Assembly (NCBI RefSeq): GCF_026210795.1
Contig: NC_089429.1
Coordinates: forward strand, 7,721,001-7,785,000
Direction: 5' to 3'
Source of the DNA: Rhizophagus irregularis
Lineage: Eukaryota; Glomeromycota; Glomeromycetes; Glomerales; Glomeraceae
Length of the DNA stretch: 64,000 nucleotides
Shown: positions 1 to 64,000 of the stretch, piece after piece
How positions within the stretch are numbered: position 1 is the stretch's first letter
Layout of the letters: every line of letters begins with the position of its first letter
Notes under the pieces: generated by a model
The model's input: the letters and a program-made list of their open reading frames with translations, nothing else
Database searches by the model: none
Told to the model about the DNA's origin: nothing
Translations under genes and position numbers: made by a program

Positions 1-2560
1 ACTCCTTTTAATCATTGATTTCATTATTTTTTACAATTGATAAAAAAAAAAGACGAAGAATATAATTTTCTAAAAATTTTATTAATGTAAATGATGTTTT
101 TTTTTAAAAAAAAAATTTAATGCTTCTTCTCAATGGTTGTTTGGATACTGTATTTATATTTGATTTTTTCTTTTCATCGCATAAGTAAAAGTTTTTCATA
201 ACTAAATTTAGTTTATTGTTTTAGAACCCTATAATTTGAGGGTGTGTGTGGAAACAATTATTGTTATATCAATATATTCGGTATTTTTAATAAAGTATCC
301 ATGTTTGATTTGTTTGATACGCCCACGTTGATCAAAAACAATTAAATACCTTTTTTGGTTACGTATGCCCCTGCTGATCATTACTCATACAAATTATATA
401 GATTTACCCAAACAAAACAATACAACTATAAAAAATTTTTTATCAAACAAACAATAATGACCTCGGGTGATCTGAAACATGATTTAAACTCTTTAATAAG
501 AAATATGTGAAACAAAATTTACAAAACTTGACTTTTTACCGGACTTCGGAAAGGAAAAAAAAATGACTTTAACAAAGAAGTAAAAGAACCAAGTCATTTC
601 TGAAGATTGATATTTTTGGAAGGTTATACAAAAAAGAATCCCGTATTTTTAAAACGAATTGGGATGTATTAAAATTTGATACAAATTTTTTTTTGAAAGC
701 ATTCTACAAATTTATTAAATTCATTTGTAATAATAATAATCAATAAATATTATTATTATTAAAATATTAAATAATCAATTGTAAAAATTCTTTAATAATA
801 AAAAGATATATCCATGTAAATTTTTGCTAAAAATAGAATCATGTTAAATAAATCCAAGTTTGTTAAACTATAAAGAATCTTATTCGATAATCTATCAGTA
901 CGCATATTACAAATTATGCACTACGCCAAAATTATAAGTCTTTACGACTTTACGTTGAGTCCCAATCGAGTTCTTTTTTATGCATTTTCCCAATGAGAAC
1001 TATCAGATTAATATAATTCATTCTCTCTTCAATCGGAGTTTGAAGGGGCTTTTCTTGGTGAACTTAAAATTGGTTATACAAAAAAAAAATTAGTAATTGT
1101 GAACTGCGTAAATCATTACCATTTCTTTTAAATATTATTTTTAACGTTAAATAAATTCCAACATTCATCGCTGGTTCATTAAAAATTGATCACATGACAT
1201 GGACATGTTGAATTCATCTGCTCCGATAAGCAAAAAAAACCCCTTGAGTAGCCCCAAATTTTTTTATTATTATTATTTAGTGTAGCTGGTAGGATTAAAA
1301 AAACGATCAAATATTATAAAGTCAATCGCCAAAGTTAATGCAATGAAAAATGAAAATGACAACACTGTTTAAAAGTCATAAAAAAAAATAATTTATTGCT
1401 TTTTTATTTATCTAACAAATGTTTATTTTACTATTGTGCCACGAATCGTTAAAATTTTGTCGATAATGAAATAATTTTTTATTGATGATAAAAAAATAAT
1501 CGAAGACATTGAAAAAATATTGGAAACGTAAACTGGTTTAAGGTGGCGAAAGTACCAGAGAGAAATCGCTGGGAACTTTCATTTGGCCTGGTTTTTTTTT
1601 CATACGATTCTTAAAAAACATTCTTTTCTACGATATTTCTTTTTTTTTTTACATCTTCTAATCGGATGTGAGTTAAGTAAGGTAAACCATCGAAGTTATA
1701 TTTTCTTCATTTTTTAAATAAATAATTTCCGTAACTAAGTAGTGAAACCGTATTTAAAAGGCTGACACACAATCATCACAGGATTTAGTTCCAATCGTTC
1801 CTTTCAGTCTTTAACCAAGAAGATTGATTTGCGATCACGTTCTGAATTCCTGGAATGTGTTCGGCTTGGGGAGATATCTTTCTTTCCAGACATAAGTTCA
1901 TACTTCATAGTGCCTCCGCACTCTTTGACAATTCGGCCTCTTTGGTGACTATTATATATTCAGATAAGCAGGTAAAAAAGAGATGATCAAGAGTTAAATC
2001 GACTCAATTTTCTGACCGGTTTCTGGGGAAATCAATGACTTCAGCAACATTATCTAGTTTTCTTGGATTGGATAAAATAAAGGTAATTGAAAGCTTTATT
2101 ACAAACTGCTCCTACAGTACTCCTACAATATTTGCTTTGATAGCACGCCACCCACGCCACCTGGAAGTTTCGTTAAACGAAGACAATCTGATACAAATCA
2201 GAAGTTAGCGATGATTTTTCAATTATGTTGTCAGGTTTTTTTGGTAGCGTCCAGTATGAGATACTGAATGTTAATTTTAAATACTAATAAGTATTGGTTA
2301 AAAAAAAAATTCGCGTGAATTTTTTCCGTATTGATTTCTTTCGCATTGATTGATCTTTTTCATTGATTATTTTTTGTCTAAATAGCCCTTAATATAATCA
2401 TGTATTCTTTTATGTCGATTAAGTTCTCGGTTACCTTTTTGGCAACTAGATTCTTTACAAAAAGCGCCCTTATTTCCTTTATTTCCTTTATTTCGTATCT
2501 GAAGCCAATTCAGGTTTTTAATCTTAACTAATGCCATTCTCATTAGTTATCCTTTCTAAT
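1..2560. other. AT-rich, no supported gene
   Basis: No convincing gene is visible. The stretch is AT-rich with many homopolymer runs. Near 1850-1975 one plus-strand frame stays open for about 40 codons and ends at a GTAAAA-like donor, but nothing in it is recognisable. Around 2158-2200 there is a short block that can be read as V-S-L-N-E-D-N-L, and a near-identical block recurs at about 8858-8885, so both are probably remnants of one gene family. Confidence 0.5.
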
Positions 2561-2569
2561 CTGAAGTAT

Positions 2570-3740
2570 CTATACAAACAGTGTCAATACTGGTCCTTAG
2601 TAACCTAACCCATTTGACGATTGAATATTAAGATCTCCCATGATTATGTTATACTTCTTCCTTCTGTTCCTTCTGCTGTAACGTAGGCGACGATGGTTTT
2701 AAAACTAAATTTTCTGCAACATATCGAAGTTTAATGAAGTCAATGCGACTCAAAATATAATTCGGTCTCTGGCGAATTCTTTTTATCTAGAACAATTAGG
2801 TTATCATACTATCATTTATCGAACGAACAACTTTTTGATTCTCTAATGTGTTTAGTTATTGTTATATCGCTGTTTGGTGGGAAAAATGTATTACTCATTA
2901 TTAATTACATCTTTTTTGAAGAAATTCCATATAATAAGTTCCAATCCTTTGTATTTTTCCAGCATGTTTTTCCCAGAGTTTGTTAACTAATAGACACGCC
3001 CTCATGATCCTTTAGACCTTTGACCGTATTTGTTTAATGAATTGCTGTAGGTGACACGTACGGCATCATTTTTATCTTCTTCCTTGTCGGTAATTGAGTA
3101 TCTGTTGTGAATAGCTTTAATACCCTCGGCGCTTAAAAAGTATTTGATATCATTAATGATGACCTTATGGCGATTAGCTGAATTTTTAATGGTTGTGGAA
3201 TAAGATGAGTCTTCCTCTTTTAATAGAGGATTTTGTGAATGATCTTTTATGTAAGGAAGTGATTTGTGTACTTGTACAACTTCGTGATTTTGTCAAAATA
3301 AATGGCTAAGACCAGATTTACTAGAAATTCTGATAATTCAACCAATCCATGATTCACGGGCTTATTAATAATCGTGTTATCTGCAGAGGAATAACAGAAG
3401 TTCAAAAAAACCTGACACTTAGAATGAAAGGACGAAATTAACTAATTATATCCTTGTCTAATCTCTCCAGATTATCGTAAATTGGAAGAATTCTTGCTTG
3501 TAACTATACTACCTAACAATCCTTATTACACACACAAAACACTCTTGACCTCAACTCCATCAACAAGGAATAAAATTTGCCTTCACCAACTTTTTAAGGA
3601 TTGCATAACTTTTGAAAGCATTTTGATGATTTCGGTGAAGTCAAGTATCTGGATTGGTTTGTCCAGTCAATCATCGTCTTTTCCACAAATAAGAAAATCC
3701 AAAAGCGTTCAAGAAGATAAATAATAAATCAAATTTGTTT
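2570..3740 (-). pseudogene. Decayed minus-strand gene, possibly LINE-derived
   Basis: Several minus-strand blocks read as protein but are broken by stops and frame changes. About 3720-3530 gives a block with LDKPIQILDFTEIIKML followed by SKVMQSLKSW. About 3302-3020 gives roughly 94 open codons with no methionine, including IKYFLSAEGIKAIHNRYS. About 2680-2610 gives KYNIIMGDLNIQSS. The motif IIMGDLN resembles the GDFN/GDLN motif of the endonuclease domain of LINE elements (compare IIMGDFN in the LINE at 45.65 kb). The identity as a LINE relic is inferred from that motif alone, and the upstream blocks are not recognised. A plus-strand 80-codon ORF over 3482-3724 is the shadow of this reading. 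Confidence 0.4.
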
Positions 3741-3744
3741 AAAT

Positions 3745-4735
3745 GATTAGATAATTATCCATTATAAGAGTCCTTTCAAATACTTGACTGTATTTCTTTA
3801 AACATTGATGTTCTATATACTATTAACAATGCATTATTTTTAAAGTTAATTAGTTAAAATAAAAATAGAATTCTGATGTTGTGCCAAACGTTTAGAGATG
3901 AAAAGCAATGGGCACACACACCTCTGTATTCTTAGCATGTTTACTAGGATTCTGAACAGGCACTATTGAACTAAAATGTTCAAAGAGTCGTTCTTAAAGT
4001 ATTGTATTTGCTGCTAAATCTGGATTTCATCAATAGTATTGTCTGATCCAAATGAAAGATGTAGTTCAAGCTGTGAAGTAATTTAAATAAATTTAAAATA
4101 TAATTTAGCGATTAGGCTGGTAGGAATATCGATGAAAGAATCTTTATAATAATCCATAGGTAACATACTGTAGATAATAGAAACAAATATCAATAAATTT
4201 ATCGAAAAATTTCACTTGGTAAATACACGACTTCAAAATATAAAATATACATTATTAGTCCACTTTATTTTCGAACATTTTCATTTGTTTCATCGTATTC
4301 TAAATAAATAATGGACTTCACACTGGGTAACATATAGAAGTGAGAAGTGAATTGAGCAAAAGCTCTATTTTTATATGGCGTTCGGGTAAACAACGTCACG
4401 TTCTAGGTAGAGGATCTGCAATCCAAATCTAATCGCTTTATAACGAAATTTTCTCAACACGTGACATTTAACCAATCAAATACGCCTTGTTTAACGTAAA
4501 TTCTTTATATAATTAAGAGCTGGCTGTAGTTCTCTCCTTTCACACTTGTTTTCCGTAAATCTCCTTTAAATGAGGGTATATATATTTTTAAAATTATAAA
4601 TATAAAAAGTCTAATAAATAAAAAAGGGATTTATAACGCATTTGTTTTTTTTTTTAATAAATTTAGTGCATAATTTTGTATCGTTCAATCTAAATTGGTT
4701 GTTTAGCGGATGCGTAACTAACTGTATCACCCTCT
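3745..4735. other. Gene-poor AT-rich spacer
   Basis: No coding signal was found on either strand. A TATATAATTAAGAG block near 4507 followed by a C/T-rich stretch could be an unassigned core promoter. The sequence leads into the TATA box of the small gene at 4806. Confidence 0.4.
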
Positions 4736-4739
4736 CATG

Positions 4740-4747
4740 TATAAAAG
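4740..4747 (+). promoter_or_regulatory. TATA box of the small spliced gene
   Basis: TATAAAAG lies about 60 bp upstream of the ATG at 4806. The other clear genes here also have a TATA box 70-90 bp upstream of their ATG (18336-18343 and 32262-32269). Confidence 0.45.
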
Positions 4748-4805
4748 GTTGTTTTAATAACGCCAAGAAAGCAACTTAATCTTTAAAATCTGAAGTTTTA
4801 AGAAA

Positions 4806-5053
4806 ATGATGTAAGTTATAAACAAATCCAATTTTATTATTATGATTATATCGACTAAAAATTTTTAATCCAATTCAGCCAGGATTCAGACAACGAGCTT
4901 GGTGACCACAAGGCCTCCGAAGCTAAAACCTCTGCTTCAAAATCCACTACTACACCAATCAATCAACACGGTTTAATCGAAAATAAAACACCAAAGTTGA
5001 AGACAAACCTAAATAACGTGATCGCTTTAATACAACAAAACCTATTTAAGTAA
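4806..5053 (+). CDS. Small two-exon hypothetical protein, 59 aa
   Basis: Exon 1 is only ATG AT (4806-4810). A 68 bp intron (4811-4878) begins GTAAGT and ends TTCAG. Exon 2 (4879-5053) then runs open for 57 codons to TAA. The product begins MIQDSDNELGDHKASEAK, is rich in Lys, Ser, Thr and Asn, and ends ALIQQNLFK. It has no signal peptide or membrane segment and no recognised domain. Support comes from the TATA box at 4740, perfect consensus splice sites, an open frame across the junction, and codon-like composition in an otherwise AT-rich area. It could instead be the 5' end of a longer gene that has decayed downstream, since coding-like scraps continue to about 5500. Confidence 0.45.
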
Positions 5054-5559
5054 AGATGATAGTTCTATATCAATAAAACATATTCCCAAACTCTTTGTTC
5101 ACATGCCAACCACCGACAGTTAGTATGATTGTGGATGAGCCACTAAAATATTACTAGTGTAGATGAGAATAGAATTGATGAATCACCAAATATTATTAAT
5201 ATCTAATTTTGCTCGGTCTTTTACCAATCCTGAACCGACAATAATTAGAACTTAACAGAGCCGACCAAGAACTTGCAAGCTCTTAGCTATTTGTGTATAT
5301 TAAAGGAATTAATTTGACTAATATAATTTCCAAGCTGGCTATAACAAACCCCAAAACTAAAGATTCCCGTTAACTGAGAGAAATTCAAAGTCACATATAA
5401 CTAAAATTTCCGCTGTTAGAAGCGAAGATTATGAAAGCTATATTCGTACTCTTTGAAAAGCGTATCATTAGTTACGACACATGATCATATAAATAGGCGA
5501 GATTACACAAAAATCAAAAAAAAAACGCAATCTTTTTTTAATATAGATAGGATAAAGGG

Positions 5560-8480
5560 TAAGTTACCGATCGTAGTGATGATTATGTAACTCTGTTTGT
5601 GGATTATTTTAATAATAACTATGTTTAAGTTAATGTTAATATATTCTTTCTTGATTATATAGATATCGAAATTCTTTGTAACCTCAAGTCTTAATTATTA
5701 TAGAAACTTGGCGAGATATTGTAAGGACAACGCATATAACTGATCAACTTGAAAGTAAACGTCCGGTTTAGGAGAAAGGCAATTTAAGAATCCAATTAAA
5801 ATTTGAAGAATTAATTAACAAGACCCGTAAAGTACTCGATGATTTGGGCAATGCTGAACCATTGGTAGGAATTGATTTTTGCTATTTTTTTTTTCTTTTT
5901 TGTTAAAAAAAATTTATGCTAATTTTTCAGCATTGGATCGTTCTTTTCAGACCTATTTATTGGAAGTTTGATATGCCGAGTGTGGTGGCAAATTGTCCAT
6001 CAAAAGGCATATAAGAGATGGAAGGAATACGCTTTCACGATCTCCTATGTTATTTCTGACGAGCTACATTATCAATAATTTATTGACAAATATCCAGGAT
6101 AATTTTCATTAACAAAGGATATATTTTTAATTACAATAAATCGCCTAACTCGATTGATTTATCCCAAAGTCAGAGGAAAGAATTGGGTCATTAAAAGTAT
6201 TAGGATTGGGACTAGGATTTGAGTTGGGATTAGATTAGAATTATTAGAATTAGCTATAATTATTCATCCTGACTATTTGGGAACTTAACATGCGTAATCA
6301 TATAGAAATTGAGGCTAAAATGATGAAATATGATAAAATGATACAAGGGACATTTGTGCACTTTACATTAGTAACATTACATGCAAAAATTCCTCTTCGT
6401 GCTTATTTTTAATAATATCGAACAATAAAAAGAAAATTGGCTCCAGTGACAATCTGTTTATTATTTAACACGTGAAAAACGTGACTATTGAATTGCTATT
6501 TGCTATTTGATTTTCAATCGTGAATTATTCGACCCTAATCTTGCAAGAAGGAACAGAAGTAGTGTTTTTTTATTTATTTAGGTACGTGTATATAACGAAA
6601 TTGTTGATGTAAACTTCCAGAAAGAACATGTTCCGTATTGGTGAGTTGATCATTTATATGTATATGTAAATATTTATACTAGCAGTTTTTAAAGAATAAT
6701 CTCTTTTTTTGTAAAAAAACGCTTTCATTTATTTAGATGGAGTTTATTATTACTTTAATGCGTTGGAGAGGATATTATTGTGTAAGATATGGAAGAGTTT
6801 CATGCCATGTTAAGTGAAGCTATAGGTAGTGTCCCGAACTTTCATGTACTGTAAGCATTAATTATTCAGTGAAATAATTTATTTAACTAATTAATTGAAT
6901 TTTTATTAATTATTTTCATCAATAAAATAGAAAGCTCTACTAGCACAAAAAACGACTTTGGTAAATCAATGCTAGTTAATACACATCGACCTATTTTTAT
7001 TGGTCCTGGCACCGAGATATTTACTTTAGGAGCAGACAATTTTGTCTGGCAGTTTTAATGTTCTGCAGATTTCCAGATAGATGAAATGATGAATTGAGTA
7101 CACTGCTTGTTTTTATATTAGAATTTAATCAAAAATCAAGGGCGTCAAATTTATTTTGGATTTTGGAATCAATTAATCAAATATATTATCAATAAATTTA
7201 CCTTTACCAAATAAACCAATTCCATTTGGTCCAATCAAACAAAGTATCCTGTAAAGCAACAGAATATAGCAGTGATACATTGATACAACCAAAAGTAAGA
7301 AAAAAAATTGGTGCATTGGCTAGTGGAGGTGATAGCAATTTCACGCGATCGCGATGCTTACTTATTTTTGAAGGCCATGAATGTAAAGTACCTTATAGTT
7401 AGTTACATTTAGCATTTAATAATATGTGAAATTAATTTTTTAAAAATTTATTTTAGCAGAGGTCTGATGAATGTGGTGATATGACTAAAAAATTTGGTTG
7501 GGTTGACTGACGTAAAGGGTGTTCCGCTATTGTAAGTTAAAATATATATTAGATGTTTATTCATTTAATCAAATTTCAAATTAATTGAGATTTTCTATTG
7601 CTATTAAGGTGATACACTTAGAATCAACGCGTTGTAAGCCTCTACAATTTTGGAGAATGCATGAAATCAATCACTTTTACCAATTCCATTTGGTCGCAAC
7701 AGAAAATAGCAGTGATACATTGCGATCACGTGCAATCAATCATTTAAACCGGTCAATTTTATTATTGGTTGACACAACGATCGTCGCCTCAAATCTCGAG
7801 TTTTCGACTCGAAATTTTTTTCTTCCAGAGCAAATCAACGGCTTGTATATTTAACCGCTTTTTCTTGTTAAAGTTTTTCAAACATTATGTTTCGATCGAT
7901 AACAACCTTAATAGCATAAATATCTTTAATCTCAGTTCTTAACTTCTGAGTCTCAGCAATTTGCGTAATTTCCAAAGATATTGTCATATTACTTTGATCA
8001 CACCTCATTCTTTTTAGCATTATGAAAAGTTCTTAAAGAATGGCTTTGAAAATTAATGGAAGCTTTATGGTTAGATAAGTCGATGTAGATACAACACCTC
8101 TTGGGACCATATGCATAATTTTCAAAATAGTGCATTTAGAGAGGGTGTAGGTAAAATAGTTAAAGATCATATAAGCTTGGGACCGAATCAGAGGGTGCAT
8201 TTAGAGAGGGTATACATGGTGGGTGCAATTATGGAGAGTGCAAATTATAGAGGTCTGATTGTAACAAGATAAATACTGATTAGGCGAATAAATTTTAATT
8301 ACAACAAATGATAATGAATATTGAAGTATTATCATTTTCCTTATTTCTTCGAGAGAGTGGTAGGAATAATTTAAGTTAATATTCAGAATTTTCAATATTT
8401 TATTTTTGCCGTTTTTCATGAATTTCTTTCATTTTTTATATTTTAGGTAATCCTACTATGGATTCCTTTTATCTTTTTTA
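5560..8480 (+). pseudogene. Traces of a decayed multi-exon gene
   Basis: Short plus-strand exon-like blocks are separated by intron-like stretches. About 5790-5860 reads LKFEELINKTRKVLDDLG and is followed by GTAGGA and, 70 bp later, TTTTTCAG. About 6600-6640 reads VYNEIVDVNFQKEHVPYW. About 6780-6840 reads MEEFHAMLSEAIGSVPNFHV. About 6940-7050 reads FGKSMLVNTHRPIFIGPG. About 7637-7665 shares the string KPxQFWRM with the relic at 11.03 kb. Stops and frame changes occur between the blocks. The family is not recognised, and treating these blocks as one gene is an inference from common strand and order. Confidence 0.3.
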
Positions 8481-8574
8481 AAAACAGTTTGTAGAGGTGA
8501 ATTTTGAAGCAGTCTTAAACTTAGTATTTTGTTATTTTTATTGGGATTTTAATGAATATATTTCACAAAGGTAA

Positions 8575-8700
8575 ATTGGAAGCGCTCGACTGGTTCCTGC
8601 GTCGGTTCCTGCGTCGGTTCCTGAATGACTGGTTCTTGCTCGACTGGGCTCCTGTTCGACTGGCTCCTTCGTGTCGGGCTCCTGTGCCAGTTTCTTAACC
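8575..8700 (-). repeat. Degenerate QEPT/EPV-coding repeat
   Basis: On the plus strand the unit CGTCGGTTCCTG and variants such as CGACTGGCTCCT repeat. On the minus strand one frame reads QEPTQEPTQEPVE, flanked by further E-P-V-like units in shifted frames. This looks like a low-complexity proline/glutamate repeat from a decayed minus-strand protein. It lies on the same strand as the T/P-rich relic at 9.8-11 kb, so both may come from one gene. Confidence 0.4.
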
Positions 8701-8899
8701 ACTTTACGAGCTCTCAAGTTATAAATTAATCCTGTAATATTTATTAGCTATTTTTATTTAATGAAAAACATTTTATCATTACTCTTTTCTGATTTTTAAT
8801 TGTATTGTGCTTTTTTTTAGATATTTTACACATTCCGATCAATGTCCTGTATTGGGAGTTTCGTTAAATGAAGATAATTTAGATCTATGACTTCCTTCT

Positions 8900-9660
8900 T
8901 TTAATGGATCTTCCGATTTCACATTCAGTAGGAGCACCTTATTCAATACATTCTTTTTGCATTACAACGACCAGGTACTGAATAGAGGTTTGATCAAAAC
9001 ATCATCTCACAGATGTGAAAAATGTATTTCGGAGAAAATCAATCCTACGTCTTGATGTGATGTCTTGATGTTCAAATATAATCTGTGATTTCGTGTCAAC
9101 AAGGTTGCATAGGGAAATCTTTTTAACATTAGAGAAATTCATGATATGGTAAATGTGGACAGATTCAATATATGAAAATATGCATAGTATCACTACTATA
9201 ATTGTTATTGTTAAGGCAATGCAAGCAGTTCGCAAAGAAAATCAACTTTCTCGTCTTTTGATTAGTATCACTCCCTCATTAGATTTAGTATTAATTTAGG
9301 AGATAATACCTCAATGTATAATCTCAGAATATGGCTTTTCTTATGGTTCGGAACAACCCTTCTATAAACAACAAATATTATTGAGAATTGGCAATACTAC
9401 TCTCGTATTTCGGGGATTCTAAAGTTGCATCTCCATTCCCAAAGATGAAAATTATTTAGAGAATGCACGAATCGAACGCACATATGATGCAGATATAAAA
9501 TCAATTGTTAATTATGGCTGAAATTGTAAATGGCCTAATTCGAAGCAACCAGTGAATGCATTATAAACAGATTCTATAATAGTTACTGGATGGTGATGGC
9601 GCTCCTCCTGGTGCTGGTGCTCTACCCGCTGGTGATGGAAGATCAAAAGATCATATTTCC
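8900..9660. other. Weak coding scraps, no supported gene
   Basis: A plus-strand scrap near 9445-9515 reads KDENYLENARIERTYDADI, and near 9590-9640 a Gly/Ala/Pro-rich block (DGDGAPPGAGALPAGDG) is visible. No continuous gene can be built. The 77-codon minus ORF at 9002-9235 shows no protein-like composition. Confidence 0.3.
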
Positions 9661-9664
9661 GTCG

Positions 9665-10975
9665 ATATGAGGTCAAAAATAATTAACAATATTTGAATCC
9701 TTGAATCTAGATTACATTTTTCCATCAGATTTTGGTCATTTGCTGCTACACGACATAATCTAACTTTGGCTGTTATTTTGTCGACGGAATGAGTGTTTAT
9801 ATTTTACACTTGTTAGATTCTAATTCTGTTGAGAGAATCAAGAAAGCACAACTTCTAAAGTGGCGGGTGCGTGAATAGTCGCGTTTAGTGAGGAGGTATC
9901 CGGAGGAGTAAGCTCAACGGAAACCGGCTGGTGAGAAGTTGTGTCAACATGTGTGGTTTCTGGAGCAGGAGGAGTGGTCCAAACCTCAATGCAAAAATCA
10001 TGGTTAAATTTTTCGACATACTGATCACGTTACAAAGTAATGATATATTTTGAGTAACCCTTTCCATCACGCAACAAATACATGGGTATTTGAAATTTTA
10101 ATTGCCTTTCCGACAAACCCTCTAGTTATTTCCTGTTTACTAAGTCGAATAATTTTTATGATTTGAGGTTAAAAGTTTCTTCATTTCAAAGATGGTGAGA
10201 TCTAATTTTTTCATCAGAATTTGGCGTACCTGAATCTGGATTGCAATTTCCATGCTAAATGAAAAATCCCATATTGGCTGTTGTTTGTATCGATGAAATG
10301 AGATTTTTATTCTGTTAGTGAATCAAGAAAACACAACTTCTAAAGTGGCGGTGCGTGAATAGTCGCGTTTAGCGAGGAGGTATCTGGAGGAGTAAGCTCA
10401 ACGGAAACCGGCTGGTGAGAAGTTGTGTTAACCGGTGTAGTTTCTGGAGCAGGAGGAGTGGTCTAAACCTCAAGCAAAAATCATAGTTAAATTTTCGACA
10501 TACTGATCACGTTACAAAGTAGTGATCAACTTTATTTTGAGTAACCCTTTCCTATCACGCAACAAATACATGGGTATTTTGGAATTTTAATTGCCCTTCC
10601 GACAAACTCTCTGGTTATTTCCTGTTTGCTAAGTCGAGTAATATCCATGATTTGAGGGTTATTTCCTGTTTGTTAAGTCGAATAATTTTCATGATTTGAG
10701 GTTAAAGTTTCTTATCCATTCCAATGATGGTGAAATCTAATTAGTTTTTAGATGGAATTATTCTGTTAAGTGAATCAAGAAAACGCAACTTCTAAAGTGG
10801 CGGGTGCGTGAATAGTCGCGTTTAGCGAGGAGGTATCCGGAGGAGTAAGCTCAACGGAAACCGGCTGGTGAGACGTTGTGTCAGCATGTGTAGTTTCTGG
10901 AGCAGGAGGAGTGGTCCAAACCTCAATGCAAAAATCATAGTTAAATTTTTCGACATACTGATCACGTTACACACG
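9665..10975 (-). repeat. 450-480 bp tandem repeat with broken minus-strand coding
   Basis: Two nearly complete units (9826-10310 and 10311-10760) and a partial third (10761-10972) are direct repeats, preceded by a diverged half unit from about 9665. The best conserved 200 bp of each unit, read on the minus strand in unit 1, gives VEKFNHDFCIEVWTTPPAPE and then a Thr/Pro-rich tail (HVDTTSHQPVSVELTPPDTS) ending at a TGA. Upstream in the same direction a frame reads LSERQLKFQIPMYLLRDG. Units 2 and 3 carry 1-2 nt indels in this frame, and unit 2 has an extra internal duplication of about 50 bp near 10610-10690. This is a tandemly amplified fragment of a dead gene. The family is unknown. Confidence 0.6.
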
Positions 10976-11025
10976 CGTTGTAATTCTTTTAATTATAAAA
11001 AAACAAAAATTACCATATTGCAAGG

Positions 11026-11700
11026 AAAAGCCTCCACAATTTTGGCGAATGCGTGAAATACTTGGATGGTTTGGTTCTGAACTTCAGCTAATAAATATTT
11101 ATGCTTCACTATGCGATCCTGCCAAGGTAACTGAGTGGAATGAACTAACAGTAAAGGTCGGGCTCAATTTGAACTTTGAAAAAGGGATAGAGAAAAAATT
11201 CAGTCATTGGGGGAGGGATTTGGAGCCTAATTGCAGGACTTTGTATATTGTCAAACTTATTCTTCATATACTTGCTGATCGGTTCATGGCATTACATCAA
11301 AGTGTTCTGTTAGTAAAAGTTTGGCCCAGAGTGGCTTTAGACAGGCTAGGAATGATACAAATTTGAGAGCGTTGGAGATTATATGGGGTACATTACAAGA
11401 GGGGGTACAGGACAGGGTGGGTGCCCGGTATAGTCGCCACTGGATATAACAAACCCTCTGTTCCAAGGGGTTTAGTAAATTCAGTGTATGATTTCCGCAA
11501 GTTGCACGTGATTCAATCCGCGCATTGTGCAACCTTAATTTTTAAAAAATTCCACAAATTGTATATTCATTTGATTTTGAGGCGGCATATAATCATTGGG
11601 CACAATTGCCCTATGCTGCTATGCATTAAATTAGATACTTATTTTGACGTGGGATTGGGATTTGAGAATTGGGTAATAGATATTTGGGCTCTAACATAAG
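11026..11700 (+). pseudogene. Plus-strand relic of an unknown protein
   Basis: The frame opens at about 11026 with KEKPPQFWRMREILGWFGSE and runs in one frame to a TGA at 11364. The neighbouring frame then continues with RQARNDTNLRALEIIWGTLQ and VQDRVGARYSRHW, and a later block (about 11570-11630) reads FDFEAAYNHWAQLPYAAMH. These three blocks in shifting frames indicate one decayed gene. The start KPxQFWRM is shared with a scrap at 7637, so a related copy decayed there too. Function is not recognised. Confidence 0.4.
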
Positions 11701-12318
11701 ATTTTGTAATAAAACATATTATGCGCTTCAAACTGAGTTTTAAATTTTTTTATTAATTCTCTTATTTAGTCACTATTCCGTGTTTTTTTTTATTTCATGT
11801 TATTTCCGTAAATATAAAATTTTTTATAGGGAGTTCGTGTTATTCATGGTTCGCTGACTCTACGAAGGCGAATGATTTGGGCCTACTAGTTCCGTACAAT
11901 GATACACTTTTAATCGCAAATAATAGATCCCTGATAGACATTCATTGATTGGCGAGTGAAAGTTAAAGACGGAATGATGTTGATAGCGTCAGGACGCGAT
12001 AAAAGGGGATTCTCGACATAAATTGCTCGTGAGCCGACATTTATAAAATTCAAATATTATGCACTAAATACGTTTTAAAAATATCATGAGTAAAATTTTC
12101 ACTAATTTTTTAAAATAAAATAAAAACTTTATTAATAAAATTAAAACCAAACAATTTGTAAAGTTTTACAAAATTCTATATAATAGCTAAAGTTGAAATT
12201 TAAACAAATTTAAAGAAAAAATTTAAAGAAAAAAAAATTAAAAAAAAATTTTAAAGAAAAAAAAATTAAAAAATTTAAATAAAAAATTTAAAGAATATTT
12301 AAAGAAAAAATTTATATA
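11701..12318. other. Spacer; A/T low-complexity 3' of the F-box gene
   Basis: The stretch 12100-12310 is an A-rich low-complexity tract built of AAATTTAAAGAAAAA units and serves as the 3' flank of the minus-strand F-box gene. A more GC-balanced block at 11830-12040 has no open frame. Confidence 0.5.
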
Positions 12319-13878
12319 CTAAATATAAAAGTCGGATCCTGAAAATGGCTCCTGATGTAAATCTCCATAAAAAGCATATGATGAATTTAATATAGTGAAA
12401 TCTTTAATTACTCCACTAGTTTTATATTCGTCGATTAGTTTCACCAAATAATTACTTCTATAAAAATGCACACATGTTTGAATGGAAATTGCAGGTCGTC
12501 CTTTCCACATTTCAAAGAATGTCCTCAAAGTTTTAGAGGAAAACCAAATATCGTAAGAAAATTCAATTTCTTTTAAACTAAATGGTGCTGCTCTAATTAT
12601 CACATTTGACAAATCTATTCCATATTCAATTTCTTTTCTTCTATTTTCTCTACAACGCGAGTCCCTAAAAGCTAATGATCGCAAATTTTGACATCTTTTA
12701 AGTAACAATTCAAATTCGGCAAGATGATTATCTGATAATGGAAATACAGGAATCGTCAAATATTCAATTAATTCACAATTTTCACGAATTGTACGAATAA
12801 AATTAAGAGAATCATCACTAAATCTATCGCAATCAAAACGATATTTATAGATCCATAATTCTTTAAGACATACGCTATTTTTAATAATGCAAGTAGCTTG
12901 GTATATGTCAATTACATTTTTCTCAAGAATCTCAAGGTCAGGAAAAGCCACCGTTTCCAATTTTTCTTCAAAAACCTCACTATTTAAAAACACGGGAGAA
13001 CTCACTTTCAACGTTTTTAACTTATAAAGTTCTAGGAGTGTATATTGTAGAAATATGTAATTTTGGTTATCATAAATATCATAATAATTGGAAATGCGAT
13101 CATGCTGAATACTTATTTCAATATGATTAAGAGTATCTGCATGTTTTCTCAATGCGTAAAATGATTCCGTATAAGGATCTTTATTAAAACCTTCAAATAT
13201 TTCCAAACAATATTCTTCATTAAAGTGATCCATCCATTTAAAATACTTTAAATTTTTCTGAGCTTCAATTAATATAGTGATTCCATGATTAGCCTTTGCA
13301 TTTTTATTAATAATGATGATTCTTTGTATACGTTGACAAATACGTGCTAATCTGTAGAAGTAATTAGGATCGGTGGATGTGTTACACGCTAATTCACACA
13401 GTGATTCAAGGCGAGGCTTTGATTCTAGAATACATGGAAGACAAAATATTTGATAGTCGCTACGTATATCCAAATATTTTATTCCTGGACATTTCTTCAT
13501 CAATGTATTATAAAGTTCTTCTTGCAAGAGAGATCGATAATATCCTGGTGATGATTCAGTAGAAATTATGTCGTCTATAACATTCATATTAATACTTTTA
13601 CAGAAAGACAAGTAATCAATTGCAAGTGATTTGTCTGAAATATGAATTCCTTCTTTTGCCAAGAATCCTTTCATGTTATCGGGCAAATAAGAAACAACAA
13701 TAGAATATAAAGAACTTTTATGATAATCAATATTAAAGCGCCAAGGGTTCTTCCATAGAATTGGAATCACAGTTTCACACCAATATTTATTAACCATTAG
13801 ACAAGAAAAGAGGTCGCTTGAGTTATTTTGTAATTCATTGAATATCAAGAAAAGGATATCTTTATTAAGTTTTGACAT
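12319..13878 (-). CDS. F-box protein, 519 aa
   Basis: The N-terminus MSKLNKDILFLIFNELQNNS followed by a Leu/Cys/Val helix and KYWCETVIPILWKNPW is a typical F-box of about 45 residues as seen in the large F-box family of Glomeromycotina. F-box domains bind Skp1 and recruit substrates to SCF ubiquitin ligases. The remaining 470 residues contain Leu-rich segments spaced like a degenerate LRR-type substrate-binding region, with no other domain recognised. The frame is open further upstream to an ATG at 13953, but that extension is a poly-Lys/Phe translation of the A/T-rich leader. The ATG at 13878 fits the family start. It is a single exon, and an AT-rich TATA-like block lies about 80 bp upstream. 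The substrate is unknown. Confidence 0.85.
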   Translation of the reverse strand: MSKLNKDILFLIFNELQNNSSDLFSCLMVNKYWCETVIPILWKNPWRFNIDYHKSSLYSIVVSYLPDNMKGFLAKEGIHISDKSLAIDYLSFCKSINMNVIDDIISTESSPGYYRSLLQEELYNTLMKKCPGIKYLDIRSDYQIFCLPCILESKPRLESLCELACNTSTDPNYFYRLARICQRIQRIIIINKNAKANHGITILIEAQKNLKYFKWMDHFNEEYCLEIFEGFNKDPYTESFYALRKHADTLNHIEISIQHDRISNYYDIYDNQNYIFLQYTLLELYKLKTLKVSSPVFLNSEVFEEKLETVAFPDLEILEKNVIDIYQATCIIKNSVCLKELWIYKYRFDCDRFSDDSLNFIRTIRENCELIEYLTIPVFPLSDNHLAEFELLLKRCQNLRSLAFRDSRCRENRRKEIEYGIDLSNVIIRAAPFSLKEIEFSYDIWFSSKTLRTFFEMWKGRPAISIQTCVHFYRSNYLVKLIDEYKTSGVIKDFTILNSSYAFYGDLHQEPFSGSDFYI

Positions 13879-13959
13879 TGCAATTAATTTTTTTTTTTTT
13901 TTGAAAAAAAAAACGAAATAATAAAAAAGAAAGTCAGAAAGTCTCCAGTACATATTATA

Positions 13960-15350
13960 ATTTCGATGTTACATCTGTTTCACCGGAATAAACAAGGAAA
14001 ACTTGAAATTTCAAGAAATTTTTTATATATGTTAAAAGTTTAATCATTGTTATATGCAAAGAAAATTCAATTGCATATGATACGGTACCACTATGGCTTA
14101 TTTCATTAACGAGTCTAAATAACAGCCGAATAAAAATTTCTAGCCTAATATATAAACAAAACAAGTTGAGAACTAAGATGAACTGAAATAAGCCCTGTAA
14201 AAATTTTATCCGTAATTTCTGCAAATCTCCGTGAATATGATGCATTTACGGAAAAATCTAAGCATCTTGGATAATTCATGTTTTGAGGCTATAATTTCCG
14301 TGAATATGATATGAATAAAAAACACGGAATAAATTTTCATAGGGAGGATGGTCCTTAAATCAAAAAATGATTTGAAAGAAAGAAAGATAACGCGTATGTT
14401 CAATTTCATTCATTTTAGCTGTGAAGTGAATATTTTATTATGATATGTTACACAAATATTGATACATTTGAACAGTTATGCCACGTATATGTTAGATTTC
14501 ATTATAATAACAAAGCCAGCAGCCAATGAGCTTAGTAACGCTTGAGGCTCTTAACCGAACCGAGTCAAAAAATGATCGATCAGAACCGCAAATGCACAGC
14601 CAAAAAAAAAATATTCACAACTTTCAAAGTCTCTTCCTGAAAAATCAAGCTTCGGAATATGAATAATAATCTCTTAACCAGAGGCATGGCCACCATGGAT
14701 GGATATCTACTGACTCGTAACTTCACCGCTAATGCCTGCCATTGATCAAATCAATCAGTTAATCAATCATGAAATATCCTCGATTAAAATTAAGCGACGT
14801 TTGATAGATTAATCTTGCTTGTCGAGTTTCCATCCTACGATCTTTTTTATTTATGAGAAAGTTTTGTTCAATTTATTTGAATTGTCCAATGAAATTGTTG
14901 TATTTAACCTGGAAAGTGAGAATATAATTTTTTTTTTTATTAGTTTTACTAGTTAATTTTCAAAAATTGATGGTTGATTGATTTTTGATCAATCTTGGTC
15001 GATCAATGAAGTTAATTGGTACTTTGATTGAAGTGGCTATGTGTAATCAATCAATTAAACATTATTTTTTGGGGCAATTAAAATTCCGTAACGCCCAGAA
15101 TCACAATAAAATGAATTTAATGAAATTGTACTACAAATATACAGGCTTTTGAAATGCTATGCTTTTGTATATGTGGCTTTTTCCTTATAATGACGGATTG
15201 CGGGCATTCCGCAATTTTGAGTATAAATGATCGGCACCGTGGTTTAACGTGATTATTACACGTATCCTTTTCATTGATCTTTTCGGGTCTTAGAGTTGTT
15301 TTTTTTTATGATAAAATTAGTTCACATGTAACTAAATACGGATAGATGAA
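13960..15350. other. Spacer with TTGATTGAT-rich inverted repeats
   Basis: No gene is visible; the 96- and 67-codon minus ORFs at 13955-14409 lack protein-like composition. Between about 14735 and 15060 the sequence is dense in ATTGATCAA, AATCAATCA and their complements. Opposed clusters at 14735-14775 and 14965-15050 suggest a degraded fold-back element about 300 bp long. Confidence 0.4.
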
Positions 15351-15359
15351 ATCAGCGAG

Positions 15360-16650
15360 GTATATAAATTTTTCAATAATAAAGATAAAAGCCTCCGCAT
15401 TGAATAAGTTTTTGTACAATAAATGAACAAATCGTAATTATAAGCGGAGACGAAAAGCAAGTAAATTTCTTTGTACGTTACGGAATGTAATCATATTTTA
15501 TTATTTTTGATTTGATTATTTAATATAAACAAATTTTTATTTAAAAATAATATGTGTGACATTGATCTAATCAAGTAGGTATAAGAACCGACTCGTTCGG
15601 TCCGTCCCGATACTATTGAACGGACCGACTTGAGCCGGCTCGAATTGGATGAACCGTCGTTCCATAATGATCGCAAAATACGATTTGGTCAGTTCGCTCC
15701 AGAACTGCTGAATCAGGTAATACCAAAATTTATCAGAACCGATTCGGAACCGAAAGTACTGAACCGAAAGAAACGAACCGACTCAAACCGCTCAACCGCG
15801 AACTCTAATCATAAGCAAGATTAAAGTTCCTTGATGTACAAAAAATTTTAACCGGTGAACCTTTACATGTGCATGTGATAAAAATATTTTTATAGAACTT
15901 TTAAAAATACAAATATATATATATATATATATATTTTTGAACATATATCGTGTAGTAGAATCAATAATTTATAAATAAAAATATAAATAAATTCATTGTT
16001 GTTGCATACAATAATTCTCAAAGAGTGCGATGATTTATACGTAAACGGAATCAATTACTGATTACAAAATACCTAAAGTCGATTGATTTTTTTTTTTAAT
16101 AAATATGGTTAAAAATGAACTTTGTGTCCCTTACAAAGCCGATTGATTGTTTTTTTTTTAATAAAATATGGTTAAAGTGAACTTTGTATCCCTTACAACT
16201 ATGACTTAATATAGACTGATATACTTATAGACTTACAAATGTCGATGTATTAATAATTATTTCCTTTTTCTTTTATTTAAAAAGTGTTAATATCAATCAT
16301 GAAATGCATAATGAAAATAATATCAATTTATTTAGGAAATGAAACCTTTTTCAATCGGACTTCAGTCATTTTATTGTACACGTCATAGTATGCACTTTGG
16401 CGCATAAAAAAATTTATTAATTATGATACACTTTGGAAAAATGAGACTGTGAAATGTGAAGAAAAATTACAAGCATCTTAATATTTATGTTTGATTTTAG
16501 CAAGATGATGTCAGAATAATGGAAGCCATTGGAAAAAGACAAATGGCACAAAAAGCGTATGAGTTTTGCGGATTCTCAACGACAACGACGTATCCAGAGC
16601 TTTGCATTTCACATAAACTTTTAATTTTCACGCCCTAATGATTATTTTAA
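15360..16650. repeat. Segmental duplication, copy A (partner 28040-29776)
   Basis: Several blocks occur in the same order here and at 28-29.8 kb. AATTATAAG...GAGA followed by GTTACGGAAT is near 15440-15490 and 28075-28135. AAAATTTTAACC then GAACCTTT is near 15840 and 28330. ATAGACTTACAAATxT is at 16220 and 29130. TCGGACTTC...TTTATTGTAC is at 16355 and 29183. Both end in an HMG-like exon preceded by TTTAG or TTCAG. Copy A also carries a GAACCGAC-rich block at about 15583-15810, absent from copy B, that looks like a separate inserted repeat and accounts for the 64-codon ORF there. Confidence 0.5.
16501..16624 (+). pseudogene. Broken HMG-box-like 3' exon
   Basis: After an acceptor TTTTAG at 16500 the frame reads KMMSE, then TAA, then WKPLEKDKWHKKRMSFADSQ and on to TAA at 16624. 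The paralogous exon at 29677 reads RMMLEKWNALPETEKNKW without a stop. The pattern MMxEKWxxLxExxKxKW resembles helices 2-3 of HMG-box proteins, a family expanded in Rhizophagus (MATA-HMG). The HMG assignment is tentative because the first helix (PxNAF) was not found upstream. Confidence 0.35.
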
Positions 16651-18330
16651 CTTGAGACCAGACTTTATAATTAATATAAATTATAAATATATGTATATAC
16701 TATTTAGTGATTATGAAGAAATAAAAATTAATAAAAATCAATATTATAAAATATTATTTTTGTCGAAAAATATTGGATGGGGGAATAGAGATATCGGTCG
16801 AAGACCGAAATATTGTTCGGCCATTAGGAATACTGCGGTGACCAATAGGAATTAATGCTACTAATATTGATTTCAATATTGGATGTCTCATGTAAATATC
16901 GGTCAGTAAAATCCCGCATATTTCTAATTGACTGAACAATAATATTATTTAGCGTTTGCCAGTGGATAAAATGATAATACTATCGATAAATCGATTGTCG
17001 GCGAGATGATTTTCAATATAAATTCTTAAAATAATTTGATTTTGTAACGTGAATTGATAATCAGCATTCGAAGAATAACTCGTGACTGGTTCTAAAACTT
17101 TATACAAAGGCGCATATATTGTATATCGGGAACATTCAACTGTGGTACTATTGAATCAAATCTCTCTAACTTAAATTATTACGTACCGCATTTCATAATC
17201 TAATAAAATAAGAATAGGGAAACTGAATGAGCATAAATTTATATGTCCATAGGAACTACACGTATTTGATGAGATGATCAATATGTAACAAAATAATGTA
17301 TCGAAAATAGTACAAAAGTAGAAAGTTATAAGAATTGTACAACTATAAAACATTTCTATGACATCATCATGGAATATTATTTTTTCTGAGCATAATTTTA
17401 CATTGTACTGTAGTACACAAATGTGATTATAATTTTTAAATTTTTTAATTTAAAAGTTATGGCTGAAATGCATATTATAAACCTCAAAAGAGTTTAAATG
17501 CTATCTAGAGTTTAACATGTATATCATTTTAAGTAATATTAAAATTATTAACCTATATCTAATTTGTTAATTTACTAAAATCATTCCTGAATTCGGATAT
17601 AATGGTTGATTCGATTTAAGAAATATGTAACGTCGATAAGCGAGATAAACTTATTTTCGTAAATTTTTCTTTGTAAAAAAAAAATGTCAAATAAGGGATT
17701 TACATTGTTTTAATATAGAAAGATTGACAGCAACTGAAATCCAATAATTATAGCCACACGTTTTATTTATTTTAATACACCATTTGTTATAATATTTTAT
17801 AATATATTAAATTTTCTATAAATTATTATTGTATGGATATGATCAGAACTTGTTCCTTTCCTAATGATGTCTTCCTGTTTGCCCGATATTATTTTAGTTC
17901 GCAGTTCATTTCAACGATCGAAAAAAAAAAACATCGTTAGTCGGTTCCGTATTTATATTTTGAAAACGTGTAAAGACATCGATGTTGCATGTATGTGCAC
18001 ATGAAATTAGTAAATCTCGTAACGCCATTCGCTTGTTGTATGTACATCGTCACGTGCCGGACGGCGATCGGGCGGATGAACGTTTTTGTGAGACCTTTGC
18101 ATAGGAGTCTTTCGTTACACTTCTTACGGATTAAGAATTATCGTATCACGCATTTTTCCTATAAACTAACAAATTTGTACTTATATCATTTCCTTTTTTT
18201 TAAATTTGAAGTACGTAATATTCATTCAATAAAATAACTAATTAAGCTTTTGAATTATTTTTTCGCCTTGTTGATTTCCATAATTCCATTATAAAATTTC
18301 TTATTTTAGGAATAAATACCTCCTAGTAAA
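16650..18330. other. Spacer upstream of the BTB gene
   Basis: No gene is visible on either strand. Near 18140-18190 (TATCACGCAT...CTATAAACTAACAAATTTGTA) lies a third copy of the block found at 16220 and 29105-29150. So the 5' region of the BTB/SPRY gene belongs to the same duplicated family. The 82-codon ORF at 17989 covers this block and is probably fortuitous. Confidence 0.4.
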
Positions 18331-18335
18331 CTCTG

Positions 18336-18343
18336 TATAAATA
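18336..18343 (+). promoter_or_regulatory. TATA box of the BTB/SPRY gene
   Basis: TATAAATA lies 84-91 bp upstream of the ATG at 18427 and is followed by an A-rich leader. Confidence 0.45.
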
Positions 18344-18426
18344 GTATAAATATATAGATATATAGTAAATTTCTAAAATTCTTGTAAAAAAAAAAAAGAA
18401 AAAGAAAAAGAAAAAATTTCTGAGAA

Positions 18427-19824
18427 ATGTGGGAGGATACCTTAGAACGTGATCTAGGCATTTTTGTTAATAATCATGAGTATAGCGATATAGAAATCTT
18501 GTGTAAAGATGAGGAGATATTATATGGTTATAAACCAATTTTAACAGGAAGATCCGCAGTATTTAATAAATTACTTTGTTCTGATGAGACGAAAGCAATT
18601 TATGAAAAGCAAATTTTTTTTCCATTGATCAATTCTTCTGAAATGAAGATTATTTTACAATATATTTGTACGGAAACAATTCAAGAAGAATCTTTAATTA
18701 AGGATAATATAATTGAGATTTATTCTGCTGCGAATTATTTTCAATTATCGAAACTTATGGAAATTATTATGAAGATTATTAAGATTACCTTTGAAAAGAA
18801 TCGTTCAACTAATTATTTGCCAGAATTATTATCTAACTTGATGGATAAAACACTACAATTATCAGAAGAAGAAGAAATTCTTTTAAATTTATTAGTCGAA
18901 AAAGTTGCCACAATTCCGTTAAATGATATTGAATTTGGTCGACTATCTATTAAAGCACTTAAGTGCTTGCTTTTACGTACGTATGAAAAAGAAATTCCTT
19001 TCATAACACCAGAATATGAAGTTTTTCGATACAGTGCTATTCTGGCGGCAAAACAAGTTTCTAGTGATGCATATAAAACTCTCATGGAACAGTTGCCTAC
19101 TTTAAAACAAATAGAGAATTCAGTTCAAGTGGAAAATAAAGTTATTCCTGATAATCAAGAAGTTGCTAAAGAATTAGAGCCATGTATTGAATATATCGAC
19201 TTTAGGAGAATCAAATCTCACATTGATATAATTGAGCCGTTAAAAATCATTTCCAATCAAATGATTCAACGTATAAATGGAGAATTGGGTAAATCAGATT
19301 ATTCAGATTTAAATAGTATTCGAGGAATACCAATTTATAGAATCAGCGATATTTTTTGGGATGAGTCAGCATGTGGATCAAATCTTATTATTAAGGAAAA
19401 TGGAAAAGTAATATCTGCGTTGAATAATGTTTGTTCTTCACATACAAATGTCAGAGTTAATATGATATTAGAAAATAAAAGTATTTTTGAATGGGATGTT
19501 GTTATTGAGGAAGCGTCTTCTTATACTTGGGTTGGAGTATGTGCATCAGAAAATTTTGATTATGAAAGATTTGCAGGATTTCAACCCACCGGTTGGGTAT
19601 TAGGTTCTAATGGTGATTGTTATAATTCTAAAAATTGTGCAGTAAATTATTGTCCACCATTTGGAAATGATACAAAAATAACAGTTCATTTAGATATGAT
19701 CAAAAGAACTTGTGCTTTTACAGTCAATAATATAAAGTATCCGGAGGTATCAAAATGGGATAATTTACCATCAAAACTTTATCCTGTAGTATCATTATAT
19801 TCCTCTGGTCGCTGTCGAATTTAG
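18427..19824 (+). CDS. BTB and SPRY domain protein, 465 aa
   Basis: Residues about 8-120 form a BTB/POZ domain: NNHEYSDIEILCKDE, then YGYKPILTGRSAVFNKLL and later EIYSAANYFQLSKLMEI. A BACK-like helical region follows to about residue 230. Residues about 300-462 form a SPRY domain with the strands FEWDVVIEEASSYTWVGVC, FAGFQPTGWVLGSNGD, a TCAFTVNNIKYP strand and a final LYPVVSLYSSGRCRI. BTB proteins of this plan act as Cullin-3 adaptors, with SPRY as a candidate partner-binding module. In Glomeromycotina the BTB-Kelch/TLDc/SPRY family is very large. It is a single exon with an A-rich leader. The partner is unknown. Confidence 0.87.
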   Translation: MWEDTLERDLGIFVNNHEYSDIEILCKDEEILYGYKPILTGRSAVFNKLLCSDETKAIYEKQIFFPLINSSEMKIILQYICTETIQEESLIKDNIIEIYSAANYFQLSKLMEIIMKIIKITFEKNRSTNYLPELLSNLMDKTLQLSEEEEILLNLLVEKVATIPLNDIEFGRLSIKALKCLLLRTYEKEIPFITPEYEVFRYSAILAAKQVSSDAYKTLMEQLPTLKQIENSVQVENKVIPDNQEVAKELEPCIEYIDFRRIKSHIDIIEPLKIISNQMIQRINGELGKSDYSDLNSIRGIPIYRISDIFWDESACGSNLIIKENGKVISALNNVCSSHTNVRVNMILENKSIFEWDVVIEEASSYTWVGVCASENFDYERFAGFQPTGWVLGSNGDCYNSKNCAVNYCPPFGNDTKITVHLDMIKRTCAFTVNNIKYPEVSKWDNLPSKLYPVVSLYSSGRCRI

Positions 19825-19829
19825 TCTTG

Positions 19830-20850
19830 TTTTAACGTTCAATCGCACGTATAAAAAATTTTTTCTGCTAAAATGTTAAATATAAAGACGGATGTTTTTA
19901 GATTAGTATCACAGAATAATTAATATTCTTTATTTCAAATCTAATATTTTGTATCTCATTGATTAGATAATTCACATTTAGTTATATAAATAAATGAATA
20001 TTGATTATTATAAAGGGTCATTCAATGTAGTAGTTTTTTTTTGTATTTTATTAAATCTAACAATTAAATACGTGTTACTAACAAAAAAAAAATTCCCTAT
20101 TTCATATAAAGATATATGTAAAAATATTTATAAAATTTTTATATTTAATTTTATATATATGTCGGTGAAACGTTTGTCTTGTCGCCTTGTCGGTAAAATG
20201 ATTGTCGGTAAAGTAATTGTCGGTGAGTTAAACGCGATTCCATTCAATCAATTATATATATATATATATTTATATTTACGAAAATATCTATTTGTTATTT
20301 ATTATGTAAAATATAATTAAATATTAATTTTAAATTCCATTTTTTGTATCATTATTTCATATTTTGTATCTTATTTCATTATAATGTTAAAAGTGTCTAC
20401 TCTAAAAATATTAAAAATCATATTTTGAAATTATTTTTTTATAATAGTTTGGAGTACTTTTATATAGTCAAATAAGGTATATCATAAAATTCGTCTATCG
20501 AACCAATTTTATTCTCTGGCCAAATTCGCCGATTGAACGATAAAATAATATTAATATATGATACAATAGATAATAATAAATAATTTATTTATATATAAAA
20601 AATTATGATAAGTAAAAAATTCTTTCTTTACGTTCACCAGAATTAAGCCACGGATTTACATGATCAAAAATCAAGTACATTTTAATTAAATGAAGACTTT
20701 TGTAGTAATTATTCTCTTTTTCGTAATATAATTTTGGGAAAATTTCATGTTAGGATAATGTCTTTTGGATTATTTTGTCGTGATAATACCATGTTGGGAT
20801 AAAGTGATTTTCGGAAAAACGTCCATCATCTGCCATTCACGATTTAATGA
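19830..20850. other. AT-rich spacer with GTCGGTAAA repeats
   Basis: No gene is supported. At about 20161-20230 short units of the form GTCGGTAAA(A/G)T repeat five times in a row in degenerate form. The 108-codon ORF at 19994 is a Lys/Phe/Ile-rich translation of AT-rich DNA and is not accepted. Confidence 0.4.
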
Positions 20851-20859
20851 TTTCCCGAC

Positions 20860-21420
20860 AAGTCAAAATCCAGAATGGATCTCAATAGCTGAAAGTAATT
20901 GTGCAATATTTTGAAATCCTTTCATTCCTTATGATGGTCTATAGAGTAGGAATTCTTTCGGGATGCGATTTCAAGAACATCTTCATCCGATCCAGTTTCA
21001 TCTTCATCTCTTTCTATTTGTTGACATTGGAATATGTTGATCACGGCAACTCTTAATTAAATTTTTCAACTAAAATGCGGCCATTTCTTGGACATTTACT
21101 AATTGGTAATTGCTATCTAATGTTTGGGAACTATTTAACGCTTTTAATCTATCTCCAGAATAATCTGTTAATATCATTAACGCTCCTTTCTCATCGTGAT
21201 TAGTGGAGTTATTTCTTGGACCAGATATTCTTGATCTATCAATATTGTGCCGTATCATATGGTAAAAGAATGGTAACGTGATCTGGTGAATTATTCTTCT
21301 AGTCTATAGTTTCAGGTATTGATTTTTTAATACTTGATCTAGTCCATACTTTAGCAACGTCCATGAAAGGTTGTGAAGTCTTTTTGTAATATTATCCCCT
21401 TCGCCTCCATTGTGAAATTG
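20860..21420 (-). pseudogene. Decayed minus-strand gene, unknown family
   Basis: Reading the minus strand from 21400 downward, one frame gives KTSQPFMDVAKVWTRSSIKK and DHVTILLPYDTAQY. The next frame gives a 62-codon open stretch (21258-21070) including HDEKGALMILTDYSGDRLKA and NYQLVNVQEMAAF, then TAG. After the stop a third block reads QIERDEDETGSDEDVLEIAS. Frame changes and stops show that it is dead. The order and strand are consistent with one gene. No domain is recognised. Confidence 0.4.
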
Positions 21421-21960
21421 GGTAGTTTTTATATAATTTCATTTATAGTAAAATTGTTTGATTTCAACTAAACCTACTATGTTTACATTTTCAATATACC
21501 AATCTATAATAAAAATCCGGGCCTATCATGTTCAATGAATATTGTTTTTATTATAAAAATCATCATCAATTCTATAGTAATGATATGCTCCAGTTTTCAC
21601 ACTAGACTTTTTCCTTTTCTTTATTAAATTAAAGGGAAATACTCATATAAACTTATAAGTTTCTGCTATTATGTATATATAATTACTATCTTTTTCTTTC
21701 ATAATAATTTCAAATAACTTTTAATCATATAAATGTATTAATCGAATTAATAAAATTTTTTTCTATTGCATTATGTTGTTCTTCTTTTCTATAATCCAAT
21801 TCTTCTATAATCTGCATAACTTAAAATTTAATAAATATATAATAAAATTTTTTTTTTTTGCTTTTTTTATAAATACTTTTTCGTTTTGTCTCATGAGTCA
21901 TGATCAACCATCACCAGTAAATAAAATCACACGTAAAATTCCAGTGTGCTTTCAAAAATT

Positions 21961-22350
21961 GAATATGTACTGTGTAGTTATATCTTTCAACAGTACATAT
22001 TCACCTCTTTCAATAATTGGAATATGTACTGTGTAGTTATTGTTTTCAACAGTACATATTCAAAAATTGGAATATGTACTGTGTAGTTATATCTTTCAAC
22101 AGTACATATTCATTCTTTCAAAAATTAGAATATGTACTGTGTAGTTATTGTTTTCAACAGTACATATTCATTCTTTCAAACATTGGAATATGTACTGTGT
22201 AGTTATTATTTTCAACAGTACATATTCATTCTATCAAAATTTGGAATATGTACTGTGTAGTTATTATTTTCAACAGTACATATTCATTCTTTCAAAAATT
22301 GGAATATGTACTGTGTAGTTATTGCCTTCAACAGTACATATTCATTCATA
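21961..22350. repeat. 58 bp minisatellite, seven units, each a hairpin
   Basis: Seven direct copies are seen. The common period is 58 bp (the first is 60 and the second is shortened to 50). Each copy contains GAATATGTACTGT, about 15-17 nt, then ACAGTACATATTC, an exact 13 nt inverted repeat. The loop alternates between TAGTTATATCTTTCA and TAGTTATTGTTTTCA types. The two short plus-strand ORFs here only reflect the repeat. A related single GTAC-containing block is seen at 23945. Confidence 0.9.
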
Positions 22351-22529
22351 ACAGTAATTAAAACTTTTTTTTATAATCCAACCATAATCTATAAATTTGC
22401 CTCACTTTTGATATTCACGGTGAGTATTAATAAATTGTTTGACGCCAAAAATATATTTCTAATTATGTGAATATATATTTTTATCAGTTATAATTTTCAT
22501 ACTCATATCTTTAAATTATTGTAAGATTG

Positions 22530-22635
22530 CCTAGAATCTAATACGCTTGTGATGTGATAGGAGTTGTACGTCTTTCGATTTGATTTGTCCTTCAAATTCT
22601 GAAGTTTTTTTACGAAGTCTATCATTTTCGTAAAA
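22530..22635 (-). pseudogene. Coiled-coil coding fragment
   Basis: The minus strand reads YENDRLRKKTSEFEGQIKSK followed by DVQLLSH and ends at TAG. The heptad-like charge pattern resembles the coiled-coil block at about 24370-24510. It is therefore probably a third partial copy of the decayed gene family at 23.7-25.3 kb. Confidence 0.35.
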
Positions 22636-23749
22636 ATCTAAGTGGCTAAATCTGGTTTAGAATAGGTTGACTCACACCAGAATCTATTTGACTAATATAA
22701 GCTAAATAGTATTGATGAATGGTTGTAATAAATAAATTATAAATGTTTAATGGTTGTTCTTTGAACCTAGTGCATATGTCCTGCTGATTTTTCTTTTCTA
22801 TAATCACTATTATGATTAATGGTAAAAATTTTTCAACCATGTTTCCTTAATCCATATAAATATATTTGTCAAATGAAATGGAGTGGTAGTTTGACTAACT
22901 AGTAGTATATGTTCGTCAATAAAGGAACAATTTTATTAGAAACTTGTGAACTACTTTAGGGTTGAATTGTTGATTATTTGAACCAGTATTTTTTAAAGTT
23001 GACTAACTAATATATTTTTTTTTTAGTTGAATAACAAATTCAAAATTCATTCCAAACTTGATTAAATAGTACTATATGTTTTAAGTAGATTCGCTCTAAA
23101 TTCTATTAACTAGTACTATATGATTTAGAGATTCACTCCAGACTTAACTAACTAGTATAAATTAAATATCTTCAAATCATATTGTTGAAAACTTCCATAA
23201 TACTTGTTCTCCTATCATTTATGTTATTGAAGATATTTTCTTTTTCATTATTGTGTCATCTATTTAATGTGATTTGTTGTTTCTTAAAGAAACTATCTAT
23301 AATAAAGTACCTCTCATTATTTTAGATTCTTAAATTTGGTCAAATGATGTCAATTTATAAGACATTTATAATATTATTATAATTCAAAATGTTGAATAAA
23401 TTTAACTGTAGTGAGCTTTGTCTATTTAGAATTAAGAGAAAAATGTTGAAAATATCCAATACTTCTCTTTAATACATTCAGACCCCTATATAATCCCTCT
23501 ATGCAAAAACACCTCCTTATAAGCCCTATTATAGAGGTTTGACTACATTCATTATTTGAAATTGCCCATTAATAAGTTGGGCAATTTTCATAAGTTTCTC
23601 TTTTATTAATAATTACTTTTGCTTAAATTTTATAAATACAGAATGCTGATTAAATTTCTCAATTTCTTCCTCATCATTATTTGCCTTTGTATAAACTGTC
23701 ATTTGAATATTCAAAATTCAGAACAGATTAACTGGTTTGTTAAATTTAG

Positions 23750-24510
23750 TTGTTAAAATGTATGAAGATGTATATGTTTTACAAGTGATGGAAATTGGTC
23801 TGTGTAGTTGACACAATGTACATCTTTTTTAATTTTCGCGCATATGATAAACTTTGCATATGAGTACACGTGTTTTGTTGCACATGAAGTAATTGAAGTA
23901 TCATAGAAGATCCAATGATATTTTGCATGAAATTTATGAACAATATGTACTCTGTATATATAAAACTCATCTTGAATTTCCATATACATCAGACAGGATA
24001 CTATCTTTCCAAAAAATTGAGATGGTAATATTCTCAATTTCTCATTTTATAATTAACTATAATATATGCAAAACTTTATTGATCCCCCCTTCCACTATGT
24101 ACTCTGTATGTAAAATATTCATCTTGAATTTCCAATACATCAACTGTTGACAGGGCAGGATACTATCTTTCCAAAAAATTGAGATGGTAATATTCTCAAT
24201 TTCTCACGTTATAATCAACTATAATATAGGCAGGCTTGTTTGACCCCTTTCCACTTTCAGTCCATGTTAGTATAATAGATGAATTTCAATCAGATCAATA
24301 ATCCAGACTGAGATTTTGATGTATACATAGGAACTTCCATACTGATCCTTCTTCAACTCCTCCTTATCTCTTTCTAATCGAGTCACTTATCCTTTTAAAG
24401 ATCTATTCTCTTGAGCAAGCCAGAAATTCTTCACGGATAAATCTGTCGTAACTTCTCGTAACTCCTAATTCTTCCGATCAATGTACTCCTCGGCTGAATG
24501 TCTTTTAATT
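23750..24510 (-). pseudogene. Decayed coiled-coil gene, copy A
   Basis: The minus strand from 24510 gives RHSAEEYIDRKN, a stop, ELREVTTDLSVKNFWLAQEN and VTRLERDKEELKKDQYG, a clear coiled coil. After a gap the conserved C-terminal block appears twice because of a local duplication: VLEIQDEYFTYRVHS (about 24150-24095) and MEIQDEFYIYRVHIVHKFHA (about 23980-23920). The same C-terminal block occurs in copy B as VLEIPNDFYTSRLHTVHK. The 94-codon ORF at 23753-24037 is a remnant of it. The family is unknown. Confidence 0.45.
23945..24250. repeat. Tandem duplication of about 151 bp
   Basis: ATGTACTCTGTAT at 23946 and again at 24097 starts two direct copies that share TCTTGAATTTCCA, GATACTATCTTTCCAAAAAA and ATTCTCAATTTCTCA and run to about 24093 and 24250. 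The duplication lies inside the decayed gene copy A. Confidence 0.7.
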
Positions 24511-24699
24511 TCACTAAAGAATTATCTATCTAATAATTATTGTAGACACAACAAATCCTACTATTACTGTTACTAATGTAGACTATTTACTTATTAGAAA
24601 AGATTAGTTATCACCAAATCCAGAATGAAGATAAAAGTATTGGAAAGATTATATTTGCTTAAAAAGTTCCGACACCTATCTTTAATACAGTCAAACCTC

Positions 24700-25300
24700 C
24701 ATATAATCCCTAATATTATAGAAGTTTGATTATATTCTTATTTTGATTTAACTCATGAATTAGTTAGACAATTACTACTCTTTTAGTATATGTTCAGATT
24801 AATTCCATTTAGTTGACACAGTGTATATCTTTTTAAATTTTCGCGTATATGTTGATAGGCACTGGCCCTATAATTATTTATAATAATAATGTATAATTTA
24901 ATAAAAGCTTTTGGAGAATAAACAATATTTTGTATATATCCTTCATATGTTTCTTTTTTTGCATTCTGAAACAAAAACTTCAAATGTTGCAACTATGTAG
25001 GGCATTATAATCTCATAAATTTATAATTTCGAAATATTTTAATCTAAATTTATGATACTATAGGAATTTCGTCAAAATATCTCGCATTTGAACTTTATGA
25101 ACAGTGTGTAATCTGGATGTATAAAAATCATTTGGAATTTCCAACACTGATTGCACATTCACTGTACCATCTTCTAATTTAGTTTCTATGGTAATATTCT
25201 CATATAAACTATAGTATGGACAGGCTTGTTGATATGAACCTTTCTCTTTTATGTAAAAACTTTCTATTTTCCATAACTTTTTGAGAATGTTGCATAAGCT
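24700..25300 (-). pseudogene. Decayed coiled-coil gene, copy B
   Basis: On the minus strand at about 25205-25065 an open stretch reads ENITIETKLEDGTVNVQSVL, then EIPNDFYTSRLHTVHKVQMR, ending at TAG. Downstream sequence to about 24700 is homologous to 23.46-23.9 kb, including TTTAATACA followed by CCATATAATCCCT or CTATATAATCCCT and GTTGACACA followed by ATTTTCGCG. Copies A and B are therefore an old tandem gene duplication, both dead. Confidence 0.45.
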
Positions 25301-25309
25301 ATCTTCTAA

Positions 25310-26200
25310 GTAGAGTCACCATATAAGAAAAATTTTCTATGCACTCGATTGAAAGTAGATAAGCATAATAATGTTGCTTTCTATTATATATTTAAAGAGT
25401 GTATATGTTTTTTAGGTATAGATTATTATTTTCATCAATCTATGAATTTTTCCACATATAATAGAATTATGTTGTGAATTATATACCACAATAAAGATTT
25501 TTCTTTTTTGTCTATATCATAAGTATTCCTATCTTCAATATTATCATATTGCTGTCTGAATACTGAAGATTTTTATATTATCTTTTAATTCAACATTTAC
25601 GTTAATTTGAAATCGGATATTCAGCTCACAAAACTCTAATGTGTATTCCACATGTATAAGTGTAATAATAACACTGCTGATAGGTCAGTTGAATTATGCC
25701 CATATCCACTTAAAATTATTTGTTCTCTTTCTTTATTAGTCTTTCCATAAAGATAGAGTATGCCCTGTGTTTATTTAACAAAGTTCAAATCATAATATAA
25801 TTTTATTTTGAACAAGTTTACTCTAAATAATAGTAGCCAATATTTTGAAATCTAGCAGTTGTATAATGTCACAATAAACTGTTTGATGAGGATACTTTTA
25901 CATTAGTAGTTAAACAAAAGGCTGTAATTGATTCAGCAGGATTAAATATAGTTTATCTGGAACTTGTCAGCACTAAAAAGATAATTAAAATTAACATAAA
26001 TATCATAAATATTATTAATTATATTTACATATATTTATAGAAAATTCAACATTAAACTTATTTCTTAATAAGCTTTGTTTATAAAGTTCTTTCAAGATAA
26101 GTAGTAGGATTTTAGTATTTTAAATTTTGTACCAATTTAGAGATTATTAGTGTAACATTAAATTTAAAGAGGGTGCAAGCATGTATAAGAGATGAATTTG
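25310..26200. other. AT-rich spacer
   Basis: No open frame with protein-like composition and no clear repeat was seen. Confidence 0.4.
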
Positions 26201-26204
26201 GTAA

Positions 26205-26990
26205 AGAGTGAAACAGCTAAATAAGTTGGATTTTTTTGTCTTAAATACTGTTATTATAGAAAGAAAAAAAAACTTGGCAAAAGCCACATCAGGCATCAGA
26301 TATGGCAAAGCTTTATTCACATTTTTCTTCTTTATGTTTATTTAAATTTAATTTGTTCAAACCTTTGTTTTGAATTTTCACAGCCCACACTAATAATAAG
26401 CCCATCTTTTTGCTTTTCCTAAACTATATATTACAATTAATTTATAGAAGAACTTATATTAACAGAATTTCATTTATAATTTACTAAACGAAGTAAATTT
26501 TATCTGAAACTGAAATCTTTGTACTAAAGCGGACGGATTTATCCGTTATATTCGTTGAATTGACCGGATGGCTCAAATATCTGATTGAATCCGACCAAAT
26601 GGCTCATCGGAAGGGAATAAGATAAGAACTTGATAAAAGGAGAATAAATTGTGAAACAGCTAGTTATGCTTTAAATACTGTTATCAGAGCACTGGTCATG
26701 AGATTAAAACTTGGCAAAGTCACATTAAAAGCCACATCAGCATCAGAGATGATAAAATTTGAATTATTCTGTGTGATATATAGTACACAGCCCACACTAA
26801 TAATAAGCCTAATAAGCCCATCTTTTTGTTCTTCATAAACTAAAAGATTACAACTAATTAAACTTATATTAACTGAATTTCATAAAATATTATACTATAA
26901 CTTATTAAACGAGGTAAATTTTATCTGAAGCCGAAATACTACTAAAAACGGATTGATCGGATTTATCCGTGGATTTATCGAATGGCTCAT
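26205..26990. repeat. Direct duplication of about 340 bp
   Basis: Blocks in 26205-26560 recur in order in 26645-26990: TAAATACTGTTAT, AAACTTGGCAAA, GCCACATCAG, CACAGCCCACACTAATAATA, AACTTATATTAAC, AAATTTTATCTGAA. Each copy ends in a GGATTTATCCGT-rich block. Confidence 0.65.
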
Positions 26991-28035
26991 CGGATATCTA
27001 ATGAACAGACGAACGGATTGACCAAATAGCTCATCGAATATCTAGTGAATCCGATGAAAAATCAATTAATAAAAAAATGATTTTTTTTTTAAATTGATAA
27101 AAAATTGGTTTTTCTGTAATTTTTAGCCGGATATTTTGCCGGATTATCCAATATCCGTTAAAAATATGTCTTTTTCTCGGTATCCGGACTTTTCGCCGAA
27201 GTCCATTTCACCGAAACCCATTTCGCCGAAAAATTATTTATTCCATTTGGTTATTTATTATTTTTATACTAAATACATAAAAGAAATGTTTCTAGAAAAA
27301 ATTTTGAATTAGCTGATTTTATTAAATTTATCTCGTTGTTTATAATATTAATAGTCTTTTTTACTTACTTTTTCGTGAATAAATGTTTTCAAGAAAAATA
27401 AATTTATTTCTTTATTTCTTAACAATTAATATTACTTGAATGTTAAAGTGATAATATTCTGGAAAAAAAATCTCTAAAAATAATTTTTCATTACGCGATG
27501 AATATTTTTATTAAAATGTTAATCGCTACCATTTTCGGCGAAATGTACTGTAACCCTTTTTTTCTATTTTTTCTTGAATAAAATTAAAAAAACAAAATAA
27601 AAAGACGGTTCGGCCGGATATTTTGATGGATGTGGGATATTCCGTCAAAATATCCGGCCGAATTGGGTTTCTTTTTTTTAAAAAAAAATCAATTAATTAA
27701 TAAAAAAAATTTTTTTTATTATACAAATTTTGGACAAAATGAGTGTCCGGAAACGAATAAAAAAAAATTACAATATATGAAAAAAAACTTATAAAAAAAG
27801 ACCGGATTGACGGATTATCCGGTCCGATCGTTGACTCGATCGCATACGTGATCTTTGAATGTATTACTGAAATTAGTAAATTGAAACTAAAAAAATATAT
27901 AAATTGTTAAAATTAACATAATCTTTAAAATAGTGTATATTTAATTTTATAACATTTCAAATATATCTGTATTTTTTATAGAATAAAATAACTTATAGAT
28001 TTAATGCACGCATATGTTTCGGAAAGTAACATATT
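26990..28035. repeat. CCGGAT-rich and TTCGCCGAAA-rich repeat DNA
   Basis: The region contains many CCGGATNNNCCGGAT and ATATCCGG units, including the inverted pair at 27610-27660 (CGGCCGGATATTTTG against CAAAATATCCGGCCG). A possible small element of about 330 bp is bounded by CATTTCGCCGAAAA near 27223 and its complement TTTTCGGCGAAATG near 27533. The same CCGGAT vocabulary forms the ends of the element at 57652-59698. Confidence 0.45.
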
Positions 28036-29547
28036 AACTTAATTGTGATCGCCTTCAACTTACAATAACAAATTTGTAATTATAAGAGTTTAAGAGAGAT
28101 AAAAAGGCAAATAAATATCTTATCGTTACGGAATCAAAAAATTCTAATTATATATATATATATTTTGTGTAATTCAAAATAAATAAAATCTTATTTGTAG
28201 GTCTATAAGAAAGACACTAAACTTAAAATAAAAATAAAACAATAAGATAAAGAAGGTTGGAATAAAGTTATATAATAACATATCATACTATAAGCGAAAT
28301 TAAGGAGCGAATAATATCCTTAGTATTACAAAAATTTTAACCATTGAACCTTTCATGTAGTAGAATTAATGATTACAGTGTATGTATATACATATAAATA
28401 AATAAGTTGTTTAAATTAAAAGGTGTTGCGATTAAAGTTATAAGTTTAAAATCTGTGAGCATTCATGCATACAATAAAACCCTTCTGTAGCGTATTATTC
28501 AATTCGTTACAGCCGAGGATCATTTTTAGCAATTAAATACAATTTATATTGTAATAGAAATATTGAATATAAACACGTATTTTACAATAAACTTTAATGC
28601 TATATATATTACGTAATCTCTAAAATTTTATATAGTTTTATATTCGGTTCATATATGAATGTATTTAGTTTAATTTTATTCAATTTTAGAACTCCATTTC
28701 AGTTCTTTCAGTTGTTTCTTTATTTGATTTTTTTTCAGTCAATTCCGACTGTCTGAATAAAAGATAAGATAATCAAATATTTGACACGTAAATGGAAACG
28801 ACAAATAGCATAAAGCTGATTGAAAAAAAAAATATATATATTTGAAAGGATAAATGTTAATCGTTTTTTTATTTACTTTACAACTATGAATTAGATATTA
28901 TCTTCTCCAGATTTGGACATATGAACTAATTTTAAATTAATTATATTACTATCTAATAATATATTGCCCCTATAAAAAACACACAAATACATCTTTTCCG
29001 TAAAGCCAAATCATTCCTTTATTATGATTTGTTATTGTATGACTTTTATTCATTGAACTTATATAGCTTTTGTCTTATAATTATCAAATTTTATATTTAG
29101 TTTAACCATATTCGTTTCACGCATCGCTCTTATAGACTTACAAATTTGTATTAATCATTTCTCAATATATTTAGGAAATTTCTCGGACTTCGGCTATTTA
29201 TTGTACGCATGAAAATATATGCACAGGTATTGTAAATTTATTTATCTTCAATGCAGCTGTCGTGTTGAATCGTTATTTGGCGCGATTCAATATAATTTAT
29301 TTCCGTGAATATGTTTTCCAAAAGTATAAAAACGATAGATTTATTTTCATTTCGCAATAAGTTCTAAAAGAAAAAAAAAACGAAAAAATTTCTCCTAATT
29401 TCCTAAATTATTAAAAAAAATGATCTTTCAATTTTAATAATTTTAATTATGAAACCGAAACCAATTCGATTTATTCCATAGTACGTTGAAAAAAATAGGA
29501 AAAAAAGAGTTAATGTGTTCATTTACTTTCGTAACGTAATGTTAAGG

Positions 29548-29631
29548 CAGTGTTGGCACTTGGCCGTTTGGCCAGTTTGGCCGGCCAAACTGGCCAAAAA
29601 AATCTTTGGCCGCGGCCAAATGCCAACACTG
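29548..29631. mobile_element. 84 bp hAT-like MITE with 7 bp target duplication
   Basis: The element starts CAGTGTTGGCACTTGGCCG and ends CGGCCAAATGCCAACACTG, with inner palindromic units TTGGCC/GGCCAA, so it folds almost end to end. It is flanked by GTTAAGG at 29541-29547 and 29632-29638. CAGTG ends and a 7-8 bp duplication are typical of hAT elements. It is far too short to code. Confidence 0.8.
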
Positions 29632-29676
29632 GTTAAGGAGATACAGACCTACTATAATTAATATGTCTCATTTCAG

Positions 29677-29776
29677 CAGAATGATGTTAGAAAAGTGGAA
29701 TGCTTTACCAGAGACCGAAAAAAACAAATGGTGCGAAAAACTCCATGCAATTCAATCGATTTCGTACTTTAAATAA
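29677..29776 (+). pseudogene. HMG-box-like 3' exon
   Basis: After the acceptor TTTCAG the frame reads RMMLEKWNALPETEKNKW and then CEKLHAIQSISYFK before TAA. It is the intact paralogue of the broken exon at 16501 and resembles helices 2-3 of an HMG box. No upstream exon with the rest of the domain was found in about 700 bp, so it is probably a gene remnant. Confidence 0.35.
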
Positions 29777-29984
29777 TTTATTGCTAATGTATTATTTATT
29801 ATTAAAATATTTTGAATATTTTACTTTTGCATTTTTTTTTTACTTATAAAAAATGTTATTTTTATTAGAAAACAATTTTTTTTTCTCTTCGTGTGTAAAC
29901 TTCTATACAATATATCTAATATGATGGACATAGTTTATTAATCAGTGCGCATATAACACCCTAATTTTTTTTATTATGATCGAT

Positions 29985-30180
29985 ATAATAAAAATTGTGG
30001 CACAGCTTACTTGTTAAATATATAGTATATATTAAATTAATTTTAATTGGTTAAAATTGACGATTTTTAAATTCTTAATTCTGGCCGAATCCATAATTCT
30101 AGCTTAAATTTAGAAAAATACATGTCAAATGTAACATTATATTTATATAATATAACACTTTAATTTAAAAAAGATTCATT
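29985..30180. repeat. Dispersed repeat, copy 1 (partner 32960-33190)
   Basis: It shares with 32960-33190 the ordered blocks ATAATAAAAATT, a run containing GAC/CGATxTTTAAAT, CCGGCC or TGGCCG-like units, CTAAATTTAG-like sequence and TGTAACA...TTTAA. It is a diverged non-coding repeat. Confidence 0.35.
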
Positions 30181-30255
30181 AATCAAACTGAGTTTTCAAG
30201 TTGGATCTTCATTTGATATAATTAATGTTTTTTTATATTACAAATAAAAGAAAAT

Positions 30256-30790
30256 ATGGTTTCAAAATCTATACCATTACGTAAAAACATCAATATCTTC
30301 ACGAATATTAAACAAAAATTAACAAAATTTAATATACAATTAGTTTCGATCCCACTGAACAATTCTCACTTAATACACAAAGGCGATTGTCTTATAACCA
30401 AAGTACCTAAATTAAGCTCTGAATTTATTAAATGAATAGATAAAAAATGAACGTTAATATTTCCATAAGTACTGATTAAAAACTTATAAAAATTGAAATA
30501 CATATGGAATCAACCTCAGTAAACAATTATCACTTAATACACGAAGGTGATTATCTTATGACCAAAGTTTCTAAATTACGTTCTGAAGTAACTGATAGTG
30601 TGCAAAAAATTGAAATTAATTGTGTTATGAATAACATCAGTAGCTTCATAAATATTGGCTAACTTTTCGTATAAATTGAAATTCAAATAGTTTTGACCTC
30701 GCCGAACAATTTTCAAAGGATTTTCTTGTGAACAAAGTACCTAAATACGCTCTGAAATTACTAAACGAAAAAAATAACAAATTTAAAGTT
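30256..30790 (+). pseudogene. Decayed tandem-repeat protein
   Basis: An ATG at 30256 opens a 59-codon frame (to TGA at 30435) that ends NNSHLIHKGDCLITKVPKLS with a short SEFIK tail. Two further copies of the same unit follow at about 165-175 bp spacing in shifted frames. Unit 2 reads NNYHLIHEGDYLMTKVSKLR, and unit 3 reads PNNF then VNKVPKYALKLL. Each unit also shares an upstream block (NINIF or NISSFINI, then KxIKIE-like). This indicates a former protein of repeated units of about 57 residues, disrupted by stops and indels. The family is unknown. Confidence 0.45.
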
Positions 30791-30799
30791 AGCATTGTT

Positions 30800-31700
30800 A
30801 TAAAAATACAAATAACTTAGCAAACTATTAAATGAAATTTAATGGAAATTGAGTTGCTTACCTTTAAAAGGATCTCAAAAAAAGTGATTTTTAAAATAAA
30901 CTTCATGGTTATGTAAAAAAAAAAATTATTAGTAAAACGAAAAACTAATTTAAGAAATTGATAGAATCTATTAAATTACTTTATTTAGTATGGTGTTGTA
31001 TATTATAATTTAATTGTTTTAAATGATGTAATTCAATTATGGTTACACAAAATTTTATTATTATAAAATTAATCTACATGTTACATGCGCGGTGAAGTTT
31101 TGTGGGCGGGATTTTTTGTGTCACGGGGGCAACAAATAGAGATCAGGCAACTCAAAAACACTAAGTCGCTGAGATAAATATAAACAGCGCGTTTCCGCAC
31201 GGTCACGTGTTAAGTGACACTTAAATGTCACTTGTTCCTTATATGGTGAAAACTGGAGTGCATAAAGAATATATTTTGTGTTTCCAATTTAATGAATTCT
31301 CAGTTCAGACTAAAAATAAATTTACGCCTTTCGCCAAATTAATACATGATCACGTTTTTCGTGATACAAATAATAACTTTTTAACTATTTCGTTTTGCAA
31401 TTGCTTATCTTCCAATTTCACAATTCTGGCCTTAAAGCTCAACATTCTCGGCCCTAATTTTATTGTTCTCGTGGCTCAGGAAAAATTATTGCGCCCACGA
31501 AGCTGGCCGGAATGTAATATATTCCCAGCATCACCAGCTAGAAAAAATTTTTTATTTTTATAATACATGATTTAAGTTAAATTGATAAAAATAAACTATA
31601 ATAATCTGATATATAAATATGATATTAAATTAAATTTCAAAAAAAGTTAAACTAAGACTCGTAACCTCTGTCTTTCTTACTAACAATTCCATTTATTACC
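30800..31700. other. Spacer; one doubtful 112-codon ORF
   Basis: The block 31081-31560 has a higher GC content. It includes a TATAAACAG near 31177 and the inverted repeat AAGTGACACTTAAATGTCACTT-like sequence around 31213-31235 from which a 112-codon plus ORF (31225-31563) starts. That ORF has no recognisable domain and ends in an AT-rich tail, so it is not annotated as a gene. Confidence 0.3.
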
Positions 31701-31705
31701 ATTTA

Positions 31706-32191
31706 TCACTCGGAGAAAGTTTTGTCTTTCAAAAATTTGAGGGCCGGAGAGCCAATAGGAACGGATACCGCACAGGCATGAATTTTTGTTCCATACGCAT
31801 CCGTAACTCCAACAATAATATCAGCGGGCATACCAACTTTTGGAATTGGAACGACCACATCTATATCTAAAGAAATTACCGGGCAGGATGCAATAATACA
31901 TAGATTTTGTACATATTTAGCATTGGGGTCATTTACATAGTCAAGAGTTTTGGGATTAACAAATAAAACTCCAAGTAAAGATCCAGTAACAGCATAATCT
32001 TCAAAATTTCCCTTAAGCTTAAAGGTTGAGGTTTTTCCAGGAATAGGAGGATCAGGGTTAATTGTTATATCTAATGTGGGTATTGTAGAATTGCATGGCA
32101 TGAAAAGAGTGGCTCTTTTGTTGAGCGGAATACCATTGACAACTGAAAGTGTGGTCAATAAAATGCATACAAAAAAATAATAACGCATCAT
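31706..32191 (-). CDS. Secreted ML-domain (NPC2 / PG-PI transfer-like) protein, 161 aa
   Basis: Residues 1-20 form a signal peptide (MMRYYFFVCILLTTLSVVNG) with a likely cleavage after VNG. The mature part begins with a Cys at 33 and the motif LDITINPDPPIPGKTSTFKL. This matches the start of ML (MD-2-related lipid-recognition) domains of fungal NPC2-like and phosphatidylglycerol/phosphatidylinositol transfer proteins. Cys 33, 98, 103 and 140 are placed for two disulphides, and length and beta-strand spacing fit the family. ML proteins bind single lipids in a beta-sandwich pocket. Here it would act in the secretory/vacuolar lumen or outside the cell. It is a single exon with a TATA box on the minus strand at 32269-32262. 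The ATG at residue 2 is an equally possible start. Confidence 0.9.
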   Translation of the reverse strand: MMRYYFFVCILLTTLSVVNGIPLNKRATLFMPCNSTIPTLDITINPDPPIPGKTSTFKLKGNFEDYAVTGSLLGVLFVNPKTLDYVNDPNAKYVQNLCIIASCPVISLDIDVVVPIPKVGMPADIIVGVTDAYGTKIHACAVSVPIGSPALKFLKDKTFSE

Positions 32192-32261
32192 GATTACTTC
32201 TTAATATTAAACTTTGGAAGTTATTTGATGACTGATAGTTAAGAAAGTTAAAAGCTCACTC

Positions 32262-32269
32262 ATTTTATA
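32262..32269 (-). promoter_or_regulatory. TATA box of the ML gene
   Basis: TATAAAAT on the minus strand lies 71-78 bp upstream of the ATG at 32191. Confidence 0.45.
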
Positions 32270-32279
32270 AGAGGATTTG

Positions 32280-34135
32280 ATTTCACAAATATAAAATGTG
32301 TAACCCATTTAACATTATTCCTTTTTATTCGAATGAGATAATTTAATCAGGTGAGTTTGATTGTTAGATTTAATAAGGCGAGTTTATTGTTATGACCTGA
32401 TTTAATCAGGTGAGAATTGGCGTTTTTTCGCCGATTTCAGCGTTTTTTTTTTGTTTTTCGCTTTCCTGGTTGTATGACTGGAATGTGTGACGGATTACGC
32501 CAATGATGTGAAGCGGTTGTCAATCACTTGGTTGACTGTGCTATCAGTAAAAATCTCAACGTATCGCATGATATTCGAAGCTTCATTAAAAACTTCTCAA
32601 AAAAAAACGTCATCTGTATTTACTAAAAAAATCTGCAGACCTTAACGTACGATATTGATTAAATAAAGCCATTTATGGTTCTCTTTTGGTATAACAGTCG
32701 TTTCATTGTAAAATTGGCTGATTTTTCGAAGTGATTTGCTGTTTATGGCGTAATGATCAGATCACAGATAATTTTGGTCATGGAAAAAGGTTTTTTATTT
32801 TTGGACTGCACCAGATTTCAACATTTAGATTCGTTTCGGTGCGAAACAACGGGTTATGACTAAAAAAAATTCATTTCATAATATAATTTAAAAGATTGTA
32901 CCACCTATATGTTGCAGATAGCAGTCAGTGGAAATGTCACAAAATAAAAGAGGAAAATTTTTGTACTATGATGTTATAATAAAAATTTTTGGTATAACAT
33001 TGTCTTTAGGTGTATATTACACATGAAATTTAAATGTCAATGGGCTAAAAATCGTCGATCTTTAAATCATAATGCCGGCCAATTTTTTTGTAATTCCGCC
33101 CGAACTTTATAATGCCGGCCCAAATTTAGCTAAAATCGAAATTTTTAGGGTAACACCACATTTATGTAATGTAACACGGTTTTAAATAATTATTAGCATG
33201 TTCGTCACGGTCTTAAAAATATTTTTATATATTTTAAAAATTCAAAAATCAAGTTTATTCAGTTCAATCTGTCCCAAGAAAGTTGACTATTTTTTGTTTA
33301 TTTACCAGTATATAGTAAATAAATATAATTACTATAGTTTTACAAAAAAAAAAAAATTTTTTACAAATGTAAACAATTATGTATATGTTTGTATGAACTT
33401 TTTTAAAAGTTTAAAACAAGTTTATTTGGTTCAATTTTTCTTTCCAATATTTGTTTATTCATATAAGCATAGCGGATATCCCTATTTTATCACAATACTG
33501 ACTGATCATTTGTCGATCATTTATTCAATTATCACATAATATAAATACCGTTGCTAAAAAAATTTACATAATAATATAACTTTTCGCATTTTCATGTGAT
33601 GTGTTTGATCTGATTAAAACCGTTAAACACCCACTATTCACCCATTAAAACCCTTTATTTAGTCAACCATTAGCCAACTGTTATCAACCTGTTAACCAAT
33701 CTGGGTTGATCCAATAAGAAACTGGGTTAAACTTTCCTTAGCAGGTACCAACCCGGGTTTGTATTTCTCTTAACAGATCAACCTGTGTACCCATTAAAAA
33801 CTTGGGTCTGAACACTATTTTGCTTCTTCTCCTACCACTATTGGCTCTTCTTTGATGACAGTTTCTCAGGATTTTTGGTTTTCTTGGATATCCTCTTCTA
33901 TAATTCAGGGTGGATCTTAGATCTCACACTTGGATTTTCTGCGCCGCTTAACAGTTCAACCTCTTAGGATTTCTCTAGTAATGGACCAGATTTTAGCATT
34001 GACCTTCGGGTAAAGTTGGGATATGCATAAAGCTCTAAATGGTTTGGATTGGTCTGGATTACATTTATAATCTGAAATCAGACTGGACTGGACTGAATAT
34101 TTTAGTATAGTATTCTTCACTTGTATGAGTCGTAA
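32280..34135. other. Repeat-rich spacer
   Basis: No gene was found. The stretch contains TTAATCAGGTGAG units at 32343 and 32402, the dispersed repeat copy at 32960-33190, an AT-rich 113-codon ORF at 33198 that is not protein-like, and a degenerate AACC/GGTT repeat block at about 33615-33810 (units such as CAACCTGTTAACCAA and TGGGTTGATCC) that looks like a degraded fold-back element. Confidence 0.4.
32960..33190. repeat. Dispersed repeat, copy 2 (partner 29985-30180)
   Basis: Contains TAATGCCGGCC twice (33069 and 33109) and a TTTAGCTAAAATCG block followed by TGTAACACGGTTTTAAA. Order and composition match copy 1. Confidence 0.35.
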
Positions 34136-34139
34136 AGCT

Positions 34140-34400
34140 ACCACTGGTCAAAATTATTACTATCGGGTATCTATTGGGTACCTGATATGTGTACAATATA
34201 TGTGATATATGTGTATGATATTTAACAATGCTACACATATCAGATACCCGATATGTGTAGTAGAAATGTAGAAAAATGGTGACACATCATGTAAATATCA
34301 CATATACATCTTACACATATCAGGTAGTTAAATATCGGTCACATATCATAGACTTATTGGGTATCTGACATATTATAATATATATCATATCGACTCTTTC
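34140..34400. repeat. Palindromic ATATGTGTA / GGGTATCTGATA repeats
   Basis: The words GATACCCGATATGTGTA, TACCTGATATGTGTA, TACACATATCAGGTA and TATTGGGTATCTGACATAT alternate in both orientations over about 250 bp, so this segment can fold back on itself. No ends or target duplication are evident. Confidence 0.5.
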
Positions 34401-34539
34401 CCGTTGCTCACTTGGCCAAAAATTCCCATAAAGAAAATGGATGAAAAGTATGAGGACTTTTTGCTTTTGGTTAACAAAAAGTCTTTTCGAGGTGTTCTAA
34501 GTTCTTTCGTGACGTATGACTGTAAAGTTGCCTGCCGAA

Positions 34540-34647
34540 ATTAGGGAGTTTCGGCATGTCGAAATTGTCGAAACTATTTCGACATTTCGACATTGGCTCT
34601 CTGATTTGTCGAAATGCCGAAATAGTTTCGACATGTCGAAATTGTCG
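34540..34647. repeat. Fold-back of TTTCGACATGTCGAAA units
   Basis: TTTCGGCATGTCGAAATTGT at 34552 and TTTCGACATGTCGAAATTGT at 34626 repeat around a short core that also carries TTCGACATTTCGACA and TTTGTCGAAATGCCGAAA. The whole forms a 100 bp imperfect palindrome abutting the element that starts at 34648. Confidence 0.6.
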
Positions 34648-35364
34648 AAACCTAAAAACATTACGTTTCACGTAATAACTCAGCATCCAATGATCATAGA
34701 AAGATGCACCATAGCTCGTTGGAATCGTCTCATAACGACGAGTCGAATGGTGGTTAGATCGTCTTTCTAAGATCACTGGATGCCGAGATAATAGGCGAAA
34801 CGACAAACGGCGCAGTATCGCAAAATACAAAATGCTGATTTTTGACGTTTCGTTAAATATCTCGGCATCTAGTGATCGTAGAAAGACGTTTTAACCACCA
34901 TTCGACTCGTCGTTATGAGACGATTCCAACGAGCTATGGTGCATCTTTCTACGATCATTGGATGCCGAGATAATAGGCGAAACGTCAAACGGCGCAGTAT
35001 CGCAAAATACAAAATGCCGATTTTTGACGTTTCGTTAAATATCTCGGCATCCAGTGATCGTAGAAAGACGATCTAACCACCATTCGACTCGTCGTTATGA
35101 GACGATTCCAACGAGCTATGGTGCATCTTTCTACGATCATTGGATGCCGAGATAATAGGCGAAACGTCAAACGGCGCAGTATCGCAAAATACAAAATGCC
35201 GATTTTTGACGTTTCGTTAAATATCTCGGCATCCAGTGATCGTAGAAAGACGATCTAACCACCATTCGACTCGTCGTTATGAGACGATTCCAACGAGCTA
35301 TGGTGCATCTTTCTATGATCATTGGATGACGAGTTATTACGTGAAACGTAATATTTTTAGGTTT
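34648..35364. mobile_element. TIR element containing a flipping palindromic array
   Basis: The ends are inverted repeats of about 35 bp. The left end is AAACCTAAAAACATTACG then TTTCACGTAATAACTC. The right end is its complement with one or two changes, with the outermost base at 35364. Inside are four units at about 182 bp spacing (GGCGCAGTATCG at 34809, 34991, 35173). In each unit TCGGCATCCAGTGATCGTAG and its complement enclose a loop with CGACTCGTCGTTATGAGACG. In the first unit the loop is in the opposite orientation to the later ones, as if inverted between the arms. No transposase or clear target duplication is seen. All ORFs listed here are repeat translations. Confidence 0.7.
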
Positions 35365-35369
35365 TACGT

Positions 35370-35892
35370 ATGAGCTTTGCCCAGCGTCCACAAAAAGACT
35401 GTATGAAATTTAGAAATATTATTCTTAAGGTTCTGGTCACTACCAAATGACGTTGTAAGATGGCAGTTCCATACAAATATTTCCCTGGCTTTCTGAAAGG
35501 TTGAAAAGTAGTGCGTTTAGTTCTTATGCCTTTAAAGTTAACTGGCTAAGCAGTTCGCAAACTGGACCTTCATCTTTGAAAGATGTTCTTACTTCTTACC
35601 AATGAAGTTACTACCTGTTGATGAAGTGTGTGTGCTGAGTTTTGGTTCTTTTTGAGCTCCCTACCTTTATTTGTCTCTGTCATTATTTTTAGTCCTCCCC
35701 CTACCTAGTATATATTTTGGTTTATTCTTTCTGTTGTTACCTTTATTTTATTTTCGTTATTTTCTTTTTTCCTGCACCACATTCTTGCGCATTTTGGAAA
35801 TTTGAAAAATAAACCAAAATCAATTTACCCTCCAAATGATCAATATAGTCATGTGATTGATCTTCCTTTTCATATATACGTTGATCATTTTT
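35370..35892. other. Spacer 5' of the LINE
   Basis: T-rich sequence without a gene. It ends at the LINE target site, whose first copy is 35893-35910. Confidence 0.4.
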
Positions 35893-36054
35893 AATTATAT
35901 TTGATCACGTGAAAATTAGAAAAACTCTTTCGGACGATCGTTGAAACCAAAATTTTTACGAAGAATAACTTCAATACAAACACTATTTCTTCATAACTAA
36001 ACGTTATTTTTTATTAAATTTTTGGCACCTACGCTCTCCCCGAAACATTTCTGT

Positions 36055-38312
36055 ATGAGTTTTAATATTGGGAAAAAATTTTCAAAAAAATTTCTCAAAA
36101 ATATAGAAAAAAATTATCGTCCTATTACTAACGAAGAAGATATATATCTCACATATTCTTCCCCAAAAAGACGACCCACCATGTCTAGCAATCATGCTGC
36201 AAGTTCTGACAGTAATATAGATAACAACGTACTAACTGCTCCTATGGAAGATATTGTTTCAACATCTTCTGTACAAAATCCCCCAGAAAACGAAACCGAA
36301 ATCGCATCACGTGACTCATCAAAGGACACAGAAAATGATGTTCACACGCAAACACCAATCACTGATAACTTTACTATTATGGATGAAGATCCCAAAGATA
36401 CCAATACAAATAAAGGAAAATCTCCTGAAGTACAAACAGCCACACAAACAAATCCCCCAAAAAGTATAGAAATCACCGTGCTCAAGGATATTTTCAAGAG
36501 TACAACACAAGTTTGTAACAAAGCACACAAAGGATTTATCCCTAGAGACAGTTTTAAGCCCAATCTCATAAACAACGAAATAATCAATCTATTAAAAACG
36601 TCATTCCTTAATGACAGCAATGCTTACAAATTTGAAGTTAACACAACATCCACTTATAGATATTTCACCATTTTCTTCAAAACACGTGACTCACTCAATC
36701 AATACATTGAGAATAGTCCAGAAAACCTTAAACCCATTAAAATTTACGAACTTACCAACACTGCAATTAATGTATTAATTGAAAGGAAACTTTCAACCAT
36801 GGACCAAGCTGTCATTAAAATTATGGACATACCATACAATTATGATACATCCATGCTTATCAAACACCTCGCACTCAAAACTAACAGCAATGTTATTGAT
36901 CATAAAGAGATCAAAAAACCCCCAAGAAAAATACCTAACCGAAATAATCACGGACACCCTTTCTTAATCAAACCAGCATACAAACAACTTATTGTACAGT
37001 TTGACAAAAAATCAGCATATGACTACTTTATGGAAGAAAATTACTGGTGCCTAGAAATAGAAAATTTCGTAGTAAGAATTCTTCCAGGTAACCAAAATGA
37101 CGCAGAATTCAAAAAACGCACCAGTAAATATTATAAAATCACTGGACTACCGCTAAATACAACCCATATGGATTTAAACCCTCTTATTAAACACATTTAT
37201 GGACGTACCTGTACCTTCACACAAACCACTAAATCGTCGACCATGAAAAACGCATACATTTACGTCTCTCCAGACAACTATCCAGAGGATGCGACAGGTG
37301 GTGCATCCCTAGATTTTGAAGGACATAAAATCTATACCCTGCCAGGACATTTAGCTGGCAAAACATGCAACATCTGTAGATCACCGCTACACGCTACTAA
37401 CGTATGCGATGATAAAAATTTCAGAACAGATAACAATAATCGAAAATTCTTTAATAAAAGATTTATCGACCGAAAAGAAGAAAAAATTACAATTAACGAA
37501 ACACACAAAAATAGATACAACCACGTTATCACTCTCAACTCTAACAAAAAAAATCAACAAACAAAACCTCCACTTAACGACTACACACGACCACAACCTA
37601 CGGATCGTAACACAAATTCACGACCTGGTAGTTTACTATACCCCGTCACAATAGACTCCAACGCAATTCTAATCACCCTGATAACGACGACAATCATAAT
37701 AACAATAACAAACATACTATCCATCACCAAAACATTCATTACAATCCCCACGATGACTCCTCAAACAATAGAATCGCTCAACTTGAGAAACAAGTCCAAA
37801 CCCTCTTACAAAACATCAAATCACTAGAAGATGCCAACTTAAATGTGGATCATAAATTATCACATCTACAATAAAATTATAACGTACTCGACTCTTCACT
37901 AATAGAAGTTAAAGCAAGACTCGAAAAATACGACACAATCATTAAACAACTCTCCACTAATATCACCTTACTGAGCCAAAAAGAAATAGCGACAGCTTCT
38001 TCATCACTTCCATCGCGTCCCCATAAACAATCAAAGCGAAACACGCCATACGAGAAAACCTCTTATGAGGCTACAAAATCAAAATACAACCTGAGAGGCA
38101 GCAAACAATCAAGAATATCAGCGGATGAGAGTGAAACCTGCCCCACCACGGAAGAAGACACAGATGTTCCAGAAGAATCCGTTATGTCAGATGGAGCTGT
38201 CTTTAAAGACATCATCACACAACACGTAATTACACCACCCAATGATAATAACTTCACAGTCAGATCTTATAACCCATTGAATCTCATTTCAAGTTTTAAC
38301 GGTACCCGTTAA
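36055..38312 (+). pseudogene. LINE ORF1, RNA-binding protein (broken)
   Basis: The first ATG in the open frame is at 36055 (MSFNIGKKFSKKFLKN); a second possible start is at 36181. The first half is Asn/Thr/Pro-rich. The centre (about 36780-37330) has two RRM-like segments of the kind found in LINE ORF1 proteins. A CCHC zinc knuckle, CNICRSPLHATNVC, lies at about 37366-37407. The frame is lost between 37600 and 37632. The next frame then continues in protein-like fashion (RIAQLEKQVQTLLQNIKSLE, a coiled coil, then a Ser-rich tail) to TAA at 38310-38312, with one in-frame stop at 37872-37874 (CAA to TAA likely). ORF1 proteins bind the element RNA as a ribonucleoprotein. Confidence 0.8.
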
Positions 38313-38425
38313 TAACTTACAACCCTCGGTATTCTAATATTTTCGGATTCATCCACGGCTTATCCTTTTTGATTATAACGTCTTAAATATTTTACACATT
38401 TTCAATTAAAAATTTTTTTTACTTA

Positions 38426-38556
38426 ATGGAATACACCAATTTATATACTTCAGTTGGCGTCGAAAACCAACTTCCTTCTTCTTTAAATAATTCTAAAAAT
38501 ACCCAAAAAATTCAGATAAACCAAAAAATCAAAAAAAATAATAATAACGGCCCATG
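38426..38556 (+). pseudogene. LINE ORF2, 5' fragment before the Plavaka insertion
   Basis: ATG at 38426 opens MEYTNLYTSVGVENQLPSSL, and the frame runs into the Plavaka element after 38556. The last full codons read NNNNGP, and codon TG at the junction is completed by the T at 45087. Removing the element and one ATG copy therefore keeps the frame into the endonuclease domain. Confidence 0.8.
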
Positions 38557-38923
38557 CACTGGTCAAAGTAAGAAATTTCGGTCATGTGACATTTCGGCCA
38601 AGTTTAGGACGGTTCGGTAAGAGAATTCGGCCTAATTTCGGCCAGAATTAGAAATCGACCAAAATTCTGCTGAAATTCGACTTATATGATTGATGGTCGA
38701 TCATTTACCTTATACCGAATTTTTTATTTTAAAAGATTCGATAAAACGAAATTATGCCGAAATTTTTTATGCTAAAATTTCGATAAAAAACGATATTCTA
38801 CCGAATTTTTATGTTAAAGTTTTCGATATAATGCCGAGTTATTTATGTTTATTTAAAAACGGTAAAACTTAATAAATAAAAAATAAATAAAAATTTATTT
38901 GATGCAGGGTTTAACATGATTTA

Positions 38924-41900
38924 TTAGCGAATGTTAAACTTTCGATTAACTGGATTTACAGCCAAATACTCCTTAGCATTTCTACGAGCTGACAACTTGT
39001 ACTTCACAGGTACAAATCGGCCAAGGACGTTGTGAACCGGAATAATACAATCCCAACTTTCGGGATAAAAATTGGTATTTCACAACTCAACATTGCATGA
39101 TCTTTCCTCATCATCAATGCTGAAATAAAATCTAGTGTCAGCCGAATTTGTGTGTTGGTACCACCGAATGTAAGCTAAATGGTGTTTTGTTGGTCCATCT
39201 GGCAAATCGACCGTATGAGTGAAAAAATATTGGATCTGTCCCGGATAAGTATCAACAACGCCATCATTTGTAATAAACTTCGCCAAAACAAATGAACTAT
39301 TCGTATGTCGTGCTGATACTCCAGATCCAAAAACTTCTGACCCAATTTGACATCTTCCGAATTTGTCAATTGATACCCGAATTACTATTGAGTCCGCCTC
39401 ACCTTCTCCAAACGGCTTCCGAAAATTTAGCGTCTCATATGTTGCGCTATAATATTCTGCCATCAAATCTAGCATTGAACTCGAAAGGCGGACGTTTTCG
39501 AAAACTGGTTTCAGCATACTTCCAGGAAACAGCTCACTACCAGTAATTCTTGATTCCTGAATGTTTCTAGAATTGAGCCAAAAACGATGCATCTCATCCG
39601 ATGAGAATTGGTCGATTTCTGACAAGGAACTAACAGCAGGCTGATCATTAAGTAGTTCAAGACCCTTTGTCGGTATTCCGGAACTTTTTATATCACTAAT
39701 TCGATTGTCAGTTGTCAATCGACGCATGATTTCTGGTTCAATTTGCTGGTTACTGTTTGGCAAAGAACCTGATATAAAATTCAAATTATTAAAAAAGTAA
39801 CTTTGTAATTAATCCAAAAAACAAATTTTCGACTTACCTAAAGTGCCATTCATGCGTTCGAAAGAAAAACACCAGAACGCATAGAGAGGGCCATAGTCAT
39901 AAGAACATTCGCACAAGTGAAGCGAAAGGTGGAGATTCGGAGACACTTTATTTCGGCCGTAATGTTCTTCGATTAATTTAATGATTTCAATTAATTTTTG
40001 GTGAGCCTCTCTCATTAGTTCGACTTCTACAATTCGGCTCACTAAAATGGCACAGACTCTTACAAAATATGTAAGGATTTTCCGATCTTTGGCTGAAAGA
40101 TGCTCCCAAAGTGCAACCGTAGCGTAAATGGTGAAAAAAATCCGCCATTGATCGGCTGTAAAATTGGAGAATCCTTCTCCGCAGTTGATCTTACCCGGGA
40201 TTCTGCCCAGGTCGGATGGAACACGAAACTCATTCATCTTCGCTTGAATTTTATTAAGATCTGCCGGTGTCAATAATCCCTCATCGACCCATATTCGTTT
40301 AACGATCCATTTTGCGATGCCTAAAAATAAGCAATGTATCAGATCGACAATGATGAAACGAATAGGGTCGAAGTACGGCAGACGCAGCAACTCGGACTAT
40401 CTTACGCCAGTTTGTTTCACAAATCGTTTCCTGGCAGCGTCCGACTTACAAGTTCTCCATCCAATTGCGTCTTGACGATGCTTGGCCGAATCCCGAATGA
40501 CAAACCACTCATTCATGTCATCCATGCCAGCGAAGTTGTGCTGGTGATTCTCGTAATTGGCCTTTTTTTCGCATCTATGGCATGAAACTAATGCCGATAC
40601 ATGGCCGCATACTTTTCTGGCGGCAGGGATGTCACACGAAGTTAGTATCAATGCCGCTCGAATTTCTCTTCCATTTTGAAATTCGAATGTGCGATTTAGG
40701 GACGCTCCAACCCAGAGTGTCTCTAATTCGTCGACAATTGGCGCAAGATAGTGATTTATCTTGTGTAAACTAACTTCGTGCGGTCCCGGTAAAAGGCCAA
40801 TTATCAACAAATTTTTGCGTTTAAATCGGACATCGCGCGGCAGATTACATATGGCAATATATATAACGCTGGTACTATACATTGTACCTTCAAACGGCTG
40901 GAACTAATCTAAATTGAGCATTAGCCCAAGATTCGAATCAGCCATGTCAGGACGAAAAAAATTAGCTGAATTTTCGTCCTTCAGTGTTTTCCAGACTTGT
41001 CCATCGTATATGTCAGCTAAAATTTGGCCGTAAGATGTCCGATTTACTTAATGGCGCAGTAAATTTTCGAAACCAGGATGACAATACATGGATTCCAACT
41101 GTTGCCGAATACCAGCAAATGGATAAATAAGGATCGGTTGATTTGAAATCTGACCGTTTAATAACCTTGTTGGTCGAGATAAAGCCGTCTGACATAATCG
41201 TGTTCTACGAGTTTTTGAATTTGGATATTCTATATGCTGACAATTTGTAACGGATGAGTCTCGCACTTCCTGCTTTTTGTATAATTTGTGGCATTTCAGA
41301 CATGCCGCAAAGTTATGAAATCGATCCTTAAGATCCAGGACCTTTTTTATGAGATACAAAGTGTCGGGAAACTCATCAAAATCGGCTCCTCCGACCTCTT
41401 TTAGCACCAGCTTCATGAACTTTAATAACAATTCTGTAGCTGTTTCCGGAAGGTTAAACCTTGTCCGAAAACTCATAATCCAGATTAAAATCCATAAAAA
41501 TCGGTCGTCGGTTGTCGTTCTTGTAGCAGTTGGATCCTGAAACGGCTCAAATCCAGGACATGAATAGTCTTCGAATGATTCGAAATCCTCTCCGCTAGTT
41601 GATTCATCTGAAGAGAATCTGGTATTTCGATCATCTTCAGTAGTGAATTCTGTCTCTTCGTTTACCGAATCATCATGATCTTAAAGTTGAGCCGAAATCT
41701 GATGATTATTATACACACGCCTTTTAGATCTTCTAGGTAAGAAGATAAATTCGGATCCATCTGCTGTTTCATGTTCTTGTGTATTTTGCTGAATTCGATC
41801 GATTTGATGGTCTACTGTTTCATGGCTGATTACTGATTCAAGTTCAAGTTCGTTTTCTTGAATCATATTCATATCAAAATTTGTGGTCGATTTATTAAAC

Positions 41901-42088
41901 GAACTATCGGCCGAATTTTGATCTTTCAGATCATGCAGCACCTTTGTACGCGGATCCACGAAGTTACCATTACATTTACTGCAGTAACAGCGTAATCTTG
42001 TTCTTCTTTTACGAGTGGATCTGCCAGAAGAATGATTTACTTGTGTTTCGTCATTAATTATGCTGGCAATCGCTCTTTTTCTAGTCAT
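38924..42088 (-). pseudogene. Plavaka transposase, two exons, five in-frame stops
   Basis: A single frame runs from ATG at 42088 to 39838, then a 69 bp GT-AG intron (39837-39769), then 39768 to TAA at 38924, in total 1031 residues if stops are ignored. Near the N-terminus CYCSKCNGNFVDPRTKVLH is the zinc-finger-like motif typical of Plavaka proteins. The core has LLPGPHEVSLHKINHYLAPI, SCHRCEKKA, LLRLPYFDPIRFIIVD with HCLFLG, and SFERMNGTLG joined by the intron to SLPNSNQQIEPEIMRRL. The C-terminus has FYPESWDCIIPVHNVLGRF. The stops are at 41683-41681, 41050-41048, 40906-40904, 40399-40397 and 39082-39080. At least three replace a codon where the family usually has Trp or Tyr (LDxFQPF, VRxSELL, VELxNT). 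The protein would cut and join element ends through an RNase H-like active site. Confidence 0.85.
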
Positions 42089-42552
42089 TGTTAAAATTAT
42101 TCTTTATTATTTATAATCAAAGAATACACGCAGTAAGTTTAAAATGATTCTTTAAACAAAGGCACAATAAAACCATGTGACTATTTAACTAATTTTCGCA
42201 AAAGTGAAATTTAGTGACTAGCGAAATTGATATCGATATTTTTTATCAATAAATCACTTAATGAATTAACTTTCGGCTAGTGATAAATTTTATAGTTTAA
42301 TTAAACTTTATAATTTTCGAGTTTAATTAAACTTTTTGCCGAGTGATATTTTCGAGTTTAATTGAACTTTTCGAGTTGATAAATTAGAAATTCATTTCTT
42401 ACAAAAATTTTATCGATTTTTTTTTTTTAAATATTTGAAAAATTTTTATCGATTTTTTTTTAATATTTGAAAAATTTTATCGATTTTTTTTAATTATATA
42501 TTAATGAGTTTTTACACGACCACACAAAGATAATAATTTCTAAATATAAAAT
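42089..42552. promoter_or_regulatory. Divergent promoter region inside Plavaka
   Basis: This 464 bp spacer separates the start codons of the two divergent Plavaka genes. It has a tandem block at 42410-42495 in which ATCGATTTTTTTT and TTTGAAAAAT(T)TTT alternate three times, and TTTAATTAAACTTT palindromic units at 42300-42370. These are candidate binding sites; no function is proven. Confidence 0.4.
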
Positions 42553-44677
42553 ATGTCTCAAAAAGAAAAAAAAGGAAAACAATCGGCTCGTAATCCAGAA
42601 GACGAAGTTCAAAATAAAAGCAGCCGTATTATTAAGCGCCATCCCTCTCGATTATTAGGTATCAGTCAAGATGTCGCTACCTTAAGCACTACCTTAAGCA
42701 ATCATCCTGCCCGTTCAAAAATTCCAGTCATTCCGGATGTTGAGAGGATTCGATCAAACACTCGAACAACCCCAGGAACCCAAGAAGGTGCTGGTCGAGA
42801 TGTTGTCACCCCAAGCAATCGTTCAAAAATTCCAGTCACTTCAGATGTTGAGAGGATTCGACCAAACACTCGATCAAACACTCCAGGAAGTGTTGGTCGA
42901 AATACTTCCTCCTCTTCTTCGCTCTCAAGCCGATCAAGAATCGACAATATTAAGGAATTGCAAGCAAAAAAACCAACATTCGCTTGCCAAGCAACCTACT
43001 TAACATCTTCGAGAAGACTGACGTAGCACCTCCAGCGGAAGACCTACCTACAGGTCTACTTTTTGGTCGAATTATGAATGCTGTCAATTACTTACTAAAT
43101 ATATTTTGTTATTTTTAGGAAACGATGAAGAATTAAAACAGCAAATTTACGACCTACGAATACAAAATCATCAATTGGAGCGTCAAAATCGTAAATTCGC
43201 AAATCAAATCAAAACCTTAAAGGCGAATATAACGAGCCTGAAAGATGAAAACGAAATGCTAATGTCCATTAACGAGGCATTCGGTCAAGAAAATGAGCAG
43301 TTGAACGACGAAATCAAGCAGTTTCGGTCTTTCCGCATCCCTCGGTCATTACAATCGACGCAGTCATCATCTCAACCACGTTCGAGTGACGAAGATCTAG
43401 CCGATGGCGAGGATGAAAGTTCCTTTCATCCAGTTAAACGCAAACGCCATAAAGCCAAAGGAAAGAGGATAGCTCGTAATGACGACGGAGAAGAATGCGA
43501 TAATGAAGAAGCTCAGGTTTGTAATATTCATCAATTAACTTTAGTTAGTTGTATGTGTTGATCTTACCGAATTGTTTCTTCATTTATAACATTTATAACT
43601 AGACCGAAATGAAGTCGATTCTAAAGACTTTGCCGCCCGAACTTAATTTGAAGGTAGAAGAAACCTTCGCGAGTGAAGTCAATACAGAAATCAGACGAAA
43701 ATTGGTACCCGAACTTCTCAAGGCCATGAAGCCGAGATACAATCCTTCTTATGATCAATTGAAGAGTTGGCTACAAGCTTTACACAAACATAGAAGAAGC
43801 CGATATATGTATAGGCAAAAGGGAAAAATCGATAAAGATGACCGACGCTTACATTGCAACGGTCGCCATGGCGAAGTAAATGATAGCCGATTAATATTTC
43901 AACGTCTTGCATTTGTTTTAACTAATTGAAGTTTTCATTAAATATAGAAAAAAGCTCGTCGCATTAAAGGCGTGAAATCACTTTTCGAAAAAGGAGACGA
44001 ACGACTAGCAAAGTACAACAAATCGGAAATATATCGAATATTACAAGACAACGATTTTCATTCACCCGAATTGAGTGTAACCGATGATGAAAACCCAAGT
44101 CTCAAACATAACATCAATGTTTACGATTTGTCGTGGAGATCGGACGAGGTATATTATTTTATCGGTATTTGTAAGTTTGCATCCTCAATACTAACTAACA
44201 ATATCGATTTTTTTTTGTTAGTTGAGACACTTTTTACGAAATATACTCGATCCATATTCGCTATCTTTACAATCGGCGCAACTTACGAGACCTCGAAACT
44301 ATAACGATGCGATTTATGTTTACAGGCAACCGCCGCCTGCTAATGTTCCCGATTGGGCGTACGTCGAACAAAACACGGCGTACGAGACGGATTTCGACAA
44401 CCAAAACACTCCGTCAGACGGAGGTGCCCAGAATGCTCCATCTAATATATCTGATGTATCGAATCAAAAATGACTCTCACATGAAGAAAGACGAATATTG
44501 ATCGATGTAAATGAAGAGCACCAAAGAGGTGAATCATCCACACACAGAGAAATCCGTGGTGCACTTTTACAGTCGATTCATGAGGAGCAAATGATTCAAA
44601 GAAAGGCTGCGGCTGAAAGCGGAGACGATTATGCCCCTTTAACAGACGAAGATTATGGCAGTGAAATGATAGAATAG
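42553..44677 (+). pseudogene. Plavaka accessory coiled-coil protein, five exons
   Basis: The exons are 42553-43053, 43119-43516, 43603-43875, 43948-44148 and 44222-44677. The introns (65, 86, 72 and 73 bp) all start GT and end AG and keep the frame, giving about 609 residues. Exon 1 is Ser/Arg/Pro-rich with an internal repeat (RSKIPVIPDVERIRSNTR, RSKIPVTSDVERIRPNTR). Exon 2 is a coiled coil (EELKQQIYDLRIQNHQLERQ and on) followed by a basic nuclear-signal-like KRKRHKAKGKR. Exon 5 is acidic at its end. Two lesions are seen: one single-nt frame break near 42960-42990 and a TGA at 44471-44473, after which the same frame stays coding-like to TAG at 44677. Accessory genes beside CMC transposases are known. 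Its role is not established, but coiled coil plus basic tail suggests a DNA-binding partner of the transposase. Confidence 0.65.
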
Positions 44678-45086
44678 TTCGTCTGTAATTCATGTAATTC
44701 ATAAGATTTTCAGTAGTAGTTCGGTAGTTGTACGGCGGAACATTTATTAATATTTATATATATTATATATTATATTTTACAATGTATTATCGAGTGAATT
44801 TAATAAATAAACAGTAAATAAACAGTAAATAAAGCTAAGTAATTCGTTTACCGAAATTTTATTAATTGTGATAATTCGTCATAGTCAAAACTTGTTTGTT
44901 TGAATAGTCGAATAATGTTCGATTGTATGACGAATTGTTTGGTCTGATTGATAGGTGAGTGGCAGCCGTTTTACACCAATCGTCATATAAGGAAATCGAT
45001 CAGCATTCGGCAATAATTCGGCAATAATTCGGCCTAAAACCGGACAGTCGAATTTTAGCTGAAGTGGACTTTTTCAACTAGTGATG

Positions 45087-48000
45087 TTTCACTAATTATA
45101 CTTTCAACATCAACGACATCCCTAACGAAGAACATCTCACTAATTTACATGTTGTTAATACTGATAATCAATATTTCATAGACTACCTGAAAATTGGTAC
45201 AATTAATATACAAGGAGGTTACAAATCAAAATTACCGGACTTAATCAACTATTTTGTCACTCATAATTTCAACATCCTAGGTATAACAGAAACACAATAT
45301 TGTTTTAAACACGAAACTAACAAATTAATTGATAGATTCCCCACCCAACTAACAAAAATTTAGCCATTTATATAATATTAGACGCTAATGGTGATAATAA
45401 AGGATCAGGAGTAGGGATCATGCTCACTAGCACTTTATACCAACATGTACATGAGATTAAATTCCACAAAGGACGCATCCTAAATATTAAATTAGGATTC
45501 AAACGAGACCACACATTGAACATCACGTGTCTATACTTACCGGCAGGCAGAGACAAACAAACCAACCCTGTCAAACACGATTGTAATCAATTTATTGATC
45601 AATTACTTAGATCACGTAACTGCTCAGATGATAATTACAAACATCACGACATAATCATGGGCGACTTTAATTGTTACCCTAAAGAAAAAACAAACCTAAA
45701 TTATCATATAATCCAAACAGCTAAACTAAAAGGTTTTAAAGACATGGCGAAATATCACGCCATCAACCATGTCCCAGAAGTAACAAGAATATCACATAGA
45801 ATAGATTATATACTTGGAAATAACAACATTTTGAATGGGTCAATCCACACATTCACACAACCAATACCACCTTCACACTTTAATAGCGATCATAAAGCGG
45901 TTATTACATTATTACAAAACGATTTATTTAAACCAACTAAATTATCCAACAATCACCACCGTAATGACATTAAAAACAAACCTAATTACTCCATGATGAA
46001 CGAAGAATTATGGGATGAATATGAAGCTCAATCAAAATTATATTTTAAATATCGTTTTCGATACATTGATATCGATAACATTACATCACAAGAAGACTTA
46101 GACCATGCTTGGAATATATTTGAACATAGTGTACAACATATAAAAAATTTAATAATTCCAACCAAAAAAGTCCATTCCAAAACTTTTAATCACTTATATC
46201 CGTTACACATACGACAACTTAATAATCATGTGATATCTATATATAAAATTAAACAATATCTCAACCTTAAACACATGTATATCAGAAATAAATTGGAAAA
46301 ACCGGAAGACAGTTCACTGCTTTTATCTTTAATTCCAGATGAGATCTGGAACGCTTATTTTAAAAATTGGAGAACCATTCGCGATCAAATCAATCAGATC
46401 GCTAAATCACATGATCATAACATAATTTTAAGACATTATATCACAAAAGAAATCTTTTATGCACAAAAAACTGAAATTTATAAATTATATAATCATTTAA
46501 AACAAAAAAGGGACGACCTATTATCACAATGGAAAATAGAAAGAATTGACCATTTCATCAATCAAAGAAATTTTGATTTATCTACTAACCAAACAAGAAT
46601 GATTAATTCCATATTACAGCGCAAACCTAGAAGAATCACCTTGGATCGGCTTATTTTTAAAGATGACAACAATCAAACTATATTTACTAACAATCCAAAA
46701 CTTATAGAAAAAGAAGCCATCAAACACTACCAAAACATAGGAAAACACGAAAATCCGTTAATTTATAACTCTTTTCATGATTTACCAATGCCGTAAAGCG
46801 ATATATACGATCCTATTAACAATTCCATCGACCATAATTGCTGGAATTTACTCCAACAAAAAATAGAGGTTATTGATGTTATAAATATCCTTAAAAATTC
46901 TCCTACAAACAAAGCCCCTAGTCCATCGCAAATTACCTATGAAGACTTGAAGCATCTCCATTCAGACGTGCTCGCACTTTTAACTCTTATTTTTAATACA
47001 TGTATTCACTTAGACACAATACCATCAAAATGGCGTGACGCTTTACTATTCCCTATACCGAAACCACATGACTGGGATAGCAATCTCTCTAACACTCGTC
47101 CAATCACGCTCTTGGAAACTCCTAGAAAACTGATGGTTTCAGTTTTTTCACGAAGATTAAATGAAACTTTAGCCAAATACAATATTTTACAGTTCAATAA
47201 TAGAGCTGGCGTCCTAGGTCAATCATGCTTAGAACCACTTTTTCAAATCCAACATTTAATCGAACATGCGAGAATATACAAAAACCCATTATGGATAGCA
47301 ATACAAGACCTATCAAAAGCTTATGATAGAGTAGATATAGCGCTTTTACGACTAGCGCTACAACGCATCAAAATTCCTGCGAAAATCATTACTTTTATCA
47401 TCAACTTATTTTCTAATAGATACAATTCTATCATTCTACCAAATGGTAATTTAGCACCATATAAGGTCTTACAAGGTATAGATCAAGGTGAAGTTATATC
47501 ACCACTACTATGGAATATCTATTACGACCCCCTTTTCAGTCACATCAACAAACAATCAAACCTAGCGTATAAATGTGACACTACAAAAATTAAAAATATA
47601 TACCAAAAACATTTAGATATTACTCATAGTTATGAGTTATCATTAGTAGGATACCTTGACGACACCACTTGGTTCAGTCCATCTTTAGAAAAACTTGAAT
47701 TGAAACTAGACATTGCACATTCATTTTATGACATGGCGAAGATCAAAGTGAATATCGACAAATATAAGATTTTAACGAATCAAAAATTAGCTAATAATAT
47801 CAAAAGCACTCAACTCACGATCAATGGACGACAAACGGATGTAGACATAGTCCCTAAATATAAGGGCACGAGAATTTTAGGTTTATACATCAATCCTTTA
47901 GATAAACACCACCAAACTTTAATCAAGGCACGTTCTATCATCATGGCTCACGTGATTACAATGAGAAATAAGAAAATCACACATTCACACGCCATATATA

Positions 48001-49150
48001 TCATTAACAGAGTTATATTCCCGAAGTTGGAATATCTCTTCCAACATACTATTTTAAATTACACACAGGCTCAAAAATTAGTGGCTCCACTTAAAAAATT
48101 GTTTAAAAAATTTTTTTCGTTACCGTTGAACACGGCGGACAATGTTATTTATAATAATATGTTTCCTCATATCGATAATTTATTGGATTTGTTAGTAAAA
48201 TCACAATCTAATTCGTTGTTGGCTTTATTCAATACTGACACCTTAAGACCGATAGCAATACAAAAATTGGATATATTAGCACAAGAACTATGGTACCCAG
48301 GTATACCTCAAAATATCAACAAATATATAGGAAAGATTTCGACACCTAGCTATTTATCACGAAGTCTAGCGTTGTTAGAACAATATCAAATTCACCTAGA
48401 CCTTACTGTCAGTTATGGTATCATCGGTGGACATACACCTATAGTAGATTACTTACCGGACTTATCGTCAAATGACTATAAATCGCTACGTAATAAACGA
48501 ATTATGTATCTGGATCAATTAGTCTCGCCCGATGGCAACTACCTTTTAACCTGGAATGAAGTTAAAAGACTAAACAACAACAACTTCAAAGGCCCTAAAC
48601 CAAAGTGGTTTAATCTTTTAGAAAATGATTTCACCCTAAGTAATTATCGTACATTAACATACCCGCTCACTGACAATTACTCCATTCCTACGTGTTTACA
48701 GAATGTTCCGGAACGTTCATTAGGTAGTCATAAAAAACATAATGAATGGACATACCATTGGAACGCTAGTATACAAAATTGTGTTATTGGAAAAACATAT
48801 TTACAAGATACTGATACACATAGCTCTATTAGCACCATGGAACATTATATCCCTATTAATAACTCTTTACTAGTGAATAATACCTCTTCTCAATCATTAT
48901 TATCATCACCTTTAATATTAATTCCTTGTACGGGTTGTCAATTAAACGATTATAGTTTAGTTTTGCAAGACGCCCGTATTAAATGTTCAATTTCTATTCG
49001 TACAAATCGTTTATCAGTTTTTATTATATTTCATTGTTCAAATCAAGAACATAAACAATATGCGAATCTTCATTTAAAAAAATACTTTGTTAGTACTAAA
49101 CCATTACATTTTATTAGACATAGTGCACATAGTATATATTTAGCATTAAT
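45087..49150 (+). pseudogene. LINE ORF2, endonuclease and reverse transcriptase (broken)
   Basis: It starts with the EEP endonuclease motif LKIGTINIQGGYKSKL and ILGITETQ. A one-nt loss in the A-run near 45355 shifts the frame. The endonuclease continues with IIMGDFN (about 45650-45670) and a C-terminal FNSDHKAV motif (about 45880-45900). After a stop at 46797 (probably CAA to TAA) the reverse transcriptase follows: RPITLLETPRKLM, QDLSKAYDRVD (motif A, about 47306), GIDQGEVISPLLW (motif B) and GYLDDTTWF (YxDD catalytic loop, about 47650). The thumb region continues to about 49150, where a one-nt loss shifts into the RNase H frame. The protein nicks the target and primes reverse transcription. 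Confidence 0.88.
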
Positions 49151-50428
49151 ACTATCACTCCTACTCCTACGTCCTTGTCCGCTAATTTACATTCATCCGT
49201 AAATGATGACACTGTTAATCAATTAATTCTACCTATTCAATCTGCACTTTTATGTACAGATTTTATCAAATTATCTTTAATAGATATAGTTAAAAAATTT
49301 TTACCTTTTACTAATTTTGAATTTTATTCAGATAGTTCCGTTTCCGATATAGGTACAATCAATAGTAGATCTGGTTTTGGTTGGTTACAAACCAATCCAC
49401 TAATACCTCAATTATCTTTCAATGGTTCATCTATATTTTTTCCTTCCTCATTTAAAAGTGAAAGTTTAGCTATTTTAACAATTTTATTAGTTTTACCTTT
49501 TTATGCTACCTGTCATATATATACAGATTCCCAAAATTGTATAGATATTTTTAATCAAAGATTAGCCTCACCCACTATTAGTCCACGTCGTAGGCTCAAA
49601 CAAAACAACTTTCTAATCTGGGATTTGATCAGTTGGTTAATCTCCCATCATCGCTTAACGGTACATCTCGTTAAAGTTAAAGGACATAGTAACGTCAAAG
49701 GCAATGATCAAGCTGATGCTTTGGCTAAAGCAGGCCGCCTATCGGATGACCCGATATTGATAAACCACGAATTCTTTCAGCAAAGCTCGTTGGCTCTATT
49801 CAATTACAACCATTTATATATAATCGATCATAATGTTCGGAAATGGGCTAATACGCCTATTCAGTCACGCATTTTCAACATGGCTGTGAATAATAGTTCA
49901 TTGTCTTCTATTAATCACCAAATTACACATGGAGATATAGATTGGGATTATACCAAACAGTGGATTAACTATAATTCTACGGACACACCTACATCATCAA
50001 AACTCCGAAATATTCAATCATCTAAAATCAAAAAGTCTACTTTCAATTACCCCACTGGAAACATACTACAGCGCAATTATCCAGATCTTTACCCCCTTGG
50101 ACGAATCAATTGCACCGAATGCTCCTTCGATGAAGATACTAATTCACATATAGGCTTATGCCCTGTTCATCGATGCGCTATTGATACACTTTTATCAAAA
50201 TTCAAACAACAATTAATTAACCTCATTAAGGCCGAACATACCAGCAGTTTCTCGTTCGATATAGAATGTAGAATCAATAATTCACTCATGTTCAAATTAC
50301 TTCCAGATGTTTTAGACTCCGCACGGCAAGCCGATTCTACTACCCCGGTCCGGATTCCGCGTGAACAACCGTGGATTCTCTTATTACATCACTTGATCCC
50401 TCGAGATCTCCACAGGTCGAAATGCTAA
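49151..50428 (+). pseudogene. LINE ORF2, RNase H and zinc-finger region (broken)
   Basis: In the frame after the break near 49150, RNase H motifs appear in order: FEFYSDSSVSD (first Asp), SESLAIL (Glu), HIYTDSQNCID (Asp), and KGHSNVKGNDQADALAKAG (His and last Asp). Near 50112-50177 the C-terminal zinc finger CTECSFDEDTNSHIGLC (C-x2-C-x8-H-x3-C) is present. The MITE at 50424 ends this frame. Confidence 0.85.
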
Positions 50429-50595
50429 AATCGGCAAAAAAAATGGCGCGAAAAGCAGTGGCTATTCTTGGCTATTCTTGGCTATTCTTGGCTGTTTTTG
50501 GCTATTTACGAATTAACCTATACTATTTGTAAATAGTTTATACAAATTTGCGAATAGTTTATGCGATTTGCGCCATTTTTTTTGCCTATTTTTGG
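50424..50595. mobile_element. 172 bp MITE in LINE ORF2
   Basis: The ends are inverted repeats of about 25 bp: AAAATCGGCAAAAAAAATGG then CGCG at the left, and at the right GCGCCATTTTTTTTGCCTAT then TTTT. The core has a tandem TTGGCTATTC repeat (about four units) and a TTTACGAAT/AAATTTGCGAAT pair. A clear target duplication could not be assigned. Coding of the LINE resumes after it in another frame, so it inserted into ORF2 or its insertion was imprecise. Confidence 0.65.
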
Positions 50596-50599
50596 TCAT

Positions 50600-51077
50600 T
50601 TGACGTGTGCTCGCAGTATTTTTTGATAATTATTTTAGCAAACAAAGTGAACGTTCACGATTTTTAATCGGATTTGTGCAAGAATTTATTTCTGAATTAA
50701 CTGCCATAACTTGGTCATCACGCTCCCGCTCATTTAAACAGTGGGAAAAAAGCCTCAATATCACACTTAAAAAGAAGAAAAACTACCGAAAGAATAAAAC
50801 ACCTTCCCGCCTGCAACCACCTTTATCAGCGGATGAAACGCCTCTTATAGTTCCGTCTAGACGCCGCCGCCAATATACTCGTTACTATCATAACAAAGTT
50901 CTTCCTTATTTTAAACAACTAGTCAACATCGACGTGTCCGCTTGTATAAGATGGACGACTTGTAATTTTTTACATAGTGGTACTTGGGAGTCGTATAGAG
51001 ATAGTCTCTTATTTAATTTAGATCAATTCTCATCTATTCAATCCTTCTTAGACTCACATAATCCACCTAGAACTTAG
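50600..51077 (+). pseudogene. LINE ORF2, C-terminal fragment
   Basis: Past the MITE an open frame reads FDNYFSKQSERSRFLIGFVQ, a basic KKKKNYRKNKTPSR block, and ends with QFSSIQSFLDSHNPPRT before TAG at 51077. It has no start of its own and is the end of ORF2. The 3' UTR of about 200 bp runs to the A-rich terminus at 51277. Confidence 0.7.
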
Positions 51078-51295
51078 TCCTTAGTCAGTTCTTTGGTTTT
51101 TTGGGATCGGTGTCGTATTTGGGACCCACCCTTGTTTCGTTTTATATACCAGAGTGGCGCCGTCCTCGGGCGGTTTGATTATAGCTTAGTATTAGATAGC
51201 GTTTGACTTTTGTTTCATCTTTTGTTCTTGTCTATCTTTCTGTAATCTAGTTCACGTGGATTTTAAAAATAAAAATAAATTATATTTGATCACGT

Positions 51296-53029
51296 TTTCA
51301 ATATTTTGGGCAAACTTTTGGACTTAGATTTGGATTATATATGAATTCTCTTTTTGGTCTTATTATTTCTGCTACCGATATTGGAATGGTTTTGTTCTTA
51401 CTAACCTTTTGTAGTCGATGTCAGAGACGGGTTCTTCAAGTTGCGCTCTATCCTAAACCTTGCTTAGACCACCATCTCTGTAACAAGTGTGAACGTCTTT
51501 GATCGCTGAGAATAACCACAATATGAGAAATGAGGGCCAAAAGCTTGTAGCAGCTATTGTTTTTGTTTTTGTTTTTAATTTTATTTCCTTATTTGTAGTA
51601 GTGTTTTATGTTTTGTTTCCTTTATAATCCGGTCTTGGTTTCTTTTTTTTTTGTTTTTATGTGTTTGGTTTTTATTTTCCTCGAATTTTATCTTTATTCA
51701 ATTAGGTTTATTCTATGAGTATTTCTTTCCTTTTTAAATAGTTATCCTTTATAGTTTAACTTTTGTTTCACTCTCCTTATGAAATTTTATGTAAGGATTA
51801 ATGGCACGTTTAGATTTACCAGTTGTCCAATCCTGTTTAGCGTTCTTTATGAAGATTAGGTGGGAAGTAAATCTTACGTACAGTAGTGTTTACTTGGTTT
51901 GAAATATAGCTTTGGGAACGATGCTTTAGATTGTTTAGTTTATAGTCTTTAGTTTTACTTTAGTTTATTCTCTGAATTTTCTGTAGTAATACTGTTATGT
52001 TGCTCTTACTTTTGTATCGTACTGTTTTAATGTTTGTTAGTTAATATTGAAATTCACTATTTTAAATAAAGTTTGTGGTTATCATACCTAGTTTGCCTAT
52101 GATATATATCATATAGATATCATACAGATATCATACAGATATCAGACGAATAGATATAGGATAATGATTTCGTATTAATACTAGTAGATTTATAATTTAA
52201 TTCAGGCAAAAAAATTATAAAATGCAATCATAATTTATATTTTTTTTTAATTTTAATTCAAAACTTTATTACAATTTAAATTTATTTACACTTTTTAATT
52301 AAAAAAAACAATTATACTAATTATACTTAAATACTTAAATAAATATATATAATATATAACTTCTACTAAAAGTAGCATAAAAATAAAATCACTTGTTTGC
52401 TTATACCTATTTGATTATTTAAAAGAAGCATTAATGATAAATATATTAGTAAGAGAAAAGAGAATGTTATTAAAAAATATTAGTATAGATATATAAATAT
52501 AGAAAATATTAGTAGAAACATTAGCAGAAAGAAAAAGTTAATAGAATAAAAAATGTTAGTAGAAACTAGAAAGAGAATGTATATCAGTAGTAATATAATA
52601 TTAATAGAAAATATTAAATAGTATAAATGTTAATATAGTAGAAAAAAATAATAGAAAATATATTAGTAGGAGTATTAGTAAAAGGAAAGAAAGAAATGAA
52701 AAAAAATGGTAGAAAAACATTCATATAGGCTGATTTGTCTTTTGTTTTTTGTTTTTTTATTAGCGATAAATGTTAAAGATCAATACAAATGGGAAGTCTA
52801 ATGACTTATATATAGGAAGGCAGGCAATATGGTAAACTAAAACGAATACTATCCAACTAGTTTCTATATAAGTTCTATTTAATACCTACACTATAGTATT
52901 ATAATCCTCAATTTGGGAAAATGACCTATTTCCTTCGCCCTAAAAACCTGATTAAGATAAAATTAGTTTTTTATTTATCGCACCAAGTAAAATAAAATAA
53001 TAAATTTGTGAAATCTAAATTAATCTAAA
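51296..53029. other. T-rich then A-rich spacer
   Basis: No gene was found. 51300-52070 is T-rich. 52090-52150 holds five degenerate units of ATATCATA(C/T)AG. 52480-52700 is A-rich with many TTAGTAGAAA-like words. At 52722-52740 lies the first of three copies of a CATATRGGCTGATTTGTCT motif (others at 56720 and 60304). Confidence 0.45.
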
Positions 53030-54055
53030 CTAAATTAATTTACGCAAAACATCTATAATTTCCGCTAAGATCTTTGATCTCGATGCTTTACGGGACTTGT
53101 CTTTTTTATCCTTCTTGGATTTTTTATCAGATTTTGTCTCTTGTGGTTTCTTCTTAGAATTCTTCTTAGAATTCTGCTGTTTTTTCTGGGTCTGTTGACT
53201 TCCTGAAATTCTTTGGTTCTTGTTGGTATTATTACCTTGTGACCTTGTTGGTTGCTTTGGAGGTACGTGTCGATTCCAAGACAAGTTTACTTGTTCCCAA
53301 GTATATTGATTATCTAATGCTATTCACATATCAACCCACTTTTCAAAATAACCAATAAACTTACGATCCCCCTTAGCTGTTTGTATAATTTTAAAACTTT
53401 TCAAACCTTTTATGGCAGAAAGGAATGAATGTGGACAGCTATCCTTCCATAAAGCTGCTAATGTCATAGAATCTAGAATGTTTCTAATCGTAGCTTGGAA
53501 CTTCTCGCGTTGTTTTCTTTCTTTGAGAGTCCACTTAGCTGGAAACCACCATACAGGTATCTCCCCTAAATCTGTAATCCACACAGGGTTTTCATTAACT
53601 TTGAATTGAGCTAGACAGAAGGTACTCAATTTTATTGACAAACGAACTGTCTGGTATTTTCTTTGTTGTTTCATTTGCATACTAATAGTTTTTCCCATAG
53701 AGTTAATTGTTTTAGAATTTCCTCTGGTGTCCAGGATACCGGAATATCATATACTAAAATATCTCTGACTCGCAATGTATCCTTATTGGTTGGTATATGA
53801 CCTGTAATAGCTTGTTGAACTAAATGTTTATTTGACTTTTTCTTTTTATTCAAAGATTTTGTTGAATCCGTTATGATATTCTGTGATTAAGGAATTGCTT
53901 GCAGAAAGGCGTATTTTCAATCTGTTTCATAACTGGTGTATCTGTGACGATTTCCATTTTTGATGATTGATCAACATTTGGGCTGTTATCAAGATTAATT
54001 CCAGATTTGATCATCTTCATTGGATCTACAATTGGTTGGTCAATTGAGATCATCT

Positions 54056-54350
54056 GGGACCCCGGATATCTCCAAAACAGGTCATAAGTCACACTTTCGG
54101 CAGATTGGCCCATTTTTCAGGGCTCAAAAAATCGTTTTTTGTAAATATCTCGGCATCCAGTGGTCCAATTTTGATGAACTTTTTTTTAAATTGTAGAGCT
54201 AAATGAGGGCTACAAAATAAAAAAAAGTTCATTAAAATTGAATTACTGGATGCTAAGATATTTACAAAAAACGATTTTTTGAGTTTCAGCAAAAAGGGTG
54301 TTTTTGGCCAAAAGTCCATTATGACCTTTATATTAGATATCCGGGGTCCT
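54056..54350. mobile_element. 295 bp MITE with 8 bp target duplication
   Basis: The left end GGGACCCCGGATATCTCC and the complement of the right end AGGACCCCGGATATCTAA form terminal repeats that extend into AGGTCATAA. The target duplication GATCATCT lies at 54048-54055 and 54351-54358. The core is a second palindrome: AAAAATCGTTTTTTGTAAAT with ATCTCGGCATCCAGTGG, against its complement near 54240-54285. The phrase ATATCTCGGCATCCAGTG also occurs in the arms of the 34648-35364 element, so the two are related in their cores. The 8 bp duplication suggests a hAT-like or similar superfamily. Confidence 0.85.
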
Positions 54351-55225
54351 GATCATCTCATCAGCGGCTTTCTCCATCAGTTCATTAATTGTTTGATCTA
54401 ATAGATCATCAGAATCACTCCCATATTGGTAAGTGAAATCTGAATCAGAATCATGGCGTTGGGCTTTTTTCTTTTTTTTCTTATCTTTTTTAGACCTGTG
54501 CTTTATTCCCGTCTTAGATTTTTCCTTTTCAGGAGATCGCTCCAAATAACGCTTTTTTGCTTTTTGGATCTCTTCTTCTATTTTTTGCTGTTTCAAATCC
54601 ATAGAAGTCACATGTTCTGCTATTGATGTTGCCAACATATTTCTTCTATCAGCCGTTAAACGCTTTGCTGCGGCATAACCCTCTACGGCAGAATATATAG
54701 CAGTGTGTAAAAAAAAAAGCAAAACTTTCTGGAGTCATTTGATAACGAGAGGCCCTTGGTCCCCAACTATTTATGTCTTCGTCTGTTAAACCAAAATTAT
54801 TCTGTAGTATATTACGTTGAACTTCTATATCTCTTCTGATAAAAAACTGAGCGGCAAGACCTTCACTAAAATTTAAGTAATTTATATATGTGGTTCGTAA
54901 AAAAATTTGTTGTTCTGTGCCTTCAATAAGTGGAAACTTATTTTCAGCTACAGTGCGGTACCTCTATAATAGATACCTCTTATATCTTGTGATCTAATGG
55001 TCAGAATTTTATAAAATTTTAAAATTAGATAGCTTTTAAAAAGATAAATACATTAAGCAAATAAAAAATTTTCTCAATTTTTTTTGCTGACATAATACAA
55101 AATCACATGACTTAAAATAAATTTGATTGGTTAATGCAATACTTAATGTTAAATAGAATTATGCATAATTTTTTATATATAATTTATAATTATTTAAAGT
55201 AATTTGATTAAGTATATTATCAGTA

Positions 55226-56149
55226 GAGCTCCGAACAGGTCAGCCAAATTCAGGTAACCTGACCTGACCTGACCTGAAATTCAGGTCAGGTATGAAGATT
55301 GACCTGACCTGATTGACCTGTTAACCTGAAACTATTGATTCTACTATATAATAAAAGTGAGTTGCAGTATTGCGATTCACTTTTTTATATTGATTTTATA
55401 TAATAAAAGTGAGTTGCGATTCACTTTTTTATATAGATTCTATATAAAAAAAGTGAGTTGCAGTATTGCAATTCACTTTTTTATATTGATTTTGTATAAA
55501 AAAAATGAGTTGCGGTATTGCGATTCACTTTTTTATATAGATTCTATATAAAAAAAGTGAGTTGCGGTATTGCGATTCACTTTTTTATATAGATTCTATA
55601 TGAAAAAAGTGAGTTGCGGTATTGCGATTCACTTTTCTATATTGATTTTATATAAAAAAAGTGAATCGCAATACCGCAACTCACTTTTTTCATATAGAAT
55701 CTATATAAAAAAGTGAATCGCAACTCACTTTTATTATATAAAATCAATATAAAAATGTTGAATCGCAATATTTTGAGAAAAAACGTTGCGAAAACGTTTT
55801 TTCATAATATTATATTAAAAAAATGTTTCATAATGTATTTTTTTGATATTTCAATAATAACGTTGCAAAAACATTTTTTTCATAATGTTATATTAAAAAA
55901 AACGTTTTGCAATATTTTTTTTCAATATTTTAATAAAAAACGTTGCAAAAACGTTTTTTTTCATAATATTATATTAAAAAAAAAAGTTTTGTACCATTTT
56001 TTTTCAATACTTTAATGAAAATTTTTCAGGTTTCAGGTCAGGTCAGGTCAAACAGACAACCTGATATAACCTGACCTGACCTGACCTGAAAAAAAATTTC
56101 AGGTCAGGTTTATCAATTAACCTGACCTGACCTGACCCATTCGGAGCTC
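55226..56149. mobile_element. 0.92 kb TA-flanked element nested in the 1.65 kb element
   Basis: The ends GAGCTCCGAACAGGTCAG and, complemented, GAGCTCCGAATGGGTCAG are flanked by TA at 55224-55225 and 56150-56151. Both sub-terminal regions are tandem arrays of the 5-mer CCTGA (AGGTC on the other side), about 55235-55330 and 56030-56137. The core is the fold-back satellite described separately. No coding capacity is visible. Confidence 0.85.
55342..56010. repeat. Fold-back satellite and AACGTTG repeats
   Basis: From 55342 to about 55655 six or seven direct units of about 60 bp carry AAAAGTGAGTTGCGGTATTG followed by CGATTCACTTTT, each itself a hairpin. From about 55655 to 55760 the same unit appears in inverted order (GTGAATCGCAATACCGCAAC), giving a long hairpin. 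From about 55775 to 56005 there are three units of about 75 bp with AAAACGTTGCAAAAACG and TTTTTTCATAATATTATATT. The ORFs here are repeat translations. Confidence 0.85.
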
Positions 56150-56639
56150 TAATTATCAGGATCTTTTCTATGGGATTTATATTTTTTTAGCAAGTTTTCC
56201 TGTAATTTCTTTTTGAGAAATAGGCATAATATAATTTGTAATAAATAAAAACTACCGAAATTTTTTTCAAAATTTTTTTAACAAAGTATGGGTAAGTTTA
56301 TAAGCTAAAATGATTTGTTTGAATAAGCACTATCAAATGATTATTTTTTTTTTATATTACACAAAAATCACTTATTCTCAAATTTTTCCCATCATAATAA
56401 ATTACCTGAACTTCAAACTTATGTAATACTAGCAAAATTTATTATTTTTTAATCCAACCTGATAAGTTTAAAAGCTCTTGATATGCTTTATTAAAATTAT
56501 CGGTTAGAATTTTAAAATATTATTTTTTTGCTAATGTGACATTTTTTTGAAAATGTCACATTATAACTATAAAATTGGGTTGGTTATAGAGGTACTGCAC
56601 TGTATTTGTATATTTCGTTTATCTTCCATTTTTTTTAAA

Positions 56640-57145
56640 AACTAAGCAAAATAAAATTTTACTGCAGAATTGTTATGTATTTAAAATTTTTGGGAAAGAA
56701 AGCATCCATCCATCCATATCATATGGGCTGATTTGTCTACTTTGCATTAAAAAGAGTTATTGAATTAATTTTCACAATTTTCGTTACTCAAAATTGTTTT
56801 GTAATACCAAGAAATTATCTGATTGATGATCACTTGACTAAATAATAAGTTGAACAAAAATTTACATTTGCAAAACTTAAATTATTAAATGTAAAAAAGG
56901 TGTGAAAAAATCCATTTCACTAATAAAAAACCCATTTCTCATATATATGGAATTTTTAACATATATTATTAAAAAGTAAGTATATTTCAATAAAATATAA
57001 AGTAAAATAAAAATTTATATAGTCTTAGTAGCTATAAATGTTTATAAAAGTATAATAAAAATATCATATAAAAGATGGTATCATAATAGATATTTTCAAA
57101 CAATAAAAATAATTATTTTATGTCAAAATTTGTATTACCATCTTT
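56640..57145. other. 5' flank of the RRM-like pseudogene and spacer
   Basis: Holds the second copy of the CATATGGGCTGATTTGTCTAC motif (56720-56740) and a short CATC repeat (56704-56717). It is otherwise AT-rich with no gene. Confidence 0.4.
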
Positions 57146-57148
57146 AGA

Positions 57149-57468
57149 CGCAAATATATCAAGATTCACTGATCCGTTTTCTATAATTTTAGGCTCGTTG
57201 GAAAGCCCTTGTTCTGGACTTTATAGGCGAAAAAAGAGCTTGCCGATTAAATCATTAGATCCAGAAATATTTACGTTTAAAGTTGAGGTATAAACTTTTT
57301 AACATGCTTAAATGCAAATATCTTGGGATCCACTGATCCATTTTTTATAAATTTAGGCTCTTCGGAAAACCCTTGATCTGGTCTATATGAGCGAAAAAAG
57401 AGCTTGCCGATTGGATCATTAGATCTGGAGATATTTACGTTTAAAGTTGAGATACAAATTTTTAATAT
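57149..57468. repeat. Tandem duplication of 162 bp
   Basis: Two direct units starting GCAAATAT at 57149 and 57311 share CACTGATCC, TTTAGGCTC, GGAAA, CCCTTG, TCTGG and the long block GCGAAAAAAGAGCTTGCCGA, and end with TTTACGTTTAAAGTTGAG. Conservation is highest over GCGAAAAAAGAGCTTGCC. No coding is evident. Confidence 0.75.
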
Positions 57469-57651
57469 ACTGTATATAGTAAGTGCTAAGAATTATATTA
57501 AGAGAGAGATTGTCATTAAACCGGAGAAAATGATCGACATTCTATAATTAATTTTACGGGCTTTGTAATTAATAAAAAAAAATTTTTTGGAATTTCTTGT
57601 TCTTTACTATAAATTTTTTTCCAATAAGTGAAAAAAAACAGTATACAATTA

Positions 57652-59698
57652 GAGGTGTGCTCCGGTGAAATCCGTTCAATCCGTCATCCGATCTGATAAA
57701 AAAACGGATCATCCGGATTAAGAATGAATGGATTGCGGATAATCTGGATGGATCCGTTGGATAACATCGGATTGATCGGATGTTACACGGATGACCGGAT
57801 TGACCGGATTGATCAGATAATCTGGTCAAATTCATAACTTTTTTTTTTTTTTTAACATAAATGTTTTTTTTTAAAAAAAAACACCTTTTTTTCTTTAGGA
57901 CGGACTTGGACTTGGACTTCGGAATGACTTGGACGGCTTGAATTTTGAAAAGTAAGTGTAAATTTCTTTTTCTTTTGTCTTGGGAATGTCACTAAACGTT
58001 CCTTTACTTCATTTCTTTAAGGGACGCCTGCCTGGAACTCAATTTCGGCTTGGGCTATAAAGGTAAGTTGGGGGAGAGTAATTTTGATTTTTTGTTTGTC
58101 TTTGGGAACGTCATTAACGTTCCTTTTGCTTTTTTTCTTTAGGGGACGCCCTCCCAGATTTGGATTTCATAAAGGTAAGTTGGGGAGGGTATTTTCAGGT
58201 TTTTTTTTGTCTTTGGGAACGTCATTAACGTTCCTTTTGCTTTTTTTCTTTAGGTGACGCCCTTCCTAGACCTGGATTTCAGTTTGGGCTATTAAAGTAA
58301 GTTGGGGAAATTAATTTTTGTTTTTTTTTTGTCTTTAGAAACATCATTAACATTCCTTTTGCTTTTTTTCTTTAGGTGACGCCCTTCCTAATCTGGATTT
58401 CAGCTTGGGCTATTAAAGTAAGTTGGGGATGTTATTTTTGAGTTTTTTTTTGTCTTTGGGAACGCAATTAATGTTCCTTTTGCTTCTTTTCTTTAGGTGA
58501 CGCCCTTCCTGGATCTGGATTTCAGCTTGGGCTATTAAAGTAAGTTGAGGGAGGGTGTTTTGCTTATTTTTTTTTTAGGAACGTCATTAACGTTCCTTTT
58601 GCTTCTTTTCTTTAGGTGACACCCTTCCTGGACCTGAATTTCGGCTTGGGCTATTAAAGTAAGTTGGGGAGGGTGTTTTATCTTTTTTTTTTGTCTTTAG
58701 GAACGTTATTAACGTTCCTTTTGCTTTTTTCCTTTAGGTGACGTCCTTCCTAACCTGGATTTCGGCTTGGACTATTAAAGTAAGTTGGGGAGATTATTTT
58801 TGAGTTTTTTTTTGTCTTTGGGAACGTAATTAACATTCTTTTTGCTTCTTTTCTTTAGATGACGCCCTTCCTGGACCTGGATTTCAGCTTGGGCTATTAA
58901 AGTAAGTTTGGGAAGTTAATTTTTATTTTTTTTTGTCTTTAGGAACGTCATTAACGTTCCTTTTGCTTCTTTTCTTTAGGAGACGCCCTCCCGGATTTGG
59001 ATTTTATAAAGGTAAGTTGGGGAGGTTATTTTTGAGTTTTTTTTGTCTTTGGGAACGTAATTAACGTTCCTTTTGCTTCTTTTCTTTAGGTGACGCCCTT
59101 CCTGGACCTGAATTTCGGCTTGGACTATTAAAGTAAGTTGGGGAAGGGTTTTTTATCTTTTTTTTTTGTCTTTAGGAACGTAACTAACGTTCCTTTTGCT
59201 TCTTTCTTTAGGAGGACGCCTCTTGGACCTGGATTTCGGCATGGGTTATAAAGGTAAGTTGGGGGAAAGGTATTTTTGTTTTTTTGTTTTTAGGAATGTA
59301 ATTAACGTTCCTTTTGCTTCTTTTTTTAGGGAGACACCTTCTTGGACCTCTAAATCTTAAACTTTTTATAAATATTGTGTCAACTAATTTGTTAAAAATC
59401 ATTTGTAATAACGTAAAAATAAATACTATGTTTATTATTATAAAATTTCTAATTGTTAATTAATATTAATAAAAAGTATTAAGTAGAAAAAACTGAATTC
59501 AGATTCACCAGATTCACCGGATTGATCGGATTATTCAGATATCCGGTCAACCATCCGGTCAAATTGGTGAGCAAGTATTGACCGGATATCCGATGATCTA
59601 TCCGGTCAATCCGATGAATCATCCAGATCAATCCGAATCCAGTCAAATTTTGGATGGATGACCGGATATCTGGATTGACCAGATTCGAAGCATACCTC
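57652..59698. mobile_element. 2.05 kb TA-flanked element with CCGGAT ends carrying an intron array
   Basis: The left end GAGGTGTGCTCCGG and the complemented right end GAGGTATGCTTCGA form short terminal repeats flanked by TA (57650-57651 and 59699-59700). Sub-terminal regions (57660-57835 and 59505-59690) are built of CCGGATTGA, GACCGGAT and ATCCGGTCA units in both orientations, so each end can fold. Similar CCGGAT units form the repeat at 26.5-27.85 kb. The central 1.46 kb is the exon/intron-like tandem array. No transposase is present. Confidence 0.75.
57899..59360 (+). repeat. Tandem array of about 12 exon/intron-like units
   Basis: Each unit of about 110-120 bp consists of a 5' splice donor GTAAGTTGGGG, a T-rich stretch ending TTTGTCTTT, the palindrome GGAACGTCATTAACGTTCC, a polypyrimidine tract and acceptor (TTTTGCTTCTTTTCTTTAG), and then a 32-43 nt block such as GTGACGCCCTTCCTGGACCT followed by GGATTTCAGCTTGGGCTATT. 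The first intron-like segment is 57952-58021, and the last acceptor is at about 59329. The likely ancestral block (GG-13 codons-G, 42 nt) is a symmetric phase-1 exon encoding DALPDLDFGLGYKG. Many present copies have TATTAAAG instead of TATAAAG, which adds a stop or shift. Two copies (third and tenth blocks) share an 11 nt deletion. Confidence 0.85.
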
Positions 59699-59704
59699 TA
59701 TATA

Positions 59705-61065
59705 CAATAACTTTCATGTCCAAAAAAAATATTTCATAAACTTGCACTATAGGTATACATATGTAGTTTTAGTAGAAACTGTACAAGTTTAACAAAGAAT
59801 GTGAATATTAAAAAGATTCAAATAAAACTAAATAAAGATTTAAAAACTAAATAAAAAACCAAATATAGCTTAGTTACAGTGAAAAATGTTCAAAATTTTT
59901 TCATCCAATATTTGAGTTAATAGGAAATTTACCATCGAAATTTTGCGTTCCTACATAGAAAAGTCAAAGACGCGAAACTCTAGCGATTTCAAACTTTGCA
60001 AGTGGCTTAGCTAGGATTGTCACTATTAATTACCATCTTTAAAATTTGTATATCATATCACATGATGATATGACAATCCAGTAAAAAAGGAGTATTAGCC
60101 ATTTTTAGCGATAATTTGTGTAAATCGGCATTATTAAAATTCTCCAGTTGAGTGGCAATTTGTCCTTTAATTTAAAAGAAATATTTACCAACTTAAAGTA
60201 TAATAACATTAAATAAAAGTTTTTTAATACTCACCCCCAATTTACTGTATTATATAGTATTTTGTATAATAAAAATGTAACAAAATCAATATTTTAATTA
60301 AAGGTAGACAAATCAGCCCATATGAATAAAGAAAAGAAATATTAGTAATATATACCTTTTTATGCATTTCTAGATATAATAAATAAAAAAAAAATATAAA
60401 AATATGTATTTCTGGATATATTAAATAGATAAAAAATTGTGTTTTTAAATAAAAAAAAATTGAGAACAAAGAAAAGGTTTTAATAAGATAAACAAAAATG
60501 CGAAATGTAAATATTTAAATTATGTGATCACATGACATGTTATTTTATAGCCTGAATACATTTATAATTAAATTTGGTAAAACTATGTCATAAAATAAAA
60601 ATTTTTCAATCCAAATGACCCTTTGATTAAAAAATTATCGAAAAAAAATCTTTCCAAATGAACCCTTAGAAAATTTCTCATCAAAAAAATATTGAAATGA
60701 TCCCTCTAGTTAAAAAATTTTTTAAGTTAAGATTACATGAAACTGCGCATTAATTTACGTTAGCACAGATTAACGCTAAATCACATGATTCTGCGAAGGC
60801 AACACAAAACAGTGCAATGAAAATTAGCATCGATCATTGCACAGATTTATTTACATCGCACAAAACATTGCATAACACAGTGTATAGTTTAACATTTATC
60901 GTAAAATATTTTTATTTAATTATTTTCTAGTTACACTCTATCTAGAAGAACAATTATTAATATATAAATTTTCGCCTATAAAATATTAATCTAAAATAAA
61001 GAAAATAATTAAATTTGTGATTAATAAATTAAATACTTTTATAATTAAAATACATAATTAATTAA
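59705..61065. other. AT-rich spacer
   Basis: No gene was found. The reverse-oriented third copy of the GTAGACAAATCAGCCCATATG motif lies at 60304-60324. The block 60590-60720 repeats A/T words of the form CAAATGA(C/T)CC and AAAAAATT. The 75-codon minus ORF at 60242 is not protein-like. Confidence 0.4.
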
Positions 61066-61068
61066 GAC

Positions 61069-61862
61069 ATCTTACCAGCTAAAACAGTTTCATTGGTTTC
61101 TTCCAAATTATTCTCCAGATCTGATTCAGTAGTATTTTGTTCTTTACTATTATTATCGTTAATTTCTGCTTATCATATCATTATCCATTATATTATCATC
61201 TTCCAATGGACTTTTACATTTAAGCTAGTAGTATTTAAATAAATTAATAATAAAAAAAAAATAACAATTAAACAGATAATTTAAATAATTAGTTAATTAC
61301 CCATCTCTGTATGACTACATCAGAATCCCATTTGCCCATACATTCTTGAACTTTTGATGATGAGACTTTAGGTTGATCATATGTTGGATCCAAAAGCATT
61401 AATATAACTGTAATACTGAATTTTACATTATCCATAATTTGAAGCTCTTCTTTACTAAATGATCATTACAAAATAAACTCAATAAAGTATAGTGAATCTG
61501 GATCATTATCCATTTTATTCCATAAATTAAACCTTGCATTTTTAACTGTTTCTGATTCTTTCCAACGCCTAACTTATTCAGGATCAGTAAACTTATTAGG
61601 TTTACATGTAAATAGATTGAATATGGCATAAACAGTATCCTTAATTTTGCGAACATATGAACTCCTGTGATTACGAAAATATTTCAATACCTAAATAAAA
61701 ATGTTTTAAAAAATATTTTATAATAAAGCAAAAAAATAGGTACTATATACATAATAGAATAACTAGCATCCCATAATTTTGACCATTCATTTAAACTACT
61801 AAGTTCTCGCATCTTTTCAGGATAATCAGTTTGAATTTGTAATTTAAAGACACGTTGTAATC
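61069..61862 (-). pseudogene. Decayed three-exon gene, unknown family
   Basis: Minus-strand exon-like blocks appear in order. 61862-61765 reads RVFKLQIQTDYPEKMRELSS and LNEWSKLWDASYSIM. After an intron ending TTTATTTAG, 61690-61310 reads VLKYFRNHRSSYVRKIKDTV, NLFTCKPNKFTDPE, a stop, VRRWKESETVKNARFNLWNK, then two stops, SFSKEELQIMDNVKFSITVI and KWDSDVVIQRW. After a second GT-AG intron (donor GTAATTAAC, acceptor ACTACTAG) an acidic tail follows (SKEQNTTESDLENNLEETNE). The introns are normal, but at least three in-frame stops make it dead. Protein family not recognised; the pattern could be an element-borne gene. Confidence 0.45.
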
Positions 61863-62259
61863 ATGGATATTGGACTTAATGGAATAGATAAATAATATAT
61901 CGAATAGAGGATTACATGGTAGAAAGTCACATGATCGGATAAATAATACACTGGAAAGGATAAACGTTTAGGAGAAGAGATGATCTACATGATGTAATGT
62001 TTATTAAACGATTAACGAAAAACCAATAGATTAATCAGGGGGTCGATCAATGCGGCTTAGCAACCAGTTTATCAAGTCCATCAATAGGAATAATTAGGAG
62101 GAGTAATTATAAGCCACAAAAGATAGATTATAAGAATAACATATAAAATGGGAGCGAATTAAAATCGAATTTAATGAAAATACATAAAATATTGAAAAAC
62201 AAAAAGATAATATAAAAGATAATATAAAGGATAATATGAAAAGATGATACGAAAAGATA

Positions 62260-62395
62260 GCACAGCCACAAAAGATGGATTATTTCTTTACGATATAATA
62301 TTTGAAAGATTATGTTATTTTAAAGAAAAGATAGCACAGCCACAAAAGACAGGTTATAAATTATTTCTTTAAGATGTAATATTTGAAAGATAGAA
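62260..62395. repeat. Tandem duplication of about 70 bp
   Basis: AAAAGATAGCACAGCCACAA at 62255 and 62327 starts two units that share TTATTTCTTTA(C/A)GAT and AATATTTGAAAGAT. A related CCACAAAAGATAGATTATAA lies at 62113. It lies in a purine-rich GATAATATAAA stretch (62140-62410). Confidence 0.7.
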
Positions 62396-62424
62396 AAGAT
62401 AACATATAAAATAGTATATAAAGT

Positions 62425-62520
62425 CGTCGGGCTGATAGTGTAGTCACTACGTTCCTCCACCTCGGCCAGGGCCTCGCAGTACCTACATCCCCCCTCCGTG
62501 GGGCGGGGAATCCCTATATA
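62425..62520 (+). repeat. GC-rich tRNA-like / SINE-like segment
   Basis: An island of high GC in AT-rich DNA begins GGGCTGATAGTGTAGTCACT, which resembles a pol III A box of a Gly/Asp/Glu tRNA gene, and ends GGGGCGGGGAATCCC. A good B box was not found and a cloverleaf could not be drawn, so a tRNA is not called. It may be a degenerate SINE or part of the leader of the downstream gene. Confidence 0.25.
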
Positions 62521-62524
62521 TCTG

Positions 62525-62930
62525 AAACAATATGAAACAAGATCTGAAACATAACAATATAAGCAAAAAAGGATAAAATAAGGGAAAAGAGAGGAAAATA
62601 AGAGAGAATCAGAGAGGGTGTTTCGATGTTTCAGATGTTTCGGCAATTTTGGTAAAAGTCAGGCGAGGACAACCCTCCCAGAAAAAGTTTTGATTTTACC
62701 CCCCAGATCTGAAACTTCTGAAACATCTGAAACTGATTCAGGATTCCGTTCGTTTTCTTATTGGAGGCAGTGAGATAGCAAATCGAGTAAACAGATAGGT
62801 TAATAACCCCTAGAAGGACTGTAGAACCACAGGAGGGTAACCGGGTAGGAGCACGGATCCTTGGAAAAAATATATTCGGCAATTGAAGATTAGGTAACTA
62901 TAAATTAGTACTCGATTTGATAGAACAAAA
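62525..62930. other. Leader region of the helicase gene
   Basis: Contains repeated CTGAAAC and GTTTCAGA words in both orientations (62522-62550, 62630-62640, 62705-62735), which can pair, and a GC-richer stretch 62770-62870. No ORF of protein-like composition is seen; the minus ORFs here are not convincing. The first ATG of the helicase is at 62932, with an upstream in-frame TGA at 62884. Confidence 0.4.
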
Positions 62931-62931
62931 A

Positions 62932-64000
62932 ATGACCACTCAAGCTCAAGTTATCCCCAAGTTCGGTGAACAAACGAAAGCCTTCAGTATCGATGAGCTT
63001 AAACGGTTTATTGTCGCTGCAAAGAGTATGAATGATCTCGATCAAGCCAAGAGGTATCTTTGCAGTTATTTCATTCTCTGTGCAGATCCTCATGGGGTTT
63101 TCTGGTGGGACCCGGATAGTAAAAGTTTGAAACACGTTATTGACAAAAATATTGGTAAACTTATCCGTCCAATCACGAAGACATTCTACACACAACCTGA
63201 ACAAGGACCCTCTCAAAAGACCGAGTTCAACATCTACAAGTGGTTTATGGTCGAGAATACCGATGTATGTAATGCAACCTGTGATCCCCATAAACAGCGA
63301 ATCTTCAGATCCTTAACCGGCCAACTCTATCTAAATATCTTCCCGGGATTCCTCCACGTCTTACGTCCGATATCTACCTTTGAGTCTACAATTCACCTCG
63401 CGGTTAAATTTATCTTCTCTCGCATTCAGGATATCTGGTGTTCGGGTGATTGGAATCTCACTGAGTATATCATCAAGTGGTTAGCCGGTGTATCTGCTGG
63501 AAGGAAGATGTACTCGATCCTTTACCTGAAATCTGGACAGGGTTGGGGCAAAGGTATTATAACAGATTTCATTCAGCGCAGCGTCCTAGGCACTCAACTC
63601 GTTTATAAGACCAGCGATCCTCAAACGATTCTTGGAAGTTTCAATGGGCAATTACAGGGTAAGGTTCTTCTTCTCCTCGAGGAAATGCCCACGGAAAAAA
63701 GCCAGTGGAATAATCTGTATCGCTCTTTAAAGGATAAGGTAACGAGTGACATAATAGAAATCCATGAAAAATACAAGACGCCAACACATTACAAAAACTT
63801 TATGTCAACTATCGTCCTAACCAACGAAAATGCTCTCAGAGTGGAGAACGATGATAGGCGCACAGTGTTCTTGGATGTGTCACCATCCCGTAAGGGAGAC
63901 CTCAACTACTTCAAAAAACTCGGTGACGCTATGAAATACCCAGGCGCCAGTGAGGCGTTCTATGCTTATTTGAGACCCATCGGGCGTGATGCTTACCCGG
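62932..64000 (+). CDS. DUF5906-type replicative helicase, partial (N-terminal 356 aa)
   Basis: Open from ATG at 62932 to the window edge without a stop. Residues about 190-340 carry a P-loop helicase: LKSGQGWGKGIITDF (Walker A, about residue 200), GKVLLLLEEMP (Walker B with two Glu, about 250), FMSTIVLTNENA (sensor 1) and NDDRRTVFLDVS (arginine region). This arrangement matches the SF3-like helicases of the DUF5906 / phage- and virus-type primase-helicase family. The first 190 residues lack a recognised primase motif. Codon use is visibly more GC-rich than in the F-box, BTB and ML genes, so recent transfer or a mobile-element origin is likely. In this family the enzyme unwinds DNA at element or viral replication origins. 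The C-terminus lies outside the window. Confidence 0.8.
   Translation, partial: MTTQAQVIPKFGEQTKAFSIDELKRFIVAAKSMNDLDQAKRYLCSYFILCADPHGVFWWDPDSKSLKHVIDKNIGKLIRPITKTFYTQPEQGPSQKTEFNIYKWFMVENTDVCNATCDPHKQRIFRSLTGQLYLNIFPGFLHVLRPISTFESTIHLAVKFIFSRIQDIWCSGDWNLTEYIIKWLAGVSAGRKMYSILYLKSGQGWGKGIITDFIQRSVLGTQLVYKTSDPQTILGSFNGQLQGKVLLLLEEMPTEKSQWNNLYRSLKDKVTSDIIEIHEKYKTPTHYKNFMSTIVLTNENALRVENDDRRTVFLDVSPSRKGDLNYFKKLGDAMKYPGASEAFYAYLRPIGRDAYP

Follow-up and report, generated by a model that had tools for sequence, protein, structure and literature searches.

How many internal tandem units lie between the inverted ends varies in fold-back type transposons, as it does in the element described here, whose units, unlike theirs, carry ordered and conserved splice signals. 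Non-autonomous hAT elements and MITEs, such as the mar family of Drosophila (PMC3517528, in the part of the report available), are similar in having terminal repeats, many copies, and no transposase of their own; they differ in that the body here is an intron-exon array rather than short or deleted filler, and in that such arrays recur with different terminal repeats. Introners, introner-like elements, and the symmetrical stwintrons of Hypoxylaceae provide fungal examples of similar, multi-copy introns with inverted repeats and predicted hairpins (excerpts of PMC8469720 and PMC9860276). In the sections of those reports at hand, the copies occupy new gene positions, whereas here a single transposon holds them in tandem; the inverted repeat there lies at the intron ends and here spans the branch site. 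The SP7-like effector genes of Rhizophagus irregularis belong to the same fungal group and are also multi-copy with tandem repeat units, but the available part of their description gives them a signal peptide, an intron conserved ahead of the first repeat, and the motif Y[KR]Rx[AP]x[AP] (PMC11333574). Membership in that family was rejected: the structure differs, the exons here hold no frame, and reading the joined window exons by eye in three frames showed no such motif. Structures within yeast introns may likewise affect splicing (PMC12350175, PMC4691836), and the portions of those papers available describe no hairpin that recurs in many introns with the branch box at its centre. No such anatomy was found in the literature on tandem intron arrays, introners, and internally repeated hAT elements, as far as the accessible text goes, which is no proof of its absence from print; within the same limits, no paper joining intron, branch point, hairpin, and Rhizophagus was found. 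What we describe here is a non-autonomous hAT-like element with internal tandem repeats in which an intron with a hairpin at its branch site is the recurring unit.

We analysed a window of 64,000 nucleotides from R. irregularis (contig NC_089429.1), and positions below are those of this window. Tandem Repeats Finder reported a 121-bp unit in 11.6 copies (57967–59349), a unit profile matched 12 units (57904–59327), and cutting at acceptors and GTAAGT resolved 57899–59349 into 12 intron-like units alternating with micro-exons (Table 1); the tandem array of about 12 units with GTAAGT donors seen in the first-pass annotation is confirmed. The TTTAG or TTTAAG acceptors were chosen by hand and GTAAGT was itself the cutting rule, yet it was found in every unit. 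Introns are 70–80 nt long, and the exons preceding them measure, in order, 53, 41, 32, 43, 42, 43, 43, 42, 43, 32, 43, and 42 nt. The conserved GGAACGT..ACGTTCC palindrome attributed to each unit is perfect (GGAACGT-N5-ACGTTCC) in seven of the 12 introns and degenerate in the other five. A box reading CATTAAC, CACTAAC, or similar, which we take to be of the fungal branch-site type, lies within the loop and closing pair of the palindrome, ~26 nt upstream of the acceptor. The feature extends beyond the limits first given, the array lying within a TIR element.

Table 1. Features of the element and its internal array (window positions).
Feature	Position	Strand	Details
Left target-site duplication	57642–57649	.	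8 bp (TATACAAT), 8/8 identical to right copy
Whole TIR element	57650–59700	+	2,051 bp, hAT-like, non-autonomous; from TIR ends and dispersed copies
Left terminal and subterminal region	57650–57898	+	Repeated CCGGAT/GGATTGA motifs, then T-rich tract ending TTTCTTTAG
First micro-exon	57899–57951	+	53 nt; from cutting at signals
Intron 1	57952–58021	+	70 nt, GTAAGT...TTTAAG, degenerate hairpin
Intron 2	58063–58142	+	80 nt, perfect branch-site hairpin 58105–58123
Intron 3	58175–58253	+	79 nt, perfect hairpin 58216–58234
Intron 4	58297–58375	+	79 nt, degenerate hairpin (AACATCATTAACATT)
Intron 5	58418–58496	+	79 nt, degenerate hairpin, absent from predicted fold
Intron 6	58540–58615	+	76 nt, perfect hairpin 58578–58596
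Intron 7	58659–58737	+	79 nt, perfect hairpin 58700–58718
Intron 8	58780–58858	+	79 nt, degenerate hairpin, absent from predicted fold (z +0.87)
Intron 9	58902–58979	+	78 nt, perfect hairpin 58942–58960
Intron 10	59012–59089	+	78 nt, perfect hairpin 59052–59070
Intron 11	59133–59211	+	79 nt, perfect hairpin 59175–59193
Intron 12	59254–59329	+	76 nt, degenerate hairpin
Terminal exon	59330–59480	+	No donor; runs into A+T-rich stretch with AATAAA-like sites; end guessed; common to many copies
Right-hand flank and right terminal repeat	59345–59700	+	From genome matches
Right target-site duplication	59701–59708	.	8 bp (TATACAAT)

The element begins with TAGAGGTGTGCTCCGG and ends with GAAGCATACCTCTA. 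Its left flank has 40 matches in the genome, and a query of 59345–59704 has 59, some partial or self-complementary. The 8-bp flanks were compared at 23 two-ended loci (19 of the window family or its long relatives and four of family B, described below): they agree at 8/8 positions in nine loci, at 7/8 in seven, and at no more than 4/8 in seven, an agreement of 7/8 or better being expected by chance at ~0.001 per locus at this base composition. Across copies, left ends are of the TAGAGGTGTGCTC type and right ends of the GCATACCTCTA type. The terminal repeats, 8-bp duplications, and dispersed copies show that the element moves as a whole unit. Duplications of 8 bp and TAGAG-type ends are typical of hAT elements. 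Two longer relatives (L025 and L026) contain candidate transposase fragments on the opposite strand; an ORF piece matches DUF659 in L026 (E = 1.5e-6) and Dimer_Tnp_hAT in L025 (E = 0.002), both below the Pfam curated cut-offs. The flanks of these two relatives lack matching 8-bp duplications, and the two are therefore old or rearranged. Given the duplications, TIRs, copies, and candidate hAT-type fragments in relatives, the window element is a non-autonomous hAT-like transposon and no ordinary gene. Assignment to the MITE class, defined in the accessible part of its source by a TIR, no transposase domain, and a length of 50 bp to 1 kb (PMC11075540), failed on length, the shortest copy among the 23 loci being 1,219 bp.

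L025 carries arrays at both ends, pointing inward, and its right array leads toward the transposase, whose presumed start (ATGAGTTCAAGT) lies ~240–250 bp past the array. That distance led us to reject the array as part of the transposase reading frame, leaving it a leader at most. In both transposase-bearing relatives, the array on the right sits immediately before the transposase and might serve it as a 5′ leader with several introns; the arrangement in L025 fits such a leader and equally two separate transcripts. The reading that we favour, with a probability of about two in three, is that the array forms the interior of a non-autonomous hAT-like transposon, with intron units that have complete signals and are predicted to be spliced. 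Arrays would be transcribed inward from the terminal region, their introns removed, and the micro-exons joined into a non-coding leader or a non-coding RNA.

Over 427 aligned units of the window family (A), mean consensus frequency was highest at the donor (0.966), acceptor (0.941), and pyrimidine tract (0.930), followed by the hairpin (0.908), exon (0.855), and remaining intron (0.714). With G/C columns only, donor (0.945, 2 columns) and acceptor (0.944, 1 column) still lead, while the pyrimidine tract (0.840, 4 columns), hairpin (0.845, 9), and exon (0.827, 23) are close together, and the remaining intron stands at 0.649 (9). The ranking was unchanged but the gap narrower in a first profile whose unit ended at the acceptor (donor 0.920, exon 0.866, remaining intron 0.710). 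The earlier observation that splice signals are better conserved than the exon thus stands, less clearly in the first profile, and the excess conservation at donor and acceptor, whose absence had been set beforehand as refuting, is present over the 427 units. Among 341 full-length family-A units, the acceptor is kept in 319 and GTRAG in the donor stretch in 306. Judged by these alignments, the most constrained parts are the GTAAGT donor, the pyrimidine tract, and the TAG acceptor, with the branch-box hairpin next, and the frequency of 0.855 shows some constraint on the exon as well.

The hairpin itself was counted genome-wide. The GGAACGTNNNNNACGTTCC pattern occurs at 413 places and GAAACGTNNNNACGTTTC, in which the loop is open, at 376, both against 0 for the reversed pattern, and the two are therefore more frequent than chance allows; a third pattern, GAAACGTNCTAACGTTTC, gave 243 against 0 reversed. 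A control palindrome of the same shape occurs at 0 places, and its reversed form once on each strand. Among the 50 GAAACGTNNNNACGTTTC places listed, the loop reads YTAAC in one orientation in 47, the rest being two ACTT and one ACTG. We then took 20 clusters in list order from the GAAACGTNCTAACGTTTC matches, regardless of splice signals, and left out L047 and four known clusters of families B and G (C2:3631887, C2:4060691-4061684, C2:5096184-5096428, and C6:3255457-3255826). These clusters contain 33 hairpins, which are not independent events because of tandem relatedness. GTAAG was found 42–59 nt upstream in 24/33 (200 shuffles: mean 1.0, maximum 4), a pyrimidine tract with YAG downstream in 31/33 (shuffles: mean 9.9, maximum 16), and both together in 22/33; by locus, GTAAG was found in 12/20 and the acceptor in 20/20. 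The other nine hairpins had no GTAAG in the tested window, some showing, by eye, GTATA or GTAATA candidates. Donor, branch site, pyrimidine tract, and acceptor are thus in order and conserved in both the 427 units and the hairpin-only sample. Four further loci were drawn from the GGAACGTNNNNNACGTTCC matches, of which three (L093, L094, and L096) proved to be family-O arrays of the intron type. The fourth, L095, is a palindromic satellite that has the same core and lacks splice signals, which shows that having the palindrome is not enough to make an intron.

These counts bear on an alternative in which the array is a minisatellite inside a transposon, its palindrome a DNA feature (a site for transposase or another protein, or a cruciform-prone repeat) and its splice-like motifs functionless relics. 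Satellites such as L095, with a CGTT..AACG palindrome and no splice signals, count in its favour, as do the other palindromic tandem repeats nearby in the window (55344–56021), weak covariation in the stem, and a hairpin missing from four of 12 predicted folds; subterminal repeats are moreover used by a hAT-type transposase, according to the available part of one report (PMC4763223). A DNA palindrome, however, predicts neither the YTAAC loop nor GTAAG at a set distance upstream of hairpins chosen without regard to it, nor should donor and acceptor be the best-conserved positions, and we consider this alternative unlikely. A propensity of the genome at large to form palindromes may have played a part.

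The spliced-intron reading is least secure where the function of the hairpin is concerned. Covariation in the family-A hairpin is near expectation save for one pair (Watson-Crick 0.826 versus 0.781). At CpG sites of stem and exon, C-to-T changes were also set against G-to-A changes, with counts too small and non-independent to bear an argument. Folding covered seven of the 12 window introns and five others, and the minimum-energy fold contains the branch hairpin in eight of these 12 (five of the seven window introns and the L033, K, and L introns; the L050 and L057 introns fold without it). Our confidence in the favoured reading is slightly lower because the hairpin is absent from the other four. 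Six of the seven window introns fold modestly better than their shuffles (z from −1.6 to −2.52) and one does not; relative to shuffles, folding is much stronger in the K (z = −3.9) and L (z = −7.6) introns. We compared ordinary introns from 20 gaps between matched exons of six chaperonin genes, in five of which 16 introns were resolved by frame continuity and a simple score; some of these calls may be wrong. The branch-box stem has 5 bp or fewer in these 16, and the donor is GTAAGT in 1/16. Only this ordinary side of the comparison was used, the branch stems of 488 array introns being biased by their discovery through the hairpin. The hairpin probably presents the branch site, and this is the weakest step of the proposal.

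The layout of donor, branch-site hairpin, pyrimidine tract, and AG recurs in ~12 families with differing exons of 20–59 nt; the letters were assigned in this analysis, and some families may be branches of one family. Family B (L033–L036 and L041–L043) has the terminal repeat of the window element and a different array. Its unit of ~111–112 bp consists of a 31–32-nt exon, a GTAAGTG donor, a AGAAACGTACTAACGTTTCT hairpin, and a TGTAG acceptor; the donor, CTAAC hairpin, and TGTAG acceptor are kept while much other sequence differs. Further families, reached by following matches, have differing exons. These measure 22–26 nt in family D (GTACGT donor), 32 nt in E (with one of 23 nt), 20–34 nt in F, 45 nt in G, 37 nt in H, 33–34 nt in K, and 53–59 nt in O; families I, J, and L also belong to this set, and families M/N have, by eye, GTATA- or GTAATA-like donors. 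Tallies of donors per family are biased because GT[AG]NG was required. In an alignment of 25 introns from families A, B, and D–N, GTA, TAA, and AG are invariant, the GT and AG being there by choice because the sequences were picked as introns. The donor of families K and L often opens a second hairpin, with 31 of 50 GTAAGTTT sites from nine loci opening a perfect stem of at least 7 bp. Short exon motifs, GGACTTGGA and GACTAGGA, are common to several families. The element that holds the family-H array (L052) has ends of quite another type, GTTGCTTGCCGAAAC, and an apparent 8-bp duplication (GTATTACA/GTACTACA, by eye). On this sequence evidence, elements of at least two terminal-repeat classes carry such arrays. 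The adjoining G- and B-family arrays of L047/L053 were considered as one element and rejected as such, two element ends abutting there.

The exons had been read as an ancestral 14-residue protein repeat with frame-preserving exons of 42 nt, and on this point the earlier interpretation is not supported: three of the 12 window exon lengths are multiples of three, and the joined exons have stops in all three frames. The alternative of a gene remnant, once with varying numbers of micro-exons and captured by a transposon, has some points in its favour. In frame 0 the joined window exons give DACLELNFGLGYKG-DALPDLDF... until stops appear, 42-nt exons are present in L025 by eye, the joined exons of family B have one stop-free frame over 350 nt, two frames are stop-free in each of the small samples from families F (152 nt) and K (166 nt), and exon lengths in K and G are mostly multiples of three. 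Against this, exon lengths in B, D, E, and H are not, stops interrupt every frame of the joined exons in E, G (two exons only), D, and H, and it is the intron, not the exon, that is common to families. We rejected the protein-repeat reading, there being no sustained frame in the window or in four of seven other families, and regard a captured gene as quite improbable. The exons now appear to be non-coding; a coding past is possible in some families, and family A or B may possibly have had a coding ancestor. Spliced, intron-less DNA copies were absent among the matches listed for a joined-exon query (705 nt from families A, B, E, F, G, H, and K; 229 matches), and none of those listed extends more than ~9 nt past one exon. 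It is very improbable that each unit or intron is itself mobile, inserting beside its like and into genes as introners do, since the units run head-to-tail at near-constant spacing and the 8-bp duplications bracket the whole element, even though other fungi harbour multiplying introns that are alike in sequence and internally symmetric (PMC8469720) and many introner families have target duplications or TIRs (PMC9860276), as the excerpts of those papers state. Among the loci inspected, no lone unit was seen to have made an intron within a host gene.

Under the transposon reading with spliced introns, the likeliest use of the array would be to ensure that the transcript of the element is processed and exported instead of being silenced. 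At the transposons of R. irregularis, both DNA methylation and small RNAs have been reported (PMC8647823, available in part). It is possible, and we raise it tentatively, that many transposon families of this one fungus keep, convergently or by old descent, a spliceable hairpin-intron module and that the multi-intron non-coding leader evades silencing by small RNAs and methylation; the silencing escape is a proposal only. The module would then be, with the same reserve, a near-consensus intron repeated a few to two dozen times, and the strategy would be built on splicing and not on coding. If the arrays are spliced, they provide a single intron design in many natural replicates, intact ones next to broken ones, so that the value of donor, branch hairpin, and acceptor could be read directly from RNA. 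The arrays bear on why some transposons have many introns, on the effect of branch-site structure on splicing, and on the gain and loss of tandem intron-exon units, and offer an unusual natural setting in which to study the retention and copying of introns. They may also explain part of the unclassified repeats of R. irregularis, in which two-thirds of transposable elements are reported as unclassified (PMC11075540, in the part available).

Paralogous arrays had been sought elsewhere as a check on the first-pass annotation, and many were found. A 201-base array query gave 334 matches in the 146.7-Mb genome, and the window array has at least 20 further, dispersed copies in this Rhizophagus-like genome; 20 array loci were retrieved, plus others with a long distance between ends. 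The number of palindrome-matched units varies from 6 to 23 per array among the 21 arrays first examined. With the window-unit profile, well-preserved copies have from 5 (L030) to 24 units (L009), older or diverged ones fewer (L026, 3 and 9 on opposite strands; L040, 3; L045, 2), and most family-B loci one match each. The suggestion of a mobile or amplifying intron-exon module is upheld as to the many arrays and their varying unit number, but the mobile entity is the whole TIR element instead of the unit. Unit number would change through slippage or unequal exchange. In L021, L023, and L031/L032, other elements are inserted inside long arrays.

In array families K and L, whose exons differ from those of the window's family A, a perfect hairpin is often opened by the donor itself, in the form GT+AAGTTTCG..CGAAACTT (L067-L070, L074, L076, L078, L079, L081), with the stem reaching 13 bp in L078. 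Across nine K and L loci, 31 of 50 GTAAGTTT sites open a perfect stem of at least 7 bp. Where it does, both the donor and the branch site lie within palindromes. In several introns of the window, an extra GTCTTTAG stands directly upstream of the branch-site hairpin (e.g., ~58330-58338 and ~59168-59175); it precedes the branch site and could act as an alternative acceptor. At another array locus, L059, a pyrimidine-rich run (~138-259) has GTAAGT at its end and is followed by the array; this stretch may supply a promoter together with the first exon of a transcript through the array.

Several array copies carry inserts or long spacers (see table). The insert in L031-L032 contains a 1,376-codon open frame and a 400-codon frame, integrase-like as judged by eye, among others, and we read it as another putative large mobile element. 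The stretch in L023 holds several open frames of 120-200 codons and is possibly another mobile element. The nested element of L026 sits inside the array of this transposase-bearing copy. Within the long spacer of the L021 copy (~2574-3400), a repeat gives FTCKxxKKNAETISFGV-like peptides on both strands.

Features within and beside the array copies
Feature	Location	Strand	Description
Nested element	L026 ~1380-1630	reverse	small; ends CCTAAGGTTGCTTG / CAAGCAACCTTAGG
Insert	L031-L032, G000:C16:49000-64800		~12 kb, within one array copy
Spacer	L023, G000:C6:4852600-4861100		~5.9 kb, separating two array parts
Palindromic tandem repeats	window 55344-56021		periods 52 bp and 80-82 bp
Tandem repeat	window 57163-57465		164-bp unit, ~2 copies, 85% matches; immediately left of the element

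Among the palindromic tandem repeats of the window, those with the longer period have AAACGTT/AACGTTT cores. Similar palindromic satellites also occur in L044, L095, and the family-B loci L036 and L041.
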